Positions 1 through 64,000 of a stretch of DNA of 64,000 nt are shown in pieces. The stretch's first letter is position 1. Every line of letters starts with the position of its first letter. This DNA comes from Oscillospiraceae bacterium (GTDB taxonomy: Bacteria > Bacillota > Clostridia > Oscillospirales > CAG-272): assembly GCA_015063625.1 (NCBI GenBank), contig SVTT01000001.1, positions 248,001 to 312,000 on the forward strand, read 5' to 3'. The position numbers and the translations under genes are program-made. The notes under the pieces are model-generated. The model was not told the origin of the DNA. It searched no databases and worked only from the letters and a program-made list of their open reading frames with translations.

Positions 1-906
1 TTAAAGCATCATCGGAAAGCTGAAAAGCGCACGTCGAAGGCGCTCGTAGATCAAGGGACGTGCCGCCAAAGGCAACGGATTTTCTCCCCTCCCACACTCA
101 AGCGTATAGGAGGGACGCCCAAGCTCGGCAATGCACCAATCGGTCAGCCCGCCGAAGGCGGAAAGCCCTTCCGGGCGCGCAAGACGATATCCCGTCACTC
201 TTTGCAGGATCCGCCCGACCGCCATTGATTTTGCCGAAAGATGATCTTTGCAGCTGCAATAGATCTCCTCCCCTTGGGTATGCAGGGTGAGAACACCGCA
301 CAGCTCCTCACGGTAATAACGAAGCAATCGGCAGATCGCCGCGCTTTCGGGCTCAGATTCCGGATATTCCCCACTGTAACGCGTGGGGCCTCCGCCTACG
401 ATGCCCGCCTCCTGCTCCTTAATTTTGTATTCCGCAAAGCCCGCATTGTAATTGTGGTTCAGATCCACACCGCGCGCGTTCGCCTGCCACCTTGAGAGAT
501 CCTCGCTGCCGTTCATGGCAAGGACACGCTCCCTAATCGGATTTTCCGCGGCAACCCCATGCAATACGTATTCCACCCCGTCAGGATTCAGCATCGGGAT
601 CACGATGATACGGTATTCCGAAAAAAGATAGGACATCCGCATGTCATAAAGCGTTGCGTTCTGCTGATACTGTCGGATGTAATCTGCCACAAAGTCAAGG
701 AGCACACCCGAAGTGATCCATTCCATGCCGTGATGTGCACCCACATAAACCACGGTTCGTTCTCCTCTTCCGAGGGTCAGCATGGGGATCTCTCGCCCGA
801 GGATGGATCTCGCCAGCGCATCACACCGAACCACGTCCCCATATTCCTGCATCGCCGCCACCGCGCACATGACGTAACGGTGATCGCAGGGCGTGTTTGC
901 AAGCAT
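1..906 (-). CDS. M14 family zinc carboxypeptidase-like peptidase
   Basis: Predicted M14 metallopeptidase, 301 residues. In Bacillota many such proteins cleave the gamma-D-glutamyl-diaminopimelate part of peptidoglycan peptides, so a wall or muropeptide role is likely but inferred. Seen in the sequence: the zinc motif HxxE (H59-G-M-E62), the substrate-binding segment RGVDLNHNY at 145-153, a third zinc-ligand candidate H209 in LHTQGEE, and a catalytic-type E269 in TLECGRG. No signal peptide, LysM domain or membrane segment is visible, so it is probably cytoplasmic. The ATG is preceded by a near-perfect GGAGGTGAT ribosome site. The stop codon is the first three bases of the window, so the gene is complete. 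It is divergent from the neighbouring membrane protein gene. Confidence 0.85.
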   Translation of the reverse strand: MLANTPCDHRYVMCAVAAMQEYGDVVRCDALARSILGREIPMLTLGRGERTVVYVGAHHGMEWITSGVLLDFVADYIRQYQQNATLYDMRMSYLFSEYRIIVIPMLNPDGVEYVLHGVAAENPIRERVLAMNGSEDLSRWQANARGVDLNHNYNAGFAEYKIKEQEAGIVGGGPTRYSGEYPESEPESAAICRLLRYYREELCGVLTLHTQGEEIYCSCKDHLSAKSMAVGRILQRVTGYRLARPEGLSAFGGLTDWCIAELGRPSYTLECGRGENPLPLAARPLIYERLRRALFSFPMML

Positions 907-974
907 CTTATCACCTCCGTTTTCTATTATCCTATGTGCGCTTTTGAAAAAACATACCCCTCTGAAAGAAAAAT

Positions 975-1003
975 TTGCTTTTTTTCTTTATTTGTGTTAT
1001 GAT
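975..1003 (+). promoter_or_regulatory. Sigma-70-type promoter for the membrane protein gene
   Basis: TTGCTT (975-980), a 17-bp spacer and TATGAT (998-1003), 32 bases before the ATG at 1036. AAAGGA at about 1024 is the ribosome site. Confidence 0.6.
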
Positions 1004-1035
1004 ATATTTAAAGTAATTTCCCGAAAGGATCTCTT

Positions 1036-1791
1036 ATGCCAAAACCGTTTCTGAAGCTTGCTTCCCTCCTTATTTTCGGCATCTACGGCATCTACACCGT
1101 TCTGCTCGTGCCCGCCTATCAGGTCATATCTTCCGATTTTGTCTTGATGAACACGCTTTGGTTTGACCTTGTAGACATGCTCATGCAGTGGGGAGAGGTG
1201 CTTGGCATCTGCACGGTGCTTACCTTCCTCATTGCGGCAGCACATCAGTGCCCCCCCAAGGAGTCAAAGCCCCTTTATTATTTGATCGGCGGTGCATTGC
1301 TTTTGAAGTACGCGGGTTCGATTATCGCGCTGTCTGCCGTATACGGCTCCTTTGACCTCACTCTTAATTACAGTGGCTATATCATCTCACTGCTGCTTGA
1401 AACCGCAATCTTCTGCTTCACCGTATGGAAGGCAAGAACCTGCACGGTTTCCTACTACCGCACGCATCGCGATCAGCAAAATGCGGCAGCCACGCTCGGC
1501 AAGGAGGTTGAAGAGTGCACGCCGCTTCTTCCCTTCGCCCGCTTCTTTGACCGCACCGCGCCCTTGCAAAGAGCTGCAATGCTCTCGGTTGGCGTGACCG
1601 CCGCCGCAAGACTGCTTGCCTTTATCATCGATGATATCGCCTACTCGATGGCAGGTGCGATCTATACCGCCGCCGACATCCCCGTGACCCTTCTTTACTG
1701 GCTTCTCCACATCCTGATCCCCTGCTTTTTGGGATATTTGCTTGTGGTGGTGCTCACCAAAAAAGCATTTCGCCTTTACACGGCTGCATAA
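1036..1791 (+). CDS. Polytopic membrane protein of unknown function
   Basis: A 251-residue integral membrane protein that I do not recognise. Hydrophobic stretches near residues 8-32, 55-72, 83-105, 112-130, 180-200 and 220-245 suggest about six membrane spans, with a polar loop at roughly 132-172 that carries basic and acidic residues. No catalytic motif or transporter signature is visible. Base composition matches the neighbours. It is a single-gene unit with its own promoter and ends at a bidirectional terminator shared with the convergent P-loop gene. It is probably a clade-restricted hypothetical membrane protein. Confidence 0.7.
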   Translation: MPKPFLKLASLLIFGIYGIYTVLLVPAYQVISSDFVLMNTLWFDLVDMLMQWGEVLGICTVLTFLIAAAHQCPPKESKPLYYLIGGALLLKYAGSIIALSAVYGSFDLTLNYSGYIISLLLETAIFCFTVWKARTCTVSYYRTHRDQQNAAATLGKEVEECTPLLPFARFFDRTAPLQRAAMLSVGVTAAARLLAFIIDDIAYSMAGAIYTAADIPVTLLYWLLHILIPCFLGYLLVVVLTKKAFRLYTAA

Positions 1792-1824
1792 AAAAGAAAA
1801 GCGCGGAACCGCGCTTTTCTTTTT
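1791..1824. terminator. Bidirectional rho-independent terminator
   Basis: A-rich/T-rich inverted repeat: aaaaagaaaagcgc pairs with gcgcttttcttttt around ggaacc. It lies between two convergent genes and gives a U-tract on either strand. Confidence 0.8.
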
Positions 1825-1837
1825 GAATATTCCTGAC

Positions 1838-2245
1838 TCAGAGATATTTCTTCATGACTTCGGTCGCCTCTTCCGCAGGGATCGAAGCGGTCATAAACAC
1901 GTTGATATTATGTGCCTGCAGCAACGCACCGACGTTATCCAGCATGGCATCAAAGCTTGCTACGTCGCCGCCGCAGATCTTCAATGTATTATCCACAAAC
2001 AGATCGGTCACGTCATAGTTGCTGGCAAGAATACCTGCAACAAAGCCGTAAAGCGCCTCTGCATCACGAATCAGATATTCCTCGGTATTGATCAGACGTA
2101 CACTGGACTTGATGTCAAAACGAAGCTTGGTGCCCTTTTCGATACAGACAACATCACCGTGCGATGCGGCGGCAGCACTGTTTACGTTCTCGATCAAAGT
2201 CTTCGTCTTACCCGTTCCTTTTACGCCAATCATCAATTTGAGCAT
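1838..2245 (-). CDS. Small P-loop NTPase-like protein
   Basis: About 135 residues. Begins MLKLMIGVKGTGKT, so a Walker A motif (GVKGTGKT) sits at the very N-terminus; the aspartate in DLFVDN near residue 85 is a Walker B-like candidate. Similar small proteins recur in Clostridia and are often labelled as ATP-binding or PilT-like, but there is no evidence here for a pilus role. The start was set at the internal ATG because GGAGG sits 8 bases before it; the longer reading (from 2272) would begin inside the leader and has no such site. Single-gene unit with its own promoter. Function unknown. Confidence 0.75.
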   Translation of the reverse strand: MLKLMIGVKGTGKTKTLIENVNSAAAASHGDVVCIEKGTKLRFDIKSSVRLINTEEYLIRDAEALYGFVAGILASNYDVTDLFVDNTLKICGGDVASFDAMLDNVGALLQAHNINVFMTASIPAEEATEVMKKYL

Positions 2246-2300
2246 AGCATATACCTCCAAATATCGTAACATGGACGGAGCTTTTTCCGTCTACAGATTC

Positions 2301-2329
2301 ATTATACACGATGATATTGATTTTTTCAA
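2301..2329 (-). promoter_or_regulatory. Promoter for the small P-loop protein
   Basis: On the minus strand TTGAAA (2324-2329), 17-bp spacer, TATAAT (2301-2306), about 56 bases before the start codon. Confidence 0.7.
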
Positions 2330-2349
2330 GAGGTTTTTGAAAAAAGATG

Positions 2350-2391
2350 GAAAAAGAGCGTCGCAAAATTCGCGACGCTCTTTTCGACAAA
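2350..2391 (-). terminator. Terminator of pgi
   Basis: Perfect 9-bp stem gagcgtcgc/gcgacgctc (2356-2364, 2372-2380), followed on the minus strand by a T-run, 6 bases after the pgi stop codon. Confidence 0.85.
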
Positions 2392-2396
2392 ACAGA

Positions 2397-3740
2397 TCAT
2401 TTCCCTGCAAGGCGCGCCTCAAGAGCCGCCTTTTTCTCCTCATAGCCGGGCTTGCCGAGAAGTGCAAACATATTCTTCTTGTACGCCTCCACACCGGGCT
2501 GGTCAAAGGGATTGACACCGAGAATGTAACCGGAGATGGCACATGCCTTTTCAAAGAAGTAGATCATATAGCCAAGCGCCTTGGCAGAGCGCTCCTCAAG
2601 CTCGAGCACGATATTGGGCACACCGCCGTCAACGTGTGCAAAAAGGGTACCCTGCTGTGCCATGCTGTTGACGAAGTTTAGATCCTTGCCCGCAAGGAAA
2701 TTCAGACCGTCGATATTGTCGGGATCGTGAGGGATCACACGGGTAGTGCCCGTATTCTTGACCGAAACCACAGTCTCAAACAAATTGCGCATGCCATCCT
2801 GAATATACTGACCAAGCGAATGGAGGTCGGTGGAGAAAATGACCGATGCGGGGAAAAGTCCCTTCTGATCCTTGCCCTCACTCTCACCGTAAAGCTGCTT
2901 CCACCACTCGGCAAACATCTGCATGAAGGGCTCGTAGCCGACCAGGATCTCGGTCACCTTTCCCTTGGCAAGCAAAATATTGCGCAGTGCGGCGTACTTG
3001 TAGCAATCGTTCTTTTTGAGATCAGGTTCTGCAAATGCCACGCGTGCGGCATCGGCACCTGCCATCAGCTCATCAAGCTCGACACCCGAAACAGCGATCG
3101 GAAGAAGACCCACGGCACTCAGAACCGAGAAGCGTCCACCCACGTCATCCGGAACCACAAAGGTTTCGTAGCCGCTTTGATCGGCAAAGGACTTCAGCGT
3201 GCCGCGTGCGCGGTCGGTGGTCACAAAAATGCGCTCCTTGGCACCATCCTTGCCATACTTCTTCTCCAGCAGCTCGCGGAAAATGCGGAAGGCGACGGCA
3301 GGCTCCGTTGTGGTGCCCGACTTGGAGATCACGTTGATGCAAACATCCTTGCCCTCGCAGATCTCAAGCAGCTCTTGCATATTGGTTGCGCTGATATTGC
3401 AGCCTGAGAAATAGATATCGGGAGTATCCTTTTTTAGGTTGTTATAAAGAGGCGATTTCAGAAACTCGATCACAGCGCGCGCACCGAGATAGGAGCCGCC
3501 AATGCCGATCACGACAAACACGTCGCAGCTCTTCTTGATCTTATCGGCTGCCTTTTTAATGCGCGCATATTCCGCCTTGTCATAGTCGCGAGGAAGATCG
3601 AGCCAGCCGAGGAAGGCATTGCCCTGTCCGCTTTTGTCATGCAGCATTTGGTGTGCGGCGGTCACAACGGGCTGCATGTAGTCATATTCGGCAGCACCGA
3701 CAAAGGGAGCAACATAAGAATCAATCAGACGAAGAGACAT
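2397..3740 (-). CDS. pgi: Glucose-6-phosphate isomerase
   Basis: Interconverts glucose-6-phosphate and fructose-6-phosphate in glycolysis and gluconeogenesis; cytoplasmic. The 447 residues match the short bacterial form (about 450). Visible family segments: [12 protein letters not shown] near 80-90, the phosphate-binding [10 protein letters not shown] near 140, [14 protein letters not shown] near 205, [11 protein letters not shown] with the catalytic glutamate near 285, and a C-terminal [16 protein letters not shown]. Ribosome site AGCAGGT precedes the ATG. The upstream AT-rich region holds TTGACT at 3802-3807 (minus), but the spacing to the nearest TATAAT (21 bp) is poor, so no promoter is called. 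Monocistronic with its own terminator. Confidence 0.97.
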
Positions 3741-3858
3741 TTGTACCTGCTTTCTGCATCAAAATGCGTTTGGAATTATATACTATTTATTTTACTTTAA
3801 CAGTCAAAAAAAATCAATCCCCTTTTTCCATTTTTTATATTAAAAATATATTAAGAAT

Positions 3859-5052
3859 TTAAATGAGTAAAAATCGCTTCAAAATTCTCACAAACAACGT
3901 GGAAAAATTCATCTTTGGCACCGCCGCCTCGGCAATCAGCGGCACACTGCCGATCTCCTCGCCGTCGACCAGATAATGCACTCTGCCAAGCTCCTCGCCC
4001 GCTTCGATCGGTGCTGCCGCCGATTCGGGCATTTCGACAACCGCTTCCACGCGCGAAGTGCTTCCCTTCTTGACAACGGCAAAAAAGGGATCGTAACGCA
4101 AAAGAAGGCTTGCTTCCGTACCGCCCGTTACAGCGAGTCTGCGTTCGCCCGCCTCGGCGCGATAGGCGCTATAATTGGCAAAGCCGTAATCAAGCAGCTT
4201 TGTCGCGGTGGCGTTTCTGACATCTCGGCTTTCCGCCGCCATGATGACACAGATCAACGAGAGTCCGTCACGCTCGGCGGTGGCGCTGATACAGAATTTC
4301 GCCTTTGCCGTTGACCCTGTCTTAAGCCCCGTGCATCCTTGGTAAAAGCGCACCAGTCGGTTGGTATTTGTCAGGCCAAAGGTTCCGTCGCGAATGGTAT
4401 CCATCCAGATACCGCTATATTCCAATATCTTCGGATGCGAGATCAGCTCACGCGACATAATGGCAATATCTCTTGCCGAGATCAGATGGTGCTCCACGGT
4501 GTCATCCAGCCCGTTGGTATTTTCAAAGTGCGTGTTGTTCATCGAAAGCTCTGCCGCACGCGCGTTCATACGCGCCACGAACTCCTCCTCGCTGCCCGCA
4601 ACGTGCTCGGCAAGCGCCACGGCACAGTCGTTGGCGGATGCAATGACCACGCACTTGATCATCTCCTCCACACTCATGGTTTCCCCTTCCTTCAGGTAGA
4701 CCTGCGAGCCCCCCATCGATGCGGCATGCGCACTGACCGTTACCTCATCCGAAAGCGAGATGACTCCCGAATCCACTGCCTCCATCACGAGAAGCAGCGT
4801 CATCACCTTAGTCACCGATGCAGGCGGAAGCGCTTCGTCTGCGTTTTGCTCGAACAATACCCTTCCCGTTGCCGCATCCATCAGAATTGCCGCGCGACAG
4901 GGCAGCTCACTGCTCTCCCCATCGTTCACCGCAGGAAGCCCCTCAGCGATCGGCACGGTATCATACGATGCACCGACGGCGAGCGTTCCCGTAAAAAGTA
5001 AAAAAGCCGCAAGGAAAAGGCATACACAGCGCTTTAAAAAACACGTTTTCAT
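3859..5052 (-). CDS. D-alanyl-D-alanine carboxypeptidase (S11, DacF/DacA type)
   Basis: Low-molecular-weight penicillin-binding protein that trims the terminal D-Ala from peptidoglycan stem peptides outside the membrane. Signal peptide in the first ~28 residues (charged MKTCFLKR, then hydrophobic core, AVGAS cleavage region). All three active-site motifs of the S11 family are visible: SxxK (S79-VT-K82), SxN (S139-A-N141) and KTG (K244-TG). The C-terminal ~110 residues form the beta-rich tail domain, ending in a short amphipathic or hydrophobic segment (KRFLLI) likely to hold the protein to the membrane. Ribosome site GGAGGTGAT. Which paralogue (vegetative DacA or sporulation DacF) cannot be decided. 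Confidence 0.92.
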   Translation of the reverse strand: MKTCFLKRCVCLFLAAFLLFTGTLAVGASYDTVPIAEGLPAVNDGESSELPCRAAILMDAATGRVLFEQNADEALPPASVTKVMTLLLVMEAVDSGVISLSDEVTVSAHAASMGGSQVYLKEGETMSVEEMIKCVVIASANDCAVALAEHVAGSEEEFVARMNARAAELSMNNTHFENTNGLDDTVEHHLISARDIAIMSRELISHPKILEYSGIWMDTIRDGTFGLTNTNRLVRFYQGCTGLKTGSTAKAKFCISATAERDGLSLICVIMAAESRDVRNATATKLLDYGFANYSAYRAEAGERRLAVTGGTEASLLLRYDPFFAVVKKGSTSRVEAVVEMPESAAAPIEAGEELGRVHYLVDGEEIGSVPLIAEAAVPKMNFSTLFVRILKRFLLI

Positions 5053-5084
5053 CAGATCACCTCCGCTTGACTATATGCAAGACG

Positions 5085-5122
5085 AGAGAAAAAAACAACT
5101 CCTCGCGGAGCTGTTTTTTATA
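5085..5122 (-). terminator. Terminator-like hairpin upstream of the D,D-carboxypeptidase gene
   Basis: On the minus strand aacagctcc-gcga-ggagttgtt (5094-5115) followed by seven T. It lies after the galM terminator and before the carboxypeptidase start, so it is either a back-up terminator for galM or a leader hairpin. Confidence 0.55.
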
Positions 5123-5160
5123 GATTGCAGCTGACACAAGCACATCACAAAAACCAAAAG

Positions 5161-5200
5161 GACCATTGGCTTTTGCCCGTACGGGTAAAAGCCAATGGTC
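5161..5200. terminator. Terminator of galM (perfect 40-bp inverted repeat)
   Basis: Two 18-bp arms (gaccattggcttttgccc and its complement) around gtac, a fully self-complementary 40-mer, 9 bases after the galM stop. T-rich tract follows on the minus strand. Confidence 0.75.
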
Positions 5201-5209
5201 ATTTTCGGA

Positions 5210-6271
5210 TCAGCGAACCGAGAAAACGTATTCGGTGGTATAGTCGTACACCTCGCCGGGATGAAGCACCGTATTGGTAAAGCCCTTCTGATTGATGCTG
5301 TCGGGCATATGCTGCGTTTCAAGGCAAAGCGCGTTCTGAAGTCCCTGCGGATAGCCGCCCTTGAAGGGATGATCAGCATTGTTGAGGAAGTTGCCACTGT
5401 AAAACTGCACGGCGGGCTGATTGGTATAGACCTTCATTTCCCTGCCGCTTTCTTTATGGTAAAGCGTTGCACGGCAGGTAGGCTCCGCGGTGGCGCCCCC
5501 CGTGAAATTGAAGCAGTGGTCATAACCGCCCGCGATCTTCAGGTCGACATTGTCGGCACAAAAATCCTTGCCCACCTCCTTGGGTGCTCTGAAATCAAAG
5601 GGCGTGCCCGCGACCGAGCGAAGCTCACCCGTGGGGATCAGCGTTTCGTCGGTGGGCAGATAGGTATCGGCATCCATCATAAGCACATGATCAAGGATCT
5701 TTCCCGAGGCAAAGCCGCCGAGGTTAAAATAGCAATGATTGGTCAGATTCAGCACCGTGGTCTTATCGGTGGTCGCCACATAACGGATCGAAAGCCCTCC
5801 GCGCGCCGTGAGTGTATAGGTCACAGTGACCGTCAGTGTGCCGGGATAACCCTCCTCACCGTCGGGAGAAACATAGGAAAGCTCCAGCGCGGGCTCGCTG
5901 CCGTCCTTTGCGGTCACAGACCAGATCTTATGCGAAAAGCCCTCCTTGCCACCGTGCAGATGGTTGACGCCATTGTTGATGTAAAGCGAATATTCCTTGC
6001 CCCCAAGGGTAAATTTGCCGCGTGCGATACGGTTGCCCACACGCCCGATCAACGCACCCTGATAGCCGTCGCCATAAAAATAATCAAAGGCGTTATCGTA
6101 GCCGCCCACCACGTCGGTATATCTTCCGCGTCGATCGGGCACAAGAATCTGCTGGATCGCACCGCCAAGATCAAGGATCGCCACGCTCATGCCGCTTTCG
6201 TTGCGCATCAGATAACGGTAAACCTCTCGCCCGTCGGGCAAGGTATCAAAGTGCTGTTTTTGAATACTCAT
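5210..6271 (-). CDS. galM: Aldose 1-epimerase (galactose mutarotase)
   Basis: Interconverts alpha and beta anomers of free aldohexoses, feeding galactose and glucose metabolism; cytoplasmic. The 353 residues match the family. Visible landmarks: GRVGNRIARGKF near 75-86, the catalytic-histidine region NGVNHLHGGKEGF near 98-110, LTNHCYFNLGG near 175, and the C-terminal acid region LCLETQHMPDSIN near 310. Its N-terminal SIQKQHF and GREVYRYL are typical. Own promoter and strong terminator, so monocistronic. Not next to other Leloir-pathway genes. Confidence 0.95.
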   Translation of the reverse strand: MSIQKQHFDTLPDGREVYRYLMRNESGMSVAILDLGGAIQQILVPDRRGRYTDVVGGYDNAFDYFYGDGYQGALIGRVGNRIARGKFTLGGKEYSLYINNGVNHLHGGKEGFSHKIWSVTAKDGSEPALELSYVSPDGEEGYPGTLTVTVTYTLTARGGLSIRYVATTDKTTVLNLTNHCYFNLGGFASGKILDHVLMMDADTYLPTDETLIPTGELRSVAGTPFDFRAPKEVGKDFCADNVDLKIAGGYDHCFNFTGGATAEPTCRATLYHKESGREMKVYTNQPAVQFYSGNFLNNADHPFKGGYPQGLQNALCLETQHMPDSINQKGFTNTVLHPGEVYDYTTEYVFSVR

Positions 6272-6318
6272 GGTATTTACCTCTCTTTTTCATTTCAAAA
6301 TAAATACGGTTCTTCTCC

Positions 6319-6348
6319 ATTATAGACGAGGCGCGCGCGACACCGCAA
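6319..6348 (-). promoter_or_regulatory. Probable galM promoter
   Basis: On the minus strand TTGCGG (6343-6348), 18-bp spacer, TATAAT (6319-6324), about 48 bases before the galM start. Confidence 0.55.
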
Positions 6349-6452
6349 GTAGCAAGCTCCGCTTTTAACAATTTGTTCACAACGTCAAGCTGCGGATCGA
6401 AGCTGACAAGAGGGCGGATGCGCAAGCGTCCGAAGGCTCTCTGATGCAGGAC

Positions 6453-6481
6453 TTGACAACAGAGTCCTTTTCGGCTATACT
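6453..6481 (+). promoter_or_regulatory. Strong promoter of the Crp/Fnr-ABC operon
   Basis: Consensus TTGACA (6453-6458), 17-bp spacer, TATACT (6476-6481). Confidence 0.85.
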
Positions 6482-6485
6482 GTTT

Positions 6486-6503
6486 TTGTCCCATTTGGGA
6501 CAA
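6486..6503 (+). promoter_or_regulatory. Inverted-repeat operator candidate at the transcription start
   Basis: TTGTCCCA and TGGGACAA separated by two bases, located at the expected +1 region and directly abutting the GGAGG ribosome site (6504-6508). The outer TTG...CAA resembles Crp/Fnr half-sites, but the spacing is wider than the classical FNR box. Autoregulation by the first gene is inferred. Confidence 0.55.
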
Positions 6504-6513
6504 GGAGGAATAT

Positions 6514-7167
6514 ATGGTCGACAAGCATCTTCTGAAAAGCATTCTTGCAAGGGTTCCCCTGTTGAGCCCTCTTTGCGAAGAAGAGCTCTCTCTGCTCTCC
6601 GACTCCGAGGATTGCCTCCTCGTGACCGCCGAGAGAGGCGAGCTGCACGTCGGTCGAGCACTCTGTATTCTCACTGACGGCAGCGCTCAGATCCTTTCAA
6701 GCGATCCCGATCGCAACGTGGTTCTGCGCACGCTGACGCCGCCCGACATGTTCGGTGCCGCCTCACTGTTTTCGGATAAAGGAGAGCTTTCACGCATCAT
6801 CACCGACACGGGAGCAACGCTTTTGGTGCTTTCCGAGGGCATTATGCGCACCCTGCTGGAGAGGGATCGCGCGCTGATGTATCGCTATCTCTCGTTCCTC
6901 GCGGGGCGTGTGGAGTTTTTAAACCGAAAGATCCGCTGCTTCACCGCAGGCAGTGCCGAGCGCAGGCTGGCACTCTGGCTCGCGGGCGAGCAAAAGGAGC
7001 ATTTTTGCTTGCCCGGCTCACTTACCACACTTGCCGATATGCTAAACGTGGGAAGAGCCTCTCTTTACCGCGCGTTTGACCGCCTTTCGGCAGAAGGACT
7101 GATCGAAAAGAACGGGCGCGAAATCATAGTGACCGACCGTGACGCCCTTCTGAAGCAATATGAATAA
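6514..7167 (+). CDS. Crp/Fnr family transcriptional regulator
   Basis: A 217-residue regulator with an N-terminal cyclic-nucleotide-binding-like beta-roll (about 10-120), a dimerisation helix (about 125-145) and a C-terminal winged helix (about 150-217) carrying LTTLADMLNVGRASLYRAFD, a typical Crp-type recognition helix. The usual N-terminal FNR cysteine cluster is absent; four cysteines are scattered, so iron-sulphur or redox sensing is possible but unproven. First gene of an operon with a complete ABC importer, so it is likely a local regulator of that transporter. GGAGG sits 5 bases before the ATG. Confidence 0.88.
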   Translation: MVDKHLLKSILARVPLLSPLCEEELSLLSDSEDCLLVTAERGELHVGRALCILTDGSAQILSSDPDRNVVLRTLTPPDMFGAASLFSDKGELSRIITDTGATLLVLSEGIMRTLLERDRALMYRYLSFLAGRVEFLNRKIRCFTAGSAERRLALWLAGEQKEHFCLPGSLTTLADMLNVGRASLYRAFDRLSAEGLIEKNGREIIVTDRDALLKQYE

Positions 7168-7192
7168 CCCAATACAAACAAAAGGAGCCCAC

Positions 7193-8155
7193 ATGAAAAA
7201 AACACTCTCACTGCTACTTGTCTTTCTTCTTGCGCTTTCTCTGCTCTCCTCCTGCGCAAAGGAGGAGCCGAAGCCCGAGATCTACACCCTCAACGGGACG
7301 ACAGGCTTTGGCATGGCGTCGCTGATCTGTGATGCGGCAAGCGCAGAAGCATACAATTTTCATATTGAAAAGGACCCCACTCTCGTGCGGGATGCCCTCA
7401 TCAACGGCACTGCCGATATCGCAGCCCTTCCGACCAACGTTGCCGCCGCACTCTACAATGCGACAAACGGCGGCGTACGCGTGCTGGCACTGAATACGGG
7501 GGGTGTGCTTTATGCCGTCACCACCGAAATGGCAGATACTCCCCTTCACTCTCTTGCCGACCTTTCCGGCAAGACGCTTTATTGCCCTGCACAAAATCCC
7601 ACCTTCATCACAAGGGCATTGCTTGACGAGGCGGGCGTTGAGAACGTCAGCATTGACAGTACCACCTATGCCTCACCCGAGCAGCTGCAGCAGGCAGTGG
7701 CAAGCGGTCTTGTTGCTTACGCCATTTTGCCAGAGCCCATGGTGACCATTGCCGCGAATGCCGCGAAATCCCACGGGGGGCAGGTTACCGTGTCACTCGA
7801 CCTGTCTGCCGTGTGGAACACCTATTTTGAAAACGGATCGCTCGTTCAGGGCTGTCTGGTCGTGCGCACCGCATATCTTGAGGAAAATGGCGAGGCGGTG
7901 AAGGCTTTTCTGGAGGCATACCGCGCCTCGGTCGATTTTGTAAGCGAGGATCCAAGTGCCGCCGCAGACCTGATCGTGAGAGCAGGCATCTTCAAAGACG
8001 CTGATGTGGCAAGGCTTGCCATTCCAAAATGCAACATCCGCTATACCGAGGGAGAGGCCATGAAGCAGGCTCTTTCCGCCTTCCTTGCCGAAATGCCTCT
8101 TGCGGCGATCGGTGGAGCTATCCCCGCCGACGATTTCTATCAGGTCACGCTATGA
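7193..8155 (+). CDS. ABC transporter substrate-binding lipoprotein (NMT1/SsuA-like)
   Basis: Extracytoplasmic solute-binding protein, about 320 residues, anchored by lipid: basic MKKTLS start, hydrophobic core and lipobox LLSSC with the cysteine near residue 20. The mature part shows the two-lobe fold of the NMT1/SsuA/TauA group: DLSGKTLYCPAQNPTF near 120 and VQGCLVVRTAYLEEN near 220. In that group ligands include sulfonates, taurine and thiamine precursors; the ligand here is unknown. The start was moved to the ATG at 7193 (AGGAG just before it); the longer frame from 7160 overlaps the regulator and lacks a ribosome site. Followed directly by its permease. Confidence 0.88.
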   Translation: MKKTLSLLLVFLLALSLLSSCAKEEPKPEIYTLNGTTGFGMASLICDAASAEAYNFHIEKDPTLVRDALINGTADIAALPTNVAAALYNATNGGVRVLALNTGGVLYAVTTEMADTPLHSLADLSGKTLYCPAQNPTFITRALLDEAGVENVSIDSTTYASPEQLQQAVASGLVAYAILPEPMVTIAANAAKSHGGQVTVSLDLSAVWNTYFENGSLVQGCLVVRTAYLEENGEAVKAFLEAYRASVDFVSEDPSAAADLIVRAGIFKDADVARLAIPKCNIRYTEGEAMKQALSAFLAEMPLAAIGGAIPADDFYQVTL

Positions 8156-8913
8156 AAGCACTCAAAAAAACGCTTTCCCTGCTCGCGCCTGCGTACGGCG
8201 TGCTGCTCTGGATCGCCGTATGGTGGATACTGGCTGCATACCTTGGCAAGCCCTTGCTGCTGCCCACACCGCTTGCCACGGTCAAAAAGCTTTTTTCGCT
8301 TATCCTTACCAAGGAATTTTTGAAGAATATTCTCTTCTCGATCGCAAGGATCACGCTGGGACTTGTTCTTGCCACGCTGATCAGCATCCCGATCGCCCTG
8401 TTGACGGTGCGCTTTCCTCTCTTTCGTCAATTGCTCACCCCACTCCTATCCACGATCAAGGCGACCCCAGTCGTATCGGTGATCTTTTTACTGATGCTTT
8501 GGCTTGGAAGAAACAGTATCCCCTTCTGGATCTCCTTCATGATGGCATTTCCCATCGTCTGGAGCAACCTGCACGAGGGCTTCTGCACAACCGACACCGA
8601 CTTGCTTGAGATGGCTTCTGTATTTTCGGTGAATAAAAAAGATCTTTTTCTTAAGATCAAGCTTCCTGCCGCCATGCCTTATCTTTTTGCAGCACTTCAC
8701 TCCGCCATTGCTCTTTCCTGGAAGGCGGGCGTTGCGGCAGAGGTGCTGGCTCTTCCCGCACACGCCATCGGGCGTGCCATCTTTGAGGGAAGACTGTATC
8801 TGCAGACCGAGGAGCTTTTTGCCTATACGCTGACCGTGATTTTGTTCAGTTTTTTAATTGAACGACTTGCGCTCGCGCTGCTTCCGCGGCAAAAAAAACA
8901 GGAGGAGCACTGA
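8152..8913 (+). CDS. ABC transporter permease (SsuC/TauC-like)
   Basis: Inner-membrane permease of about 253 residues with roughly six hydrophobic spans and the BPD_transp_1 EAA-type loop seen as LLEMASVFSVNKKDLFLKIKLP (about 150-172 of the protein). It pairs with the lipoprotein before it and the ATPase after it. The start is the ATG that shares ATGA with the stop codon of the binding-protein gene, which places the whole hydrophobic core correctly; the longer frame from 8029 would run inside the upstream gene. Substrate unknown. Confidence 0.88.
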   Translation: MKALKKTLSLLAPAYGVLLWIAVWWILAAYLGKPLLLPTPLATVKKLFSLILTKEFLKNILFSIARITLGLVLATLISIPIALLTVRFPLFRQLLTPLLSTIKATPVVSVIFLLMLWLGRNSIPFWISFMMAFPIVWSNLHEGFCTTDTDLLEMASVFSVNKKDLFLKIKLPAAMPYLFAALHSAIALSWKAGVAAEVLALPAHAIGRAIFEGRLYLQTEELFAYTLTVILFSFLIERLALALLPRQKKQEEH

Positions 8914-8914
8914 T

Positions 8915-9520
8915 ATGATCACTCTGCAAAATCTGACACGTTGCTTCGGCGAGCACTGTGTGATCAAGGGGCTTGATTTCCGCTTTCCCGAGCGAGGCGT
9001 TGTCACGCTGATGGGCGAATCTGGATGCGGCAAAACCACGCTGCTTCGCCTGCTGTGCAGGCTTGACAGACCCGATGGCGGTGAAATCATGGGATTGCCG
9101 AAAAGGATCGCTGTATGTTTTCAGGAACCGCGATTGATCAACCACTTGAATTGCATAGATAACATAAAATTCGTCCTTCCAAAGGAAAACAACTGTCTTG
9201 ATTTCGCAAGCAACTTGTTTGATCAGCTCGGACTTTCCGATGTCAAGGAATCCCTTCCCGGCGCCCTTTCCGGGGGGATGAAGCAGCGTCTTTCCCTCAT
9301 TCGGGCTCTGTCCTTCCGCGGCGACCTGCTCCTTCTTGACGAGCCCTTCAACGGCCTTGACGAAGTCAATACGTCAAAGGTCGCCAAGCTGATCCGCGAC
9401 GCAGCCAAGCAAGCGCCGGTGATCGTTGTCACGCACCACATAGAGGAGGCAAAGCTTCTCGGCAAAGACATCTACCGTCTTGAAGGCTCTCCCGTGAGAG
9501 CTTTGACGCCTCTTTTTTAA
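8915..9520 (+). CDS. ABC transporter ATP-binding protein
   Basis: Cytoplasmic ATPase of the importer, 201 residues, slightly short for the family (usual 230-260). Walker A GESGCGKTT near 34, Q-loop CFQEPRLI near 72, signature LSGGMKQR near 125, Walker B LLLLDEPFNGLD near 145 and a switch histidine in VVTHHIEEA near 180 are all present. The C-terminus stops soon after the H-loop, so the regulatory tail is missing. The start is the ATG at 8915 preceded by GGAGGAG, one base after the permease stop. Last gene of the operon, followed by a terminator. Confidence 0.9.
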   Translation: MITLQNLTRCFGEHCVIKGLDFRFPERGVVTLMGESGCGKTTLLRLLCRLDRPDGGEIMGLPKRIAVCFQEPRLINHLNCIDNIKFVLPKENNCLDFASNLFDQLGLSDVKESLPGALSGGMKQRLSLIRALSFRGDLLLLDEPFNGLDEVNTSKVAKLIRDAAKQAPVIVVTHHIEEAKLLGKDIYRLEGSPVRALTPLF

Positions 9521-9591
9521 TTCAGCAGAATTGTGCTATTATATAGCATTTCACCCCACAGAAAGATTTCAAAAATACACGCCCAAAACGA

Positions 9592-9630
9592 AAAACGGGG
9601 CACTTGCCATTTTGGCAAGTGCCCCGTTTT
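9592..9630. terminator. Bidirectional terminator
   Basis: 18-bp perfect arms (aaaacggggcacttgcca and complement) around ttt, with A/T runs on both sides. Serves the convergent ABC operon and DUF1667 gene. Confidence 0.85.
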
Positions 9631-9641
9631 ATTGGAATTAA

Positions 9642-10007
9642 TTATTCGATCGAGCCGGAAGCAACCAGGTTGGCGCCGGTTCCCATGAAGTTCTCAACGA
9701 TCACATCGCCGGGGGCAATCTTCCCCGAAACGGTGATCTTCTTGACCTCTTCCATTGCCTCCATCTGCATTTCCTTTGGAATGGGAGCAGAGGTTCTGAC
9801 AGCAACCAGCGGCACAGCTGCGCCACAGGTCTTGACAGAGGAGGTGAGGATGCGAACGGGGTGAACAAACTCGTTCTCGGCATAAACCTTACCGCGCTTG
9901 CACTTATATCCCTCGCAGCTTGCGATCTCACCCTTTGCAGGATCGCCGCTCACCTTGATGATGCAACCCTGAGGGCAGGTGATACAAATAATATCCTTCG
10001 TTACCAT
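9642..10007 (-). CDS. DUF1667 domain-containing protein
   Basis: A 121-residue protein with four conserved cysteines arranged as CITCPQGC near 9-16 and CEGYKC near 31-36, which is the DUF1667 pattern; they look suited to bind metal or an iron-sulphur cluster. Family members typically sit beside two flavoproteins, exactly as here, and are thought to be a third subunit of an anaerobic glycerol-3-phosphate-dehydrogenase-like complex. The biochemical role is not established. Last gene of the M81/flavoprotein operon, 17 bases after the preceding reading frame, and followed by a strong terminator. Confidence 0.88.
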   Translation of the reverse strand: MVTKDIICITCPQGCIIKVSGDPAKGEIASCEGYKCKRGKVYAENEFVHPVRILTSSVKTCGAAVPLVAVRTSAPIPKEMQMEAMEEVKKITVSGKIAPGDVIVENFMGTGANLVASGSIE

Positions 10008-10024
10008 AACACCGTTCTCCTTTC

Positions 10025-11266
10025 TTAAACCACTTCGATCTTGATGGCAGAAACACCCTTCATATCTTCGGGCTTCACTTCAACGTGCTCCATCTCACCG
10101 GGGTTGATCTTAATGAGCTTCTTGGAGAAGATCTCTTTGTCATCGGCATAAACCTTCATCGTAACGCCGAGCTTGGGAGCAGCAGCGCGGAAGAAGAGCT
10201 TAGCAGGTGCATCGGGGCAAATTCTCTGGGGGCAGATGTAACGGACGTTGTTGCCGGTCACAGAGGGGATCTCCTCTGCCTTGGGCAACGTGCCGAGCGC
10301 ATACTGTGCAGCATACTGACCTGCACGAAGCGACTCATCGGTAACGTTATCAACAAGGTCGTTGACGTGCACAACGTTACCGCATGCAAAGACGTACTCG
10401 CGGTCAGTCTGCATGAACTGGTTGACCTCGGGACCGTTGGTGATGGGGTTGATCTTGATGCCGCTTTCCTTGGTCAGCTCGTTCTCAGGAATCAGACCGC
10501 AGGAAAGGAGCAGCGTGTCGCACTCATAAAGCACCTCGGTGCCCTTGATGGGCTGCTTGGTTGCGGGGTCGACCTCTGCGATCACAACACCCTCAACGCG
10601 CTTGTTACCCTTGATCTCAACGATGGTGTGAGAAAGGAGAAGCGGAATCCCGAAGTCGTCAAGGCACTGCACGCGGTTACGGGTCAGACCTGCGGTGTAA
10701 TCCATGAGCTCTGCAACGGCAAGGACCTTTGCACCCTCAAGGGTCATACGGCGAGCCATGATCATACCGATATCGCCCGAGCCGAGGATCACGACCTTCT
10801 TACCGACCATCATGTTCTGACGGTTGACAAGGCGCTGTGCGGCGCCTGCGGTATAAACGCCTGCGGGACGGGTACCGGGGGTCATGATGGCACCGCGGGT
10901 ACGCTCGCGGCAACCCATGGCAAGCACGATGCTCTTGCCCTTTGCCACGAAAAGACCATCCTTGGGGTTGATGCCGACCACTGCGTGATCGCCGACCTCA
11001 AGCACCATAGTATCAAGCTTTACCTCGATATCGGTAGCCTTGACCTTCTGAATGAAGCGGTAGGCGTACTCGGGACCGGAAAGCTCCTCGTTAAAATACT
11101 TCAAGCCGAAGCCGGGGTGAATGCACTGCTGCAGGATGCCGCCAAGGCTTACGTCACGCTCAACAATAAGAACATCCTTTGCGCCGGCTTCCTTTGCGCC
11201 GACTGCGGCAGCAAGACCAGCAGGGCCGCCGCCGACAACGATTACGTCATAAATCTTTTCAGCCAT
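10025..11266 (-). CDS. NAD(P)/FAD-dependent oxidoreductase (GlpB-like partner)
   Basis: Flavoprotein of 413 residues. FAD-binding GGGPAGLAAAV near residues 12-22 and a second dinucleotide-binding VVILGSGDIGM near 155, so it is a two-dinucleotide pyridine-nucleotide oxidoreductase. The C-terminal ~80 residues form an extra domain with a CPQRICPD pair of cysteines near 345 and an acidic beta-rich tail. Genes of this type commonly lie between a GlpA-like flavoprotein and a DUF1667 gene and may pass electrons from that enzyme to a carrier. Substrate and partner are inferred from context. GGAGAGC precedes the ATG. Confidence 0.85.
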   Translation of the reverse strand: MAEKIYDVIVVGGGPAGLAAAVGAKEAGAKDVLIVERDVSLGGILQQCIHPGFGLKYFNEELSGPEYAYRFIQKVKATDIEVKLDTMVLEVGDHAVVGINPKDGLFVAKGKSIVLAMGCRERTRGAIMTPGTRPAGVYTAGAAQRLVNRQNMMVGKKVVILGSGDIGMIMARRMTLEGAKVLAVAELMDYTAGLTRNRVQCLDDFGIPLLLSHTIVEIKGNKRVEGVVIAEVDPATKQPIKGTEVLYECDTLLLSCGLIPENELTKESGIKINPITNGPEVNQFMQTDREYVFACGNVVHVNDLVDNVTDESLRAGQYAAQYALGTLPKAEEIPSVTGNNVRYICPQRICPDAPAKLFFRAAAPKLGVTMKVYADDKEIFSKKLIKINPGEMEHVEVKPEDMKGVSAIKIEVV

Positions 11267-11283
11267 TTTCGCGCTCTCCTTTC

Positions 11284-12723
11284 TTATCTTACAAAGCCTT
11301 TGAGCATTTCAGAGCCCTTGTCGTTCTTGCAAACTTCATCGGGAGAAATGCCAAGCTCACGGGCAATGATCTCGATCACGCGAGGACCGCAGAAGCCGCC
11401 CTGGCAACGACCCATGCCTGCACGGACACGGCGCTTGACACCGTCAACGGTGCGTGCACCGAGCGTACGGTGGATCGCGTCACAGATCTGACCCTCGGTA
11501 ATGGTCTCGCAACGGCAGATCACATTGCCGTAGCGAGGGTCCTTTGCGATCAGCTCTGCCTTTTCCTCGGCGGAGAGGTCAACAAAGTGAGGAGTGCCCT
11601 TGCGGGTCTTGATGAAGTCGGTCTTGGGCTCAGCCTTCATACCCGACTCGATGAGCAGGTCAACCACGTAGCTTGCAACTGCCACGGAGTTGGTAAGACC
11701 CGTGGAGCGAACACCCGAAATATTGACATAACCCTTAAGATCATCGTACATATCGATGTTCAGACCCTCAGGATTACGCTGTGCGCGCAGACCGCTGTAC
11801 TGGGTGATGGAGTCGCGAAGGTTGACGCGAGGGATCATCTTGCGCACCTCGGCAGCAATGCTGTCAAGGCCTTCCTTATTGGTGCTCTTATCGGTCTTGT
11901 CGAGCATATCCTCGGCGGTGGGACCGACAAGCATATTGCCGTGCATGGTGGGGCACATCAGCTTACCCTTGGTCACCTTGGTAGGAATGGGGAGAACGAT
12001 CATGCCGACGCGGCAGGAGGTCTTCTTATCAAGGATGTAGAACTGACCCTTACGGGGCGTGACATAGTAGTCGTTCTTGCCGACGTAGGAAGCGATCTCA
12101 TCGCAGTAAAGGCCTGCAGCGTTGATGATGTACTTGCACTCGATATCGCCCTTATCGGTCTTAACGGTGGTCACAGCGCCATCCTTCTGCTCAATGCCGA
12201 TCACCTTGGTAGCAAGCTCAAAGTGCACGCCGTTGTCGGCTGCGTTCTCGGCAAGCGCGATGCAGAAAAGGAAAGGATCGATGATGCTCTCGCGAGGAAT
12301 GTACAGACCGCCCTTGACCTCAGGGTTCAGCTCGGGCTCCATCTCGAGAAGCTCTGCGCCGGTCTTATAGTACACGTCGTACACGCGGTTCATCATCGCC
12401 TTGTGCTTGATGCCGGGCAGCTGCTCCATCTGCTCATCGGTAAATGCGGGAAGGATCGCACCGATGCGCTTGAAGGGGATATCGAGATCCTTGCAGATCT
12501 CATCGTACATGGGGTTTGCAGCAACAACCAACTGGCTCTCAAGAGTGCCGGGCTTGGCATCGTAGCCGGTGTGGATGATTGCGCTGTTCGACTTGGAGCT
12601 GTCACCGCCGATGTCCGAGTTCTTTTCAACGACGGTTACATCCAGCTTATACTTGGACAGTTCGCGGGCAAGTGCACTGCCTACGGCACCTGCGCCAATA
12701 ATGACAATATCTGTCTTTTTCAT
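11284..12723 (-). CDS. FAD-dependent oxidoreductase, glycerol-3-phosphate dehydrogenase-like with BFD [2Fe-2S] domain
   Basis: A 479-residue DAO-family flavoprotein. The N-terminal FAD motif is VIIGAGAVGSALAREL (about 6-21); the C-terminal ~80 residues are a bacterioferritin-associated-ferredoxin-like [2Fe-2S] domain with VICRCETITE near 397-405 and MGRCQGGFCG near 435, i.e. C-x-C and C-x4-C. This matches anaerobic GlpA-type dehydrogenases or related L-2-hydroxyacid oxidases. No glycerol kinase or glycerol facilitator is nearby, so glycerol-3-phosphate is not certain as substrate; another polyol phosphate or hydroxyacid is possible. Operon: M81 hydrolase, this gene, the second flavoprotein, DUF1667, with gaps of 17-34 bases. 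Confidence 0.85.
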   Translation of the reverse strand: MKKTDIVIIGAGAVGSALARELSKYKLDVTVVEKNSDIGGDSSKSNSAIIHTGYDAKPGTLESQLVVAANPMYDEICKDLDIPFKRIGAILPAFTDEQMEQLPGIKHKAMMNRVYDVYYKTGAELLEMEPELNPEVKGGLYIPRESIIDPFLFCIALAENAADNGVHFELATKVIGIEQKDGAVTTVKTDKGDIECKYIINAAGLYCDEIASYVGKNDYYVTPRKGQFYILDKKTSCRVGMIVLPIPTKVTKGKLMCPTMHGNMLVGPTAEDMLDKTDKSTNKEGLDSIAAEVRKMIPRVNLRDSITQYSGLRAQRNPEGLNIDMYDDLKGYVNISGVRSTGLTNSVAVASYVVDLLIESGMKAEPKTDFIKTRKGTPHFVDLSAEEKAELIAKDPRYGNVICRCETITEGQICDAIHRTLGARTVDGVKRRVRAGMGRCQGGFCGPRVIEIIARELGISPDEVCKNDKGSEMLKGFVR

Positions 12724-12757
12724 ACGTTCTCTCCTTATATTTTAAGCATTTTGCTTT

Positions 12758-14272
12758 TCAAAAATTGGTTTTTCCCCAAGCGTCCACCTGCGGCACGAAA
12801 TCATCGTTGTCGCTGAAGGGATAAAAGCTCTTGGGGATCTTCTCGAAGGGCAAGGACAGCAGATTGGAGGTCGCGGAGCCCTTGGTGGAAGCGGGATAGA
12901 TGAGGTCGGTGAGAGGGCCGTAGAATGCACGGAAGGAGGTGCACGCCTTGACCACGACCATTTCGAAATCAAGCGGCTCGTAGCCGAATGCACGGTAAAG
13001 ACAAGGATCACCGTTATAGCGGTGCTGCGTCGTGACCACCACCGAGGTGTTGCGGATCTTGACTACGGCACAGCGACCGAAATCCACCCAAAGACCGTGG
13101 AAGGGCACGACACCGTCGTAAAGCGCCTTGACCTCTGCCTTGACCTTAACGGGCTGATACAGCTTTTTGCTGTACTCCGCACCAAGGCTTGCCTCTACGG
13201 TATTTCCAACGCCCGCCTTCATGCAAGCGGCGACAAACGTACTGTCGTTGATGTACATCAAGCCGCGAACGTCAGACTCCAGCGCCAGAATACGCTCGAT
13301 GACCTCGGGGCTGTCCCCCGCCGAGCCGGCATTGGAGGAATCGGCGAAATCGTTGAGGATCACGGGCTTGCCGCTTTTGTTGCTCTCGGCAATCGCAATA
13401 ATTTCATCCACGTCCTTGAGGTCGGTGGTGAACTGATGGCGCATGGCATAAAGCTCGCCTGCCAGCTCCTTGGCAATACGCTCTGCCTCCGCCTTATCCT
13501 CTCCGATGGCAACCACGGAGCTGTAGCCATCCTTCACATCGAGCCAGGGCTGCATCTGCGAAACCGAGAAATCGAGCAGCTTGCCTGCCTTCACGTAGGC
13601 ATGCCCCTTTTGCATCAGCGAGTGGAAGGGCTCAGTTTCGGTGGTATAGGCACTGGCGGGCACGATCATGGGAATCGTGACATACGCCATATAGGGCTTG
13701 ATCTCACCCTTCAGGATGCCGAGACAAAGCCTTGCCGCGCGCTCACCCGTTTCAAGGATATCAACGTGGGGGTATTTCTGATAAAGCGAAATGGCGTTGG
13801 AATTTTTGACCATCTCCGACGTCACGTTGGCGTGGAGATCGAGTCCCACCGTGATCGGCACGCTCTCCCCTACGACGGCACGGACAGCCTTGATGATGTC
13901 ACCCTCGGGATCGTCGCTCTCCTCGCTCTGTGCCGCACCGTGCATATAAAGGACAACGCCGTCAAGCGGCATGCTGGCACGGGCCACACCGACGATATGG
14001 GTAATGAAATCATCCAGCACCTTCTGCTCGATGATCGAACCTGGCTGTGCACTCATGAAGCCGCCTGACACGACATCAACGCCTGCCGCAGTCAGCACAC
14101 GGTAGCAGCCCTCCAGGCCGTCAGCACCCTCGTTGCAGCGCACGTGATCGCGCGCAAAGGTCAGCATATCCTCGCCAAACAGCGCCTGCTTTCTCCGATA
14201 CTGCTCATAACCGGTTTTTCCGGGGGCAAAGGTGTTGATCTCCTGGTGTAATCCGCCGAGTAAGATTTTCAA
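12758..14272 (-). CDS. M81 family metallopeptidase (MlrC-like hydrolase)
   Basis: About 504 residues, the usual length for MlrC/M81 proteins, which include microcystin-linear-peptide hydrolases but mostly have unknown natural substrates. Visible: GGLHQEINTFAPG at the N-terminus (likely metal ligands H and E), YMHGAAQSEESDDPEG near 120, TVGLDLHANVT near 148 and DFADSSNAGSAGDSPEV near 315. The best start is the TTG at 14270-14272 (reading MKILLGG), with AAGG/GGGG just upstream; the frame remains open to 14740, but that part overlaps the promoter and the divergent gene and has no plausible family sequence. First gene of the flavoprotein operon, controlled by a divergent DeoR regulator. Confidence 0.85.
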   Translation of the reverse strand: MKILLGGLHQEINTFAPGKTGYEQYRRKQALFGEDMLTFARDHVRCNEGADGLEGCYRVLTAAGVDVVSGGFMSAQPGSIIEQKVLDDFITHIVGVARASMPLDGVVLYMHGAAQSEESDDPEGDIIKAVRAVVGESVPITVGLDLHANVTSEMVKNSNAISLYQKYPHVDILETGERAARLCLGILKGEIKPYMAYVTIPMIVPASAYTTETEPFHSLMQKGHAYVKAGKLLDFSVSQMQPWLDVKDGYSSVVAIGEDKAEAERIAKELAGELYAMRHQFTTDLKDVDEIIAIAESNKSGKPVILNDFADSSNAGSAGDSPEVIERILALESDVRGLMYINDSTFVAACMKAGVGNTVEASLGAEYSKKLYQPVKVKAEVKALYDGVVPFHGLWVDFGRCAVVKIRNTSVVVTTQHRYNGDPCLYRAFGYEPLDFEMVVVKACTSFRAFYGPLTDLIYPASTKGSATSNLLSLPFEKIPKSFYPFSDNDDFVPQVDAWGKTNF

Positions 14273-14305
14273 AAAATCATCCCCTTTTCCTTCATATATA
14301 GCGTG

Positions 14306-14367
14306 ACGTGAAACATCTCCGAATTTGATTATGGCATATTTCCTATCGTTTGTCAATAGTTTCACGT
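14306..14367 (-). promoter_or_regulatory. M81 operon promoter flanked by inverted operator half-sites
   Basis: Minus-strand TTGACA (14351-14356), 17-bp spacer, CATAAT (14328-14333). ACGTGAAAC at 14306-14314 and GTTTCACGT at 14359-14367 (plus strand) form a 9-bp inverted repeat, one arm near or below +1 and the other above -35, with centres 53 bp apart. Confidence 0.75.
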
Positions 14368-14490
14368 AAAATTCCTCGTTTTTTTCTTCATTTTCAAAAA
14401 AATACCAATGCATTTTCTTTTGAGTTTTGGGGTTTGATATTTTGTTTTTGCGAAAAACCAAAGAAATTCCACAAATTCCAGATTTTTGTG

Positions 14491-14519
14491 TTGACTTCTG
14501 TTGAGTTTCGGTGTATGAT
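14491..14519 (+). promoter_or_regulatory. Promoter of the DeoR-family regulator
   Basis: TTGACT (14491-14496), 17-bp spacer, TATGAT (14514-14519), 45 bases before the chosen ATG. Confidence 0.75.
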
Positions 14520-14564
14520 AAGGATAATGCAAACAAAAGTATGCTTTTCGAAAGGAAAAACGAT

Positions 14565-15356
14565 ATGCTGACATCCGAAAGACAACGTTTGATCAAGGAA
14601 CAGGCGCTCAACGAAGGCGAGGTCTCTATTTCGGAGCTTGCAACAAAGTTCAGCGTTTCGATCGAAACCATCCGTCGCGACATCAACATCCTCTCCGCAA
14701 AGCATCTTCTGAAGAAGGTGCGAGGCGGCGCGGTGCCCATCCAATTCGCCGTTCGCGAGGATGCCTACGACATCCGTTATCGGAAAAACCAGGCGGGAAA
14801 AAGTGCCATCGGCGCCTTCATTGCCGCACGCCTTATCGAAGACAACGACACCATCGCCCTGTCGAGTGGCAGCACCATGGAGCTGCTTGCCAACTGCATC
14901 ACCAACCGCAATCTTGTCATCGTCACCAACTCCATCAACATTGCCTCCATCCTCCAGAACCGCATCCGACAAAATCTCATGTCGGGCGAGGTGGTCATTC
15001 TCGGCGGCGTCATCCGCGCCGACGAGCATTACACGGGCGGCACCCTCGCCATCGAAATGCTGAAAAAATTCACCTTCAACAAGGTCTTTCTCGGCGTTTC
15101 TGCCATCAGTGGCAGGGACATCATGGCATCCAATATCGAGGAGGGCGTGATCATGTCCACCATGATCGACCACGCACGCTTTTGCTGCGTCGCAGCGGAT
15201 TCCAGCAAATTTGACATTCGCTCCACCTACACCTTTGCCGACCTCGCCGAGATCGACGCCATCGTGACCGAGGAGAACACCGAGATCACCGAGGAGACCG
15301 CCACGCTGTTTGCCGAAAACAACGTCAGGCACTACAGAGCCGTGGAATCCGAATAA
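14565..15356 (+). CDS. DeoR/GlpR family transcriptional regulator
   Basis: A 263-residue repressor-type protein. N-terminal DeoR helix-turn-helix with VSISELATKFSVSIETIRRD (about 19-38), then a sugar-phosphate-isomerase-like sensor domain with LSSGSTMELLANCI near 92 and VVILGGVIRADEHYTGG near 140, where DeoR proteins bind phosphorylated sugars or polyols. It is divergent from the M81/flavoprotein operon, so it is the likely repressor, consistent with a polyol- or sugar-phosphate-linked pathway. The start is the ATG at 14565 (AAAGGA upstream, MLTSERQRL); the ATG at 14511 lies within the -10 region. Confidence 0.9.
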   Translation: MLTSERQRLIKEQALNEGEVSISELATKFSVSIETIRRDINILSAKHLLKKVRGGAVPIQFAVREDAYDIRYRKNQAGKSAIGAFIAARLIEDNDTIALSSGSTMELLANCITNRNLVIVTNSINIASILQNRIRQNLMSGEVVILGGVIRADEHYTGGTLAIEMLKKFTFNKVFLGVSAISGRDIMASNIEEGVIMSTMIDHARFCCVAADSSKFDIRSTYTFADLAEIDAIVTEENTEITEETATLFAENNVRHYRAVESE

Positions 15357-15403
15357 TCCCCCTTGCATTTGATTAAAAATTATAAAAAAATCGCCTTTTG
15401 CTC

Positions 15404-15431
15404 TTGATTTTATCTTTTTTTATGTTATAAT
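15404..15431 (+). promoter_or_regulatory. Promoter of the pheST T-box transcript
   Basis: TTGATT (15404-15409), 16-bp spacer, TATAAT (15426-15431), just upstream of the T-box leader. Confidence 0.75.
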
Positions 15432-15435
15432 AATG

Positions 15436-15690
15436 AACAGAAACGCGAGGAAAAAGGTTGCCTCGCCCCATCATGCGTACCGAGAGAGCGCCGCCTTGGC
15501 TGTAAGCGGTGTTGCGCAGGGGCGGCGGCGTTTCCCTTTGGAGTGGATGCGGTGAACCCCCAGTAGCCGCATACGGCTGACCCCGTTAACGGTCGGTAGA
15601 GTGTTGGCGTTTTGCCTTCAATTCGGGTGGTACCGCGAGCGAACTTCGCCTCGTCCTGATTTATTCGGGATGGGGTCTTTTTCTTTCCAC
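15436..15690 (+). ncRNA. T-box leader of pheS
   Basis: A leader of about 250 nt that senses uncharged tRNA and controls read-through into pheST. Seen directly: the AGAGAG element of Stem I at about 15483, a GC-rich distal stem (gcgccgcc/ggcggcg), the canonical antiterminator T-box sequence GGGTGGTACCGCG at 15625-15637, and a terminator stem that starts at cctcgtcctga (15649) and ends in a T-run at 15677-15683. The downstream genes imply a phenylalanine specifier; TTC at 15532-15534 is a candidate but I could not place it in the specifier loop with certainty. Confidence 0.93.
15649..15683 (+). terminator. T-box-regulated terminator
   Basis: cctcgtcctga pairs with tcgggatgggg (with G-U pairs), followed by tctttttct. 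Competes with the GGTGGTACCGCG antiterminator. Confidence 0.85.
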
Positions 15691-15727
15691 CCGCACTACC
15701 GCCGATTATTCTGAAAGGAACAGGATC

Positions 15728-16741
15728 ATGAAAGAAACACTGAAGAAGATCAAAGAAACAGCTCTTCTCGAGCTTCAAAGCCCCGAGTGCGATACCGAGC
15801 AGCTGCGCGTGCGCTTTCTCGGCAAAAAGGGTGAGCTGACCGCCGTTCTGCGCGGCATGGGTGCCCTCTCCCCCGAGGAGCGACCCATCTTCGGTCAGCT
15901 TGCCAACGAGGTACGCGCCGAGATCGAGGCGGCGCTGAATGCCAAAATGAAGGAGAAAAAGGAGCGCGCCCTTAGCGAGCAGCTGAACCGTGAAAAGCTG
16001 GACGTGACCATGCCCGGCATGCCCATCCGTATGGGTCATCAGCACCCCCTCACCCGCGTACAGAGGGAGATGGAAAACATCTTTATCGGTATGGGCTTTC
16101 AGATCGCCGAGGGTCCCGAGGTCGAATACGACTACTACAACTTCAAGGCACTGAACATCCCGGAAAACCACCCAGCACGCGATACGCAGGACACCTTCTA
16201 TATCACCGATAATATTCTGCTGCGCTCCCAGACCTCGCCCGTGCAGGTCCGCGTGATGGAAAAGCAAAATCCCCCCATTCGCGTCATCTCGCCCGGTCGC
16301 GTCTACCGTTCGGATGCGCTGGATGCCACACACTCTCCCCTCTTCCAGCAGATGGAGGGTCTGGTGGTGGACAAGGGCATTACCATGAGTGACCTGAAGG
16401 GCACACTTGAAACCTTTGCCAAGAAGCTGTTCGGCGAATCCACCAGCATCCGCTTCCGCCCTCATCACTTTCCCTTTACCGAGCCCTCTGCCGAGGTCGA
16501 CGTTTCCTGCTTCGCCTGCGGAGGAAAGGGCTGCCGTGTCTGCAAGGGCGAGGGCTGGATCGAGATCCTCGGTGCCGGCATGGTACACCCCTTCGTTCTG
16601 GAAAACTGCGGCATCGACCCCGAGGTATACAGCGGCTTCGCCTTCGGCATGGGTATTGAGCGCGTTGCCATGAAGCATTACGGAATCGACGATATCCGTC
16701 TTTTCTACGAAAACGACGAGCGCTTCCTCAAACAGTTCTGA
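15728..16741 (+). CDS. pheS: Phenylalanine--tRNA ligase alpha subunit
   Basis: Catalytic alpha chain of the alpha2-beta2 phenylalanyl-tRNA synthetase, 337 residues. N-terminal coiled-coil (about 1-85), then the class II catalytic core with [12 protein letters not shown] near 152, a motif-2 region [22 protein letters not shown] near 192-214 and the C-terminal motif 3 [19 protein letters not shown] near 307. A CxxC-x3-CxxC-like knuckle ([12 protein letters not shown]) near 260 is a common bacterial insertion. AAAGGAACAGG precedes the ATG. First gene of a long operon under a T-box leader. Confidence 0.97.
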
Positions 16742-16756
16742 CAAAGGAGTATCACA

Positions 16757-19156
16757 ATGAATCTTTCTATGAAATGGCTCGCCGATTTTGTTGACGTCGG
16801 CGATATCGATATCAAGACCTATGCCGACCGCATGACACTGACCGGCTCAAAGGTCGAGGGATATGAAGAAATGGGTGCTGAGATCGAAAACGTGGTGGTC
16901 GCCAGGATCAAAAGGATCGTTCCCCACCCGGACAGCGATCATTTGCAGATCTGCACCATGGACGTGGGCAGTGGCACCGACGTACAGATCGTGACCGGTG
17001 CGCAGAACGTGTTTGAGGGAGCCATCGTCCCGGCCGCACTGCCCGTCGCAAAGCTACCCGGCGGTGTCGTGATCAAATCCGGCAAGCTGCGCGGCGTTCC
17101 CTCCGACGGCATGCTCTGCTCGATGGGCGAGTTGAAGCTGACGGTTCACGAGTGTCCCGGCAAGGAGGAAAACGGCATCCTCATCCTTGACGATTCCTTT
17201 GCCTCCATGATCGGCACCGACATCCGCAAGGCACTGATGCTGGATGACACCACCGTGGAGTTTGAGATCACCTCCAACCGCCCCGACTGCCTTTCGGTGA
17301 TCGGTCTTGCCCGCGAAACCGCGGCATCCTTTGACCGCCCTCTCACGTTGCACACTCCGACCGTCAAGGGCTGCAACGACGGCGACAATATCAAGAATTA
17401 TCTCACCGTTGGCATCGAAGCCCCCGATCTTTGCTACCGCTACGCAGCAAAGGTCGTCAAGAACGTTCGTATCGCGCCCTCCCCCATGTGGCTCCGCATG
17501 CGTCTTGCCGCCGCCGGCGTGCGCTCCATCAATAATATTGTAGACATCACCAATTATGTGATGCTCGAATACGGTCAGCCCATGCACGCCTTTGACTACA
17601 CCTCGCTTGACGGCTCTGCCATCCGCGTTCGCCGCGCACAGAAGGGTGAATGCTTCAAATCGCTTGATCTGATCGATCATGTGCTGGATGACACCATGCT
17701 CGTGATCGCCGACGAGAAAAAAGCATGCGCACTGGCGGGTGTGATGGGCGGTGCCAACAGTGAGATCCTTGACAGCACCAAAACCGTGGTCTTTGAGTCC
17801 GCCTGCTTCAATGGCGGCTCGGTTCGCGTGACCGCCAAAAAGAACGGCATGCGTACCGAATCCTCCGCGCGCTTTGAAAAGGGTCTTGATCCCGAGAACT
17901 GCTATGCGGGACTGATGCGCGCCTGCGAGCTGGTGGAGCTGCTGGATGCGGGCGACGTCGTGGACGGCATGATCGACGTTTATCCCGGTAAAAGGGAGCC
18001 TGTTGTTCTTCCCTTCCGCCCCGAGCGCTACAACGAGTTTCTCGGAACCGATATCCCGACCGAGCAGATGATCAAAATTCTTGACAGCATCGACTGCAAG
18101 GTGGCAGACGGAAATATCTCTGTTCCCTCCTTCCGCGCCGACCTCGGTTGCATGAACGACATCGCAGAGGAGGTGCTGCGCTTCTTCGGCTACGACAAGA
18201 TCGCCTCGACCAAGATCGTGGCAGAAACCACCGAGGGCGGTCGCACACCCAAGCAGCAATTCCGCATCGACGTGGAAAACGCGCTCTTCGGCATGGGCGT
18301 GGACGAGATCCAGACCTTCTCCTTCATCTCCCCCAAATACTACGACAAGATCCGTATGCCCGAAAACTGCCCTCTGCGTCGCTCGGTCGTGATCTCCAAC
18401 CCACTTGGCGAGGACACGAGCATCATGCGCACCACCACGCTTCCCTCCATGCTGGAGACCGTCGCACGAAACCTCAATTTCAGCAACGAGAACGTGCGTC
18501 TGTTTGAGATCGGCTCGGTCTATCTGCCGAGCGATGAGGAAGGAAAGCTTCCGCACGAGGGGCGTGTGCTGACCATCGGCATGTACGGCGACGTCGATTT
18601 CTACACCGTGAAGGGCACGATCGAAAATATCCTCGGGCTTGCTTCGATCAAGGATATCTCCTTTGTTTCGGTTTCGGACGAGCCCGCCTACCATCCCGGC
18701 AGAACCGCCGCGCTGATGACTGCCGACGGCAAAAGACTCGGCGTGTTCGGTCAGATCCATCCCCTGACTGCCGCCAACTACGGAACCGATACCGCAATTT
18801 ACGCCGCCGAGATCGATTTTGACGCCCTCTTTGCGCTGCGCGACGGTGCCAAGCTTTATCACCCTCTGCCCAAGTTCCCCGCCATCACCCGTGACTTCTC
18901 CTTTGTCTGTGACGAGGTATTGGAGGTCGGTAGCATCATTGCTGTGATGAAGAAGGCGGGCGGCAAGCAGGTGGAGGACGTGCGTCTGTTTGACATCTAC
19001 CGCGGCAAGCAGGTCGGCGAGAACAAAAAGTCGGTTTCGCTGCGCATGACGCTTCGTGCCGAGGATCATACCATGACCATGGAGGACGCAGAAAAGATCT
19101 CCAAGAAGGTCCTGTTCCTCCTTGAGCGTGAGCTGGGTCTGACCCTCAGAGGCTGA
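16757..19156 (+). CDS. pheT: Phenylalanine--tRNA ligase beta subunit
   Basis: Beta chain, 799 residues (family about 800). N-terminal EMAP/tRNA-binding domain (about 40-150, PHPDSDHLQICTMDVG visible), B3/B4 domain with NRPDCLSVIGLARE near 176 and the editing-type segment near 210-380, B5 domain with DIAEEVLRFFGYDKI near 465, and the C-terminal FDX-ACB anticodon-binding domain (about 705-799, PKFPAITRDFSFVCDE). It starts 15 bases after pheS with an AAAGGAG site. A long antisense reading frame on the minus strand across this gene is a codon-bias shadow. Confidence 0.97.
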   Translation: MNLSMKWLADFVDVGDIDIKTYADRMTLTGSKVEGYEEMGAEIENVVVARIKRIVPHPDSDHLQICTMDVGSGTDVQIVTGAQNVFEGAIVPAALPVAKLPGGVVIKSGKLRGVPSDGMLCSMGELKLTVHECPGKEENGILILDDSFASMIGTDIRKALMLDDTTVEFEITSNRPDCLSVIGLARETAASFDRPLTLHTPTVKGCNDGDNIKNYLTVGIEAPDLCYRYAAKVVKNVRIAPSPMWLRMRLAAAGVRSINNIVDITNYVMLEYGQPMHAFDYTSLDGSAIRVRRAQKGECFKSLDLIDHVLDDTMLVIADEKKACALAGVMGGANSEILDSTKTVVFESACFNGGSVRVTAKKNGMRTESSARFEKGLDPENCYAGLMRACELVELLDAGDVVDGMIDVYPGKREPVVLPFRPERYNEFLGTDIPTEQMIKILDSIDCKVADGNISVPSFRADLGCMNDIAEEVLRFFGYDKIASTKIVAETTEGGRTPKQQFRIDVENALFGMGVDEIQTFSFISPKYYDKIRMPENCPLRRSVVISNPLGEDTSIMRTTTLPSMLETVARNLNFSNENVRLFEIGSVYLPSDEEGKLPHEGRVLTIGMYGDVDFYTVKGTIENILGLASIKDISFVSVSDEPAYHPGRTAALMTADGKRLGVFGQIHPLTAANYGTDTAIYAAEIDFDALFALRDGAKLYHPLPKFPAITRDFSFVCDEVLEVGSIIAVMKKAGGKQVEDVRLFDIYRGKQVGENKKSVSLRMTLRAEDHTMTMEDAEKISKKVLFLLERELGLTLRG

Positions 19157-19161
19157 TCGCA

Positions 19162-19368
19162 ATGGAAAAGGATAAAATCGCCCGTATCAACGAGCTTGCG
19201 CACCTTGCCAAGGAACGCGATCTCACCGATGACGAAAAAAACGAGCGCGCCGCCCTGCGCGCCGAGTATATCAAAGAGATCCGCGCTTCCTTCGGCTCGA
19301 TGCTCGACAACACGGTGATCGAGCGCCCCGACGGGTCGCGCGAGCGACTGCAAAAAAACAAAAAATAA
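19162..19368 (+). CDS. DUF896 domain-containing protein (YnzC-like)
   Basis: A 68-residue, highly charged helical protein: MEKDKIARINELAHLA, then DLTDDEKNERAALRAEYIKEIR, the DUF896 pattern. The best-studied relative in Bacillus subtilis, YnzC, is a small helical-hairpin protein of unclear function in the LexA regulon. Five bases after pheT, 21 bases before fhs, so it is cotranscribed. No LexA box was noticed here. Confidence 0.92.
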   Translation: MEKDKIARINELAHLAKERDLTDDEKNERAALRAEYIKEIRASFGSMLDNTVIERPDGSRERLQKNKK

Positions 19369-19389
19369 CCGCCAAAGAGGAGGTACATG

Positions 19390-21063
19390 ATGAAGACCGA
19401 TATTCAAATTGCAAAGGAAGCCACCATGCTCCCCATCAGCAGCATTGCCGCCGAGCTCGGCGTCACCGATGACGAGCTGGAGCTTTACGGCAAGTACAAG
19501 GCAAAGATCAACGATGCGTTTCTTGAGCGCACCAAGGACAAAAAGGCAGGCAAGCTGGTGCTTGTGACCGCCATCAATCCCACCCCTGCGGGTGAGGGCA
19601 AGACCACCACCTCGGTCGGTCTTGGCATGGCGATGAAAAAGATCGGCAAAAAGGCGGTGATCGCTCTGCGCGAGCCCTCGCTCGGTCCTGTGTTCGGTAT
19701 CAAGGGCGGCGCTGCCGGCGGCGGCTATGCCCAGGTCGTACCGATGGAGGATATCAACCTGCACTTCACAGGCGACTTCCACGCCATCACCTCGGCAAAC
19801 AACCTGCTCTGCGCCATTCTTGACAACCATATCCAGCAGGGCAACGCCCTTGGCATCGACCCCCGTCGCGTGCTCTTTACCCGCGTGGTGGATATGAATG
19901 ACCGCGCGCTCCGCAACGTGCTGATCGGCCTTGGCGGCAAGGTCAACGGAGTGCCCCGAGAGGATCACTTTATGATCACCGTGGCAAGTGAGGTCATGGC
20001 AATTCTCTGCCTTGCCGAGGATCTTGCCGATCTCAAGGAGCGCCTTGGCAGCATTCTCGTCGCCTATACCTACGACAACAAGCCCGTATTCTGCCGTGAC
20101 CTCGCGGTCAACGGCGCGATGGCAGCACTCCTGAAGGATGCCATCAAGCCCAATCTGGTACAGACCCTTGAAAACACCCCCGCCCTCATTCACGGCGGTC
20201 CCTTTGCCAACATTGCGCACGGCTGCAACTCCATCCGTGCCACCAAGCTTGCCATGAAGCTGGGTGACTATGCCATTACCGAGGCGGGCTTCGGTGCCGA
20301 TCTCGGTGCAGAAAAATTCCTTGACATCAAGTGCCGCAAGGCAGGCATTTCTCCCGATGCGGTGGTGCTGGTCGCCACGGTTCGCGCCCTGAAGTATAAC
20401 GGCGGTGTCAAGAAGGAAAGCCTGAAGGAGGAGAACCTTGAGGCACTCTCTCGCGGCGCCGTCAACCTTGAGGCTCATATCGACAATCTGCAAAAATTCG
20501 GCATTCCCGTGGTCGTTGCCATCAACCGCTTTGACAGCGACACCGATGCCGAGCTTGATGCCATTCGCGCCATCTGCGAGAAAAAGGGCGCCGATTTTGC
20601 ACTTTCCGAGGTCTTCGCCAAGGGCGGAGAGGGTGGCATGGAGCTTGCACGCAAGGTGGTTGCCGCGTGCGAAAAGCCAAAGAGTTTCAAATTCCTCTAC
20701 CCCGAGGATATGCCCATCAAGGAAAAGATCGAAACCATTGCAAAATCGCTTTACGGCGCTTCCGACGTCCAGCTTGAGGCAGGTGCAAAAAAGGCTCTTG
20801 CCGACATTCTTGCCATTGATGAGTCCTATGCCAAGCTGCCCGTCTGCATGGCAAAGACCCAATACTCTCTCTCCGATGATCCCACCAAGCTCGGCCGCCC
20901 CACCGACTTCACACTGACCATCCGTGACATCCGCCTGTCGGCAGGCGCAGGCTTTATCGTTGTCATGACGGGTGCGATCATGACCATGCCCGGTCTTGGC
21001 AAGCAGCCCGCGGCATACAGCATCGACATCGATAACGACGGCAACATCTCGGGGCTTTTCTGA
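19390..21063 (+). CDS. fhs: Formate--tetrahydrofolate ligase
   Basis: ATP-dependent synthesis of 10-formyl-tetrahydrofolate from formate, entry to C1 metabolism; cytoplasmic tetramer. About 557 residues, matching the family. P-loop-like [15 protein letters not shown] near 60, [19 protein letters not shown] near 95-113, [15 protein letters not shown] near 127 and the C-terminal [18 protein letters not shown] are all visible. Two adjacent ATGs exist (19387, 19390); the second is better spaced from GGAGG, so it was chosen. It may work with FolD, encoded elsewhere in this window. An acetogenic Wood-Ljungdahl pathway is not implied by this gene alone. Confidence 0.97.
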
Positions 21064-21064
21064 G

Positions 21065-21523
21065 ATGCTTTCCCGTTTGATTCACACCTCCTGCACGGAA
21101 CAGACCGAGCAGGCGGGCGCCGCACTCGCCCAGCGCATGCTCGGCGAGTCCCTCCCTCCCTTTGTCGCCCTTTACGGCGATCTCGGTGTGGGAAAGACCG
21201 CCTTTGTGCGTGGCTTTGCCTCGGTGCTCTGCCCCGGCTCTCCCGTGCGCTCGCCTACCTTTTCGCTCGTCTACGAGCACCGAGGAAGAGTGAAGGATCT
21301 GTTTCACTTCGACATGTACCGCATCACCGACGAGGACGATCTTTACTCGATCGGCTTTGACGACTATCTCGCACGCGATGGCATCTGTCTTGTTGAGTGG
21401 AGCGAAAACATCCCCTACGCCATCCCTCCCCACCACATTGCCGTCACCATCGAAAAGAACGATCCCTGCGATCCGCAAAGTCGGCTGATCCGCATTGAGG
21501 AAAGAAAGGAGCCGCCATGCTGA
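21065..21523 (+). CDS. tsaE: tRNA t6A biosynthesis ATPase TsaE
   Basis: ATPase of the TsaBDE complex that, with TsaC, makes N6-threonylcarbamoyladenosine at position 37 of ANN-decoding tRNAs. About 152 residues with Walker A GDLGVGKTAFVRGF near 39-52, SPTFSLVYEHRG near 70 and HFDMYRI near 88, all typical. The start is the ATG one base after the fhs stop; the longer frame from 20996 lies inside fhs. Its stop codon overlaps the tsaB start by 7 bases, so the two are translationally coupled. tsaD and tsaC are not in the window. Confidence 0.95.
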   Translation: MLSRLIHTSCTEQTEQAGAALAQRMLGESLPPFVALYGDLGVGKTAFVRGFASVLCPGSPVRSPTFSLVYEHRGRVKDLFHFDMYRITDEDDLYSIGFDDYLARDGICLVEWSENIPYAIPPHHIAVTIEKNDPCDPQSRLIRIEERKEPPC

Positions 21524-22236
21524 TTCTCGCACTTGACAGTACCGCCGTGGCGGCAAGCGTTGCGCTCTTGCGTGACGGTGCTCCCCTTGCCTCCTTTCAC
21601 GTCAACAACGGCAACACGCACAGTGAGACGCTGCTCCCCATGACAAAAGCACTGCTGGAAGCAACGGGATATACCGTTGACGACGTTGACGTCTTTGCAT
21701 GCAGTGTGGGACCCGGCTCCTTCACAGGGGTGCGCATCGGCGCGGCAACCGTAAAGGGACTCGCCTTCGGAAAGGATAAGCCCGTGATCGGCGTTTCCAC
21801 GCTTGAGGCGTTGGCACGCAATCTTTTGCCCGCAACGGGGCTGATCTGCCCCGTTATGAACGCGCGGCGCTCTCAGGTCTATAACGCCCTATTCCGTGCC
21901 GACGGCGAGCAACTGACCCGACTTTGTGCGGATCGCGCCCTTTCGATCGGGGAGCTGGACGCAGAGCTTTCAGAAATAAACGAGCCCTTTTACCTTGTTG
22001 GTGACGGTGCCGCACTGACCGTGGCTTCACTAAAGCGCGTGCATCCTCTCCCGACGTCCGAGATCGCCGTGGAGCAAAATGCGATCTCGGTAGCAAAGGC
22101 GGCACATCTTTTGTATCTCGCGGGCGCTCGCACCGACGACGCCGAGCTAAAGCCTGTTTATCTTCGTCTGCCTCAGGCAGAACGTGAACGGCTCGAGCGA
22201 CAGGCAAAAAATGCAACCACAAAAGGAGAAGCATGA
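21517..22236 (+). CDS. tsaB: tRNA t6A biosynthesis protein TsaB
   Basis: Non-catalytic ASKHA-fold partner of TsaD in t6A synthesis, 239 residues. Start MLILALDSTAVAASVAL, then HSETLLPM near 35 and the diagnostic SVGPGSFTGVRIGAATVKGLAFG near 65-87; the C-terminal half carries the PVYLRLPQAER end. The gene overlaps tsaE by 7 bases and its stop overlaps the rpiB start region. Length and order (tsaE-tsaB) are the common Bacillota arrangement. Confidence 0.95.
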   Translation: MLILALDSTAVAASVALLRDGAPLASFHVNNGNTHSETLLPMTKALLEATGYTVDDVDVFACSVGPGSFTGVRIGAATVKGLAFGKDKPVIGVSTLEALARNLLPATGLICPVMNARRSQVYNALFRADGEQLTRLCADRALSIGELDAELSEINEPFYLVGDGAALTVASLKRVHPLPTSEIAVEQNAISVAKAAHLLYLAGARTDDAELKPVYLRLPQAERERLERQAKNATTKGEA

Positions 22237-22697
22237 TGAGAAAACTGATTATCGGCTGCGATCACGCAGCCGTTGAACTGAAGGGACAGGTACGCGATCA
22301 TCTGATCGCACGCGGTTTTGACGTTGAGGACGTGGGAACCTTTACCTCGGACAGCTGTAACTATCCCGTGATCGCCCACAAGGTCTGCGAAAAGGTGGCA
22401 AGCGGAGAAAAGGAGCTTGGCATTCTGGTCTGCGGCACAGGCATCGGCATGTCGATGGCGGCAAACAAGCATAGGGGCATCCGCGCTGCCTGCTGCTCTG
22501 ATACCTTCAGCGCAAGACTGACCCGTTTGCACAACGATGCCAACGTGCTTTGCTTCGGCGCGCGCGTGGTAGGCATGGGACTTGCACTGGATCTGGCAGA
22601 CGCCTTTGTGGATGCCGACTTTGAGGGCGGCAAGCACCAAAAGCGCGTGGATATGATCACTGCCATTGAAAAAGGTGCATTCGAGGAGCTTGCCTGA
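22233..22697 (+). CDS. rpiB: Ribose-5-phosphate isomerase B
   Basis: RpiB/LacAB-family isomerase for ribose-5-phosphate and ribulose-5-phosphate, about 154 residues. GCDHAAVELK near 8-17, the active-site CGTGIGMSMAAN near 68-79 and CSDTFSARLTRLHNDANV near 88-105 are present. Two in-frame ATGs overlap the tsaB stop (22233 and 22236); the second is spaced better from GGAG, so the true protein may be one residue shorter. Together with rpe in the same operon it supplies the non-oxidative pentose phosphate route. Confidence 0.95.
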   Translation: MMRKLIIGCDHAAVELKGQVRDHLIARGFDVEDVGTFTSDSCNYPVIAHKVCEKVASGEKELGILVCGTGIGMSMAANKHRGIRAACCSDTFSARLTRLHNDANVLCFGARVVGMGLALDLADAFVDADFEGGKHQKRVDMITAIEKGAFEELA

Positions 22698-23449
22698 TGG
22701 GCACTGCCGCCAAGCTTGCCGACACGGTGCGCCGTGCCGCAGGCAGAAATCCGACTCCTCGCGTTTCGGCAATTCTGGTCGCCGCAGGAAGCTCGACCCG
22801 TATGGGCACAGCTGTTTCAAAGCAGTTTCTTGAGGTGGGGGGCATCCCCGTGCTTGCGCGTACCATGATGACCTTTGAGTCCTCGCCCCTGATCGGCGAG
22901 ATCATCGTGGTGGCGAGAAAGGAGGATATGATCGAGGTCGGCGCACTTGCCACCAAGCATCATATCACCAAGCTTGCCGCTGTGATCGAAGGCGGTGATA
23001 CCCGTGCACTTTCTGTACGGAAAGGATTTTCAAGGGTAGGAGCGCGCTTCCCCTTCGTTGCCATTCACGACGGCGCACGCTGTCTTGTTACCCCCGAGAT
23101 CATTGAGGGAGTGTGCCGCGCCGCCTACCGCCATAAGGCAGCCACTGCCGCTTGCCGCGTGAGCGATACAGTCAAGCTTGCCAACAGTAAGGGGTTCATT
23201 GAATCCACCGTCAACCGCGACAAGGTCTTTCTCGCTACCACTCCGCAGGTCTTTGACGTTAACCTGTATCGCGGAGCACTCGAAACCGTAAAAGACTTTG
23301 AGCATCTGACCGATGACAATCAGCTGATCGAGAGTCTGCCCTTTGCCGTCAAGCTGGTAGAGTGTGACAGGACCAATATCAAGATCACCGAGCCGTCGGA
23401 TATCCGCTATGCCGAGTTCATTCTCGGAGAAAGAGAGCGTAAGGTATGA
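22697..23449 (+). CDS. ispD: 2-C-methyl-D-erythritol 4-phosphate cytidylyltransferase
   Basis: Third step of the MEP isoprenoid pathway: MEP plus CTP to CDP-ME. About 250 residues with the nucleotidyltransferase motif [19 protein letters not shown] near 26-44, IHDGARCLV near 117 and the ATTPQVFD segment near 178. The first ~22 residues precede the usual start and could be an extension or an upstream start; the frame has another ATG close to residue 36. Overlaps rpiB by one base and is followed, with ATGA overlap, by ispF, the usual IspD-IspF neighbour. Confidence 0.95.
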
Positions 23450-23937
23450 GGATCGGTCATGGATATGACGTACACCGATTGACGGTCGGACGCCCCCTCA
23501 TCCTCGGCGGCGTAACGATCGAGCACGAAAAGGGACTGCTCGGGCACTCGGATGCCGACGTGCTTGTCCATGCGATCATGGATGCGCTGCTCGGCGCAGC
23601 TGCACTCGGCGATATCGGAAAGCTCTTCCCCGACAAGGATCCCACTTATCGCGGCGCTGACAGTCTGCTTCTTGCCACCGAGGTGTCAAGACGCATTCGC
23701 GAGGTCGGCTATGAGATCTCCAACATCGATGCAACCGTGATCGCCCAGGCGCCGAAGCTTGCCCCTCATATTCCGCTGATGCGGGAGAGGATCTCCGAGG
23801 CACTTGCCATTCCCGTTGATGCCGTGAGCGTCAAGGCAACCACCGAGGAGGGACTTGGCTTTTCGGGCAAAAAGGAGGGCATTGCCGCACACGCGGTATG
23901 TCTGCTTGAAAAGGCGCTCCGCATCCGCCCGCTTTAA
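23446..23937 (+). CDS. ispF: 2-C-methyl-D-erythritol 2,4-cyclodiphosphate synthase
   Basis: Cyclises CDP-ME-2-phosphate to MEcPP; zinc-dependent homotrimer. 163 residues with the N-terminal [11 protein letters not shown], metal ligands in [20 protein letters not shown] near 34-53, the [18 protein letters not shown] loop near 56-73 and a C-terminal [25 protein letters not shown] overlap with ispD indicates coupled translation. A hairpin follows 12 bases after the stop. Confidence 0.97.
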
Positions 23938-23949
23938 AGGGCAGCAAAA

Positions 23950-23976
23950 GCCGCCCGAAGCCGACATTCGGGCGGC
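23950..23976. other. GC-rich hairpin between ispF and rpe
   Basis: Ten-bp perfect arms gccgcccgaa/ttcgggcggc around gccgaca. There is no U-tract, so it is more likely a processing or mRNA-stability element, or a weak attenuator, than an intrinsic terminator. Confidence 0.5.
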
Positions 23977-24104
23977 AAAGCACGCCATCGCAGGCGCTCT
24001 TCTCACACTTCCCGCGCAACTGAACGTCCACCTGCCCTGACGTGCGAAAAGGAATCCCTTTCCTTGTCATATTATGTCGAATCTCCCTTTCATGTGAGGT
24101 CATT

Positions 24105-24758
24105 ATGAAAATTTCACCTTCCCTGCTCGCCGCCGACTTTTCCCGATTGGCGCAAGAGGTCTCCCGCGTAGAAAAGGCGGGAGCAGACATGCTGCATCTG
24201 GACGTCATGGACGGCAATTTCGTTCCCAACATCTCGTTCGGAGCGCCTGTGATCGGAGCGCTCCGTCCCCACTCGAAGCTTTTTTTTGACGTACATCTGA
24301 TGATCGACCGTCCCGAGCGCTATCTTGCCGGTTTTGTCAAGGCGGGCGCAGACGGGATCACCATTCATTTTGAAAGCACCAAGGACCCTGCCGCGGTACT
24401 AAGGACCATTCGCGAAATGGGCATCAGCCCTGCCATTTCGGTGTCCCCCGATACCCCTGTGGAGGTGCTGTATCCCCTGCTTCCGCTGGTGGACATGGTG
24501 CTGATCATGACGGTATACCCCGGCTTCGGCGGTCAAAAGCTGATCCCCGATACGCTGAAAAAGATAAGTGCTCTTCGCGCGGAGATCGACCGTCTTGGGC
24601 TTCCCGTTTCGATCCAGGCTGACGGCGGCATCGGACTCGGCAATCTTCGCGACGTGCTGGATTCCGGTGTGGATGTGGTGGTAGCAGGCTCCGCCGTATT
24701 CGGCGCGCCCGACCCCACAGAGGCAATCAATCGTATGAGAGCTATCGAGCATTCATAA
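24105..24758 (+). CDS. rpe: Ribulose-phosphate 3-epimerase
   Basis: Interconverts ribulose-5-phosphate and xylulose-5-phosphate. 217 residues, TIM barrel: KISPSLLAADFSRL at the start, HLDVMDGNFVPNISFG near 31-46, the metal and phosphate-site segments VHLMIDRPERY near 64 and VYPGFGGQKLIP near 138 (Y replacing the more common N), and DGGIGLGNLRDVLDSG near 173. The start is the ATG with GAGGT eight bases upstream; the upstream in-frame ATG at 24042 has no such site. Separated from ispF by 167 bases and a hairpin, so it may be only partly cotranscribed. Confidence 0.95.
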   Translation: MKISPSLLAADFSRLAQEVSRVEKAGADMLHLDVMDGNFVPNISFGAPVIGALRPHSKLFFDVHLMIDRPERYLAGFVKAGADGITIHFESTKDPAAVLRTIREMGISPAISVSPDTPVEVLYPLLPLVDMVLIMTVYPGFGGQKLIPDTLKKISALRAEIDRLGLPVSIQADGGIGLGNLRDVLDSGVDVVVAGSAVFGAPDPTEAINRMRAIEHS

Positions 24759-24795
24759 AACAACGCCGCAGCGGCATTGCCGCTGCGGCGTTGTT
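24759..24795. terminator. Bidirectional terminator
   Basis: 17-bp perfect arms (aacaacgccgcagcggc and complement) around att between the convergent rpe and Gfo/Idh genes; A-rich on the left, moderate T-content on the right. Confidence 0.7.
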
Positions 24796-24805
24796 CGTCA
24801 TTCCG

Positions 24806-25897
24806 TCAGTCGTTTTCAAAGCGGTACATCTCGCCGGTCCTTGCTGACTCATAAATACCTTCGAGAATCCTTGTGACACAGTATGCCTGCTCGGGAAGCA
24901 CCACAGGAGCTTTATCCTCGCGCACCGCCTCGATCCAAAGACGCTCCTCCCGTTCGGCAGCACTTTCGGACGTTTTCCCTTCGTTGAACGCCACGCCGCC
25001 TGCGGTAAGATTGGGCTTGAGCACATACTGTCTGTTATTGCGTACACCGTTGATGCGGAGTCCATCGTTCATATCAGCTCCCGCCTTGGTACCGCAAAGA
25101 GTGGTCACTGCCTCACGCACATCCAGTGTGTTCAATGCCCAGGAGGATTCCAGCACGATGGTTGCGCCGTTCTCCATCACCACAAAGCCAAAGGCGGAAT
25201 CCTCTACCTTGAAGGCATCGGGATCCCAATTGCCCCACATGTTGCCCTGATTCCGATCCCCATTCAGCTTATGGTAGGTCGTACCCACACAGTATTTCGG
25301 GCGGTAATTATCCATCATATACAGCGTAAGATCCAGTGCATGCGTGCCGATATCGATGAGAGGGCCGCCGCCCTGCTCATACTCGTTGAGGAATACGCCC
25401 CATGTGGGAACGGCACGGCGGCGAAGTGCAGTCGCCTTGGCGTAATAGATCTCACCAAAGGTACCTGCCTGTGCCTCATCCTTCATGTAGAGCGCATCAT
25501 CGCGGAATCTGCTCTGATAACCGATCGTCAGCTTTTTCCCCGTACGCTTTGCGGCATCCAGCATCTTTTTCGCCTCCGCAGAATTGATCGCCATAGGCTT
25601 TTCGCACATGACGTGCTTCCCTGCCTCAAGGGCGTCAACCGTGATAAAGCTATGCGAGCGGTTCGGGGTGCAGACATGCACCACCTCGATCTCGGGATCC
25701 GCAAGAAGCTCCCTATAATCGGTATAGACCTTGGCATCGGGCGTACCAAATTCCTTCGCCGACGCGATCGCGCGCTCCTCTATGATATCGCAAAATGCGA
25801 CCATCTCACAATCTGCCACCTTTTCAAGCGCGGGCATATGCTTTTTTGTTCCGATGCCTCCGCATCCGATGATCCCAACCTTGATCAGCCTTGCCAT
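24806..25897 (-). CDS. Gfo/Idh/MocA family oxidoreductase
   Basis: NAD(P)-dependent sugar or inositol dehydrogenase type protein, 363 residues. Rossmann motif GIIGCGGIGTKKH at about 8-20, the catalytic EKP in VMCEKPMAI near 97 and GGGPLIDIGTHALDLTLYM near 175-193. No signal peptide, so cytoplasmic. The neighbour upstream on the same strand is a ThuA-domain gene, a pairing that is common in carbohydrate catabolic loci of gut bacteria, so the two may act on the same unusual sugar; substrate unknown. Confidence 0.88.
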   Translation of the reverse strand: MARLIKVGIIGCGGIGTKKHMPALEKVADCEMVAFCDIIEERAIASAKEFGTPDAKVYTDYRELLADPEIEVVHVCTPNRSHSFITVDALEAGKHVMCEKPMAINSAEAKKMLDAAKRTGKKLTIGYQSRFRDDALYMKDEAQAGTFGEIYYAKATALRRRAVPTWGVFLNEYEQGGGPLIDIGTHALDLTLYMMDNYRPKYCVGTTYHKLNGDRNQGNMWGNWDPDAFKVEDSAFGFVVMENGATIVLESSWALNTLDVREAVTTLCGTKAGADMNDGLRINGVRNNRQYVLKPNLTAGGVAFNEGKTSESAAEREERLWIEAVREDKAPVVLPEQAYCVTRILEGIYESARTGEMYRFEND

Positions 25898-25994
25898 TTT
25901 TTTATTTCCCTATGTTTTTTATTTACTGTCGCCATCATAGCATTATCCCAAACGAAAGAACATGCATTTTCGGACAATTAAACTCTAAGTTCGA

Positions 25995-26729
25995 TCATTT
26001 TTTGATCACATATCCCTCAGGATCCCCGAAATGGCGCACGTGCGGACAGCGGATCTCCTCGCGGTAGGTAGGGGCAAGAAAGCGCACCGCATTGCGGATC
26101 ACAGTCTGCACCTCGGGGATATGGTACGTGGGAAATTCTTCATGCCCGGGCTGGAAATAGAAGATATTGCCGTTTCCGCGCGAGAACAGGCAGCCTGCGC
26201 GGAACGCCTCTCCTCCCGAGTAGCTGCCGAGAAGCAGCACCCTGTCGGGATTGGGGATCGAAAAGGGCTCGCCGTAGGTTTCCTCATGAGGCAGGAAAAT
26301 CGCGCGGTCGATACCTCTGACGATCGGATGGGCGGGCTCTGTGACCCACACGAGCTCGGAGTCGCCGCTTTCGCGCCACGTCAGGCTACAGGGAGTACCC
26401 ATCAGCAGCTTGAAGGGCTTGGAATGATGCGCCGAATGAAGGAAAATAGCACCCATACCTGAATGCACGGCATCTCTGACCATCTCAGCCACATCGTCGG
26501 GCACGTCACCGTGACGCATATGTCCCCACCAAATCAGAACATCGGTTTCGGCAAGCAGCTCCTTCGTGATGCCGCAATGTTCTTCATCAAGCGTTGCCGT
26601 ACGTACCTCGATATCGTCACAGGCGAGGAAATCGGCAATGGCGCGGTGAATACCGTTAGGATAAATTGCCCTTACGGTATCGCTCTTTTTTTCATGACAA
26701 AATTCATTCCAGACTAATACGCGGATCAT
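25995..26729 (-). CDS. ThuA domain-containing protein
   Basis: A 244-residue class-I-glutamine-amidotransferase-like fold protein. ThuA hallmarks: N-terminal VLVWNEFCHEK, DVLIWWGHMRHGDVP near 85-99, GMGAIFLHSAHHSKPFK near 117 and FQPGHEEFPTYH near 207. ThuA proteins take part in disaccharide or keto-sugar utilisation, often with Gfo/Idh partners; the exact reaction is not settled. 97 bases upstream of the oxidoreductase gene on the same strand. Ribosome site GGAGGATGT lies directly before the ATG. Confidence 0.85.
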   Translation of the reverse strand: MIRVLVWNEFCHEKKSDTVRAIYPNGIHRAIADFLACDDIEVRTATLDEEHCGITKELLAETDVLIWWGHMRHGDVPDDVAEMVRDAVHSGMGAIFLHSAHHSKPFKLLMGTPCSLTWRESGDSELVWVTEPAHPIVRGIDRAIFLPHEETYGEPFSIPNPDRVLLLGSYSGGEAFRAGCLFSRGNGNIFYFQPGHEEFPTYHIPEVQTVIRNAVRFLAPTYREEIRCPHVRHFGDPEGYVIKK

Positions 26730-26828
26730 AACATCCTCCTCTTTATTTTAACATTTTTTAATATTGTTGGTTGCTTCCGCACAAGCCCCTCACCGAAAAA
26801 ACGAGAAGAGAGGCTTAGACATCGCAGC

Positions 26829-27056
26829 TTACTCCTCGTCAATATAGGTGAAGCGCGAAAGGGTCACACCGTCGCGCGTGACGGCTTCATTCCACATGGA
26901 CAGGGGGCGGACCCAGATCTCCCCCGCGCCGTAAAGTGCACGGTAGATCACCATCGCCTCATTCGTTTCGGAATGCTTCCCCACAAAAAGGACCTCATAC
27001 TCCATCCCCTTAAAATGGCGGTAGCGTCCCACCTTGATCGGCTCTTCCCTCATCAT
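26829..27056 (-). CDS. DUF1653 domain-containing protein
   Basis: A 75-residue protein with the DUF1653 pattern: VGRYRHFKGMEYEVL near 7-21, MVIYRALYGAGEIWVRPLSMW near 34-54 and a final RFTYIDEE. The family is small and of unknown function, possibly a beta-barrel fold that binds a ligand or nucleic acid. Its start codon overlaps the folD stop by four bases, so it is the last gene of the yfmF-yfmH-lgt-folD operon. Confidence 0.88.
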   Translation of the reverse strand: MMREEPIKVGRYRHFKGMEYEVLFVGKHSETNEAMVIYRALYGAGEIWVRPLSMWNEAVTRDGVTLSRFTYIDEE

Positions 27057-27916
27057 TTGACTCTCGCACCCTGCTTGCCTGCGGCAGTGAAGGTGTTTTT
27101 CATGAGCATGGTGATGGTCATGGGTCCCACGCCGCCCGGCACGGGAGTGATCATTGATGCCACAGGCTCGACCGAGGCGAAATCCACGTCACCGCAAAGC
27201 TTACCGTCCGAGGGACGGCGGTTCATGCCGACATCGATCACAACCGCCCCCTCCTTGACGTAGGAGGCATCAAAAAACTCGGGCTTGCCGATCGCGGCGA
27301 CCAGAATGTCGGCACGGCGGCAAACATCGCGCAGATCCTTGGTGCGGCTATGACAGACCGTGACCGTGCCGTTTGCCTCAAGCAGCAGCAGTGCTTGCGG
27401 CTTTCCCACGATATTGGAACGACCGACGACCACACATTCCTTCCCCTCGATCTCCACGCCGCTTCTCTTCAGGAGCTGCATGACGCCCGCGGGCGTACAG
27501 GGCAAAAAGTCATAATTGCCGATCATGATGCGTCCGACGTTGTAGGGATGAAACGCATCCACGTCCTTGGCAGGATCGATGGCAAGCAGGATCTTCTCCT
27601 CGTCAAGATGCTTCGGCAAGGGCAGCTGTACCAGAATACCGTGAATACGGTCATCGCGATTCAGACGCTCAATGAGCGCAAGCAGCGTCGCCTCGTCGGT
27701 ATCGGCAGGCAGCTCGTACCCCTCGGAATAAAAGCCGACCTCCTCACAGGCGCGGTGCTTATTGCGCACGTACACCTTGGAGGCGGGATCCTCACCCACG
27801 ATCACGACGGCAAGCCCCGGGGCATAGCCGTTCTCCCCCTTGAACACTGCGGTTTCTTCCGCGATCTCCTTACGGATCTCTGCGGCAATCGCCCTTCCGT
27901 CAATCAGCTTTGCCAT
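27053..27916 (-). CDS. folD: Bifunctional methylenetetrahydrofolate dehydrogenase/cyclohydrolase
   Basis: Oxidises 5,10-methylene-THF and hydrolyses methenyl-THF to 10-formyl-THF; cytoplasmic. About 287 residues: YVRNKHRACEEVGF near 49-62 with the catalytic lysine, PLPKHLDE near 97, PCTPAGVMQLL near 136, the Rossmann GRSNIVGKPQALLLL near 165 and PVPGGVGPMTITML near 258. The start is the ATG preceded by GGAGGAAGAGG (27916); the frame extends 68 codons upstream only inside lgt. The beginning overlaps the end of lgt by 17 bases. Its substrate overlaps with the Fhs product encoded in this window. Confidence 0.96.
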   Translation of the reverse strand: MAKLIDGRAIAAEIRKEIAEETAVFKGENGYAPGLAVVIVGEDPASKVYVRNKHRACEEVGFYSEGYELPADTDEATLLALIERLNRDDRIHGILVQLPLPKHLDEEKILLAIDPAKDVDAFHPYNVGRIMIGNYDFLPCTPAGVMQLLKRSGVEIEGKECVVVGRSNIVGKPQALLLLEANGTVTVCHSRTKDLRDVCRRADILVAAIGKPEFFDASYVKEGAVVIDVGMNRRPSDGKLCGDVDFASVEPVASMITPVPGGVGPMTITMLMKNTFTAAGKQGARVK

Positions 27917-28931
27917 CCTCTTCCTCCTTTGGAGGGACCTTTTCCCCCGATTTCTCCTGTTGTCCTGTCGCCGCACGGGCAATGATCGCATCAATACCGC
28001 CCTGCGCCTCCTCGGCGCTTTTTTGGTCATCCGCGTTTTTTCTGCGGCGAAGTCCGATGCCGCGCAGCTTTTCGTAAACCGGCACATAGCTTTCCGTGTC
28101 CATATGGCGGCGCTTCTCACGCACCCAAAAATAAACCAACAGTGACGTGCAGATCACAAAGCAAAGGAAGCCCACGACCTGCGAGATTCGGAAAACGCCG
28201 ATATAAAGGCTGTCGGTACGCAGCCCCTCGATGAACATGCGGCCAAAGCCATACCATGCCAGGTACATCAGCATGATCTGCCCATCGAATTTTTTCTTTT
28301 TGTAAAACAGATTGATCAGCACAAAGCCGACAAGATTCCAAAGAGATTCGTAAAGGAAGGTGGGGTGATAATAAACCATGCTGCTCCCTTCCTTGAGCCC
28401 CATCCGCAGAAAGAAGCTCTCGGAGGTGCGAATACCGTGAGCCTCGCCGTTCACGAAATTGCCCCATCTTCCGATGATCTGACCAAGCATGACACCGGGA
28501 GAGACCATATCAAACACCTTGAGAATCTTGTCCTTGCCGAATTTTTTGAAGTAGCTGACTAAGATCAGTCCGAGCGCGCCGCCGATGATCGAGCCGTACA
28601 TGGCGATGCCGCCCTCCCAGATGGCGATCACATCATAAAAGCTGTGATAGATGCCCTCCTTGAAGGTCGTAAGCACATAATAGGTGCGTGCGCCGATGAT
28701 GGCAAGCAGGACCGTCCAGATGGCGTAGTCCAGCACATCATCGGTGGATATCCCCTCAAATTTAGCTCGGTAGGCAGCATAAGAGAAGCCTGCAACAATG
28801 CCGAGCGTCAGAAGGATCCCGTACCATCGAACCTCAACGCCGCCAAAGATCGGCAGCGTGAATGCCACCTTGTTGATCACGGTTTCGGCAATGCCGAGTC
28901 CGGGAAAGGAAAAAACCGTCGTACTTCTCAT
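27900..28931 (-). CDS. lgt: Prolipoprotein diacylglyceryl transferase
   Basis: Transfers diacylglycerol to the lipobox cysteine of prolipoproteins, acting in the membrane. About six or seven membrane spans in residues 15-275 and the Lgt signature GRWGNFVNGEAHG near 155-167, with YHPTFLYESLWN near 194. 343 residues, about 60 more than usual: the extra C-terminal part (from about residue 280) is a charged, hydrophilic tail ending in PPKEEEDGKAD that is likely cytosolic. It overlaps the yfmH end by four bases and folD by 17. The SBP lipoprotein at 7193 is a likely client. Confidence 0.93.
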   Translation of the reverse strand: MRSTTVFSFPGLGIAETVINKVAFTLPIFGGVEVRWYGILLTLGIVAGFSYAAYRAKFEGISTDDVLDYAIWTVLLAIIGARTYYVLTTFKEGIYHSFYDVIAIWEGGIAMYGSIIGGALGLILVSYFKKFGKDKILKVFDMVSPGVMLGQIIGRWGNFVNGEAHGIRTSESFFLRMGLKEGSSMVYYHPTFLYESLWNLVGFVLINLFYKKKKFDGQIMLMYLAWYGFGRMFIEGLRTDSLYIGVFRISQVVGFLCFVICTSLLVYFWVREKRRHMDTESYVPVYEKLRGIGLRRRKNADDQKSAEEAQGGIDAIIARAATGQQEKSGEKVPPKEEEDGKAD

Positions 28932-30232
28932 CGTTCATCTCCCATTTGTTCTTCTTGCGGTTCTATGATCGAAAGGGTATACGCCTCATCCCTGAAAACA
29001 CTGTGAAGGAGCGCTTCTACGTCGGCAAGCGTGATGCTCTGCACGATATCCGCGTAGGAAAACAGCTCGGAATCCTCAAAGACGAAGGAAAGAAGGGTGT
29101 TGGCGATTTCCTCGGTCGAATCAAAGCTCTTAATATACTCGGCATATTCGATGCGGCGGCATCGCTCAAAATCCGACTCGGAAAGATGGCCTTGCTGCTT
29201 TTCCCCGATATATGCCTTGATCGCATCAAGCACCGCCTCGGGCTCCCACGATTCTCCCGAGATCTGATTAAAGGCAAAGTCGCGTGTCAGCGCGTAATCC
29301 GCCGAAAGCTCGGGCGAGATCATGCCGCTGTCATAAAGCTTGTTATAAAGCTCCCCTGCCTGCGAAAAGAGCATCTCATTGAGGATCGCCATACCGACGT
29401 CCTTTTTCAGACGTGCCCTCGGATCGGCAGGAAGATCGGTATCCTTCACGCCGATCGAAAATACAGGCTTTGCCACCTGCCCCTTCTCACGCACGGTGCT
29501 TTGCCACGCATGCGGCGCCTCGCTCACGGTACGGCGCACAACGGGAGTCTGCTTGCCGTAGACCGGTAGATTCGCATCGACCGCAGAGAGCACCTCGTTT
29601 GGATCTACGTCACCGCATATGATCAGCGCCATGTTTTCGGGCTTATAAAATGCCTCGTAGGCACGGTAGAGCACACGGTCTGTGATCTGTGCGATAGAGG
29701 CATGAGAGCCGCAGATATCCAAGCGCACGGGATGGCTTTGATAAAGCCCTGCCATCATGTTATAGTAGCAGCGATCATAGGGATTATCCCGGCACATTCT
29801 GATCTCCTCACCGATGATCCCCTGCTCCTTCTCTACGGTTTCCTTGGTAAAATAGGGATGCGTCACGAAGCGAACCAGCTCGGCAAGCGAATCAAAAAAG
29901 CGCTCGGTGGTAGAAAACAGATAAACGGTGCGCGTGTGCGAGGTATAGGCATTGGCATCGGCACCGAATGCCGAAAATCGCTCAAAGGAATCGCTTCCGT
30001 CCTCGTTTGAAAACAGCTTATGCTCCAGAAAATGTGCCACGCCGTCGGGCAGGAGCTCTCTGCCCTCCGCATCAAGCGCATTGTCCACCGAGCCGAAATC
30101 TACGGCAAACAACGCATAGGTCGTGGTCATTTTTTTGGGAAACACATAAACGGGCAATCCACTCGGATGCTGAAAAAAGGTATAGCTCTCGCCGAGAAGA
30201 GAGCTTTGATAAATACGGCTGCTCGTACTCAT
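28928..30232 (-). CDS. yfmH: M16-family peptidase YfmH-like (active subunit)
   Basis: Pitrilysin/insulinase-type zinc peptidase of 434 residues with an intact HxxEH motif (HFLEH near residue 67-71) plus a downstream glutamate in EKEQGIIGEEI near 136-146. This is the catalytic half of the YfmF/YfmH pair, which in some genome annotations is linked to EF-P modification and in others to peptide export or maturation; the true role is unresolved. Start and stop share ATGA with yfmF and lgt, so the order yfmF-yfmH-lgt is translationally coupled. Confidence 0.87.
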   Translation of the reverse strand: MSTSSRIYQSSLLGESYTFFQHPSGLPVYVFPKKMTTTYALFAVDFGSVDNALDAEGRELLPDGVAHFLEHKLFSNEDGSDSFERFSAFGADANAYTSHTRTVYLFSTTERFFDSLAELVRFVTHPYFTKETVEKEQGIIGEEIRMCRDNPYDRCYYNMMAGLYQSHPVRLDICGSHASIAQITDRVLYRAYEAFYKPENMALIICGDVDPNEVLSAVDANLPVYGKQTPVVRRTVSEAPHAWQSTVREKGQVAKPVFSIGVKDTDLPADPRARLKKDVGMAILNEMLFSQAGELYNKLYDSGMISPELSADYALTRDFAFNQISGESWEPEAVLDAIKAYIGEKQQGHLSESDFERCRRIEYAEYIKSFDSTEEIANTLLSFVFEDSELFSYADIVQSITLADVEALLHSVFRDEAYTLSIIEPQEEQMGDER

Positions 30233-31518
30233 TCCTCCCCCTCATCCTCTCCGTCCCGCGTGCCCTTCAAAAAGAACACGGCGCGGCGAGCCAGATGCTC
30301 CGCCGCCTCTACGACCTCGTCAAGAGTTACGTGCACCAGCTTCTCGCGCCACGAGGTGACCGTTTCATCGTCCCCGATCATGGCGCGACCGGTATAAAAT
30401 CTTGACAGAACACCGGGATTGTCAAACGCCTGCCGATAGGTGTTGGCAAGCGAGTGACGCGCGGCGTCAAATTCAACATCCGTGATGTTTCCCTTGCCGA
30501 TCTCGGCAAGCTGCGCCAGCATCGCCTCCTCGGCAACCGCGCGGTTCTCCACCTTCATGCCGCAATTGGCAAACACGGTTCCCTTGAAAAGGTCAAGCGC
30601 AGAGCTGCAATGATAGCAAAGGCTCATGCGCTCACGCACGTTCATGAAAAGCTTGGAGGCGGGCGATGCTCCAAAAATCTCATTGAGCATCATCAGCGCA
30701 GGGGCAAGGCGGTGTCCGAGCGAAATATCCGATCGGAAGCCAATTGACAGCTTTCCCTGAAACAGCGGCATTTCTGCCGTTTCCTCTCGCATTCCCTTGC
30801 CGAGGTGCACCGACGAGCTGTAGGGCACGCCGACTCCGCCGAAATCACCGAAGGCGTCGCGCAGCAGCGCCGCGAGCTCACAGGCATCGGTGTTGCCAAC
30901 ATAACAGAAAACGGGTGAGAGCGTCTCGGTCAGCGCGCGATAGCGATCTGCCAGATCTTCGGCAGAAAGCGCGTCGATGCTCTCCTCCGAGCCAAGCAGA
31001 GAAAGTGCATACCCCTCCCCCTCGCAAAGCAGGCGACGGCAACGGGAAATCGCATAGCTGCGCGGATTGTTGATCTCAGCGCGAATGGCATCGCGAAGAT
31101 TCTGCTTCTCGCTTTCCACAAAGGCAGCCGTATAGTGTCCGTGCTCATCCAGAAGCGGCGCCCTTAAAAGCTCGCGATACATCCGAACGACATCGGGCAG
31201 CAGCCCTCCCTTTTCCGCAACGTAGCGCGCACCGAGAAAATCGGCGGAAAAGCCGAGAGCGTGCATGTCGCCAAGGCGACGGGCAGAAGCGGAGATCGAG
31301 GTGGAATACATCAGATCCAGCTTCTCGTTGATCAGCGCCTGGGTCGGAAAGGAAGCCGTTCCCCGACGGGAAAGTGCCATGACCATGGCGTTTTTTTGTG
31401 CAGTATTTTCAAAAAGAGGCACCGCAAAGGAAACCGAAAGCAGCTCGCTTTTGAAGCGGTCGCTCTTGATATAAATCAGACTTGCATGCTGCCCGATGGG
31501 ATATATGATCGGCTTCAT
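30229..31518 (-). CDS. yfmF: M16-family peptidase-like protein YfmF (inactive partner)
   Basis: About 429 residues of the M16 fold but without an HxxEH motif (the corresponding N-terminal region near 40-65 reads ALSRRGTASFPTQAL), so it is probably the non-catalytic partner of YfmH. The C-terminal half carries the RFYTGRAMIGD segment typical of the pair. The start was set at the ATG at 31518 (GGAGG upstream); the longer frame to 31620 is in the promoter. First gene of the operon yfmF-yfmH-lgt-folD-DUF1653. Confidence 0.84.
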   Translation of the reverse strand: MKPIIYPIGQHASLIYIKSDRFKSELLSVSFAVPLFENTAQKNAMVMALSRRGTASFPTQALINEKLDLMYSTSISASARRLGDMHALGFSADFLGARYVAEKGGLLPDVVRMYRELLRAPLLDEHGHYTAAFVESEKQNLRDAIRAEINNPRSYAISRCRRLLCEGEGYALSLLGSEESIDALSAEDLADRYRALTETLSPVFCYVGNTDACELAALLRDAFGDFGGVGVPYSSSVHLGKGMREETAEMPLFQGKLSIGFRSDISLGHRLAPALMMLNEIFGASPASKLFMNVRERMSLCYHCSSALDLFKGTVFANCGMKVENRAVAEEAMLAQLAEIGKGNITDVEFDAARHSLANTYRQAFDNPGVLSRFYTGRAMIGDDETVTSWREKLVHVTLDEVVEAAEHLARRAVFFLKGTRDGEDEGEE

Positions 31519-31556
31519 GTGCACCTCCTGTTCGTGATATAACGGTGAATAGATAT

Positions 31557-31585
31557 ATTTTACACTAAAAAAGATGATATTGCAA
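31557..31585 (-). promoter_or_regulatory. Promoter of the yfmF-lgt-folD operon
   Basis: Minus-strand TTGCAA (31580-31585), 17-bp spacer, TAAAAT (31557-31562), about 40 bases before the yfmF start. Confidence 0.75.
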
Positions 31586-31685
31586 CCCCTCTTGAAAATT
31601 TTGCGTATCGCCTCACACAAAAATCAAGCCGTCATCCGAGGAATGGCACGGCAAGCCCAAGGTGTTTTTTTGATGCTTCTGTTTC

Positions 31686-31720
31686 AAAAAGACCGATTTC
31701 TCATCAAAATCGGTCTTTTT
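31686..31720. terminator. Terminator downstream of mrp
   Basis: Stem aaaaagaccgattt/aaatcggtcttttt (14 bp) around a 7-nt loop; T-run in both directions. Located 24 bases after the mrp stop on the minus strand. Confidence 0.85.
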
Positions 31721-31743
31721 GAAATAATCTGTTGTTTTCCGCA

Positions 31744-32571
31744 TTAAGAAAGAGCTTTTACAATGGCGGCTGCAGCGTCGGTCAGCGGATCCTTTTCTAC
31801 ACACTCGATCCGTCCTTCATCCACCAAGGCAGAGAGCGCGGGGTCGATGGGCAGACGTGCCAGCACGGGATAACCGAACTCGGCAGCGACCTCGTCGATA
31901 TGGCTCTCCCCGAAAATACGGATCTCCTTACCGCAATCAGGGCAACGGACGAAGCTCATATTTTCCACCAAGCCGAGCACCGGAACGTTCATCATGTTTG
32001 CCATATTCGCCGCCTTTGCCACGATCATGGAAACCAGCTCCTGCGGACTGCTGACGATCACGGCACCGTCAAGCTTGAAGGACTGGAAAACCGTAAGGGG
32101 CACGTCACCCGTGCCGGGAGGGCAATCGATCAGCAGATAATCGATATGATCCCAGATCACATCGGTATAAAACTGCTTCACTGTCCCCGCAATGATGGGA
32201 CCGCGCCAGATAACGGGGCTTTTTTCATCGGGAAGTAAAAGATTGAGCGAAATGACGTCGATACCGCCCGGAGTGCGCGCAGGATAAAGTCCTGCCTCAT
32301 CACCCTCGATTCCCTGCTTCAGACCGAACGCCTTCGGGATGGAGGGACCCGTGATATCGGCATCCAGAATACCGACGCGGTACCCTTGGCGGTTCAGCGC
32401 TACGGCGAGCAAGGAGGTGACCAGCGATTTTCCCACGCCGCCCTTGCCACTCACAACACCGATCACGTGTCCGACAGAGCTTTTTTCGTTAAATTTGTCC
32501 TTTTGGGGTGCCTTTCTCGATTCGCAGTTGCTGCTGCAGGAGGCACAGTCATGCGTACATTCTTCAGCCAT
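31744..32571 (-). CDS. mrp: Mrp/NBP35-family Fe-S cluster carrier ATPase
   Basis: P-loop ATPase of about 275 residues that carries and hands on iron-sulphur clusters. Deviant Walker A GKGGVGKS near 42, DADITGPSIPKAFG near 75, PPGTGDVPLT near 150 and the C-terminal CPDCGKEIRIFG near 212 (CxxC that binds the cluster). An added cysteine-rich N-terminus CTHDCASCSSNC spans residues 5-16. The start is the ATG at 32571 after GGAAAGGAG; the frame from 32631 is in the leader hairpins. The leader has two tandem hairpins immediately before the ribosome site. Confidence 0.92.
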   Translation of the reverse strand: MAEECTHDCASCSSNCESRKAPQKDKFNEKSSVGHVIGVVSGKGGVGKSLVTSLLAVALNRQGYRVGILDADITGPSIPKAFGLKQGIEGDEAGLYPARTPGGIDVISLNLLLPDEKSPVIWRGPIIAGTVKQFYTDVIWDHIDYLLIDCPPGTGDVPLTVFQSFKLDGAVIVSSPQELVSMIVAKAANMANMMNVPVLGLVENMSFVRCPDCGKEIRIFGESHIDEVAAEFGYPVLARLPIDPALSALVDEGRIECVEKDPLTDAAAAIVKALS

Positions 32572-32586
32572 GTTTGACTCCTTTCC

Positions 32587-32619
32587 GAGCGTAATACACG
32601 CTCCGGGGCACCTTGCCCC
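32587..32619 (-). promoter_or_regulatory. Tandem hairpins in the mrp leader
   Basis: Two short perfect stems back to back, gagcgt/acgctc and ggggca/tgcccc, separated by one base, with the first one ending just before GGAAAGGAG. They could gate translation or protect the 5' end; role inferred. Confidence 0.4.
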
Positions 32620-32716
32620 GTTTCGGCTCATTCCTCTTTATTATACACCTTTTTGCGGAAAGTTCAAGTTTTTTTCAAAAAAACCTCTTTTTTCTCGGAA
32701 ACAGGACCACTTCACC

Positions 32717-32745
32717 TTGCATCATATCCGATGATATGGTAAAAT
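32717..32745 (+). promoter_or_regulatory. Promoter of the heterodimeric ABC exporter with an embedded inverted repeat
   Basis: TTGCAT (32717-32722), 17-bp spacer, TAAAAT (32740-32745). CATATC-cgat-GATATG (32723-32738) fills the spacer, a likely repressor or activator site. Confidence 0.7.
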
Positions 32746-32782
32746 ATGTCTTGTGTGACCAAGCTCAAAGAAAGGAGCTGCT

Positions 32783-34525
32783 ATGCGAAAATTGCTACGC
32801 TACCTTAAGCGTTACCGAAAAGAAGCCATTCTCGGTCCTCTTTTCAAAATGCTTGAGGCACTTTTTGAACTTTTTATCCCTCTGGTCGTCGCCGACATTG
32901 TGGATCACGGCATTCGCGAGGGCGATACCCATTATATCCTCTCTCGCTGCGGCATTATGGTTCTGCTCGGGATCGTGGGGCTTGCCGCATCGATCACGGC
33001 GCAGTATTTTTCGGCAAAGGCATCGGTGGGTATGGCAACCGACCTGAGATACGGGCTCTTTTCTCACATCGGAAGGCTCTCCTACCAAAGCACCGACCGC
33101 TTCGGCACGGCAACTCTGCTGTCCCGTTCCACGGCGGATGTCAACCAGATCCAAACTGCCGTCAATATGGTGCTGCGTCTGTTCCTGCGCTCCCCCTTCA
33201 TCGTATTTGGCGCCATGATCATGGCATTTACAGTATCCCCCTTTGCCGCACTCACCTTTGTCGTCACCATTCCCGCCCTTTCGGTGGTGGTATTCGGCGT
33301 CATGCTCATCAGCATCCCCATGTTTCGCCGCGTACAGGCAAGGCTAGACCGTGTGCTGGGGCTGACGCGCGAGAATCTGACGGGCGCGCGCGTAGTGCGT
33401 GCCTTTTCCGGCGAGGAGGAAGCCGTTGCCGAGTTCGGCGCAACGAATGCCGAGCTGACCCGTCTTCAGCGCTTTACGGGTCGCTTTTCAGCCCTCCTTA
33501 ACCCCGTCACGTACGTGATCATTAACCTCTCGATCCTCGTGATCGTTTGGCGAGGCGGCATCAGGGTCAACGTCGGGGATCTGCAAACGGGCGAGGTCAT
33601 TGCCCTTTATAATTACATGTCCCAGATCCTGGTAGAGCTGATCAAGCTCGCCAATTTTATCATTCTGATCACCAAGGCAAGTGCTTCGGCAGGACGCATC
33701 AATCTCATTTTCGACACCCCCACCGACATGCCTGTGCGTGACACTGCAGGTGCTGTAAAGGATCAGGGCGAGGGCTCGGTCACCTTCCGTCACGTATCGG
33801 TTTCCTATCTTGAAGATACAGAGCCTGAGCTGGAGGACATCTCCTTTCACGCAAAGGGGGGCGAAACTGTGGGCATCATCGGTGGAACAGGTGCCGGAAA
33901 AACGACACTTGTGAACCTGATCCCACGCTTTTATGACGTCTGCAAGGGCGAGGTGCTGGTGGACGGCATTGACGTCCGAGATTATCCCTCCCCCGCGCTT
34001 CTTCGCAAAAAAATCGGCGTCGTCCCCCAAAAGGCGGAGCTGTTTGCCGGTACGATCCGCGACAATCTGAAATTCGGCAAGGAGGATGCCACCGACGAGG
34101 AGCTTCTCGAAGCGCTTGACACCGCGCAGGCAAGCGATTTTGTCCTACAAAAGGAGGGAGGTCTTGACTTTCCCCTTGAGCAAGGGGGCAGAAATCTCTC
34201 AGGCGGTCAGAAGCAGCGCCTTTGCATTGCACGCGCGCTGGTGCGCAAGCCCCGTATCCTGATCCTTGATGACAGTGCCTGTGCACTCGATTATGCCACC
34301 GATGCGGCATTGCGTGCCGCCATCAGAGCACTCCCCTACCATCCGACCGTCTTTATCGTGTCACAGCGCACTGCCTCGCTTCGGCACGCAGACCGTATCG
34401 TCGTGCTTGAGGACGGCAGGGCGGTTGGGATCGGAACACATGACGAGCTGCTCTCCCGATGTGATATTTACCGCGAGATCCATCTCTCGCAATTCGGAGG
34501 AGAGGAGGTGGGCGAGCATGCCTAA
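32783..34525 (+). CDS. Heterodimeric ABC exporter subunit 1 (degenerate Walker B)
   Basis: Fused permease-ATPase of 580 residues: six membrane spans in about 15-305, nucleotide-binding domain 335-575. Walker A GGTGAGKTTLVNL near 370, signature LSGGQKQR near 472, Walker B ILILDDSACALD near 494 with aspartate in place of the catalytic glutamate, and no switch histidine-type TH motif (SQRTASL instead). This is the TM287/BmrC-like degenerate half. It overlaps the partner gene by 8 bases. Likely exports hydrophobic drugs, lipids or peptides; substrate unknown. Confidence 0.93.
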   Translation: MRKLLRYLKRYRKEAILGPLFKMLEALFELFIPLVVADIVDHGIREGDTHYILSRCGIMVLLGIVGLAASITAQYFSAKASVGMATDLRYGLFSHIGRLSYQSTDRFGTATLLSRSTADVNQIQTAVNMVLRLFLRSPFIVFGAMIMAFTVSPFAALTFVVTIPALSVVVFGVMLISIPMFRRVQARLDRVLGLTRENLTGARVVRAFSGEEEAVAEFGATNAELTRLQRFTGRFSALLNPVTYVIINLSILVIVWRGGIRVNVGDLQTGEVIALYNYMSQILVELIKLANFIILITKASASAGRINLIFDTPTDMPVRDTAGAVKDQGEGSVTFRHVSVSYLEDTEPELEDISFHAKGGETVGIIGGTGAGKTTLVNLIPRFYDVCKGEVLVDGIDVRDYPSPALLRKKIGVVPQKAELFAGTIRDNLKFGKEDATDEELLEALDTAQASDFVLQKEGGLDFPLEQGGRNLSGGQKQRLCIARALVRKPRILILDDSACALDYATDAALRAAIRALPYHPTVFIVSQRTASLRHADRIVVLEDGRAVGIGTHDELLSRCDIYREIHLSQFGGEEVGEHA

Positions 34526-36281
34526 GCAAAGCAAAAAGCGCGCTCCCCGCGGGACTCTGCGCCGCGTTCTTTCTTATTTAAAGGGCTATCGCTTCTTTCT
34601 CGTCGCATCTCTGCTTCTCTCAGTCGGCACCGTGCTTTTCACCCTCCTGCTGCCCGTACTGATCGGCAATGCCATCGATCTGATCATTGCCCCCGGCAAC
34701 GTCGACTTCGACGCGATCCTATCGATCTTCAAAAAGGCCGCGCTCATCATCGGCGCGACTGCCCTGTTCCAGTGGCTGATGAACGTATCCAACAACAAGA
34801 TGACCTTCGGTATCGTTCGCAACATCCGCAACGATGCCTTCGCTCATCTGCAAAAGGTCCCCTTCTCCTACCTGGACAGTCAAAAGACGGGAGATATCGT
34901 CAGCCGCGTGATCGCCGACGTTGACCAGTTCTCCGATGGACTTTTGCTCGGCTTTACGCAGCTTTTCACGGGTGTGATGACCATTCTCGGAACGCTGCTC
35001 TTCATGCTTCTGATCCACCCCGGTATTACACTGGTTGTCGTTTTGGTCACTCCCATCTCTCTCCTTGTCGCCGCATTCATCGCGCGCCGCACCTATCACA
35101 TGTTCAAAAAGCAAAGCGAGATCCGCGGCATGCAAACTGCGCTGATGGAGGAGGCGATCGGCTCACACAAGGTGGTTGCCGCCTTTTCGGCAGAGCAAGC
35201 AATGTCAGCTCGCTTTTACGATTTGAACGAGCGACTGCGCGACGCATCGCTGAAGGCAACCTTTTTCTCCTCGATCACCAACCCCTCCACCCGCTTTGTC
35301 AACAGTCTGGTCTATACGGGGGTCGCACTCTTCGGTGCACTTGCCGCCATCGGAGCAGGCGCCACCCTCACCGTGGGCGAGCTCAGCTGTTTCCTTTCTT
35401 ATGCCAATCAATACACCAAGCCCTTTAATGAAATTTCGGGCGTGGTCACCGAGCTTCAAAATGCTCTTGCCTGCGCCGCGCGCATTTTTGAGGTGCTGGA
35501 TTCCCCGACCGAGGACCCCGACCGCGAGGACGCGACAGCCCTTGTCGCCCCCAAGGGGCACGTGGAGTTCAGGGACGTTTGCTTCTCCTACTCCTTTGAA
35601 AAGCCCCTCATCGAGCATATGAATCTCACGGTTCTGCCCGGTCAGCGCATTGCCATCGTCGGTCCCACAGGATGCGGAAAGACCACGGTGATCAATCTTC
35701 TGATGCGCTTTTACGACGTGAACGAGGGCGCCATCCTCATCGACGGAAGGGATATCCGCAGCATCAAGCGCAGTAGCCTGCGCGAATCGCTCGGCATGGT
35801 TCTGCAGGACACCTGGCTCCACAGCGGAACCATTCGTGAAAACATTGCGTTTGGAAATGCGAATGCCACCGATGAGGAGATCGTTGCCGCCGCCAAGGCA
35901 GCCCACGCACACAGCTTCATCAAGCGCCTTGAAAAGGGCTATGACACCTACCTCGGGGAGGATGGCGGTGCACTCTCGCAGGGGCAAAAGCAGCTGCTCT
36001 GCATCAGCCGTCTGATGCTCTCTCCCCCTCCCCTGCTGATCCTGGACGAAGCGACCTCATCGATCGATACCAGAACCGAGCAGCGTATTCAAAAGGCGTT
36101 TGCCACGCTGATGAGGGGCAGAACCACCTTTGTTGTGGCACACCGCCTTTCCACCATCAAGGAATCCGACATGATCCTGGTCATGAAGGATGGCAACGTC
36201 ATTGAGCAGGGCAACCATGAAGCGCTCCTTGCAAGGAACGGCTTCTACGCCACCCTTTATCACAGCCAGTTTGCCAAATGA
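34518..36281 (+). CDS. Heterodimeric ABC exporter subunit 2 (active Walker B)
   Basis: Fused permease-ATPase of about 587 residues. Six membrane spans in about 22-310, ATPase domain from 345. Walker A GPTGCGKTTVINL near 382, Walker B LLILDEATSSID near 507, H-loop VVAHRLS near 536, but a non-canonical signature LSQGQKQ near 485. Because the degenerate site is formed by Walker motifs of the first subunit and the signature of this one, the two deviations fall on the same site, as in the TM287/288 type. The ATG chosen (34518) overlaps the stop of subunit 1. Confidence 0.93.
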   Translation: MPKQSKKRAPRGTLRRVLSYLKGYRFFLVASLLLSVGTVLFTLLLPVLIGNAIDLIIAPGNVDFDAILSIFKKAALIIGATALFQWLMNVSNNKMTFGIVRNIRNDAFAHLQKVPFSYLDSQKTGDIVSRVIADVDQFSDGLLLGFTQLFTGVMTILGTLLFMLLIHPGITLVVVLVTPISLLVAAFIARRTYHMFKKQSEIRGMQTALMEEAIGSHKVVAAFSAEQAMSARFYDLNERLRDASLKATFFSSITNPSTRFVNSLVYTGVALFGALAAIGAGATLTVGELSCFLSYANQYTKPFNEISGVVTELQNALACAARIFEVLDSPTEDPDREDATALVAPKGHVEFRDVCFSYSFEKPLIEHMNLTVLPGQRIAIVGPTGCGKTTVINLLMRFYDVNEGAILIDGRDIRSIKRSSLRESLGMVLQDTWLHSGTIRENIAFGNANATDEEIVAAAKAAHAHSFIKRLEKGYDTYLGEDGGALSQGQKQLLCISRLMLSPPPLLILDEATSSIDTRTEQRIQKAFATLMRGRTTFVVAHRLSTIKESDMILVMKDGNVIEQGNHEALLARNGFYATLYHSQFAK

Positions 36282-36292
36282 TGCTACAAACA

Positions 36293-36327
36293 AAAAACGG
36301 CTTGCGCTGTCAGCGCAAGCCGTTTTT
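36293..36327. terminator. Bidirectional terminator
   Basis: 16-bp perfect arms aaaaacggcttgcgct/agcgcaagccgttttt around gtc, between the convergent exporter operon and yebC. Confidence 0.9.
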
Positions 36328-36335
36328 GATGCAGA

Positions 36336-37067
36336 TCAATCGCAATTTTCCCAGTTGTGATAGACATTCATGACGTCATCATCCTCTTCCAGCTTCTCGA
36401 TCAACAGTCCCATGAACTTGATGTCATCCTCGCTCGTGAGCGTGACCGTATTGGTCGGGATCTTATCGGGCTCGGCAGAAAGGATCTGATAGCCCGCCTT
36501 CTCCAGCGCTTCCTTGACGGCATATACGTCGTCAACCACGGTATAGACCTCGAAAACACCCTCGTCGGAGGCAAAATCCTCAGCACCTGCCTCAAGCGCA
36601 GTTTCCATCAGCTGATCCTCGTCAATGTCGCCATCCTCATTGTTCACAACGACCACGCCCTTTTCCTCAAAAAGGAAGGAGACGCAGCCTGAGGTGCCCA
36701 TATTTCCGTGATATTTGGTGAAATAGGAGCGCACGTTGCCTGCGGTGCGGTTGCGGTTATCGGTCGTGGTTTCCACGATCACAGCAACACCGCCGGGACC
36801 GTAGCCCTCATAGGTGACCTCCTCATAGTTCTCGCCCGTATTGCCCATCGCCTTCTTGATAATGCGTTCAATATTGTCATTGGGCACATTGTTCGACTTT
36901 GCCTTCTGGATCAGATCACGAAGCTTGGAGTTGGAGTTTGGATCTCCGCCGCCCGCCTTGACGGCAACGGCGATCTCCTTGCCGATCTTGGTAAACACCT
37001 TTGCCTTTTGTGCATCAGTTTTTTCTTTTTTATGCTTAATATTCGCCCATTTGCTATGTCCGGACAT
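36336..37067 (-). CDS. yebC: YebC/PmpR family protein
   Basis: 243-residue YebC/PmpR family protein, described both as a DNA-binding regulator and more recently as helping translation of proline-rich stretches. N-terminal MSGHSKWANIKHKK is diagnostic, with RNRTAGNVRSYFTKYHGNMG near 102-121 and three-domain layout typical of the family. 14 bases after argS, so it is probably cotranscribed with it. Ends at the strong bidirectional terminator. Confidence 0.95.
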   Translation of the reverse strand: MSGHSKWANIKHKKEKTDAQKAKVFTKIGKEIAVAVKAGGGDPNSNSKLRDLIQKAKSNNVPNDNIERIIKKAMGNTGENYEEVTYEGYGPGGVAVIVETTTDNRNRTAGNVRSYFTKYHGNMGTSGCVSFLFEEKGVVVVNNEDGDIDEDQLMETALEAGAEDFASDEGVFEVYTVVDDVYAVKEALEKAGYQILSAEPDKIPTNTVTLTSEDDIKFMGLLIEKLEEDDDVMNVYHNWENCD

Positions 37068-37080
37068 CTTCTTTATCTCC

Positions 37081-38796
37081 TTAAATTTTTTCCATCGTCT
37101 TAAGACAGATCAACGGGAAGGCATTGCCGAGCACCACGTTGACCGCCCCGGTGATCGCCACGCGCGTTGCGCGCACGGCGGGGTCCTCTGCTCCGAGGAT
37201 CTGGCAGTTATGATAGAAGCGATTGAACGCCGCCGCCACATCAAGAATATAGCGGGTGATGATCGAGGGCTCATAATCCGCAATCGCGCTCTTGACCTTC
37301 TCGGGGAAGCGGGCAAGCACCTTCAGAAGCGCCGCCTCGTCGGGCGCAGTGATCTGCCACGTGCCCCCCCCGATCTCTTCGCCGTTCTTTCTCAAAATGG
37401 CACAGGTGCGCGCGTAGGTATACTGCGCATAAGGTCCGGTATTTCCGTCAAAATTGAGGGCATCCTCCATGACGAAATTGATATCCTTGTTGCGGTTGTT
37501 GGAAAGGTAATAAAAGACGATGGCACCGACGCCGACCGCCTCTGCGATCTCGTCCTTGTTCTCGGCATTCGGATTCTTTTCGGTCATAATGCCCCGCACC
37601 TCATCGATGGCGGCACGGAAAAGATCCTTCAGCAGCACCACGTTACCGGTTCTGGTCGCAAGCTTTGCACCGTTGATGCTCACGGTGCCGTAAGGAACAT
37701 GCACCAGGCGATCGTGCCAATCGTAGCCCATCAGCTCCACCACCTTGAACCACTGTGCAAAGTGCAGGCTCTGACCTGCCGAGGTCACATAGATCGCCTT
37801 ATCAAAATCATAGGTGCTCTTGCGGTATACGGCAGCCGCAATATCTCTGGTGGGATAAAGCGTAGAGCCGTCGCGCTTGAGAATCAGGCAGGGGGGCATG
37901 CCGTATGGCTCAAGATCCACGATGGAAGCACCGTCATCGATCTTCAAAAGCCCCGATTCACGAAGCTTTTGCACCTCTGCGGGCATCTTATCGGTATAAA
38001 AGCTCTCGCCCTTATAGCTGTCAAACTCAATGCCGAGCTGGGAATAGGTCTTTTGGTACTCTGCAAGGCTGATCTCAATAAACCAGCGCCAGAGGGCAAG
38101 GTTCTCCTCATCCCCCAGCTCCAGCTTGTGGAACTCGGCGCGAGCCTCATCCTCCAGTGCCTTATTCTGCTCTGCCTCGGTATGGAAGCGCACGTAAAGC
38201 TCGACCAGCTTGTCGATGCCGCCCTCCTCGACCGCCTGCTTACTGCCGTAACGGCGGTAAGCCACGATCAGCTTGCCAAACTGCGTTCCCCAATCGCCGA
38301 GATAGTTGATGCCGACACATTTGTAGCCCACAAACTCGTGCAGCTTCTTCAGGGCATGACCGATCACCGTTGTACCGAGGTGACCGATGTGAAAGGGCTT
38401 TGCCACGTTGGGCGAGGAATAGTCAAGAACAACGGTCTTGCCCTTGCCCGAATCATCGGCACCGTACCTCTCACCCTCGCGAAGAATACCGCCGAGAACC
38501 TCCCTGGCAAGATATTCACCCGAAACGGTGATGTTCAGATATCCGCTTACCGCCTCTGCGCGCTCTACGACCGAAAGGTCGCCGAGCGAATCAACCAGTG
38601 CCGCCGCGATCTGCACGGGTGCACGGCGCAGGACGCGGCTGAGCTTAAAGCAAGGAAGGGCGAGATCGCCCATATTCTCGTCAGGCGGATACTCCAGCAT
38701 GGCCGCGATCTCATCTGCACTCGGCACGGTGGGAACGCCCAGCAGCGCAATGCCCGCAACCAATTTTTCAGCAATCAGTTTTTTGATGGTCAGCAT
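37081..38796 (-). CDS. argS: Arginine--tRNA ligase
   Basis: Class I synthetase, about 571 residues. N-terminal Add-1 domain (1-105), signature VAKPFHIGHLGTTVIG near 124 (the HIGH equivalent), GDWGTQFGKL near 159, and a C-terminal DALR anticodon-binding domain ending in LIC-LKTMEKI. As in other ArgRS, the KMSKS loop is degenerate (TRTGNVVLL near 380). The start was placed at the ATG at 38796 after AGAGGAAAA; the frame extends to 38856 only over the promoter. Own promoter overlaps the pmbA downstream hairpin. Confidence 0.97.
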   Translation of the reverse strand: MLTIKKLIAEKLVAGIALLGVPTVPSADEIAAMLEYPPDENMGDLALPCFKLSRVLRRAPVQIAAALVDSLGDLSVVERAEAVSGYLNITVSGEYLAREVLGGILREGERYGADDSGKGKTVVLDYSSPNVAKPFHIGHLGTTVIGHALKKLHEFVGYKCVGINYLGDWGTQFGKLIVAYRRYGSKQAVEEGGIDKLVELYVRFHTEAEQNKALEDEARAEFHKLELGDEENLALWRWFIEISLAEYQKTYSQLGIEFDSYKGESFYTDKMPAEVQKLRESGLLKIDDGASIVDLEPYGMPPCLILKRDGSTLYPTRDIAAAVYRKSTYDFDKAIYVTSAGQSLHFAQWFKVVELMGYDWHDRLVHVPYGTVSINGAKLATRTGNVVLLKDLFRAAIDEVRGIMTEKNPNAENKDEIAEAVGVGAIVFYYLSNNRNKDINFVMEDALNFDGNTGPYAQYTYARTCAILRKNGEEIGGGTWQITAPDEAALLKVLARFPEKVKSAIADYEPSIITRYILDVAAAFNRFYHNCQILGAEDPAVRATRVAITGAVNVVLGNAFPLICLKTMEKI

Positions 38797-38827
38797 AGTT
38801 TTCCTCTTTTTATAGCATTGACAGTTT

Positions 38828-38856
38828 ATTATATAACAAAATTCCCCAACAATCAA
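38828..38856 (-). promoter_or_regulatory. Promoter of argS-yebC
   Basis: Minus-strand TTGATT (38851-38856), 17-bp spacer, TATAAT (38828-38833). Just upstream is a small stem agccc/gggct (38856-38870) after the pmbA stop. Confidence 0.75.
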
Positions 38857-38874
38857 GCCCCAAAAGGGCTTTTT

Positions 38875-40218
38875 TTAAGATTCACCGGCACAGGAAAGCC
38901 CTCTTACCAGCATATCGGGTGCGGCGATCATGGAAAAGCCGGGCAAGCCTGTTTCCACGCGGTCAGAAAGCGCATCCACCGCCTTTAGCAGGTCAAAGAA
39001 ATTGCCCGCAACGGTAAAGCTGTGCACGGGGGCGGCAAGCTGTCCGTTCTTCACAAGGAAGCCCGCGCTCTCGATAGAGAAATCACCCGTCACGGCATCG
39101 GCACCCGAATGAAGCCCCTTCATCTCGGTGATATAGATGCCGTCGCCAAGCCGCTTTAACAGATCGTGAAAGGAAAGCTCGCCCGCCGCAAGCGAAAGGC
39201 AAAAATGCGAAATGGAAACAGGATCTGCATAGCCGCGCGCGGCGTTACCCGTGCTGACCACGCCCGCCTTTTTCGCGTAGGTGAGATCGTAAAGCAGTGT
39301 TTTGAGAACGCCCCCCTCGATCAGCGCCTTTTTATAGGTGGCAACCCCCTCCGCGTCAAAGGGCATCTGCATAGGGTTATCCTTGTAAAAGGGATCATCG
39401 TAAAGCGTGACGGCGGGAGAGGCAACCACCTCGCCCTCCTTCCCCTTCAGAAGCGAAAGCCCCTGCAAAGCCCTCTTTCCGCTAAAGATACGCGCATAAG
39501 CCGAAAGTAACGAGCGCACCTGCTTCGCGGAGAAAATGACATCGTATTTTCCCGTTTGCAGATTCACCGCACCAAGGCGCGCCTTTGCCTCATCGACCGC
39601 TTTTTTGGCGATTCCCGAGAGGGCGGGATCAAGCTCGGTGGAGTTTGCCGTGCCGTACGAGGGCTCCTCGCCGTCACGAATGATCGCCTTGGCATAGGCA
39701 TAGTGCATCGATGCGGTATGGGAAAGAGAAAGTCCCTTCGCATTGGCGATCGAAACCGTGACCTTGGAGGCGCCTGTCTCGGAGGTGGTGCCGTCAGTGA
39801 CCAGCTCGCTCTCGCCGTACATCTCCTCCTGGAGCGCCAGCGCCGTATGGCGCAGCTCCGCTGCCGTGGGGATCGACATCGGCTCTACCGTCGGCTTGCT
39901 GTATTCGGTGTTGGTAAAATCGCCGTAAAAGATGGGCTCCTCGTCGGCATCCGTGACCCTCGCATTGGCAAGAGCACGCGACACCAGCGCGGCAAGCTCC
40001 TCCTCCTCAAAGCACTCGGTGGCTGCCGCGCCGAGGCGTCCGTCCACCGAAACGCGCAAGGAGACGCCACCGCTCTTGCTGGAGGAAAAGGCGCTCGGCT
40101 CGCGATTCAACGCCTCCGCAGAATGGCTTTCCTCCATACGGAGGTAAACGTCAAATTCGGAAAGCCCCGCTTTTTTTGCCTCGCAAAACAGGATCTCTCT
40201 GATCTTCTCGAAATTCAT
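38875..40218 (-). CDS. pmbA: TldE/PmbA family protein
   Basis: Non-catalytic partner of the TldD/TldE protease, about 447 residues, lacking the zinc HExxH motif. Typical: EALNREPSAFSSSKSGGVSLRV near 36-57, an FSAKQVRSLLSAYA core near 228 and a glycine-rich SIESAGFLVKNGQ near 396. TldD/E in other bacteria degrades or matures unfolded and modified peptides (microcin B17, CcdA). The start is the ATG at 40218 (GGAGG upstream) that overlaps the tldD stop by four bases; the longer frame from 40302 lies inside tldD. Confidence 0.92.
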   Translation of the reverse strand: MNFEKIREILFCEAKKAGLSEFDVYLRMEESHSAEALNREPSAFSSSKSGGVSLRVSVDGRLGAAATECFEEEELAALVSRALANARVTDADEEPIFYGDFTNTEYSKPTVEPMSIPTAAELRHTALALQEEMYGESELVTDGTTSETGASKVTVSIANAKGLSLSHTASMHYAYAKAIIRDGEEPSYGTANSTELDPALSGIAKKAVDEAKARLGAVNLQTGKYDVIFSAKQVRSLLSAYARIFSGKRALQGLSLLKGKEGEVVASPAVTLYDDPFYKDNPMQMPFDAEGVATYKKALIEGGVLKTLLYDLTYAKKAGVVSTGNAARGYADPVSISHFCLSLAAGELSFHDLLKRLGDGIYITEMKGLHSGADAVTGDFSIESAGFLVKNGQLAAPVHSFTVAGNFFDLLKAVDALSDRVETGLPGFSMIAAPDMLVRGLSCAGES

Positions 40219-41597
40219 GAGCGACCTCCTACCGTGATATTGTTCACACGAATGAGGGGCTGACCCACATCGGTGGGTACGCTGCCGCTGCTGGAGCCGC
40301 AAACGCCCTGCCCCGTGGCAAGGTTCTGCCCCACCATATCGATATTCTTGAGAATATCGGCACCCGTACCGATCAGCGAGGCACCGCGCACCGCCTCACA
40401 GATCTTGCCGTTGCGGACAAGATACCCCTCCTTGACGGAAAAATTGAACTCGCCCGTCAAGGGATTGACCGAGCCGCCGCCCATGGCACGCGCATAAAGC
40501 CCGTATTCGATGGAAGCAATGATGTCCTCGTTGCGGTCGGGACCGTTGTCAATAAAGGTGTTGGTCATGCGTGAGGTCGGCTCGTAGCGGTAGTTCTCAC
40601 GACGGCTGCTGCCCGTCATGGGCATGCTCATACGGCGGGAGCCGAGACGGTCGACCATATAATTCTTCAGTACGCCGTTTTCGATCAGCACGATACGGGA
40701 TGCGGGATTGCCCTCGTCATCCATGTGGTAAGAGCCCCATCCTCCCGCAATGGTACCGTCGTCGATGGCAGTCACCTTGGGGTTTGCGATCATTTCGCCA
40801 AGCTTGCCTGCCATCTGCGAGGCACCGATACCCACCGAGCTCGCCTCCAGTGAGTGACCGCACGCCTCGTGGAAAATGACGCCACCGAAGCCGTTCTCGA
40901 TCGCCACCGTCATTTTACCCGCAGGGCAATAGGAGGCACCAAGGTTGGTCAGCGCCTGCTTGGCGGCTCGCTCTCCCACCTCACGGGGGGAAACTCTTTC
41001 AAAGAACTCGATGCCGACACCGCCGCCCGGACCGTAGAAGCCGGATTGATTCTCCACACCGTCGCTGGCAATGGCAGAAACGGCAAGGCGTGTTCTCACC
41101 TTGTCATCCTCGCGGCAGAGCCCCTCGGTATTGGCAACCAGGAAATGGCGACTCACGTCCATATAACTGCCGTCGACCTGCGAAATGCGGGAGTCGGTCT
41201 GCCGTGCGGCAATGCACGCCTCACGCAAGAGCTCGGTCTTTTCAAGCGCAGGCACGCTGTCGGGGGCGCGACGGACATGCGTATGGCGTGCCACGGCGTC
41301 AGGGGTCAGCGTGATGGCACGGCGGTAAGAGGCATCTCCCACGGCACCCGCCACAGAGGCTGCACAGGCAAGCAGACCCTCACGGGAGGTATCCGAGGTG
41401 GAGGCGTAATAGGTTTTGGTTCCGCAAAACACACGGATACCGACACCTGCGATCACCAGATCGCGCACCGACTCCACCTTACCCGAAACAAAGTGGATAC
41501 GGCTCGAACGCTCGCGCTCGGCAAACACCTCGGCAAAATCGCCGCCCGTGGAAACGGCGATCGAAAGCAATTCTTCAAGCAACGCTTTTGCTATCAT
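40215..41597 (-). CDS. tldD: TldD metalloprotease
   Basis: Catalytic subunit of the TldD/E protease, about 460 residues, with the zinc motif HEACGH (HExxxH) in VIFHEACGHSLEASS near 250-264. Other landmarks: SGKVESVRDLVIAGVGIRVF near 37 and GSSRRENYRYEPTSRMTNTFI near 328-348. Cytoplasmic. The start is the ATG at 41597 after AAAGGAG; the frame from 41696 is inside tgt. Order tldD-pmbA with ATGA overlap is a complete pair. Confidence 0.94.
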   Translation of the reverse strand: MIAKALLEELLSIAVSTGGDFAEVFAERERSSRIHFVSGKVESVRDLVIAGVGIRVFCGTKTYYASTSDTSREGLLACAASVAGAVGDASYRRAITLTPDAVARHTHVRRAPDSVPALEKTELLREACIAARQTDSRISQVDGSYMDVSRHFLVANTEGLCREDDKVRTRLAVSAIASDGVENQSGFYGPGGGVGIEFFERVSPREVGERAAKQALTNLGASYCPAGKMTVAIENGFGGVIFHEACGHSLEASSVGIGASQMAGKLGEMIANPKVTAIDDGTIAGGWGSYHMDDEGNPASRIVLIENGVLKNYMVDRLGSRRMSMPMTGSSRRENYRYEPTSRMTNTFIDNGPDRNEDIIASIEYGLYARAMGGGSVNPLTGEFNFSVKEGYLVRNGKICEAVRGASLIGTGADILKNIDMVGQNLATGQGVCGSSSGSVPTDVGQPLIRVNNITVGGRS

Positions 41598-41619
41598 GTT
41601 AACTCCTTTGTATCTGTCA

Positions 41620-42762
41620 TCAATCGGGGTGACGCTCACCCAAGATATTGCGGTATTTCTGATAAAAGCTCTCGAAATAACCGCCGTCCAGTGCATCGCG
41701 GATCTTTTGCGTCAGATCATTGTAGAAATAAAGATTATGCGTCACCGCAAGCCGCATACCGAGCGACTCCTTTGCCTTCAAGAGATGGCGGATGTAGGAG
41801 CGCGAATAGCTGCGGCAGGCGGGACAGTTGCAGCCTTCTGCGATAGGGCGGGGATCGCGTGCGTATTTTTCGTTCAACAGGTTGATCTTGCCGTACCACG
41901 TAAAGAGGTTACCGTGCCTCGCATTACGGCTGGGCATGACGCAGTCAAAGAAATCCACGCCGCGGTGTACTGCCTCCAGAATATTACAGGGCGTACCGAC
42001 GCCCATCAGGTAACGGGGCTTATCCTCGGGCATATGCGGCTCGACCGCATCGATGATGCGGTACATCTCCTCGGTTTCCTCGCCGACAGCAAGACCGCCG
42101 ATGGCATAGCCGTCAAGATCCAGCTCTCTGATCTGCTGCATATGGCGCACGCGGAGATCCTCATACGTGCCGCCCTGATTGATGCCGAACAGCATCTGAT
42201 GCCGATTGATGGTGTCGGGAAGGCTGTTGAGCCTTTCCATCTCCTGCTTACAGCGCACCAGCCAACGGTAGGTGCGTGCGATCGATTCCTCCACATATTT
42301 GTAGGGTGCGGGGTTTTCAATGCATTCGTCAAACGCCATGGCGATGGTGGAGGCGAGATTGGATTGGATCTGCATGCTCTCCTCGGGGCCCATAAAAATG
42401 CGCTTTCCGTCAACGTGAGAGGCAAAGCGCACGCCCTCCTCGGTTATTTTGCGCAGCTGCGCCAACGAGAATACCTGAAATCCGCCGCTGTCGGTGAGAA
42501 TGGGCCTCTTCCAATTCATAAACTTGTGAAGTCCCCCCATCTCCTTGATCAGTCCGTCACCCGGGCGAAGATGCAGATGATAGGTATTGGAGAGCTCGAC
42601 CTGACAGTTGATCTCCTCCAGCTCAACGGTGGACACACCGCCCTTGATGGCGGCACAAGTGCCCACGTTCATGAAAACGGGCGTCTGGATATCGCCGTGC
42701 ACTGTGTGGAGCACGCCGCGACGGGCACGACCGTCCTTTGCTTTCAATGTAAAATTCGACAT
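41620..42762 (-). CDS. tgt: Queuine tRNA-ribosyltransferase
   Basis: Exchanges guanine for preQ1 at position 34 of Asp, Asn, His and Tyr tRNAs. About 380 residues, TIM barrel: TPVFMNVGTCAAIKG near 27-41, the DSGGFQVFSL loop near 93-102, GGLAVGEETEEMYRIID near 226-242 and the zinc site CNCPACRSYSRSYIRHLL near 308-325. The start was set at the ATG at 42762 after GAAAGGA; the frame runs to 42846 only in the spacer. Lies between mutL and tldD; queA is not in the window. Confidence 0.96.
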   Translation of the reverse strand: MSNFTLKAKDGRARRGVLHTVHGDIQTPVFMNVGTCAAIKGGVSTVELEEINCQVELSNTYHLHLRPGDGLIKEMGGLHKFMNWKRPILTDSGGFQVFSLAQLRKITEEGVRFASHVDGKRIFMGPEESMQIQSNLASTIAMAFDECIENPAPYKYVEESIARTYRWLVRCKQEMERLNSLPDTINRHQMLFGINQGGTYEDLRVRHMQQIRELDLDGYAIGGLAVGEETEEMYRIIDAVEPHMPEDKPRYLMGVGTPCNILEAVHRGVDFFDCVMPSRNARHGNLFTWYGKINLLNEKYARDPRPIAEGCNCPACRSYSRSYIRHLLKAKESLGMRLAVTHNLYFYNDLTQKIRDALDGGYFESFYQKYRNILGERHPD

Positions 42763-42879
42763 AGTATATTCCTTTCGGAGTCGGGAATACAGCCCGACCC
42801 ATGATATGCGTAAAAGAGCCGAACGGGGACAGGTCTTTGTATGCAAAAATCCGCCCCGTCATCGGAAAAAGCGATACCG

Positions 42880-44892
42880 TCAGGTACGGTTGAACTGACG
42901 GTCAAGCTCTGCCCTGGTTAACACCATGGCAACGGGTCTGCCATGCGGACAGACCGTGATGTCGGGCAGCTCCATCAGCTTTTTGCAGAGCCACTCGATC
43001 TGGGCGGGGGGATAATTTCTGCCCCCCTTGATCGCTGCCTTGCAGGCGCCCTGATAAAGTGCCTTTTCAAACATGATATCCCTTGCCGTGCGAGCATCAC
43101 CCGTTCCCTCGGCAAGCGTGGCAGGAAGCGCCATCAGAAGATCTGCCGCTGCCGCATGCGTGAGTCCGTCCGGGATCTCACTGACCTCAATGGCAAACTC
43201 ACGTGCGGTAAAGGCAAAGCCCAGCGCCTCGATCTCGGCGCGGTAATTTTCATAAAGTGCGACCTCCTCGCGCGTTGCCTCGACGCGAAGCGGCAAAAGA
43301 AGGATCTGCGAGGATTCCACGCCCTTTTTCATTCGTGCGCGAAGCTCCTCAAAAAGCACGCGCTCGTGCGCGGCATGCTGATCGATGAGCAACAGCCGAT
43401 CGTCACACTCGACGATCACATATGTATGGAACGCCTCTCCCACAATGCGCCAAACGGGCGCAGGGGTCTCGCTGACAGTCGGAACAGACGGTGAGGACGG
43501 TACGTCGGTCGCTGTCGCGGGCAGTATCGCCGAAGGGACGGGGATCGCATGCTCACGCGCCGTTTCCTTCCGACGGAGATCAAGGCGCTCCTCGTTCCCT
43601 GCGGTCGGGAGGACAGAAGGCTTACTCATCAGGCACGACGCATCGGCTGCGGGAGCGATCTTGTCGGCAAGCGGTCTATCCCCTGCGTTCCCGTGCTTCG
43701 GTTGATAGACCGACGGAGCACGAAGCGTCCCACCCGCATAGCGGTTGGCATAATCCGCGGCACTCATACGGGAAAAAGCGGCCGGTGTCTCCCTTTTGAT
43801 ATGATCGATGGTGATCTGCGTTGCCGTGCTCTTGCCCTCCTCGATGGGAACAAATGCCCTCGTGGGATCCTCCGACTGCTTCAAGCGAATGTCGGGACGG
43901 CCTTGGTTTTCCTCCAGCGCGGTGCGCACGGCGGAATAAACTGCCTCGAACACAGGGCGCTCATTCGAAAACTTGACCTCCAGCTTGGCGGGGTGCACGT
44001 TGACATCCACCGCAGCAGGGTTGATATCGATGCGAAGCACGCAGCAAGGAAACTTTTCGGGGGGGATATAGGAGGTATACGCCTGCTCGAGCGCCGCCGA
44101 GGCGGTACGGCAATTGACGTATCTGCCATTGATGAAAAAGTTTTCATAATTGCGCTTGGGACGCACGTTGTCCGAGCGACCGATATAGCCGCTGACCGCA
44201 ACGCCCTCTCCCGTGCCCTTGACCTCCAGCATGCGCCCCGTGAATTCCCTGCCGAATACGGCATACATCGCCGAACGCAGCTCTCCATCCCCCGCGGTAT
44301 CCAGCTTCATGTTACCGTCGATGATCAGACGGATGGCAATGTCGGGACGGGAAAGCGCGATCTTCTCCACGTAGGTGGTAACGGCAATTGCCTCCGACAC
44401 GTCCTTTTTAAGAAATTTGCGACGTGCGGGGACGTTGGCAAACAGATTTTCAACGATCACCGTGGTGCCCACAGGGCAGCCCTGCTCACTCACGCTGACC
44501 ACCTCGCCCGCCTTTGCCTCCAGCCTTGCGCCAAAGGGCGCATCTGCCGTGCGGGTGATGATGCGCAGATCCGACACCGAGGCAATGGCGGCAAGCGCCT
44601 CACCGCGAAAGCCGAGCGTCATGATCCCGTCAAGATCACCCGCCTCCCTGATCTTGCTGGTGGCGTGACGGCGGATGGCAACGGGCAGATCCTCGGGCGA
44701 CATGCCGCACCCGTTGTCCGCGACGCGCATAAAGGTGACGCCGCCGTGCCGGATCTCAACCGTGACACGGGTTGCCCCTGCGTCAATGGCATTTTCCAGC
44801 AGCTCCTTGATGACCGAAGCGGGTCTGTCGACAACCTCGCCTGCAGCGATCAGATTGGCAACGGCAAAGGAAAGGACATTGATCTTCCCCAT
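42880..44892 (-). CDS. mutL: DNA mismatch repair protein MutL
   Basis: GHKL ATPase with endonuclease domain, 670 residues. N-terminal IAAGEVVDRPASVIKELLENAIDAGATRV near 12-40, DNGCGMSPEDL near 58 and TLGFRGEALAAIASV near 92. Residues about 330-470 form a low-complexity linker. The C-terminal domain has DQHAAHERVLFEE near 504, the endonuclease motif, and a C-terminal CPHGRPVAMV; so strand nicking is intrinsic, as expected where MutH is absent. 26 bases after mutS. Confidence 0.96.
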   Translation of the reverse strand: MGKINVLSFAVANLIAAGEVVDRPASVIKELLENAIDAGATRVTVEIRHGGVTFMRVADNGCGMSPEDLPVAIRRHATSKIREAGDLDGIMTLGFRGEALAAIASVSDLRIITRTADAPFGARLEAKAGEVVSVSEQGCPVGTTVIVENLFANVPARRKFLKKDVSEAIAVTTYVEKIALSRPDIAIRLIIDGNMKLDTAGDGELRSAMYAVFGREFTGRMLEVKGTGEGVAVSGYIGRSDNVRPKRNYENFFINGRYVNCRTASAALEQAYTSYIPPEKFPCCVLRIDINPAAVDVNVHPAKLEVKFSNERPVFEAVYSAVRTALEENQGRPDIRLKQSEDPTRAFVPIEEGKSTATQITIDHIKRETPAAFSRMSAADYANRYAGGTLRAPSVYQPKHGNAGDRPLADKIAPAADASCLMSKPSVLPTAGNEERLDLRRKETAREHAIPVPSAILPATATDVPSSPSVPTVSETPAPVWRIVGEAFHTYVIVECDDRLLLIDQHAAHERVLFEELRARMKKGVESSQILLLPLRVEATREEVALYENYRAEIEALGFAFTAREFAIEVSEIPDGLTHAAAADLLMALPATLAEGTGDARTARDIMFEKALYQGACKAAIKGGRNYPPAQIEWLCKKLMELPDITVCPHGRPVAMVLTRAELDRQFNRT

Positions 44893-44918
44893 TCGGACAC
44901 CTCCTTATCTTTTTGTTC

Positions 44919-47516
44919 TCACTGTAATTCCAAGCGCTTTTTGAGATCGAAGAGAAACGCCATTGCCTCATAGGGCGAAAGCGTATTCAGGTCCACGCGC
45001 TTCAATTCCTCGATGACCTGCTCATTGGCACAGTCCTCGATGGTGATGACTGCGTCATCCACCGTCCTCTCGATATCCGCAGAGGGGGCACGCAGCAGCC
45101 TTGCGGTATCCTCGACCTCGGCAAGCACCTCCTTGGCACGGCGGATGACCTCGCTCGGAACACCCGCCAGCTTTGCCACCTCAATGCCGTAGCTGTCATC
45201 GGTGGAGCCGCGTACGATCTTGCGAAGAAAGGTGATGGTATCCCCCTTCTTCTTGGCGGCAATGTTATAGTTCACTACGCCGCGAAGCTCTGCCTCCAGA
45301 GAGGTCAGCTCATGATAATGAGTGGCAAACAGTGTTTTTGCGCCGATCCTTCGGCTGTTCGTATACTCAATGATGGCGCGTGCGATGCTCATACCGTCAA
45401 AGGTGCTGGTGCCTCTGCCCACCTCATCATAAATAATGAGGCTGCGGCGCGTAGCATTTTTGAGAATGTACGCCACCTCGTTCATTTCAAGCATGAAGGT
45501 CGACTGCCCCGAGGCAAGATCGTCCGATGCACCGACGCGGGTAAAGAGCTTATCAACAATACCGATGCGCGCCTGCGCGGCAGGCACAAAGGATCCGATC
45601 TGCGCCATCAGCACAATCAGCGCGACCTGACGCATATAGGTGGATTTGCCCGCCATATTGGGGCCTGTGATCAGCATGATGCGGTTATCCTCGGTGTCAA
45701 GCAGTGCATCGTTTGGCACGAAATAGGTATCCTTGACAAACTGCTCAACCACGGGGTGTCTGCCATCCTTGATGCGGATCTCGCTGCCGTGATCCACCGT
45801 GGGACAAACATATTTGTTTTTTGCCGCCACGTCGGCAAAGGACAGATAGACATCAAGCTCGGCAAGGCGGTTGGCAACGCGCTGAATGCGCTCCCCTGCC
45901 GCTGCCACACGGGCTCTGATATCCTGGAAGATCTCGTACTCAAGCGTGCAGACCTTGTCTGCCGCGCCGAGAATGGTCGCCTCCATATCCTTTAATTCCT
46001 CTGTGATATAACGCTCCCCATTCGTCAGGGTCTGCTTTCTGATGTAAGTATCGGGCACCTGATCCACAAAGGATCTGGACACCTCGATGTAATAGCCAAA
46101 GACCTTGTTGTAGCCGATCTTGAGTGTGCGGATGCCCGTTCGCTCGCGCTCCTCGTTGGCAACGCGCTCGATCCATGCCTTTCCGTCCTTCATCACCTCG
46201 CGAAGGTAATCCACGTCGGCATGATAGCCCCCCTTGATCAGTCCGCCCTCGCGAAGCACGAAGGGAGGCTCATCAGCAATGGCAGCATCGATCAGCGAGT
46301 GGATATCGGCAAGATCGTCAAGCTCCTCTCTGATGCGACAAAGCTCCTCGTCGCGGCACTCGGAAAGCAGGCGCTTCACCTCGGGCAGGACCGCCACGGT
46401 ATTTGCCACCGCACGCAGGTCCTTCGCATTTGCCGTTCCGTAAACGATACGGGTAATAAGGCGCTCCAGATCAAGCACTCCCGAAAGGGCGGCGCCAAGC
46501 TCCTCGCGCAGGATAAAGCTCTCAAGGAGCTCGCCCACCGCGCGCTGTCTTGTTGCGATCGCGCGCGAGGAAAGTAAGGGATGCTCCACGTAGGAGCGAA
46601 GCAGGCGTGCACCGGGCGCCGTATGCGTACGGTCAAGCACCCAAAGAAGCGTGCCGCGCTTTTCCTTGCTGCGCATGGTTTCGGTCAGCTCCAGATTGCG
46701 ACGGGTGTTGATATCCATATCCATATACTGCCCGTCGGTATAGATGTGCAGACGGTTGATATAGGAAATATCGCTTCTCTGCATATCGGCAATATAATCA
46801 AGCAGGGCGCCGATGGCACTCACCGTGGCGACCGAATCGGCGATTCCCTTCGCACTCTCCTCACCGAACTGACCCGCAACACGCGCATAAGCCGCACTGT
46901 ACTCAAAGCGTGCACCTTCGCCGTCCGAAAGCATGGCACCAACGCGATTGAGCAGAAAATCCGAAAGCTCACCCGCATCCTCACGGCGCACGTCAAGAAT
47001 CACCTCGCTCGGGGCATAGGTTCCAAGCTCGGAAAAGAGTCTTGCCGACATGTTTCCCCCCGTGATCTCGGTGGCATAGACCTCTGCTGTGGACACGTCG
47101 GCAAAGCAAAGCCCGATGGCAGCATCTCCAAGGGCAAGTGCCGCAACGTAGTTGTTGCGCTTTTCGGTCAGCATTTCGGGCTCAAGCAAAGTCCCCGGGG
47201 TGATGATGCGCACGATATCGCGCTTGACAAGCCCCTTTGCCTTGGAGGGATCCTCCATCTGCTCGCAGATCGCAACCTTATAACCCCGATCGATCAGCGT
47301 GGAAATGTATTTTTCCGCACTGTGAAAGGGGACACCGCACATGGGCGCGCGCTCCGCCTCACCGCAATCTCTGCCCGTCAGGGTCAGCTCCAGCTCCCTT
47401 GACGCCTTGATCGCGTCATCGAAAAACATCTCGTAAAAGTCACCCAACCGATAAAAAAGCAGGTAGTCCTTATACTGGTTTTTGATTTCAAAATACTGTT
47501 CCATCATGGGTGTCAT
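44919..47516 (-). CDS. mutS: DNA mismatch repair protein MutS
   Basis: Mismatch-recognition ATPase, 865 residues. N-terminal domain I with GDFYEMFFDDA near 25 (the F-x-E mismatch wedge), connector, lever and clamp domains across 130-570, Walker A TGPNMAGKSTYMRQ near 623 and Walker B YDEVGRGTSTFDG near 700, followed by ATHYHEL near 733. Full length with AAAGGAG before the ATG. Followed by mutL; preceded by the YlbF-family gene and miaB. Confidence 0.97.
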   Translation of the reverse strand: MTPMMEQYFEIKNQYKDYLLFYRLGDFYEMFFDDAIKASRELELTLTGRDCGEAERAPMCGVPFHSAEKYISTLIDRGYKVAICEQMEDPSKAKGLVKRDIVRIITPGTLLEPEMLTEKRNNYVAALALGDAAIGLCFADVSTAEVYATEITGGNMSARLFSELGTYAPSEVILDVRREDAGELSDFLLNRVGAMLSDGEGARFEYSAAYARVAGQFGEESAKGIADSVATVSAIGALLDYIADMQRSDISYINRLHIYTDGQYMDMDINTRRNLELTETMRSKEKRGTLLWVLDRTHTAPGARLLRSYVEHPLLSSRAIATRQRAVGELLESFILREELGAALSGVLDLERLITRIVYGTANAKDLRAVANTVAVLPEVKRLLSECRDEELCRIREELDDLADIHSLIDAAIADEPPFVLREGGLIKGGYHADVDYLREVMKDGKAWIERVANEERERTGIRTLKIGYNKVFGYYIEVSRSFVDQVPDTYIRKQTLTNGERYITEELKDMEATILGAADKVCTLEYEIFQDIRARVAAAGERIQRVANRLAELDVYLSFADVAAKNKYVCPTVDHGSEIRIKDGRHPVVEQFVKDTYFVPNDALLDTEDNRIMLITGPNMAGKSTYMRQVALIVLMAQIGSFVPAAQARIGIVDKLFTRVGASDDLASGQSTFMLEMNEVAYILKNATRRSLIIYDEVGRGTSTFDGMSIARAIIEYTNSRRIGAKTLFATHYHELTSLEAELRGVVNYNIAAKKKGDTITFLRKIVRGSTDDSYGIEVAKLAGVPSEVIRRAKEVLAEVEDTARLLRAPSADIERTVDDAVITIEDCANEQVIEELKRVDLNTLSPYEAMAFLFDLKKRLELQ

Positions 47517-47542
47517 GGCACAGCTCTCCTTTTCAGATCAAA

Positions 47543-47929
47543 TCAGTGGCAGCCGCCGCAGGTCGCACAGTTGTGCGTGCAGGAGGAGGGCTCCTCTCCC
47601 GTGATATGGAAGGTGATGGTATTATTGACCTGTGTCATCAGATCATTGACCTCGTTTTGTGCCGCCTCCAGCTCGGTATAGACGGGCGTGGCTACGATCT
47701 GCTCGTAAAGCGCATCAAGACGCTCCTTGATACGATCGATGATCGCCTGATCTCTTTCTTCCTTCATTGCCTCCTCTTGGATGGCTCTTTGCTGGAGCTC
47801 ATACTCCATCGTAAGCTTTGCTACGTCGGCATCCGCCTCATAGGCAACGCGCGCCGCCTCAAGGCGCACAAGACGCGCATCGTTCTTCAGCGTTTTACCA
47901 AGCTCTGCGGCAAGCTCAAAAATTCCCAT
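47543..47929 (-). CDS. YlbF/YmcA (Ric) family protein with C-terminal Cys cluster
   Basis: A 128-residue helical protein of the YlbF/YmcA family. N-terminal FELAAELGKTLKNDARLVRLE, central helix EYELQQRAIQEEAMKEERD, then FHITGEEPSS, ending in CTHNCATCGGCH at 117-128. In Bacillus subtilis the Ric complex (YmcA-YlbF-YaaT) binds [4Fe-4S] clusters and promotes RNase Y action, competence and biofilm. The Cys-rich tail fits cluster binding. It sits between miaB and mutS, matching the Bacillus miaB(ymcB)-ymcA-(cotE)-mutS-mutL order, so a RicA-type assignment is plausible. Confidence 0.82.
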   Translation of the reverse strand: MGIFELAAELGKTLKNDARLVRLEAARVAYEADADVAKLTMEYELQQRAIQEEAMKEERDQAIIDRIKERLDALYEQIVATPVYTELEAAQNEVNDLMTQVNNTITFHITGEEPSSCTHNCATCGGCH

Positions 47930-47953
47930 TTTCTTTTTCCTCGTTTCTTCAGC

Positions 47954-49384
47954 TTATTTTGTGATCACCGTGCCGTGGAGTGCAAACGCCTCGGCGCGGT
48001 CAATATGGACGCTTACCCATTCGCCCGCAGGGCACGGTTCTTTGAAAAAGACGATCTTGTTCTGTGCCGTGCGCCCCGTATAGGTTTCGGCATCGTTTTT
48101 GCTTTTCCCCTCCGAGAGCACGCGCTGCACGCTGCCCACCAGAAGCGCATTCGCCTCACCCGAGATCTCGTTTTGCAGGGCAAGCAGGCGGTCAAAGCGC
48201 GCATTCTGCACCTCGCGTGGGATCTGATCCTCCATCGCGGCAGCAGGCGTACCCTTTCGCGGCGAATAGATAAAAGAATAGATCATATCAAAGCGTGCGC
48301 GGCGGAGCATCGACAGCGTATCCTCGAAATCCGCCTCACTCTCACCGGGAAAGCCCACGATGACATCCGAGGTAACGGCAATGCCGGGGATCTGCTCACG
48401 CATATAATCAAGAATGTCAAGATATTTTGCCCTGTCATAGTGGCGGTTCATGCGCGAAAGAATGCGGTCGCTTCCCGATTGCAGCGGAAGATGGAAGCTG
48501 TGCGCCACGTGGCGGCTCTGTGCCATCACGTCGATGAGCTCTCTTGTCGCATCCTTCGGATGGCTGGTCATGAAGTGGAGGATATAGTCGCCCTCGATGC
48601 CATCCAAACGGCGGAGCAGCGAGGCGAAGCTGCAAGGCTCTTCAAGATCCTTGCCGTAGGAATTGACGTTTTGCCCGAGCAATGTGATGTCCGAATAGCC
48701 CGCCTGCACCAGCGTCTTGACCTCTCTTATCACATCCTCGGGGGCTCGGCTTCGCTCGCGCCCACGCACATAGGGCACAATGCAGTAAGAGCAAAAATTA
48801 TTACATCCGTACATGATGCTGACAAAGGCACGGTAGCTGCTCTCGCGTCGAATGGGCAAGCCCTCTGCCACCGTGTGCTCCTCCTCGGCTCGGAAAACGC
48901 GCTTGCCCTTTGTGACGGTCTCGGCGAGATACTGCGGAAACCGATAGATCACCGAGGTGGGGATGACAAAGGAAACATAGGGATAGCTCCTTTTCAATTG
49001 CTCGCAACGGTGCTCCTGCGCGACCATACAGCCACAGACGCCGATCACAAGAGAGGGATTTTTTTCCTTCAGATGCTTATATTGCCCCACGATGGATAAC
49101 GCACGCTTTTCTGCATGCTCGCGGATGGCACAGGTATTCACAAGAATGAGATCGGCTTGCTCGGGTGCATCGGTGATCTCATAGCCTATATCAACAGCCA
49201 TCCCCGCAAGCTTTTCGCTGTCCGCCACGTTTTGCTGGCAGCCGAACGTGAGAACAAAGCATTGCGGCGCGGCACCGCGTGCCGCGCGAAGGCTTTCGGT
49301 ATGCGCGCGGCAGACAGAGATATAGGGCGTCATATCCACTGCACCGGTCGGTCCATCCGACGACCGAAGATGTTTGTCAACCAT
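47954..49384 (-). CDS. miaB: tRNA-2-methylthio-N6-dimethylallyladenosine synthase
   Basis: Radical SAM methylthiotransferase that adds 2-methylthio to i6A37 of tRNA; 476 residues. The N-terminal UPF0004 domain shows FGCQQNVADSEKLAGM near 48 with two more cluster cysteines (NTCAIREHA near 85 and GVCGCM near 118). Radical-SAM triad in YGCNNFCSYCIVPYVRGRE near 192-210, then a TRAM domain near 410-470. An extension of about 40 residues precedes the usual start, but AAGGAG sits at the ATG used here. Own promoter. Confidence 0.95.
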   Translation of the reverse strand: MVDKHLRSSDGPTGAVDMTPYISVCRAHTESLRAARGAAPQCFVLTFGCQQNVADSEKLAGMAVDIGYEITDAPEQADLILVNTCAIREHAEKRALSIVGQYKHLKEKNPSLVIGVCGCMVAQEHRCEQLKRSYPYVSFVIPTSVIYRFPQYLAETVTKGKRVFRAEEEHTVAEGLPIRRESSYRAFVSIMYGCNNFCSYCIVPYVRGRERSRAPEDVIREVKTLVQAGYSDITLLGQNVNSYGKDLEEPCSFASLLRRLDGIEGDYILHFMTSHPKDATRELIDVMAQSRHVAHSFHLPLQSGSDRILSRMNRHYDRAKYLDILDYMREQIPGIAVTSDVIVGFPGESEADFEDTLSMLRRARFDMIYSFIYSPRKGTPAAAMEDQIPREVQNARFDRLLALQNEISGEANALLVGSVQRVLSEGKSKNDAETYTGRTAQNKIVFFKEPCPAGEWVSVHIDRAEAFALHGTVITK

Positions 49385-49416
49385 AAGGGCTCCTTAGATA
49401 TATTTTGCAGTATAAT

Positions 49417-49445
49417 ATTATATAATATATCTTCGAAAAAGTCAA
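49417..49445 (-). promoter_or_regulatory. Promoter of the miaB-mutS-mutL operon
   Basis: Minus-strand TTGACT (49440-49445), 17-bp spacer, TATAAT (49417-49422). TATA-rich flanking sequence. Confidence 0.8.
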
Positions 49446-49472
49446 TACCGCAAAGTGAGAAAAAGAAAGCAA

Positions 49473-49502
49473 GAGCCGCCGATCCCGCAGGATCGACGGC
49501 TC
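49473..49502 (-). terminator. Terminator of the surface-fibre locus
   Basis: Stem gagccgccgatcc/ggatcgacggctc (13 bp, one G-U pair on the transcript) around a 4-nt loop, with a T-rich tract on the minus strand, 10 bases after the stop of the uL15-like gene. Confidence 0.8.
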
Positions 49503-49511
49503 CGATCGGAT

Positions 49512-51881
49512 CTATTTTCGCCATACTCTGCCACCCGTGAGAAGAATCATCTTCACGGCAAGCAAGGAAAATTCATCCGCCTCGACACGAAGCGGCTTTG
49601 TCAGCACACCGCGTCCAAGCACCTTGACCTTCAAAACACCCTTGGGAACCAGTCCCTTTGCCTTCATTTCCTCCACCGTAATCAGAGAATCGGCAGAAAA
49701 ATGTGCAGCCAGCGTATCGATGTTGACGACCGCCTTTCCCTTCAGCGCAGGTCCTTTTTCCTTTTTTCGAAGACCTCTTGTGCTCGCGATCGGTGCTTTG
49801 CGAAGCGCCTTACGCGCCTCCTTTTTAGAGGTCAAGGGCACATGTGGCGCTGCGGCATCCGACGTGGGTTCGCCGTCGCTATCGAGCTCTCTTGCACTGC
49901 CGATCAGACTTTGTGCAAGCTCATCTGACATTTCGGATGCCTGCTCGGCACTGATCGCATCGTGGATCTCAAAGGGCAGCGCTTCGACCTCGGCAACGGG
50001 CGTTTGCTCGTCCTCCTCGGCGTCGACGCGCACAAAGCGTGCACTGTTCTGCTTCAGGAACGCCTCGCCCTGCAGCTTCTCCGCGGCGTGCGCACCCGTG
50101 GCGAATACCTTGATCTCCCCTGCTCGGATCAGCTCCTCGGTGGTGCGGTATGCCACCGTGAAGTCCTCGGGCTCTCTGCCGATGCGCTCAAGCCCTGCCC
50201 TTTCCATCAGAATGTCGATCAGCTCCACGCCCCATTTCATGGCGCGGTCCGAGCGCAGCTTCAGGCGGAAGGGCACCTCGGCATAACGCTTTTTGTCGCC
50301 CACGTTCTGGAAGATGTATTTGGTATCGGCAAACTCCTCGGGATCAAGCGCCAGATACAGCGAGAGTGTTTTTCCTTGGATCGAGAACTGCGCGTAGGTG
50401 TTCTTGCGCAGACGGAAGGTCTCGCTCTTGAAGCTGACGCGCGATCTCACGCCGAAATCAAGCAGCTCGTTCTTCAGCTCGGAATAACGGCGCTGCACCG
50501 CTTGCTCTGCTTGGCAAAGCCTTGCCGTAAAGCTGCGGCTGTAACGCACGTAGATCTCCTTGCCGTCCACGATCACTCTGCCGCTATCGCTCGCATCGTC
50601 CTGAACCACCGCAATGGCATCGATATCAATCTCAGTCCCTGCAGCGGGCTGCTCATCGGGAATGGCAACGGGTTCTTCGACGATGGGTTCTTCAACGATG
50701 GGTTCTTCGACGATGGGTTCTTCGATAACGGATTCTTCGACGATGGGTTCTTCAACAACGGAATCCTCGGCAACGGGCGTTTGCTCGTCCTCCTCGGCGT
50801 CGACGCGCACAAAGCGTGCACTGTTCTGCTTCAGGAACGCCTCGCCCTGCAGCTTCTCCGCGGCGTGCGCACCCGTGGCGAATACCTTGATCTCCCCTGC
50901 TCGGATCAGCTCCTCGGTGGTGCGGTATGCCACCGTGAAGTCCTCGGGCTCTCTGCCGATGCGCTCAAGCCCTGCCCTTTCCATCAGAATGTCGATCAGC
51001 TCCACGCCCCATTTCATGGCGCGGTCCGAGCGCAGCTTCAGGCGGAAGGGCACCTCGGCATAACGCTTTTTGTCGCCCACGTTCTGGAAGATGTATTTGG
51101 TATCGGCAAACTCCTCGGGATCAAGCGCCAGATACAGCGAGAGTGTTTTTCCTTGGATCGAGAACTGCGCGTAGGTGTTCTTGCGCAGACGGAAGGTCTC
51201 GCTCTTGAAGCTGACGCGCGATCTCACGCCGAAATCAAGCAGCTCGTTCTTCAGCTCGGAATAACGGCGCTGCACCGCTTGCTCTGCTTGGCAAAGCCTT
51301 GCCGTAAAGCTGCGGCTGTAACGCACGTAGATCTCCTTGCCGTCCACGATCACTCTGCCGCTATCGCTTGCATCGTCCTGAACCACCGCAATGGCATCGA
51401 TATCAATCTCGGTCCCTGCAGCGGGCTGCTCAAAAACAGCATTTTCCGGTACCGTTATGGGGGATATGGCCATATTCTCTTGTTCTTCGGCGACTTCTTC
51501 AAGGACAGGCTCCGCCTCCTCCTCGGTGGCAGGCTCAGCGACTTCTTCAAGGACAGGCTCTGCCTCCTCCTCGGTGGCAGGCTCAGCGACTTCTTCAAGG
51601 ACAGGCTCTGCCTCCTCCTCGGTGGCAGGCTCGGCGATCGCTTCAAGAACGGGCTCGCTCACGATCACCGATTCGTTGGTCACGCGCGGAGCCTCCTCAA
51701 CGCACGGAAACACAGGGCGGTCATCCTCCCATTCTCTTTTTCCGCGATTGACCTCACGCCGCAGTGCACAGAGCGAAAGCACCAGCAAAATTGCCGTACA
51801 AGCGATCAAAACGATCTTGACGGGCCACGTCCATGGAATGATGCCAAATATATCCGGTAATGCCATGAAATAATTCCGCAT
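49512..51881 (-). CDS. Membrane-anchored protein with two near-identical domains and a uL15-like C-terminus
   Basis: 789 residues, no family name I can assign to the middle. Layout: one N-terminal membrane span (about 18-42), an acidic 16-residue repeat array (EPVLEEVAEPATEEEA, about 75-131), segment A (about 150-372), an EEPIV pentapeptide array (about 370-404), segment B (about 409-632, identical in protein sequence to A over the duplicated part), a basic linker and a C-terminal ~75 residues (VNIDTLAAHFSADSLI then KAKGLVPKG and VKVLGRGVLTKPLRVEA) that resembles the C-terminal half of ribosomal protein uL15. Segments A/B (SFTARLCQA, FSIQGKTLSLYLALDP) resemble an uncharacterised Bacillota domain. 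ATG with AAGGAGG, last gene of the locus. Confidence 0.8.
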   Translation of the reverse strand: MRNYFMALPDIFGIIPWTWPVKIVLIACTAILLVLSLCALRREVNRGKREWEDDRPVFPCVEEAPRVTNESVIVSEPVLEAIAEPATEEEAEPVLEEVAEPATEEEAEPVLEEVAEPATEEEAEPVLEEVAEEQENMAISPITVPENAVFEQPAAGTEIDIDAIAVVQDDASDSGRVIVDGKEIYVRYSRSFTARLCQAEQAVQRRYSELKNELLDFGVRSRVSFKSETFRLRKNTYAQFSIQGKTLSLYLALDPEEFADTKYIFQNVGDKKRYAEVPFRLKLRSDRAMKWGVELIDILMERAGLERIGREPEDFTVAYRTTEELIRAGEIKVFATGAHAAEKLQGEAFLKQNSARFVRVDAEEDEQTPVAEDSVVEEPIVEESVIEEPIVEEPIVEEPIVEEPVAIPDEQPAAGTEIDIDAIAVVQDDASDSGRVIVDGKEIYVRYSRSFTARLCQAEQAVQRRYSELKNELLDFGVRSRVSFKSETFRLRKNTYAQFSIQGKTLSLYLALDPEEFADTKYIFQNVGDKKRYAEVPFRLKLRSDRAMKWGVELIDILMERAGLERIGREPEDFTVAYRTTEELIRAGEIKVFATGAHAAEKLQGEAFLKQNSARFVRVDAEEDEQTPVAEVEALPFEIHDAISAEQASEMSDELAQSLIGSARELDSDGEPTSDAAAPHVPLTSKKEARKALRKAPIASTRGLRKKEKGPALKGKAVVNIDTLAAHFSADSLITVEEMKAKGLVPKGVLKVKVLGRGVLTKPLRVEADEFSLLAVKMILLTGGRVWRK
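49988..50655. repeat. Near-identical tandem repeat, copy 1
   Basis: 668 bp, repeated at an offset of exactly 777 bp (259 codons). By eye only two substitutions are seen between copies (50592 vs 51369 and 50634 vs 51411), both silent. Confidence 0.9.
50671..50775. repeat. 15-bp minisatellite encoding acidic pentapeptides
   Basis: Seven units such as ggttcttcgacgatg (minus reading gives EEPIV/EESVI). In frame within the gene and lying between the two large copies. Confidence 0.85.
50765..51432. repeat. Near-identical tandem repeat, copy 2
   Basis: Second copy of the 668-bp unit in the same reading frame; the match starts at cctcggcaacggg and ends at gcagcgggctgctca. Confidence 0.9.
51490..51656. 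repeat. 48-bp minisatellite encoding acidic 16-residue units
   Basis: Three full units plus a diverged partial fourth of gcgacttcttcaaggacagg... giving EPVLEEVAEPATEEEA; single-base differences between units. Confidence 0.85.
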
Positions 51882-51895
51882 TCACGTGCCCCTCC

Positions 51896-54800
51896 TTACG
51901 GTATTATATAGGTAGCCAGTACAATACCCGCAGCGGGGCTTTGCACATTGGTGGTTTCGATCAAGCTGACGGTATAACCCGAGAGTCCGTTTGCAATCAG
52001 ACCGTTCGTGCCGTCCGCATGATAGTAAACCGCGTCAAAAGTACGGCAAACGGGATTTACAGCAAAGAAGGCTACATCTCCGATCGCGCCCTTGTCGGTT
52101 TTGGTGATACGCCATACGTACTGTACGTTCTCGTGTCTGCGATCCTTTACTCCCTCAAGCTCGTCGCCGCGCACAAAGGCAAAGGCACCACTATCGCTCA
52201 CGGCGTAGGAAAGCGTGACCGAGGGACAGACGGTATACACCGTTTCACTGTGCTCTGCCCCGGACAAGGTCGCGTCCAAATCAAGAAGCTCTTGCGACCA
52301 CTCGCCGTAGGTCAAAGTGTTTAGATCTTTGTGGTACTCTGCATGGACTGAAAGCGTGACCTCGGTCTCTCGGTCAAGCTCGGCAATATGATTGGGCAGT
52401 GTGACGACCAGAGAATACCCCTCGGCATAAAGCGAGGAATACCCCGTGGGCAGAGATAGCTTTTGTCCTGTTCTCATATCGGTAAAGTCCGCGCTATAGA
52501 CCGAGTTGGCGGCGCTTTCCAATATCAGAACGGCTGCATCGTGGGCAACACCGTTGAAGGAGCGGTAAAGGCGAAGCGAGGTGCCCGCAGGCAGGGAGTA
52601 TCCACCAAAGCGGAATTCGACGCCCTTGCCTTGATGCCCCGACACGGCACATTGCGCCAGCTCCTGCCCTGCCGCGCCGTAATTGACGAAATACTGTGCG
52701 GTGAAGACACCATCCTCATAGATGATGGGCGCATCGGCAGAATAGCCGTCCCCACCGACGTAGAAGGCGACGTTGTCGGAATAGACCTTCAGATAGAGGA
52801 AGCCTGTGATCTCCTCCTGCGCCAGATAGAAGCCGCCGTCATAGGTCAGCTTATCGGTGACGTTCGTAAAGGAGTAGCCGCCCTCCCCGTCCCGATTGCA
52901 GATGAACAGATCAAAGCTCGGCACACCGCCCCACGCGGCATCAGGCTCGGGGATAAAGGAAAAGCCTTGGAAGGTATCAATAGGAATCAGATCGGGCGCA
53001 TCGGTCCCGTCGGGCTGCAAAAAGCCCGATGCAAAGCAGGATCTGACCGTGATGCCGTCAGGCGCCTCTACCAATACGTCATAGATCCATCTTGCATAGA
53101 AGGAGATGGAGCCGTTGACCGAAAGCGATCCACTCTCACAATAGTCATAAAAGGACGTGCCGTAAGCACTCAGCGTGGATGCCTCGCTCGTCATATAGTA
53201 GCCTGTAAGCGTGAGTCCAAAGCGCTCAACACCCTCGATCCGATCTCTGACGCGCTCATAATAAGCGCTGTCCAAGACCGTGTCTGTTTTCACCGCATCC
53301 ACGAAATAGCGATCATTCTCGATACCGCGGTCAAACACCATATAGTAAACGATGGGAAACTCAGCCGTGATCTTGATGCTGCCGACATCGGCGGTGAGCA
53401 GCTCTGCGGGAACAGTTACGGTATAGGAGCCTTCATCGGCGATAAAGGTGTAGGCAAAGGGATAGTCGGAATAGGGTGTGCCGTTTACCGTAACAACGGC
53501 ATTCGCAGAAGCATCGGAGGTGGCAAAGGTCATGCCGCTGAGCGAATAGACCTTATCACCGATCATGATCTCCAAGCGCTCCGGCATCTCGCCATAGCCG
53601 ATCAAGGGAGAGACGGTAAAGTCGAACGGCAGATCGACGGCTGCCTTTCTGTCTGAGCTCAACGAGGTGCCGGAAAGCTCACTGCTGAAGTCGATCGAGT
53701 GGCTCACCACGATCTTGACGGTGACGTTGATCGAGGAGTCACTGAACAAGGTGCAGGTGACGTCAACGGTATCGCCGTTGTCGGCATTCGCAGGGATCAG
53801 AACCGTACCGTTTGGCGAAACACCCGTGCCCGAATAGGTGACCTGCGACATATAGATCGAATAGGGGAAGCGATGGGTCTCCACCATTTCAAAACGCACG
53901 GTATCACCGGGGACATATACGTATTCTCCCTCGCTGCTTATGCCAAGCGGCGGCGTATCCTCAGAGGGTGCGATCTCGATATGGTCGATATAGTTGGGCA
54001 CGACCTCGACGATCACGCCGTTGTTGCCGCATTCAAGCAACAGTACAGTGCGACGGTCAATGTATTGCAGAGGTGTGACGGTGATCGCCGCGCCGACGTT
54101 ATCACTTCCCACCTTGAGTCTTCCGTTAAATCTGGAATAATTGATGGCGCTTCCCTTTGCTCCCACCAGCGTCTCAATATGAGCCTGATAGGTAGCGCCG
54201 TCTGCCTTCGAGATCCAGGAGGAGCTCTGATCGCCAAGCTCGGCAAGTGAATCCGGAACCGTCACATCATACATTCTTGCAAGAGAGAGCGCGACAGGAT
54301 TATCAAACGTGACCGTCAGATTCTGCAAGAGCGACACCTGACCCACATTGACGAGCAGATGGTGATACGTCATGCCGTTCACGGTATGAACATAGTAGCC
54401 CGCCGTATTGTCAGCAGTCACGGGCGCACCGCTGTCGCTATCGGTCAAGTGAATGCCGGAGGTCGCAGTCGAGCCGCTGTTGGCAACAACGGGATAGGTG
54501 CAGGCAGGATACCACCCTGCGGCGGCAGGATCTGCCGAATCGATGCCAGAGGCATCGGTGCTGCCGAAAATGTTGACCCAAAGCGTGGCAAACATATTGC
54601 CGTTTTGATTGTTATTCGCGCGCACCGTGGTGCCGTTGACGGAAAACGCCGCCGTATCACCGCTGAAACGCACCGCCATCGCACTGCTCTTTTGCGGGAA
54701 GACACTTGCCGACTGACCGTTTGTCAGCGCCACGGCATTGGAAAGCGTATTCGAATTCCTGCTGACACTTCCTGTCAAGGTCAGATATCCGGAGCAGGAG

Positions 54801-57800
54801 TTGTTGAGCACCGTTCCCTCGCGACTGATGCTCTCGGGAATGGGCTTGAGCGAGGCGTAATTAAGAAAGGCGTAGGAGGGCACATAGTAGTTCCCCGTCA
54901 CATTATTGACAGAGCCCTCACGGTGCACCGAAAGGGCGGCAATGCGCGTTCTGTCATCCACGCCCAGTGTTGAGGCAATCACGTTGCCCTTCAGCGAGGC
55001 ATTGTTACGCAGACAAGCCGTGACGCCCGCGGCATAGGCATATCTGCTGTTATTTTCCACTCGCGCCTCGACGACGGTGTTCAGCACATAGCAGGATTCA
55101 ACGTCAGCATGCTGGACAAGCCCCGCAATACCTGCGGCATACGCCTCATAAGCGACCGAGGAGGCAAGCACGTTGCCGTTCACCATCGAGGAGCTGACCA
55201 GCTTGGAGTGCGACATCCACCAGATGCCGCCCACGATGCCGCCCGCATAGGTGAGCATATCCTCCTCGCCGACCGCCTCAACAGAGGTATTGTAAACGTG
55301 AATGTTCTTCGCCAGCACGTTCACATCCCGATCTCCGCAGCCAAGCACGCCGATGGCGCCACCCGCATAGAGGTCACACTTGTTTTCGGCATTATCGCCG
55401 TCATAATAGCCCATCGCCACAACCAGCATCTTTCTCGCGACAACGCCGTCCACGGCATAGGGTGCATCCTTTGCGCGTGTCGCGCCGATCACACCGCCCG
55501 CCATCGAGGTATCGGGGCTATTGGTACAGTGAATGTGGACCATGGCTCGCGTACCGATGCTTTCGGCATGCAAATTCTTAACATAGGAATCCTTGACCAT
55601 ACCGAACACACCACCGGCATAGCCCTCGGTAGCATAATCGCTTCCGCCCGAAACGGCGTTCTGCATGGTTCTCACCGCGTGCTCCTGCGTATGCTCCTCA
55701 AAATAAACCGTGATACCGTCAACACCTGCGATTCCGCTGATGGAATTGGTACTCTGATTAACAGTGGCACTTCCGTATGTATCAAGCAGCCCGACAAAAC
55801 CGCCCGCATAGGCGTTATTGCCTCGGTAATTCGCACCCTGCCCGTAATTTGAGTCGTAGGAAAGCGAGAGCGCATGGACAGACGAATCGTAGAGCCTGAG
55901 CACGACGTTATGGAAGGAAGCCGTGCCGCCTGCAGTTCCCTCGGCAAGACCCGCAAAGCCGCCTGCGTAAAGGTCGCCGATCGCGGTAGAGCCTACCTCT
56001 CGCTTGGCGGTCGCGGTTCCCTTTTGTACTACAAAGGTGAAATCAGAGATCGAAAAATCCTTTTCAAGCACCGAGGTGAGGAAGCCTGCCGCCACAGGAT
56101 AAAGGTTATCACCCTCCTTGACAGCGGTTGACGCCTGCATTGCCTGCACATCGATCCTGTGTCCCGGGCTGTTCAGATTCATGGTATAGTGATAGTCCCC
56201 GCTAAGCACGGGTGTATCGTGCCCGAAAAGCCCGCCCGCATAGGCAGGACCGTATCCGTTCTGTACCGAGGAGATCGAAACGTCGATATCAAAGAAGGTG
56301 ACCGAGTCAGAGCCGGGGATATAGGTAACATCCTCATGGTGATTGGCATATCCGATCAGACCCGCGGCATAGGTAATACCCTTGGAGCTCGCCGTCTGCG
56401 TGCCCGCCCAGACGATCAGCTCTCCGTCCTCCTCGGAGGTAACGGTCACATGTCCGAGCGTGACCTTGTGGTCATTGCTTGAATAGATCATGCCATAGAC
56501 ACCCGCAGCGACTGCGCGGTCATCATCAACACCGCCGACACTGTCATGGATCAGGGCGGAAAGCGAGATATCGTCCTTCGTATCCATCCGAACGTGATGG
56601 ATCGATACGTCCCGATTGATCGCCTCGATACGACCGATCACGCCCGCAGCATTTGCATTGCCCGCATCATCGCCGCTGACCGTTGCCGACACCACGGCAC
56701 CGTTGGAGGTATTGGCAAGCCCATTGCAATAGTTGTCGGCAAATACGCCCAATACGCCGCCGAGATAAAGATATTTGTTATAGCCCGACGAGGTGGCACT
56801 GAGATTACTGAAGTCACCGGAATAGGTGATATCCGACCACACCTCGATCGGCGATTCACAACGGCCGATCACGCCGCCAAGGTCAATGGCAACGGGTGCA
56901 TTTGCGGAAAGCGAGAGGGAGGAGGTGGCGCCGTCAATCAGAACGCTGCCCGTCACCATACCCGCCATGCCTCCGAAATGGAGCACAGAGGGCCAATCAT
57001 CAAAATCACTCTCCTCGCGGAAGGACATGGAGCCGCGCACATCCACACCGCGCAGCAGACAAGGGGTGACGCCATCGCCCTCCACCCTGCCGAAGAAGCC
57101 CACGGATACCGTGCCGCCGGGTGCCTCGAAGGGTGCAAAGGAATTTTGCACGTACAGCGTCACGTGGTTGCCGTCAAAATCAAAGCAACCGCTGAAGGGC
57201 ACGCCCGCGCCGCCCAGGCGGTCAGAGCCGATGCCGATGCCGTAAAAGTCATCCTCGGTGATCAGTACGCTTGTAGCGAGGCGGAAATATGCACTCTTGA
57301 GCCCCTGCTGCGCCGCGTCAAGTGTGTCGAAGCCGAAGTGCTGATACTGCTCGGCAGTCGCAACGCCCTCCAGCACGCGCGCAAGGGCGACCACATCCTC
57401 TGCAGTTTCAAGAAGATAGGGGTTCGCAAAATATTTACCGCGGTTGTCTGCCAATGCCGCCGAGCTGGTGGAAAGCTGAATATTCAATATTCCGTCACTT
57501 GGGACGGTCAGCGTATGGATCGGCGAGGACACCACCGTTTCCTCCATGCCCGTACCCGTGAGAGTATAAGAGACAAACATTCTGCGCTCATTGACCGCAG
57601 TCAGCGTGACCGTTGCACCCGCGGGGGCGGCATAGTTGCCGCTTTCGTCAAGATACACGTCCTTACCACTCACATAGACCGACACGCCGTCAGCGCCCGA
57701 GATGTTGATCGCAGGGGCAGAGCGCGTGGGAGCCGAAAGCACGAGGATCGCCACGGCAGCAATGACACAAAGCAGAAAAAATGAGGTCACAAGGATCACT

Positions 57801-57826
57801 TTTCTGTTCCGCTTAAAAAAACTCAT
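51896..57826 (-). CDS. Giant GLUG-repeat and InlB-repeat surface protein
   Basis: 1976 residues, largest gene of the window. A hydrophobic signal/anchor at about 9-31 (RKVILVTSFFLL), then a long beta-rich region. Between about 280 and 980, sixteen segments of the type AGGxxG/AAGxxG (for example YAGGFVGLLDT, YAGGIVGGIW, AAGVIGRIE) recur, the GLUG-type beta-helix pattern known from adhesins and IgA-peptidase-like proteins. Around residue 1579 an InlB B-repeat-like end GSISFYARW is seen. No LPxTG motif or C-terminal membrane anchor. The ATG follows AAAGGAG. Context with SipW and TasA-like proteins suggests an extracellular or cell-wall matrix adhesin; binding partner unknown. Confidence 0.78.
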   Translation of the reverse strand: MSFFKRNRKVILVTSFFLLCVIAAVAILVLSAPTRSAPAINISGADGVSVYVSGKDVYLDESGNYAAPAGATVTLTAVNERRMFVSYTLTGTGMEETVVSSPIHTLTVPSDGILNIQLSTSSAALADNRGKYFANPYLLETAEDVVALARVLEGVATAEQYQHFGFDTLDAAQQGLKSAYFRLATSVLITEDDFYGIGIGSDRLGGAGVPFSGCFDFDGNHVTLYVQNSFAPFEAPGGTVSVGFFGRVEGDGVTPCLLRGVDVRGSMSFREESDFDDWPSVLHFGGMAGMVTGSVLIDGATSSLSLSANAPVAIDLGGVIGRCESPIEVWSDITYSGDFSNLSATSSGYNKYLYLGGVLGVFADNYCNGLANTSNGAVVSATVSGDDAGNANAAGVIGRIEAINRDVSIHHVRMDTKDDISLSALIHDSVGGVDDDRAVAAGVYGMIYSSNDHKVTLGHVTVTSEEDGELIVWAGTQTASSKGITYAAGLIGYANHHEDVTYIPGSDSVTFFDIDVSISSVQNGYGPAYAGGLFGHDTPVLSGDYHYTMNLNSPGHRIDVQAMQASTAVKEGDNLYPVAAGFLTSVLEKDFSISDFTFVVQKGTATAKREVGSTAIGDLYAGGFAGLAEGTAGGTASFHNVVLRLYDSSVHALSLSYDSNYGQGANYRGNNAYAGGFVGLLDTYGSATVNQSTNSISGIAGVDGITVYFEEHTQEHAVRTMQNAVSGGSDYATEGYAGGVFGMVKDSYVKNLHAESIGTRAMVHIHCTNSPDTSMAGGVIGATRAKDAPYAVDGVVARKMLVVAMGYYDGDNAENKCDLYAGGAIGVLGCGDRDVNVLAKNIHVYNTSVEAVGEEDMLTYAGGIVGGIWWMSHSKLVSSSMVNGNVLASSVAYEAYAAGIAGLVQHADVESCYVLNTVVEARVENNSRYAYAAGVTACLRNNASLKGNVIASTLGVDDRTRIAALSVHREGSVNNVTGNYYVPSYAFLNYASLKPIPESISREGTVLNNSCSGYLTLTGSVSRNSNTLSNAVALTNGQSASVFPQKSSAMAVRFSGDTAAFSVNGTTVRANNNQNGNMFATLWVNIFGSTDASGIDSADPAAAGWYPACTYPVVANSGSTATSGIHLTDSDSGAPVTADNTAGYYVHTVNGMTYHHLLVNVGQVSLLQNLTVTFDNPVALSLARMYDVTVPDSLAELGDQSSSWISKADGATYQAHIETLVGAKGSAINYSRFNGRLKVGSDNVGAAITVTPLQYIDRRTVLLLECGNNGVIVEVVPNYIDHIEIAPSEDTPPLGISSEGEYVYVPGDTVRFEMVETHRFPYSIYMSQVTYSGTGVSPNGTVLIPANADNGDTVDVTCTLFSDSSINVTVKIVVSHSIDFSSELSGTSLSSDRKAAVDLPFDFTVSPLIGYGEMPERLEIMIGDKVYSLSGMTFATSDASANAVVTVNGTPYSDYPFAYTFIADEGSYTVTVPAELLTADVGSIKITAEFPIVYYMVFDRGIENDRYFVDAVKTDTVLDSAYYERVRDRIEGVERFGLTLTGYYMTSEASTLSAYGTSFYDYCESGSLSVNGSISFYARWIYDVLVEAPDGITVRSCFASGFLQPDGTDAPDLIPIDTFQGFSFIPEPDAAWGGVPSFDLFICNRDGEGGYSFTNVTDKLTYDGGFYLAQEEITGFLYLKVYSDNVAFYVGGDGYSADAPIIYEDGVFTAQYFVNYGAAGQELAQCAVSGHQGKGVEFRFGGYSLPAGTSLRLYRSFNGVAHDAAVLILESAANSVYSADFTDMRTGQKLSLPTGYSSLYAEGYSLVVTLPNHIAELDRETEVTLSVHAEYHKDLNTLTYGEWSQELLDLDATLSGAEHSETVYTVCPSVTLSYAVSDSGAFAFVRGDELEGVKDRRHENVQYVWRITKTDKGAIGDVAFFAVNPVCRTFDAVYYHADGTNGLIANGLSGYTVSLIETTNVQSPAAGIVLATYIIP

Positions 57827-57880
57827 GGCGATTCTCCTTTCCTGATCGTTCGATCCGTCGGATCATGGCAACATTGCCAT

Positions 57881-58981
57881 TCATGATGATGCCGCGACCT
57901 CGTGCGCCGTGCCGTCGCCCTGCAGTCCCATGATCTGCGTGACACCGTCATTCTCGTACTTGTATTCGGTGTCTGCGATCTTAAAGTAGGCTGCCAGCTT
58001 GATGCTGACCGCACCGCCGCCGTGATAAAAATAAGTGTTGATCTCTCCACCCGACGGCATGAAGATCACGATCTGCGTGATCTCCCCCTCCCCGTTTCGG
58101 GCTACGTAATAACCGCGGGTGTATTCTCCGTCGCTCGAAAGCTCCTCAAGGTTGCCCTCCACCGACAGGCGGAAGCGCTCCTCGTCAAACACAAAGTCCC
58201 CCACAGGAGTAATGACCAGCTTGACAGGCAGGAAGGATTCTCCGATCTCGACGACCTGTCCGTCCTCATATGCGATCGGCACATTGAAATGCGAGGAGGT
58301 CTTGAGGTTGATGCCCATGACCGAAAAGCCGAAGGGATCCTCCTCAACAAAGGGACGTGCGACCACAAGATTGTTGGAAACGCGCACCTCAAAGACCTGC
58401 ACGTCCTGGTAGGGCACCGAGGTCTCGATCACGACCGTCAGGCGCTCAATATTTTCCATTGCGGGAACCGCACTGCCATCCACGATCGAGGTGGTGCGGC
58501 GTGTGATCCTCAGATACAGGTCGGTGCTCTGCGGCGTACCGCCCGTAAGCGAGGTGGCACTTTGCAGCGCATCACCCGTCAGCTCCTTGCCCGTGACGTC
58601 GGTGAGCACCACGTCGTAATAAGCACTTTCGGGGGTCACGGTAAGGGGGTCGCCCCATGCGTTGACCACCTCGCCAGCCGCGATCTCCGCCGTGCCGGGG
58701 GTGCGCACCTGAAAGCGGATCTCGCGCTTGGAGATCTCGCCGTCCTTTTCGTTGCTGACGCGGAAGCCGACCGAGCCACTCATATCGTCGCCCGTCAGCA
58801 CGACACTTTCCCTACCGCCCGTATGCGACAAGCAAAAGCCCACATATTCTCCCATCAATCGGTCATGCTGCCGATCCTCGTATTTCGAAAACGAGGTGCC
58901 TGCAAAAAGAAAGAGCAGAACGAGCGAGAGGAGGACGGTCACAAGGACGATCCATCGATGGTTTCTTAATTGCCTTTTCAT
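57881..58981 (-). CDS. SipW-type small surface protein with TasA-like beta-rich domain
   Basis: About 366 residues. N-terminal RNHRWIVLVTVLLSLVL hydrophobic segment followed by FAGTSFSKYED, a SipW-dependent-type signal end like that of the TasA-like gene of the locus (STFAKY). The mature part is beta-rich and acidic without known catalytic motif. The start was set at the ATG at 58981, which overlaps the preceding stop (ATGA) and has GGAGCAGGTGC upstream; the frame from 59020 is inside the neighbour. Probably a minor fibre or matrix protein; function inferred from context. Confidence 0.68.
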   Translation of the reverse strand: MKRQLRNHRWIVLVTVLLSLVLLFLFAGTSFSKYEDRQHDRLMGEYVGFCLSHTGGRESVVLTGDDMSGSVGFRVSNEKDGEISKREIRFQVRTPGTAEIAAGEVVNAWGDPLTVTPESAYYDVVLTDVTGKELTGDALQSATSLTGGTPQSTDLYLRITRRTTSIVDGSAVPAMENIERLTVVIETSVPYQDVQVFEVRVSNNLVVARPFVEEDPFGFSVMGINLKTSSHFNVPIAYEDGQVVEIGESFLPVKLVITPVGDFVFDEERFRLSVEGNLEELSSDGEYTRGYYVARNGEGEITQIVIFMPSGGEINTYFYHGGGAVSIKLAAYFKIADTEYKYENDGVTQIMGLQGDGTAHEVAASS

Positions 58982-59745
58982 TGTTGCACCTGCTCCATAT
59001 CTATGCGGATGTCCACACAAAGTCTGCCACTGCCCTCCTCATCCGAGCTGCCGATCTGTCTCGGCAATCGGATCTCAAGCATAAAGCCCTTTTGTCTTTG
59101 GGGGTCATTCATCGAAAAATAAAATCCCGTGCTGTGCAGGACGGCGCCGCCCTCCTCCTTGACACAGAGCAGATTGCCCGTATAATCGGTTTCGGAGAGT
59201 CGGTCACCGACCGGAATACGGACGTCCAAAAAATCGCTTTCATCAAACAGGGTCATCTCCGCAAGGTCGTGTCTGATGACCAGCTCCGCGCCCTGCATGC
59301 CCTCTACCTGATCGTGATCGACATCTGCGGCGTAATAATCCACACGGACCTCGGTGGTACCGCCATCACTGACCACCAGTCTCTCAAGATGCACGGCAAC
59401 GGTGACGGTGACCCTGACGGGAATCTCATTTTTCTTGCCGTCGGCATCAAAGTTGTCCACCGAGAAAAAGTATTTCAGCATATCGTTGGGCTGCAGATCG
59501 GTGAGGACGATGGTATCGCCCTCCTTCGAGAGCGCGTAGGATGTATAATCGTTGGACAAGACGTCACTTCGAAGCAGCTTGCCGCGGTTGTAATGACATC
59601 CGATGGTTGCCAGACTTGCCTCTGCTGCCGCCCTTCGCTCGGTATAATAGCTCGAATACGTCAAAGAAGCGCATAACGACCAAGCACCGACCAAAATGAT
59701 GACCAGTGCGACGGCTGCTATGCGCTTTCTTTTTCTCTGTAACAT
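58978..59745 (-). CDS. Small membrane-exported protein of the SipW locus
   Basis: About 255 residues. N-terminal basic MLQRKRKR, then hydrophobic core to LCASLTYSSYYTERR, a signal-anchor type end similar to the SipW-dependent group. The mature part contains beta-rich segments with no recognised motif (VRVTVTVAVHLERL near 135). The ATG at 59745 was preferred (GAGGTTGAGGAT upstream) over the TTG at 59772. ATGA overlap with the next gene. Probably an extracytoplasmic partner of the fibre; function unknown. Confidence 0.62.
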   Translation of the reverse strand: MLQRKRKRIAAVALVIILVGAWSLCASLTYSSYYTERRAAAEASLATIGCHYNRGKLLRSDVLSNDYTSYALSKEGDTIVLTDLQPNDMLKYFFSVDNFDADGKKNEIPVRVTVTVAVHLERLVVSDGGTTEVRVDYYAADVDHDQVEGMQGAELVIRHDLAEMTLFDESDFLDVRIPVGDRLSETDYTGNLLCVKEEGGAVLHSTGFYFSMNDPQRQKGFMLEIRLPRQIGSSDEEGSGRLCVDIRIDMEQVQQ

Positions 59746-59810
59746 ATCCTCAACCTCGTCAGGGCCGAGCAACGGAGCAGGAGATCGGCTACGATGGCAA
59801 AGCGCTCGCT

Positions 59811-60689
59811 TTACCCCTCCCCCGTTTCACGGTCGGATGCTTGTTGCGTTTCTTCGGTATCGTTTTTTGGATCGCCCGTCTGCGGTGCTTTGACCTCGGG
59901 ATTCTCATCGCTCTCCTCCTCGTCGGTGACAAAGGTGCAGCGAAGAACGTAGATCGAAACACCCACGATGACAAAGGCGAGGATCAAATACATCAGTCCC
60001 TCGGGGGTCTTGAGCCACTCGGCAAAAATTCCGACGCGGGGCAGGACCTTGACCACCTCACCGAGAATCTCGTCCTCGGCGACGGGTACGGTATCGAAGG
60101 AAAGATTGGCATCGCCCTTGGTGTAATACAGATCCCCCGTGATGCGGAGAATGCGGTGGGTGGTGGGAACGGTTTCTCCCTCCTTCAGGAAGGTGATGAT
60201 ATCCCCCGTTTTGTATTCGCCCGTTCTCTTGATGATGACCATGTCCCCCTCCTCGATCGTTCCGGACATGCTTCCCGTTACCACGATCAGCTGCGAATAG
60301 CCGGCAAAGGAGGGTACAGGCTTCTTCAGAATAAATTTCTGCACCGCAAGGGTCGCCACAACGACCGTCAAGAGTGCAAGAACGCAGGCGCCCACGCAGG
60401 TGAGCGCGCGCGCGACAATTTTTTTCGCCCTTGCTCGGGCGAAGGCTTTTTCGGCTTTTTTCACACCGTTTACAGGGTCATCTCCCTCGGCAGACGGCTT
60501 TTTAGGTGCCGCCTCCTCCGCATCCGCGACAGGCAGCGCCCCCTCATCATATGTATCATCGGTTCGATCCGCGCGAGGGGCTTCAGGCTCCTCCTGCGGC
60601 GTTGCTTTCAAATCTTGGTTTGAGGAGGTTACAGCTGCCTCCTCGCGCTCGGCGATGTGAGCTTTTTCAAAAGCTTCTTCTTTTTTCAT
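59811..60689 (-). CDS. sipW: SipW/ER-type signal peptidase I with long cytosolic extensions
   Basis: 292 residues. A ~95-residue acidic, proline-rich cytosolic N-terminal part, a first membrane span (about 93-115), the catalytic Ser in GSMSGTIEEGDMV near 139, a histidine (TTHRIL near 178) in place of the usual lysine, so a Ser-His ER/SipW type, and DGVY-like KGDANLSFDTVP near 192. A second membrane span near 229-249 and an acidic C-terminal tail (to 292). In Bacillus SipW processes TasA and TapA. The flanking genes are its likely substrates. ATGA overlap with the preceding gene. Confidence 0.9.
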   Translation of the reverse strand: MKKEEAFEKAHIAEREEAAVTSSNQDLKATPQEEPEAPRADRTDDTYDEGALPVADAEEAAPKKPSAEGDDPVNGVKKAEKAFARARAKKIVARALTCVGACVLALLTVVVATLAVQKFILKKPVPSFAGYSQLIVVTGSMSGTIEEGDMVIIKRTGEYKTGDIITFLKEGETVPTTHRILRITGDLYYTKGDANLSFDTVPVAEDEILGEVVKVLPRVGIFAEWLKTPEGLMYLILAFVIVGVSIYVLRCTFVTDEEESDENPEVKAPQTGDPKNDTEETQQASDRETGEG

Positions 60690-61519
60690 ACTGCTCCTCC
60701 AACGGGCTCTGCGTCGATCTGCACGATCAGCGAATATGACCCACCCTCAATACCGAGCGCGGTATCAAGGCCGTCATTCCCGTTTTCAAATTTCCATTCC
60801 CATTCCAGTGTGAAGTTTTGCTGAGATTCTGCGGGAAAGATCATTTCCGCGCACTCCAAAACAACACCCGTTTGGGTGCTTTTCTCAATTTGCAGGGGGA
60901 CATTGTTCATGCGTAGCCCATATTCGATGGGAAACACCTCTACGGGCTCACCGTTAAACAGCTGCGTAACAGTCAGCTTATATTTGAGCTTCAGTCTGTG
61001 GGGATTGCGAATGTGGAAGGGATATTCCCCGCTGCTACCCGGCTTGACGCTTGCATCAAGCACGGCAATGGTTTCCACAGCATCCCAGCTCGATTCTCCG
61101 TCCATGATATCGATCACGGGGATCTCCTTGTCGGGATCAGGCGGGATATCCAGCAGTGCAAGGGTCACAAGGATCAGCGCAAGGGTGGCGGAAAGCAGGG
61201 AGAGCAGCGTGACGGTCTTTCTGTCCACTGTACCCGCCTTCACTGTGCCGATCAGCTCCTCACCGCGATAAAGTCTGCTTCCGACCAGACGGAAATCATA
61301 TTCATCGCCGTGATAAACGCAGGTGAGAACGACTTCTCCCCTTTCGTCCTTTTGCTTACTGCGAGCGTTGAGAACGGCAAGCCGATTGCCCTTCAGATCC
61401 ACGATGGCTTTTTTTCCGACGCCGCAGACGATCCGCCCTTCTCTATCCTTGACGGCACGGCATGAGCGACCCATTGTGGGCTTACCGTCAAAGGCTTTGG
61501 TAAAACGGGTATTGTACAT
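60686..61519 (-). CDS. Membrane protein with cytosolic N-terminal domain in the SipW/TasA locus
   Basis: 277 residues. The first ~100 residues are hydrophilic, globular and beta-rich (SCRAVKDREGRIVCGVGKKA, LVGSRLYRGEELIGTVKAG), then one membrane span (about 106-126, TVTLLSLLSATLALILVTLALL), then an extracytoplasmic part with a TasA/camelysin-like look (KYKLTVTQLFNGEPVEVFP, FTLEWEWKFENGNDGLDTALG). The N-terminal part faintly resembles LURP/tubby-like folds but this is only an impression. AAGGAGG precedes the ATG. It could link cytosol to the fibre or act as an anchor; function unknown. Confidence 0.65.
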   Translation of the reverse strand: MYNTRFTKAFDGKPTMGRSCRAVKDREGRIVCGVGKKAIVDLKGNRLAVLNARSKQKDERGEVVLTCVYHGDEYDFRLVGSRLYRGEELIGTVKAGTVDRKTVTLLSLLSATLALILVTLALLDIPPDPDKEIPVIDIMDGESSWDAVETIAVLDASVKPGSSGEYPFHIRNPHRLKLKYKLTVTQLFNGEPVEVFPIEYGLRMNNVPLQIEKSTQTGVVLECAEMIFPAESQQNFTLEWEWKFENGNDGLDTALGIEGGSYSLIVQIDAEPVGGAV

Positions 61520-61554
61520 GCCCTGCCTCCTTCCTTAAAAATCAAGGCTCTCCG

Positions 61555-61576
61555 CCCCCCGAGTTGCCTCGGGGGG
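61555..61576 (-). other. Strong intercistronic hairpin after the TasA-like gene
   Basis: Nine-bp perfect arms ccccccgag/ctcgggggg around a 4-nt loop in the 109-nt gap before the next gene. No clear U-tract directly follows, so it may protect or partly terminate the upstream mRNA. Confidence 0.55.
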
Positions 61577-61628
61577 ATAGGAGAAGACCTTCTTGCATCG
61601 TTGCCAAGGGATCGGTCAAAGAGGCCGA

Positions 61629-62467
61629 TCAGTCGTTGACGACGGGAGCTTGCTGGATCTGCTCGATCGAGATCGTAAGACCAAACTGCGCGGTCAGTAC
61701 CGAACCGTTGTCCACATAGGAGTACGTGTCCGTACTGTGCTGAATGTACTTCGCTGTAGCATTGCCTGCACCGTCCGAGATCCAACCGAGAATGGTATCG
61801 CAATCATCACCGGTAAGGCCTGTCACGGCAGTCGTTACAGCGGAATTGTCAAAAGCCCACGCCCAGGAAAGGGTGTAGGTGCCTGCGCCCGCAAAAGTCG
61901 CATGGCGTCTGCGACCTGTCCGTTCAGCGCATTGATGGCAGCCACGCAAGCGGTAAGTGTACCGGCATCCACCAGCGTTTGGTTATTACCACCCGCTGCG
62001 GGGGCAAACACCAGCGTCCACTTGACGGGACTATAAGTAACCGCAGCAGCCTGCTCGGTGTTCTTGGTGACGTTTGCCTTCAGCTCAATATCGGTGCCGG
62101 TAGCGGTCACATTCAGCTTCGAAAGCACCTCGGCGGTACCGGCGATGGTAAAGGTCATCGAGCCGGTGGTGCCGGGAGCAACCACGTTACTCGTCGCGCT
62201 CGCATTGACGGCAACACCCGTATCGGCTTCAACGATCTCGGCGTAAGTACCCTGCTGGCCCTTGGTGTAGTCGGTGCCAAAGAGGTCCTCGGCATTGATG
62301 GTGATGACGTGGCCCCATTTTGCAACGGTTGCCTGCTTTGTGGGCATCACCTTAGTGGTAATGTACTTCGCAAAGGTGCTGCCGCCCAGGGTAAAGACGA
62401 CCAGCAGAAGCAGGGCGATCGCCACGATGAACAGGCGCTTGCCGTTCATTTTGTTCTTGTTTTGCAT
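61629..62467 (-). pseudogene. TasA/camelysin-like SipW-dependent fibre protein, frameshifted
   Basis: The N-terminal part (to about residue 189) reads from 62467: MNGKRLFIVAIALLLLVVF, then GGSTFAKYITTK, a SipW-type signal peptide, then a beta-rich TasA-like domain. It runs out of the normal frame near 61901-61904 and would stop at 61835. The C-terminal part is open in the -1 frame (TFAGAGTYTLSWAWAFDNS to IQQAPVVND, stop 61629). Restoring one base (GCCAATGCG) gives ADANATFAG and a 279-residue protein. So either a one-base deletion, a sequence error, or a phase switch; no slippery site was seen. AAGGAG precedes the ATG. First gene of the locus. The 62629 extension lies in the leader. Confidence 0.78.
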
Positions 62468-62540
62468 AGTCTTTCTCCTTTTCTTGTTTTTATCGCAAAA
62501 TGCTTTTGCACTTTGTTTTTGAAAAATTGCGCAAGTGCGT

Positions 62541-62577
62541 CCCCGAAAACAGCAATCAAAGCGGCTGTGCATCGGGG
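62541..62577 (-). promoter_or_regulatory. Leader hairpin of the TasA-like transcript
   Basis: Two-tier stem: ccccga/tcgggg outside and acagc/gctgt inside, 75-110 bases upstream of the start codon. Possible regulatory structure. Confidence 0.4.
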
Positions 62578-62734
62578 GCTTCCGTGGCAGGCGCGCTCGC
62601 GCACACATATCCGCCATTCCTTCCAACACCGCGCATGGGGGCTACAAAAGCGGCATTTTTCAGATGCCTTGCACAAGGAACCGCGAAAAAAACTGTTCAA
62701 ATGTTACAAGCGAATAGCTTGTGTCACATCCGAT

Positions 62735-62769
62735 GTTATAATTATAACACGGATACATTTTTTTGTAAA
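62735..62769 (-). promoter_or_regulatory. Promoter of the surface-fibre locus within a palindrome
   Basis: Minus-strand TTTACA (62764-62769), 17-bp spacer, TATAAT (62741-62746). The -10 box is inside GTTATAATTATAAC (62735-62748), a perfect 14-bp palindrome. Confidence 0.7.
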
Positions 62770-63084
62770 GAGCTTTTGGCGAAATAAGAGCCTGTGAAAT
62801 CAGGGACAAGAGAGTGGGTCAAGCACGCCCTAAAGCCTCGATCAATCACCAAGCACTCTCTTTATCATATCAACACGGCGGGGGCAGGCGCCCCGACATC
62901 CATCCATGGATGCAATCCGCTTGTGACGGGCTGTCGTGGGCGCCAACTCCTGCCATATGTGGTATATGTGATAAAATTTGAGCAGGATTCACGCAAGCCG
63001 TGGGGTCTTTTATACAAGGTCTTCCCTTTTCCCACTCTTTTCCCAAAAGACAGCCGAGAGCTACCGCTTGTTAACGAATGTCAT

Positions 63085-64000
63085 TTATTGATTCACTTTT
63101 TTGGATGTTCCTGCAAGGCGGGGACGGAAACACTGGTAAAGATCGCACGGGATCATGCCGTTATAAAGGCGTCTTTTTTTGTCGGCACGCCTGCCGAACA
63201 GACGCTCAAACTGCGGATGGGAGGTCAGCACGTAGATCTGCCACGGGTCAAATTCGGCAAAGCACACACCGATCGCACGGTAAAGCGCCTCCACCTCCTT
63301 CATCTCCATCATTCTCTCCCCGTACGGTGGGTTACAGATGAGCGTGCCGCGTCGGTCAGGCTTTTTGATGTATCTCGCATCGGCGCGAAAAAAGCGGATC
63401 GAATCCTCCACACCTGCTCGCTTGGCATTTTCCCTCGCATAGGCAAGCACTCTTTCATCGATGTCCGAGCCGTACAGCTCAATTCCCTCTCCGTCCCTTA
63501 TCAGGCTCGTCGCCTCCTCGGTGGCATCCCTGAAGATGCGTTGGTCAAGAAAATCGAAATCCATGGCAGCAAAGCTACGCCCGAGCCCTGGGGCGATATT
63601 TCGCTCGATCATTGCCGCCTCGATCACGATAGTGCCCGAGCCGCAGAAGGGATCCCAGATGAGGGTATCGGGACGGGGTCTTGCCGTCAGTGCCATGGCG
63701 GCGGCAAGCGTTTCGCGCAAGGGGGCAGCACCCGCAGCGGGGCGGTATCCGCGCTTATGCAGCGCCCTGCCGCTGGTGTCGATCATCAGCGTGGCAACAT
63801 CCTTAAAAATGAAAAATTCAATCTGATACCGACTCCCCTCCTCGGAAAACCACTTGATGCCGTATGCCTGCCCGAGTCGCTCGACCACCGCCTTCTTGAC
63901 GATGCTCTGACAGTCCGGCACCGAAAACAGCGTGCTCCTGATGGCATGCCCCTTGACGGGAAAGGCGTCATCCTTGCCAATATAGTCCTCAAAGGGCAAC
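63085..64000 (-). CDS. THUMP-type class I SAM-dependent rRNA methyltransferase (partial)
   Basis: C-terminal ~305 residues of an RlmL/YpsC-type enzyme that methylates guanine in 23S rRNA; the N-terminus lies past the right edge. Motif I DPFCGSGTIVIEAAM near residues 117-131 of the visible part, a YGSDIDERVLAYARENAKRAGV acidic loop near 176 and the catalytic NPPYGERM near 230. The visible start KGHAIRSTLFSVPDCQSIVKKAVVERLG is the end of the THUMP region. It ends in KKVNQ; stop TAA. On the minus strand, followed by the long non-coding region. Confidence 0.9.
   Translation of the reverse strand, partial: LPFEDYIGKDDAFPVKGHAIRSTLFSVPDCQSIVKKAVVERLGQAYGIKWFSEEGSRYQIEFFIFKDVATLMIDTSGRALHKRGYRPAAGAAPLRETLAAAMALTARPRPDTLIWDPFCGSGTIVIEAAMIERNIAPGLGRSFAAMDFDFLDQRIFRDATEEATSLIRDGEGIELYGSDIDERVLAYARENAKRAGVEDSIRFFRADARYIKKPDRRGTLICNPPYGERMMEMKEVEALYRAIGVCFAEFDPWQIYVLTSHPQFERLFGRRADKKRRLYNGMIPCDLYQCFRPRLAGTSKKVNQ

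Follow-up and report, generated by a model that had tools for sequence, protein, structure and literature searches.

The window analysed here is a stretch of 64,000 nucleotides, positions 248001-312000 of contig C10 of an Oscillospiraceae genome (1.76 Mb, 28 contigs, 93.7% complete). Seven consecutive genes, all on the minus strand and numbered g1 to g7 in the order of transcription, lie between a promoter-like site (62769-62741) and a terminator-like stem (49503-49472). They are flanked by miaB on one side and a 23S rRNA methyltransferase-like gene on the other (names from translations). L-numbers below refer to loci of relatives. The features of the locus are:

62741-62769, minus strand: promoter-like site TTTACA-17-TATAAT with TG ahead of the -10, matching 11/12 consensus positions, 274 nt 5' of the g1 ATG
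61629-62467, minus strand: g1, TasA-like secreted subunit with the SipW-type signal end GGSTFAKY; frame broken near 61900
61555-61576, minus strand: strong hairpin in the g1-g2 spacer (61520-61628), which folds at z -3.4
60686-61519, minus strand: g2, uncleaved anchored subunit, with a predicted cytosolic beta domain (residues 1-95), transmembrane (TM) helix (100-123) and TasA-like ectodomain (130-277)
59811-60689, minus strand: g3, SipW-like ER/archaeal-type signal peptidase (S26B), Ser140/His178
58978-59745, minus strand: g4, putative SipW substrate with signal end SLTYSSYY and a C-terminal strand (..RIDMEQVQQ) resembling g1
57881-58981, minus strand: g5, putative SipW substrate of 366 aa with signal end GTSFSKY
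51896-57826, minus strand: g6, putative adhesin or fibre cargo, a secreted protein of 1976 aa containing about 12 GLUG-like repeats
49512-51881, minus strand: g7, membrane protein with an N-terminal TM helix, acidic linkers, two DUF5655-like domains, a short helical motif and a uL15-like tail
50883-51332, minus strand: g7 repeated domain, copy 1
50106-50555, minus strand: g7 repeated domain, copy 2
49524-49739, minus strand: uL15-like C-terminal domain of g7
49472-49503, minus strand: terminator-like stem-loop of 14 pairs

The genes are tightly spaced. g1 and g2 are separated by 109 nt, g2 and g3 overlap by 4 nt, and g3 and g4 are 65 nt apart (38 nt if an upstream TTG is the start); g4 and g5 again overlap by 4 nt, followed by gaps of 54 nt (g5-g6) and 14 nt (g6-g7). 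An earlier sequence-only reading had described a tightly spaced seven-gene unit on one strand with one promoter and one terminator, and our analysis agrees, with the exception that g1, intact in relatives, is split between two frames here. Taken over the full scan, promoter-like sites were no more frequent than in shuffled sequence (9 against 7.7 expected), so the promoter call rests on the position of the extended -10 site and the quality of its match. No element was found in an Rfam search. A foreign origin of the operon was rejected, as its GC and GC3 equal those of the rest of the window and of the genome.

The proposed Ser-His signal peptidase was confirmed in g3, which passed the curated cut-off of TIGR02228 (69.5 bits against 51.85, E 2.8e-19) and fell below that of the Bacillus SipW equivalog NF046067 (63.6 bits against 190). 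Its catalytic pair is Ser-His rather than Ser-Lys, with Ser140 in TGSM and His178 in TTHR, and both residues are kept in 11 aligned SipW copies from ten loci. g3 is the sole SipW-like gene found in the source genome, and SipW-type genes are present in 66 of 118 relatives' genomes, at only roughly 25-44% identity. The three signal ends pointed out earlier in g1, g4 and g5 were recovered as well. The one in g1 follows the SipW-type pattern G-x-TF-A-K-Y, and g1 orthologues have similar ends.

Sequence searches did not connect the putative substrates to known fibre families. Comparison of g1 and seven orthologues with Pfam and NCBIfam gave no TasA/camelysin family, the TasA/camelysin family models matched no locus member, and nothing usable came from searching PDB sequences with g1, g2 or the g7 repeated domain. 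Armadillo matches of g1 were confined to one 38-residue stretch and were taken as chance. The profiles of g1 and g2 detect each other (hhalign probability 94.8, E 5e-8, over the W-x-W-x-F...DTxLG region), and the g1 profile also matches g4 weakly (E 4e-4). In the AlphaFold2 model of g2 (pLDDT 73, pTM 0.45, 8 sequences), a beta domain at the N-terminus is followed by a TM helix (residues 100-123) and a beta ectodomain. When this moderate model of the ectodomain was structurally realigned to solved chains, the TasA fibre 8aur ranked first (Z 7.9, 3.4 A, 135 residues), followed in the same list by Pyrobaculum bundling pili (7ueg, Z 7.2), the Sulfolobus thread (7pnb, Z 6.9) and chaperone-usher pilins. 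The model thus supports a TasA-type fold for the g2 ectodomain and falls short of proof, because the Z score is moderate and could reflect a common beta-sandwich arrangement. For g1, a TasA-type fold is suggested through its profile homology to g2. The moderate match to the TasA-like fold expected of the substrates was seen in g2, which had been described simply as a type II membrane protein with a cytosolic domain. It is indeed a membrane protein, but rather than a miscellaneous one: profile comparison identifies it as a g1 homologue, a TasA-like subunit that stays anchored.

Genomes were scanned with the g7 repeated domain (a 6-row alignment subset), which yielded 80 loci; homologues came from metagenome-assembled Clostridia whose names point to animal guts. 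The order g1-g2-SipW-g7 recurs in six other Clostridia contigs (L088, L094, L097, L098, L105 and L107, some incomplete at contig ends), and the g7 orthologue of L097 keeps the uL15-like tail. L167 and L168 have g1, g2 and SipW and lack g7. The gene order suggested as a check thus held for a four-gene unit, and the complete seven-gene order is not conserved.

We found no homologues of g4, g5 or g6 among the relatives, and a search of 294 further family genomes gave no relative of g6. g6 is the 1976-residue repeat protein noted before, with about 12 GLUG-like repeats ([Y]-A-G-G) between residues 354 and 937. Where the contig reaches far enough 5' of g1, the six core contigs instead encode a FAKY-type protein of ~370 aa and a giant protein of up to 1261 aa. 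These cargo proteins are homologous to each other with no recognisable kinship to g4, g5 or g6, and a profile of the giants does not match g6. Because the core order recurs while the relatives' cargo is not recognisably related to g4-g6, comparison of gene content indicates that the operon is a fixed core (g1, g2, SipW and g7) with exchangeable cargo. A SipW locus of another kind is found in one congener (L069; G012:C74, 1-11701). Besides SipW and a gene with the repeated domain, it encodes several FAW-type substrates and a protein of 2040 aa that has a SipW-type signal end and resembles BspA-type leucine-rich repeat proteins.

The spacer between g1 and g2 contains a hairpin in all eight loci examined (the window, the six core contigs and L168). 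The eight spacers fold at z -3.1 to -6.5, and no shuffled sequence was equally stable. Neither of two further spacers within the window operon folded strongly (z +1.2 and -0.7). The hairpin sequences are unrelated among loci, and their position after the TasA-like gene is constant. We interpret the hairpin as probably an mRNA stabiliser or a partial terminator. A hairpin after the first gene would be expected if g1 were the major fibre subunit, because that subunit would be needed in excess; its position therefore suggests over-production of g1.

The duplicated domains and ribosomal-protein-like tail reported for g7 were both verified. The DNA of the two copies of the ~152-aa domain differs at 1 of 643 positions. 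Against Pfam, the repeated domain reached no family threshold (DUF5655, PF18899, 21.9 bits against a gathering score of 24), and profile-profile comparison by hhalign aligned it with DUF5655 over 105 columns (probability 94.7, E 5.7e-8), making it a probable distant relative of that family. The tail matched PF00828 (E 2.8e-12, 47.3 bits against 21.5); the full-length L15 equivalog TIGR01071 was matched at positions 72-143 only, below its cut-off (31.4 bits against 77.95). Both domains in the modelled C-terminal half of g7 are predicted with confidence (pLDDT about 98 and 97), and the fold list of this model is filled by uL15. The tail superposes on ribosomal uL15 with Z 11.6 and 1.2 A over 74 residues and corresponds to the complete C-terminal globular domain. 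It differs from the rplO product in lacking the N-terminal half, in being tethered to the membrane and in its signature (KxLARGxLxKPLxVEAxxFSxxAxKMIxLTGG), and the host has its own rplO elsewhere. In the tree, the uL15-like tails are separated from the rplO proteins that their own genomes encode (support 100/99, one long-branch exception), with the tails on g2-type proteins as a subgroup (97/81). Because net charge did not separate the tails from ribosomal uL15, rRNA binding can be argued neither way. The repeated and uL15-like domains probably face the cytosol, because both follow a single TM helix with basic residues after it. The earlier idea that the last gene encodes an anchor or assembly factor needs modifying: g7 cannot serve as a surface anchor in the usual sense, as its domains follow the N-terminal TM helix on the probable cytosolic side. 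Its orthologues share an N-terminal TM motif around EW..(V/I)K(I/V).LI.

Several further observations concern these domains. Tandem DUF5655-like copies within a protein are often near-identical: identity reaches 90% or more in 7 of 38 adjacent pairs, a count in which one protein appears twice, with examples in the window (50106-51332), L056/L207, L069, L122, L135 and L068. Because such copies are so alike, the copy number of the domain seems to change often, with duplication recurring across species. A short, conserved helical motif of about [VI]xxxEAxxLMSDxxAxxLI follows the acidic linker and precedes most uL15-like tails (L034, L047, L057, L058, L059, L060, L077 and g7). The repeated domain was present in 20 of 20 congeneric genomes searched (L083, L033-L054), in most of them at the extreme C-terminus of a surface protein with a signal peptide, ectodomain, TM helix and E/P/A-rich linker. 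The own-genome copy L083 (C24:78901-79863) has an ectodomain that looks GLUG-like, as in g6. L113 and L143, on contigs labelled Anaeroplasmataceae / Anaeroplasma, also contain the domain and would lie outside Clostridia if the labels are right.

Fusions in relatives connect g2 with g7. In seven loci (L076, L178, L179, L181, L182, L183 and L185), a g2-type ectodomain, a TM helix and a uL15-like tail occur in one protein beside g1, and in most of these SipW was called next to the fusion gene. In L170, the repeated, DUF5655-like domain is fused to a g2-type domain. The modules fused in relatives sit on two separate proteins, g2 and g7, in the window. Given this correspondence, g2 and g7 are most simply interpreted as partners at the membrane.

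We consider it fairly likely that the operon builds a donor-strand-type surface fibre, with g2 as a membrane base coupled through g7 to a cytosolic partner. SipW (g3) would free g1, g4, g5 and possibly g6 from their signal or TM ends, and the TasA-like g1 would then polymerise outside the cell. g2, with a similar ectodomain and a retained TM helix, would be the membrane-bound first subunit or base. g4-g6 would represent species-specific cargo, namely minor subunits and a giant adhesin. g7 would be a membrane neighbour of g2 whose DUF5655-like and uL15-like domains reach into the cytosol. It would provide in trans the uL15-like tail that the relatives' g2 homologues have in cis, and would thereby couple the fibre base to a cytosolic partner. 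This interpretation draws on the conserved core, the homology of g1 and g2, the TasA fibre as best match of g2, the three SipW-type signal ends, the hairpin in 8/8 loci, the fusions, and precedents. One precedent is TasA, which assembles by donor-strand exchange (PMC9674648). Another is C. perfringens, in which BsaA requires SipW for its secretion and polymerisation (PMC7395162).

g7-type and uL15-tail proteins are also found far from any SipW, and judging from this distribution their role need not be fibre-specific. SipW was present on the stretch examined in 12 of the 80 repeated-domain loci, and of the 17 uL15 tails from the 118 relatives, about 3 have SipW no more than about 11 kb away. 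This distribution, and the presence of a repeated-domain protein in every congeneric genome searched, would suit a g7 that stands outside the fibre system, its DUF5655-like and uL15-like tails being a general cytosolic module (a scaffold, ribosome tether or sensor) merely located in the operon. We judge this unlikely: the adjacency to SipW is well above the roughly one case that we estimate from SipW gene density, g7 lies directly 3' of SipW in six loci, and uL15 is fused to a g2-type anchor in seven.

Products released by SipW might alternatively remain monomers, with g1, g4, g5 and g6 exported and held singly at the surface as adhesins or enzymes, and g2 serving as their membrane receptor. 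The absence of detected homologues of g4, g5 and g6, which are unlike the relatives' cargo, is compatible with such a role. We find this rather improbable in view of the homology of g1 to a g2 with a TasA-fibre-like fold, the hairpin 3' of g1 and the over-production it suggests, and the polymers made in both the SipW/TasA and SipW/BsaA precedents.

In the assembly, g1 consists of two overlapping ORFs (61835-62467 and 61629-61949), both still recognisable as members of the g1 family, and its orthologues in the six core contigs are single open frames. Programmed frameshifting was rejected as an explanation, as the break showed no canonical slippery site and the relatives are unbroken. The break near 61900 could make the main subunit a pseudogene in a decaying locus that has lost fibre production, but this is very unlikely given that a metagenome assembly may contain a sequencing error, both g1 parts still read as g1 family, none of the remaining six ORFs is broken, GC and GC3 are those of the genome, and g4 or g5 could stand in for g1.

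Most of what is known about SipW fibre systems comes from Bacillus and C. perfringens. The locus resembles tapA-sipW-tasA of Bacillus subtilis in its dedicated ER-type signal peptidase, TasA-like fibre subunit and beta-sandwich fold. It differs from that operon in having no recognised TapA and no sequence match to TasA families. Its additional components are g2 as a TasA-like subunit with a TM anchor, the giant repeat protein, and a membrane protein whose DUF5655-like and uL15-like domains are probably cytosolic. Like sipW-bsaABC of Clostridium perfringens, it is a SipW operon from a clostridial genome that encodes several secreted substrates, and one substrate of the C. perfringens operon polymerises; an anchored g2 or a g7 counterpart is not mentioned in the available part of that report (PMC7395162). 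The window locus, in contrast to sipW-bsaABC, showed no two-component regulator genes. Archaeal bundling pili and the Sulfolobus thread likewise have strand-complemented beta-sandwich filament subunits, but they are archaeal, belong to other operons, and their match to g2 may reflect a common fold only. A literature search for uL15 fusions, non-ribosomal use of the uL15 fold and DUF5655 found no relevant report.

The locus is thus a probable surface-fibre cluster. The earlier assignment to a SipW/TasA-type fibre locus stands as far as the kept core order and the g2 fold match are concerned, with only four of the seven genes in the conserved unit. The accompanying claim of a new fibre type gives way to a variant of the SipW/TasA/BsaA systems with an unusual cytosolic module of DUF5655-like and uL15-like domains, its uncommon feature being a ribosomal-protein fold on the cytosolic side of the proposed fibre base. 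As a more speculative step, which we regard as a long shot, the uL15-like domain at the inner membrane face might form the cytosolic end of the fibre base and there bind ribosomes, rRNA or a 50S assembly factor. If so, subunits and the giant adhesin would be made and exported where the fibre assembles. The anchored g2 is a candidate base subunit and would explain how a SipW-type fibre is held in the membrane, and recurrent attachment of a ribosomal-protein fold on the cytosolic side marks the conserved Clostridia version. Together these features yield a model, open to experimental test, of how a fibre base is assembled in uncultured gut bacteria.
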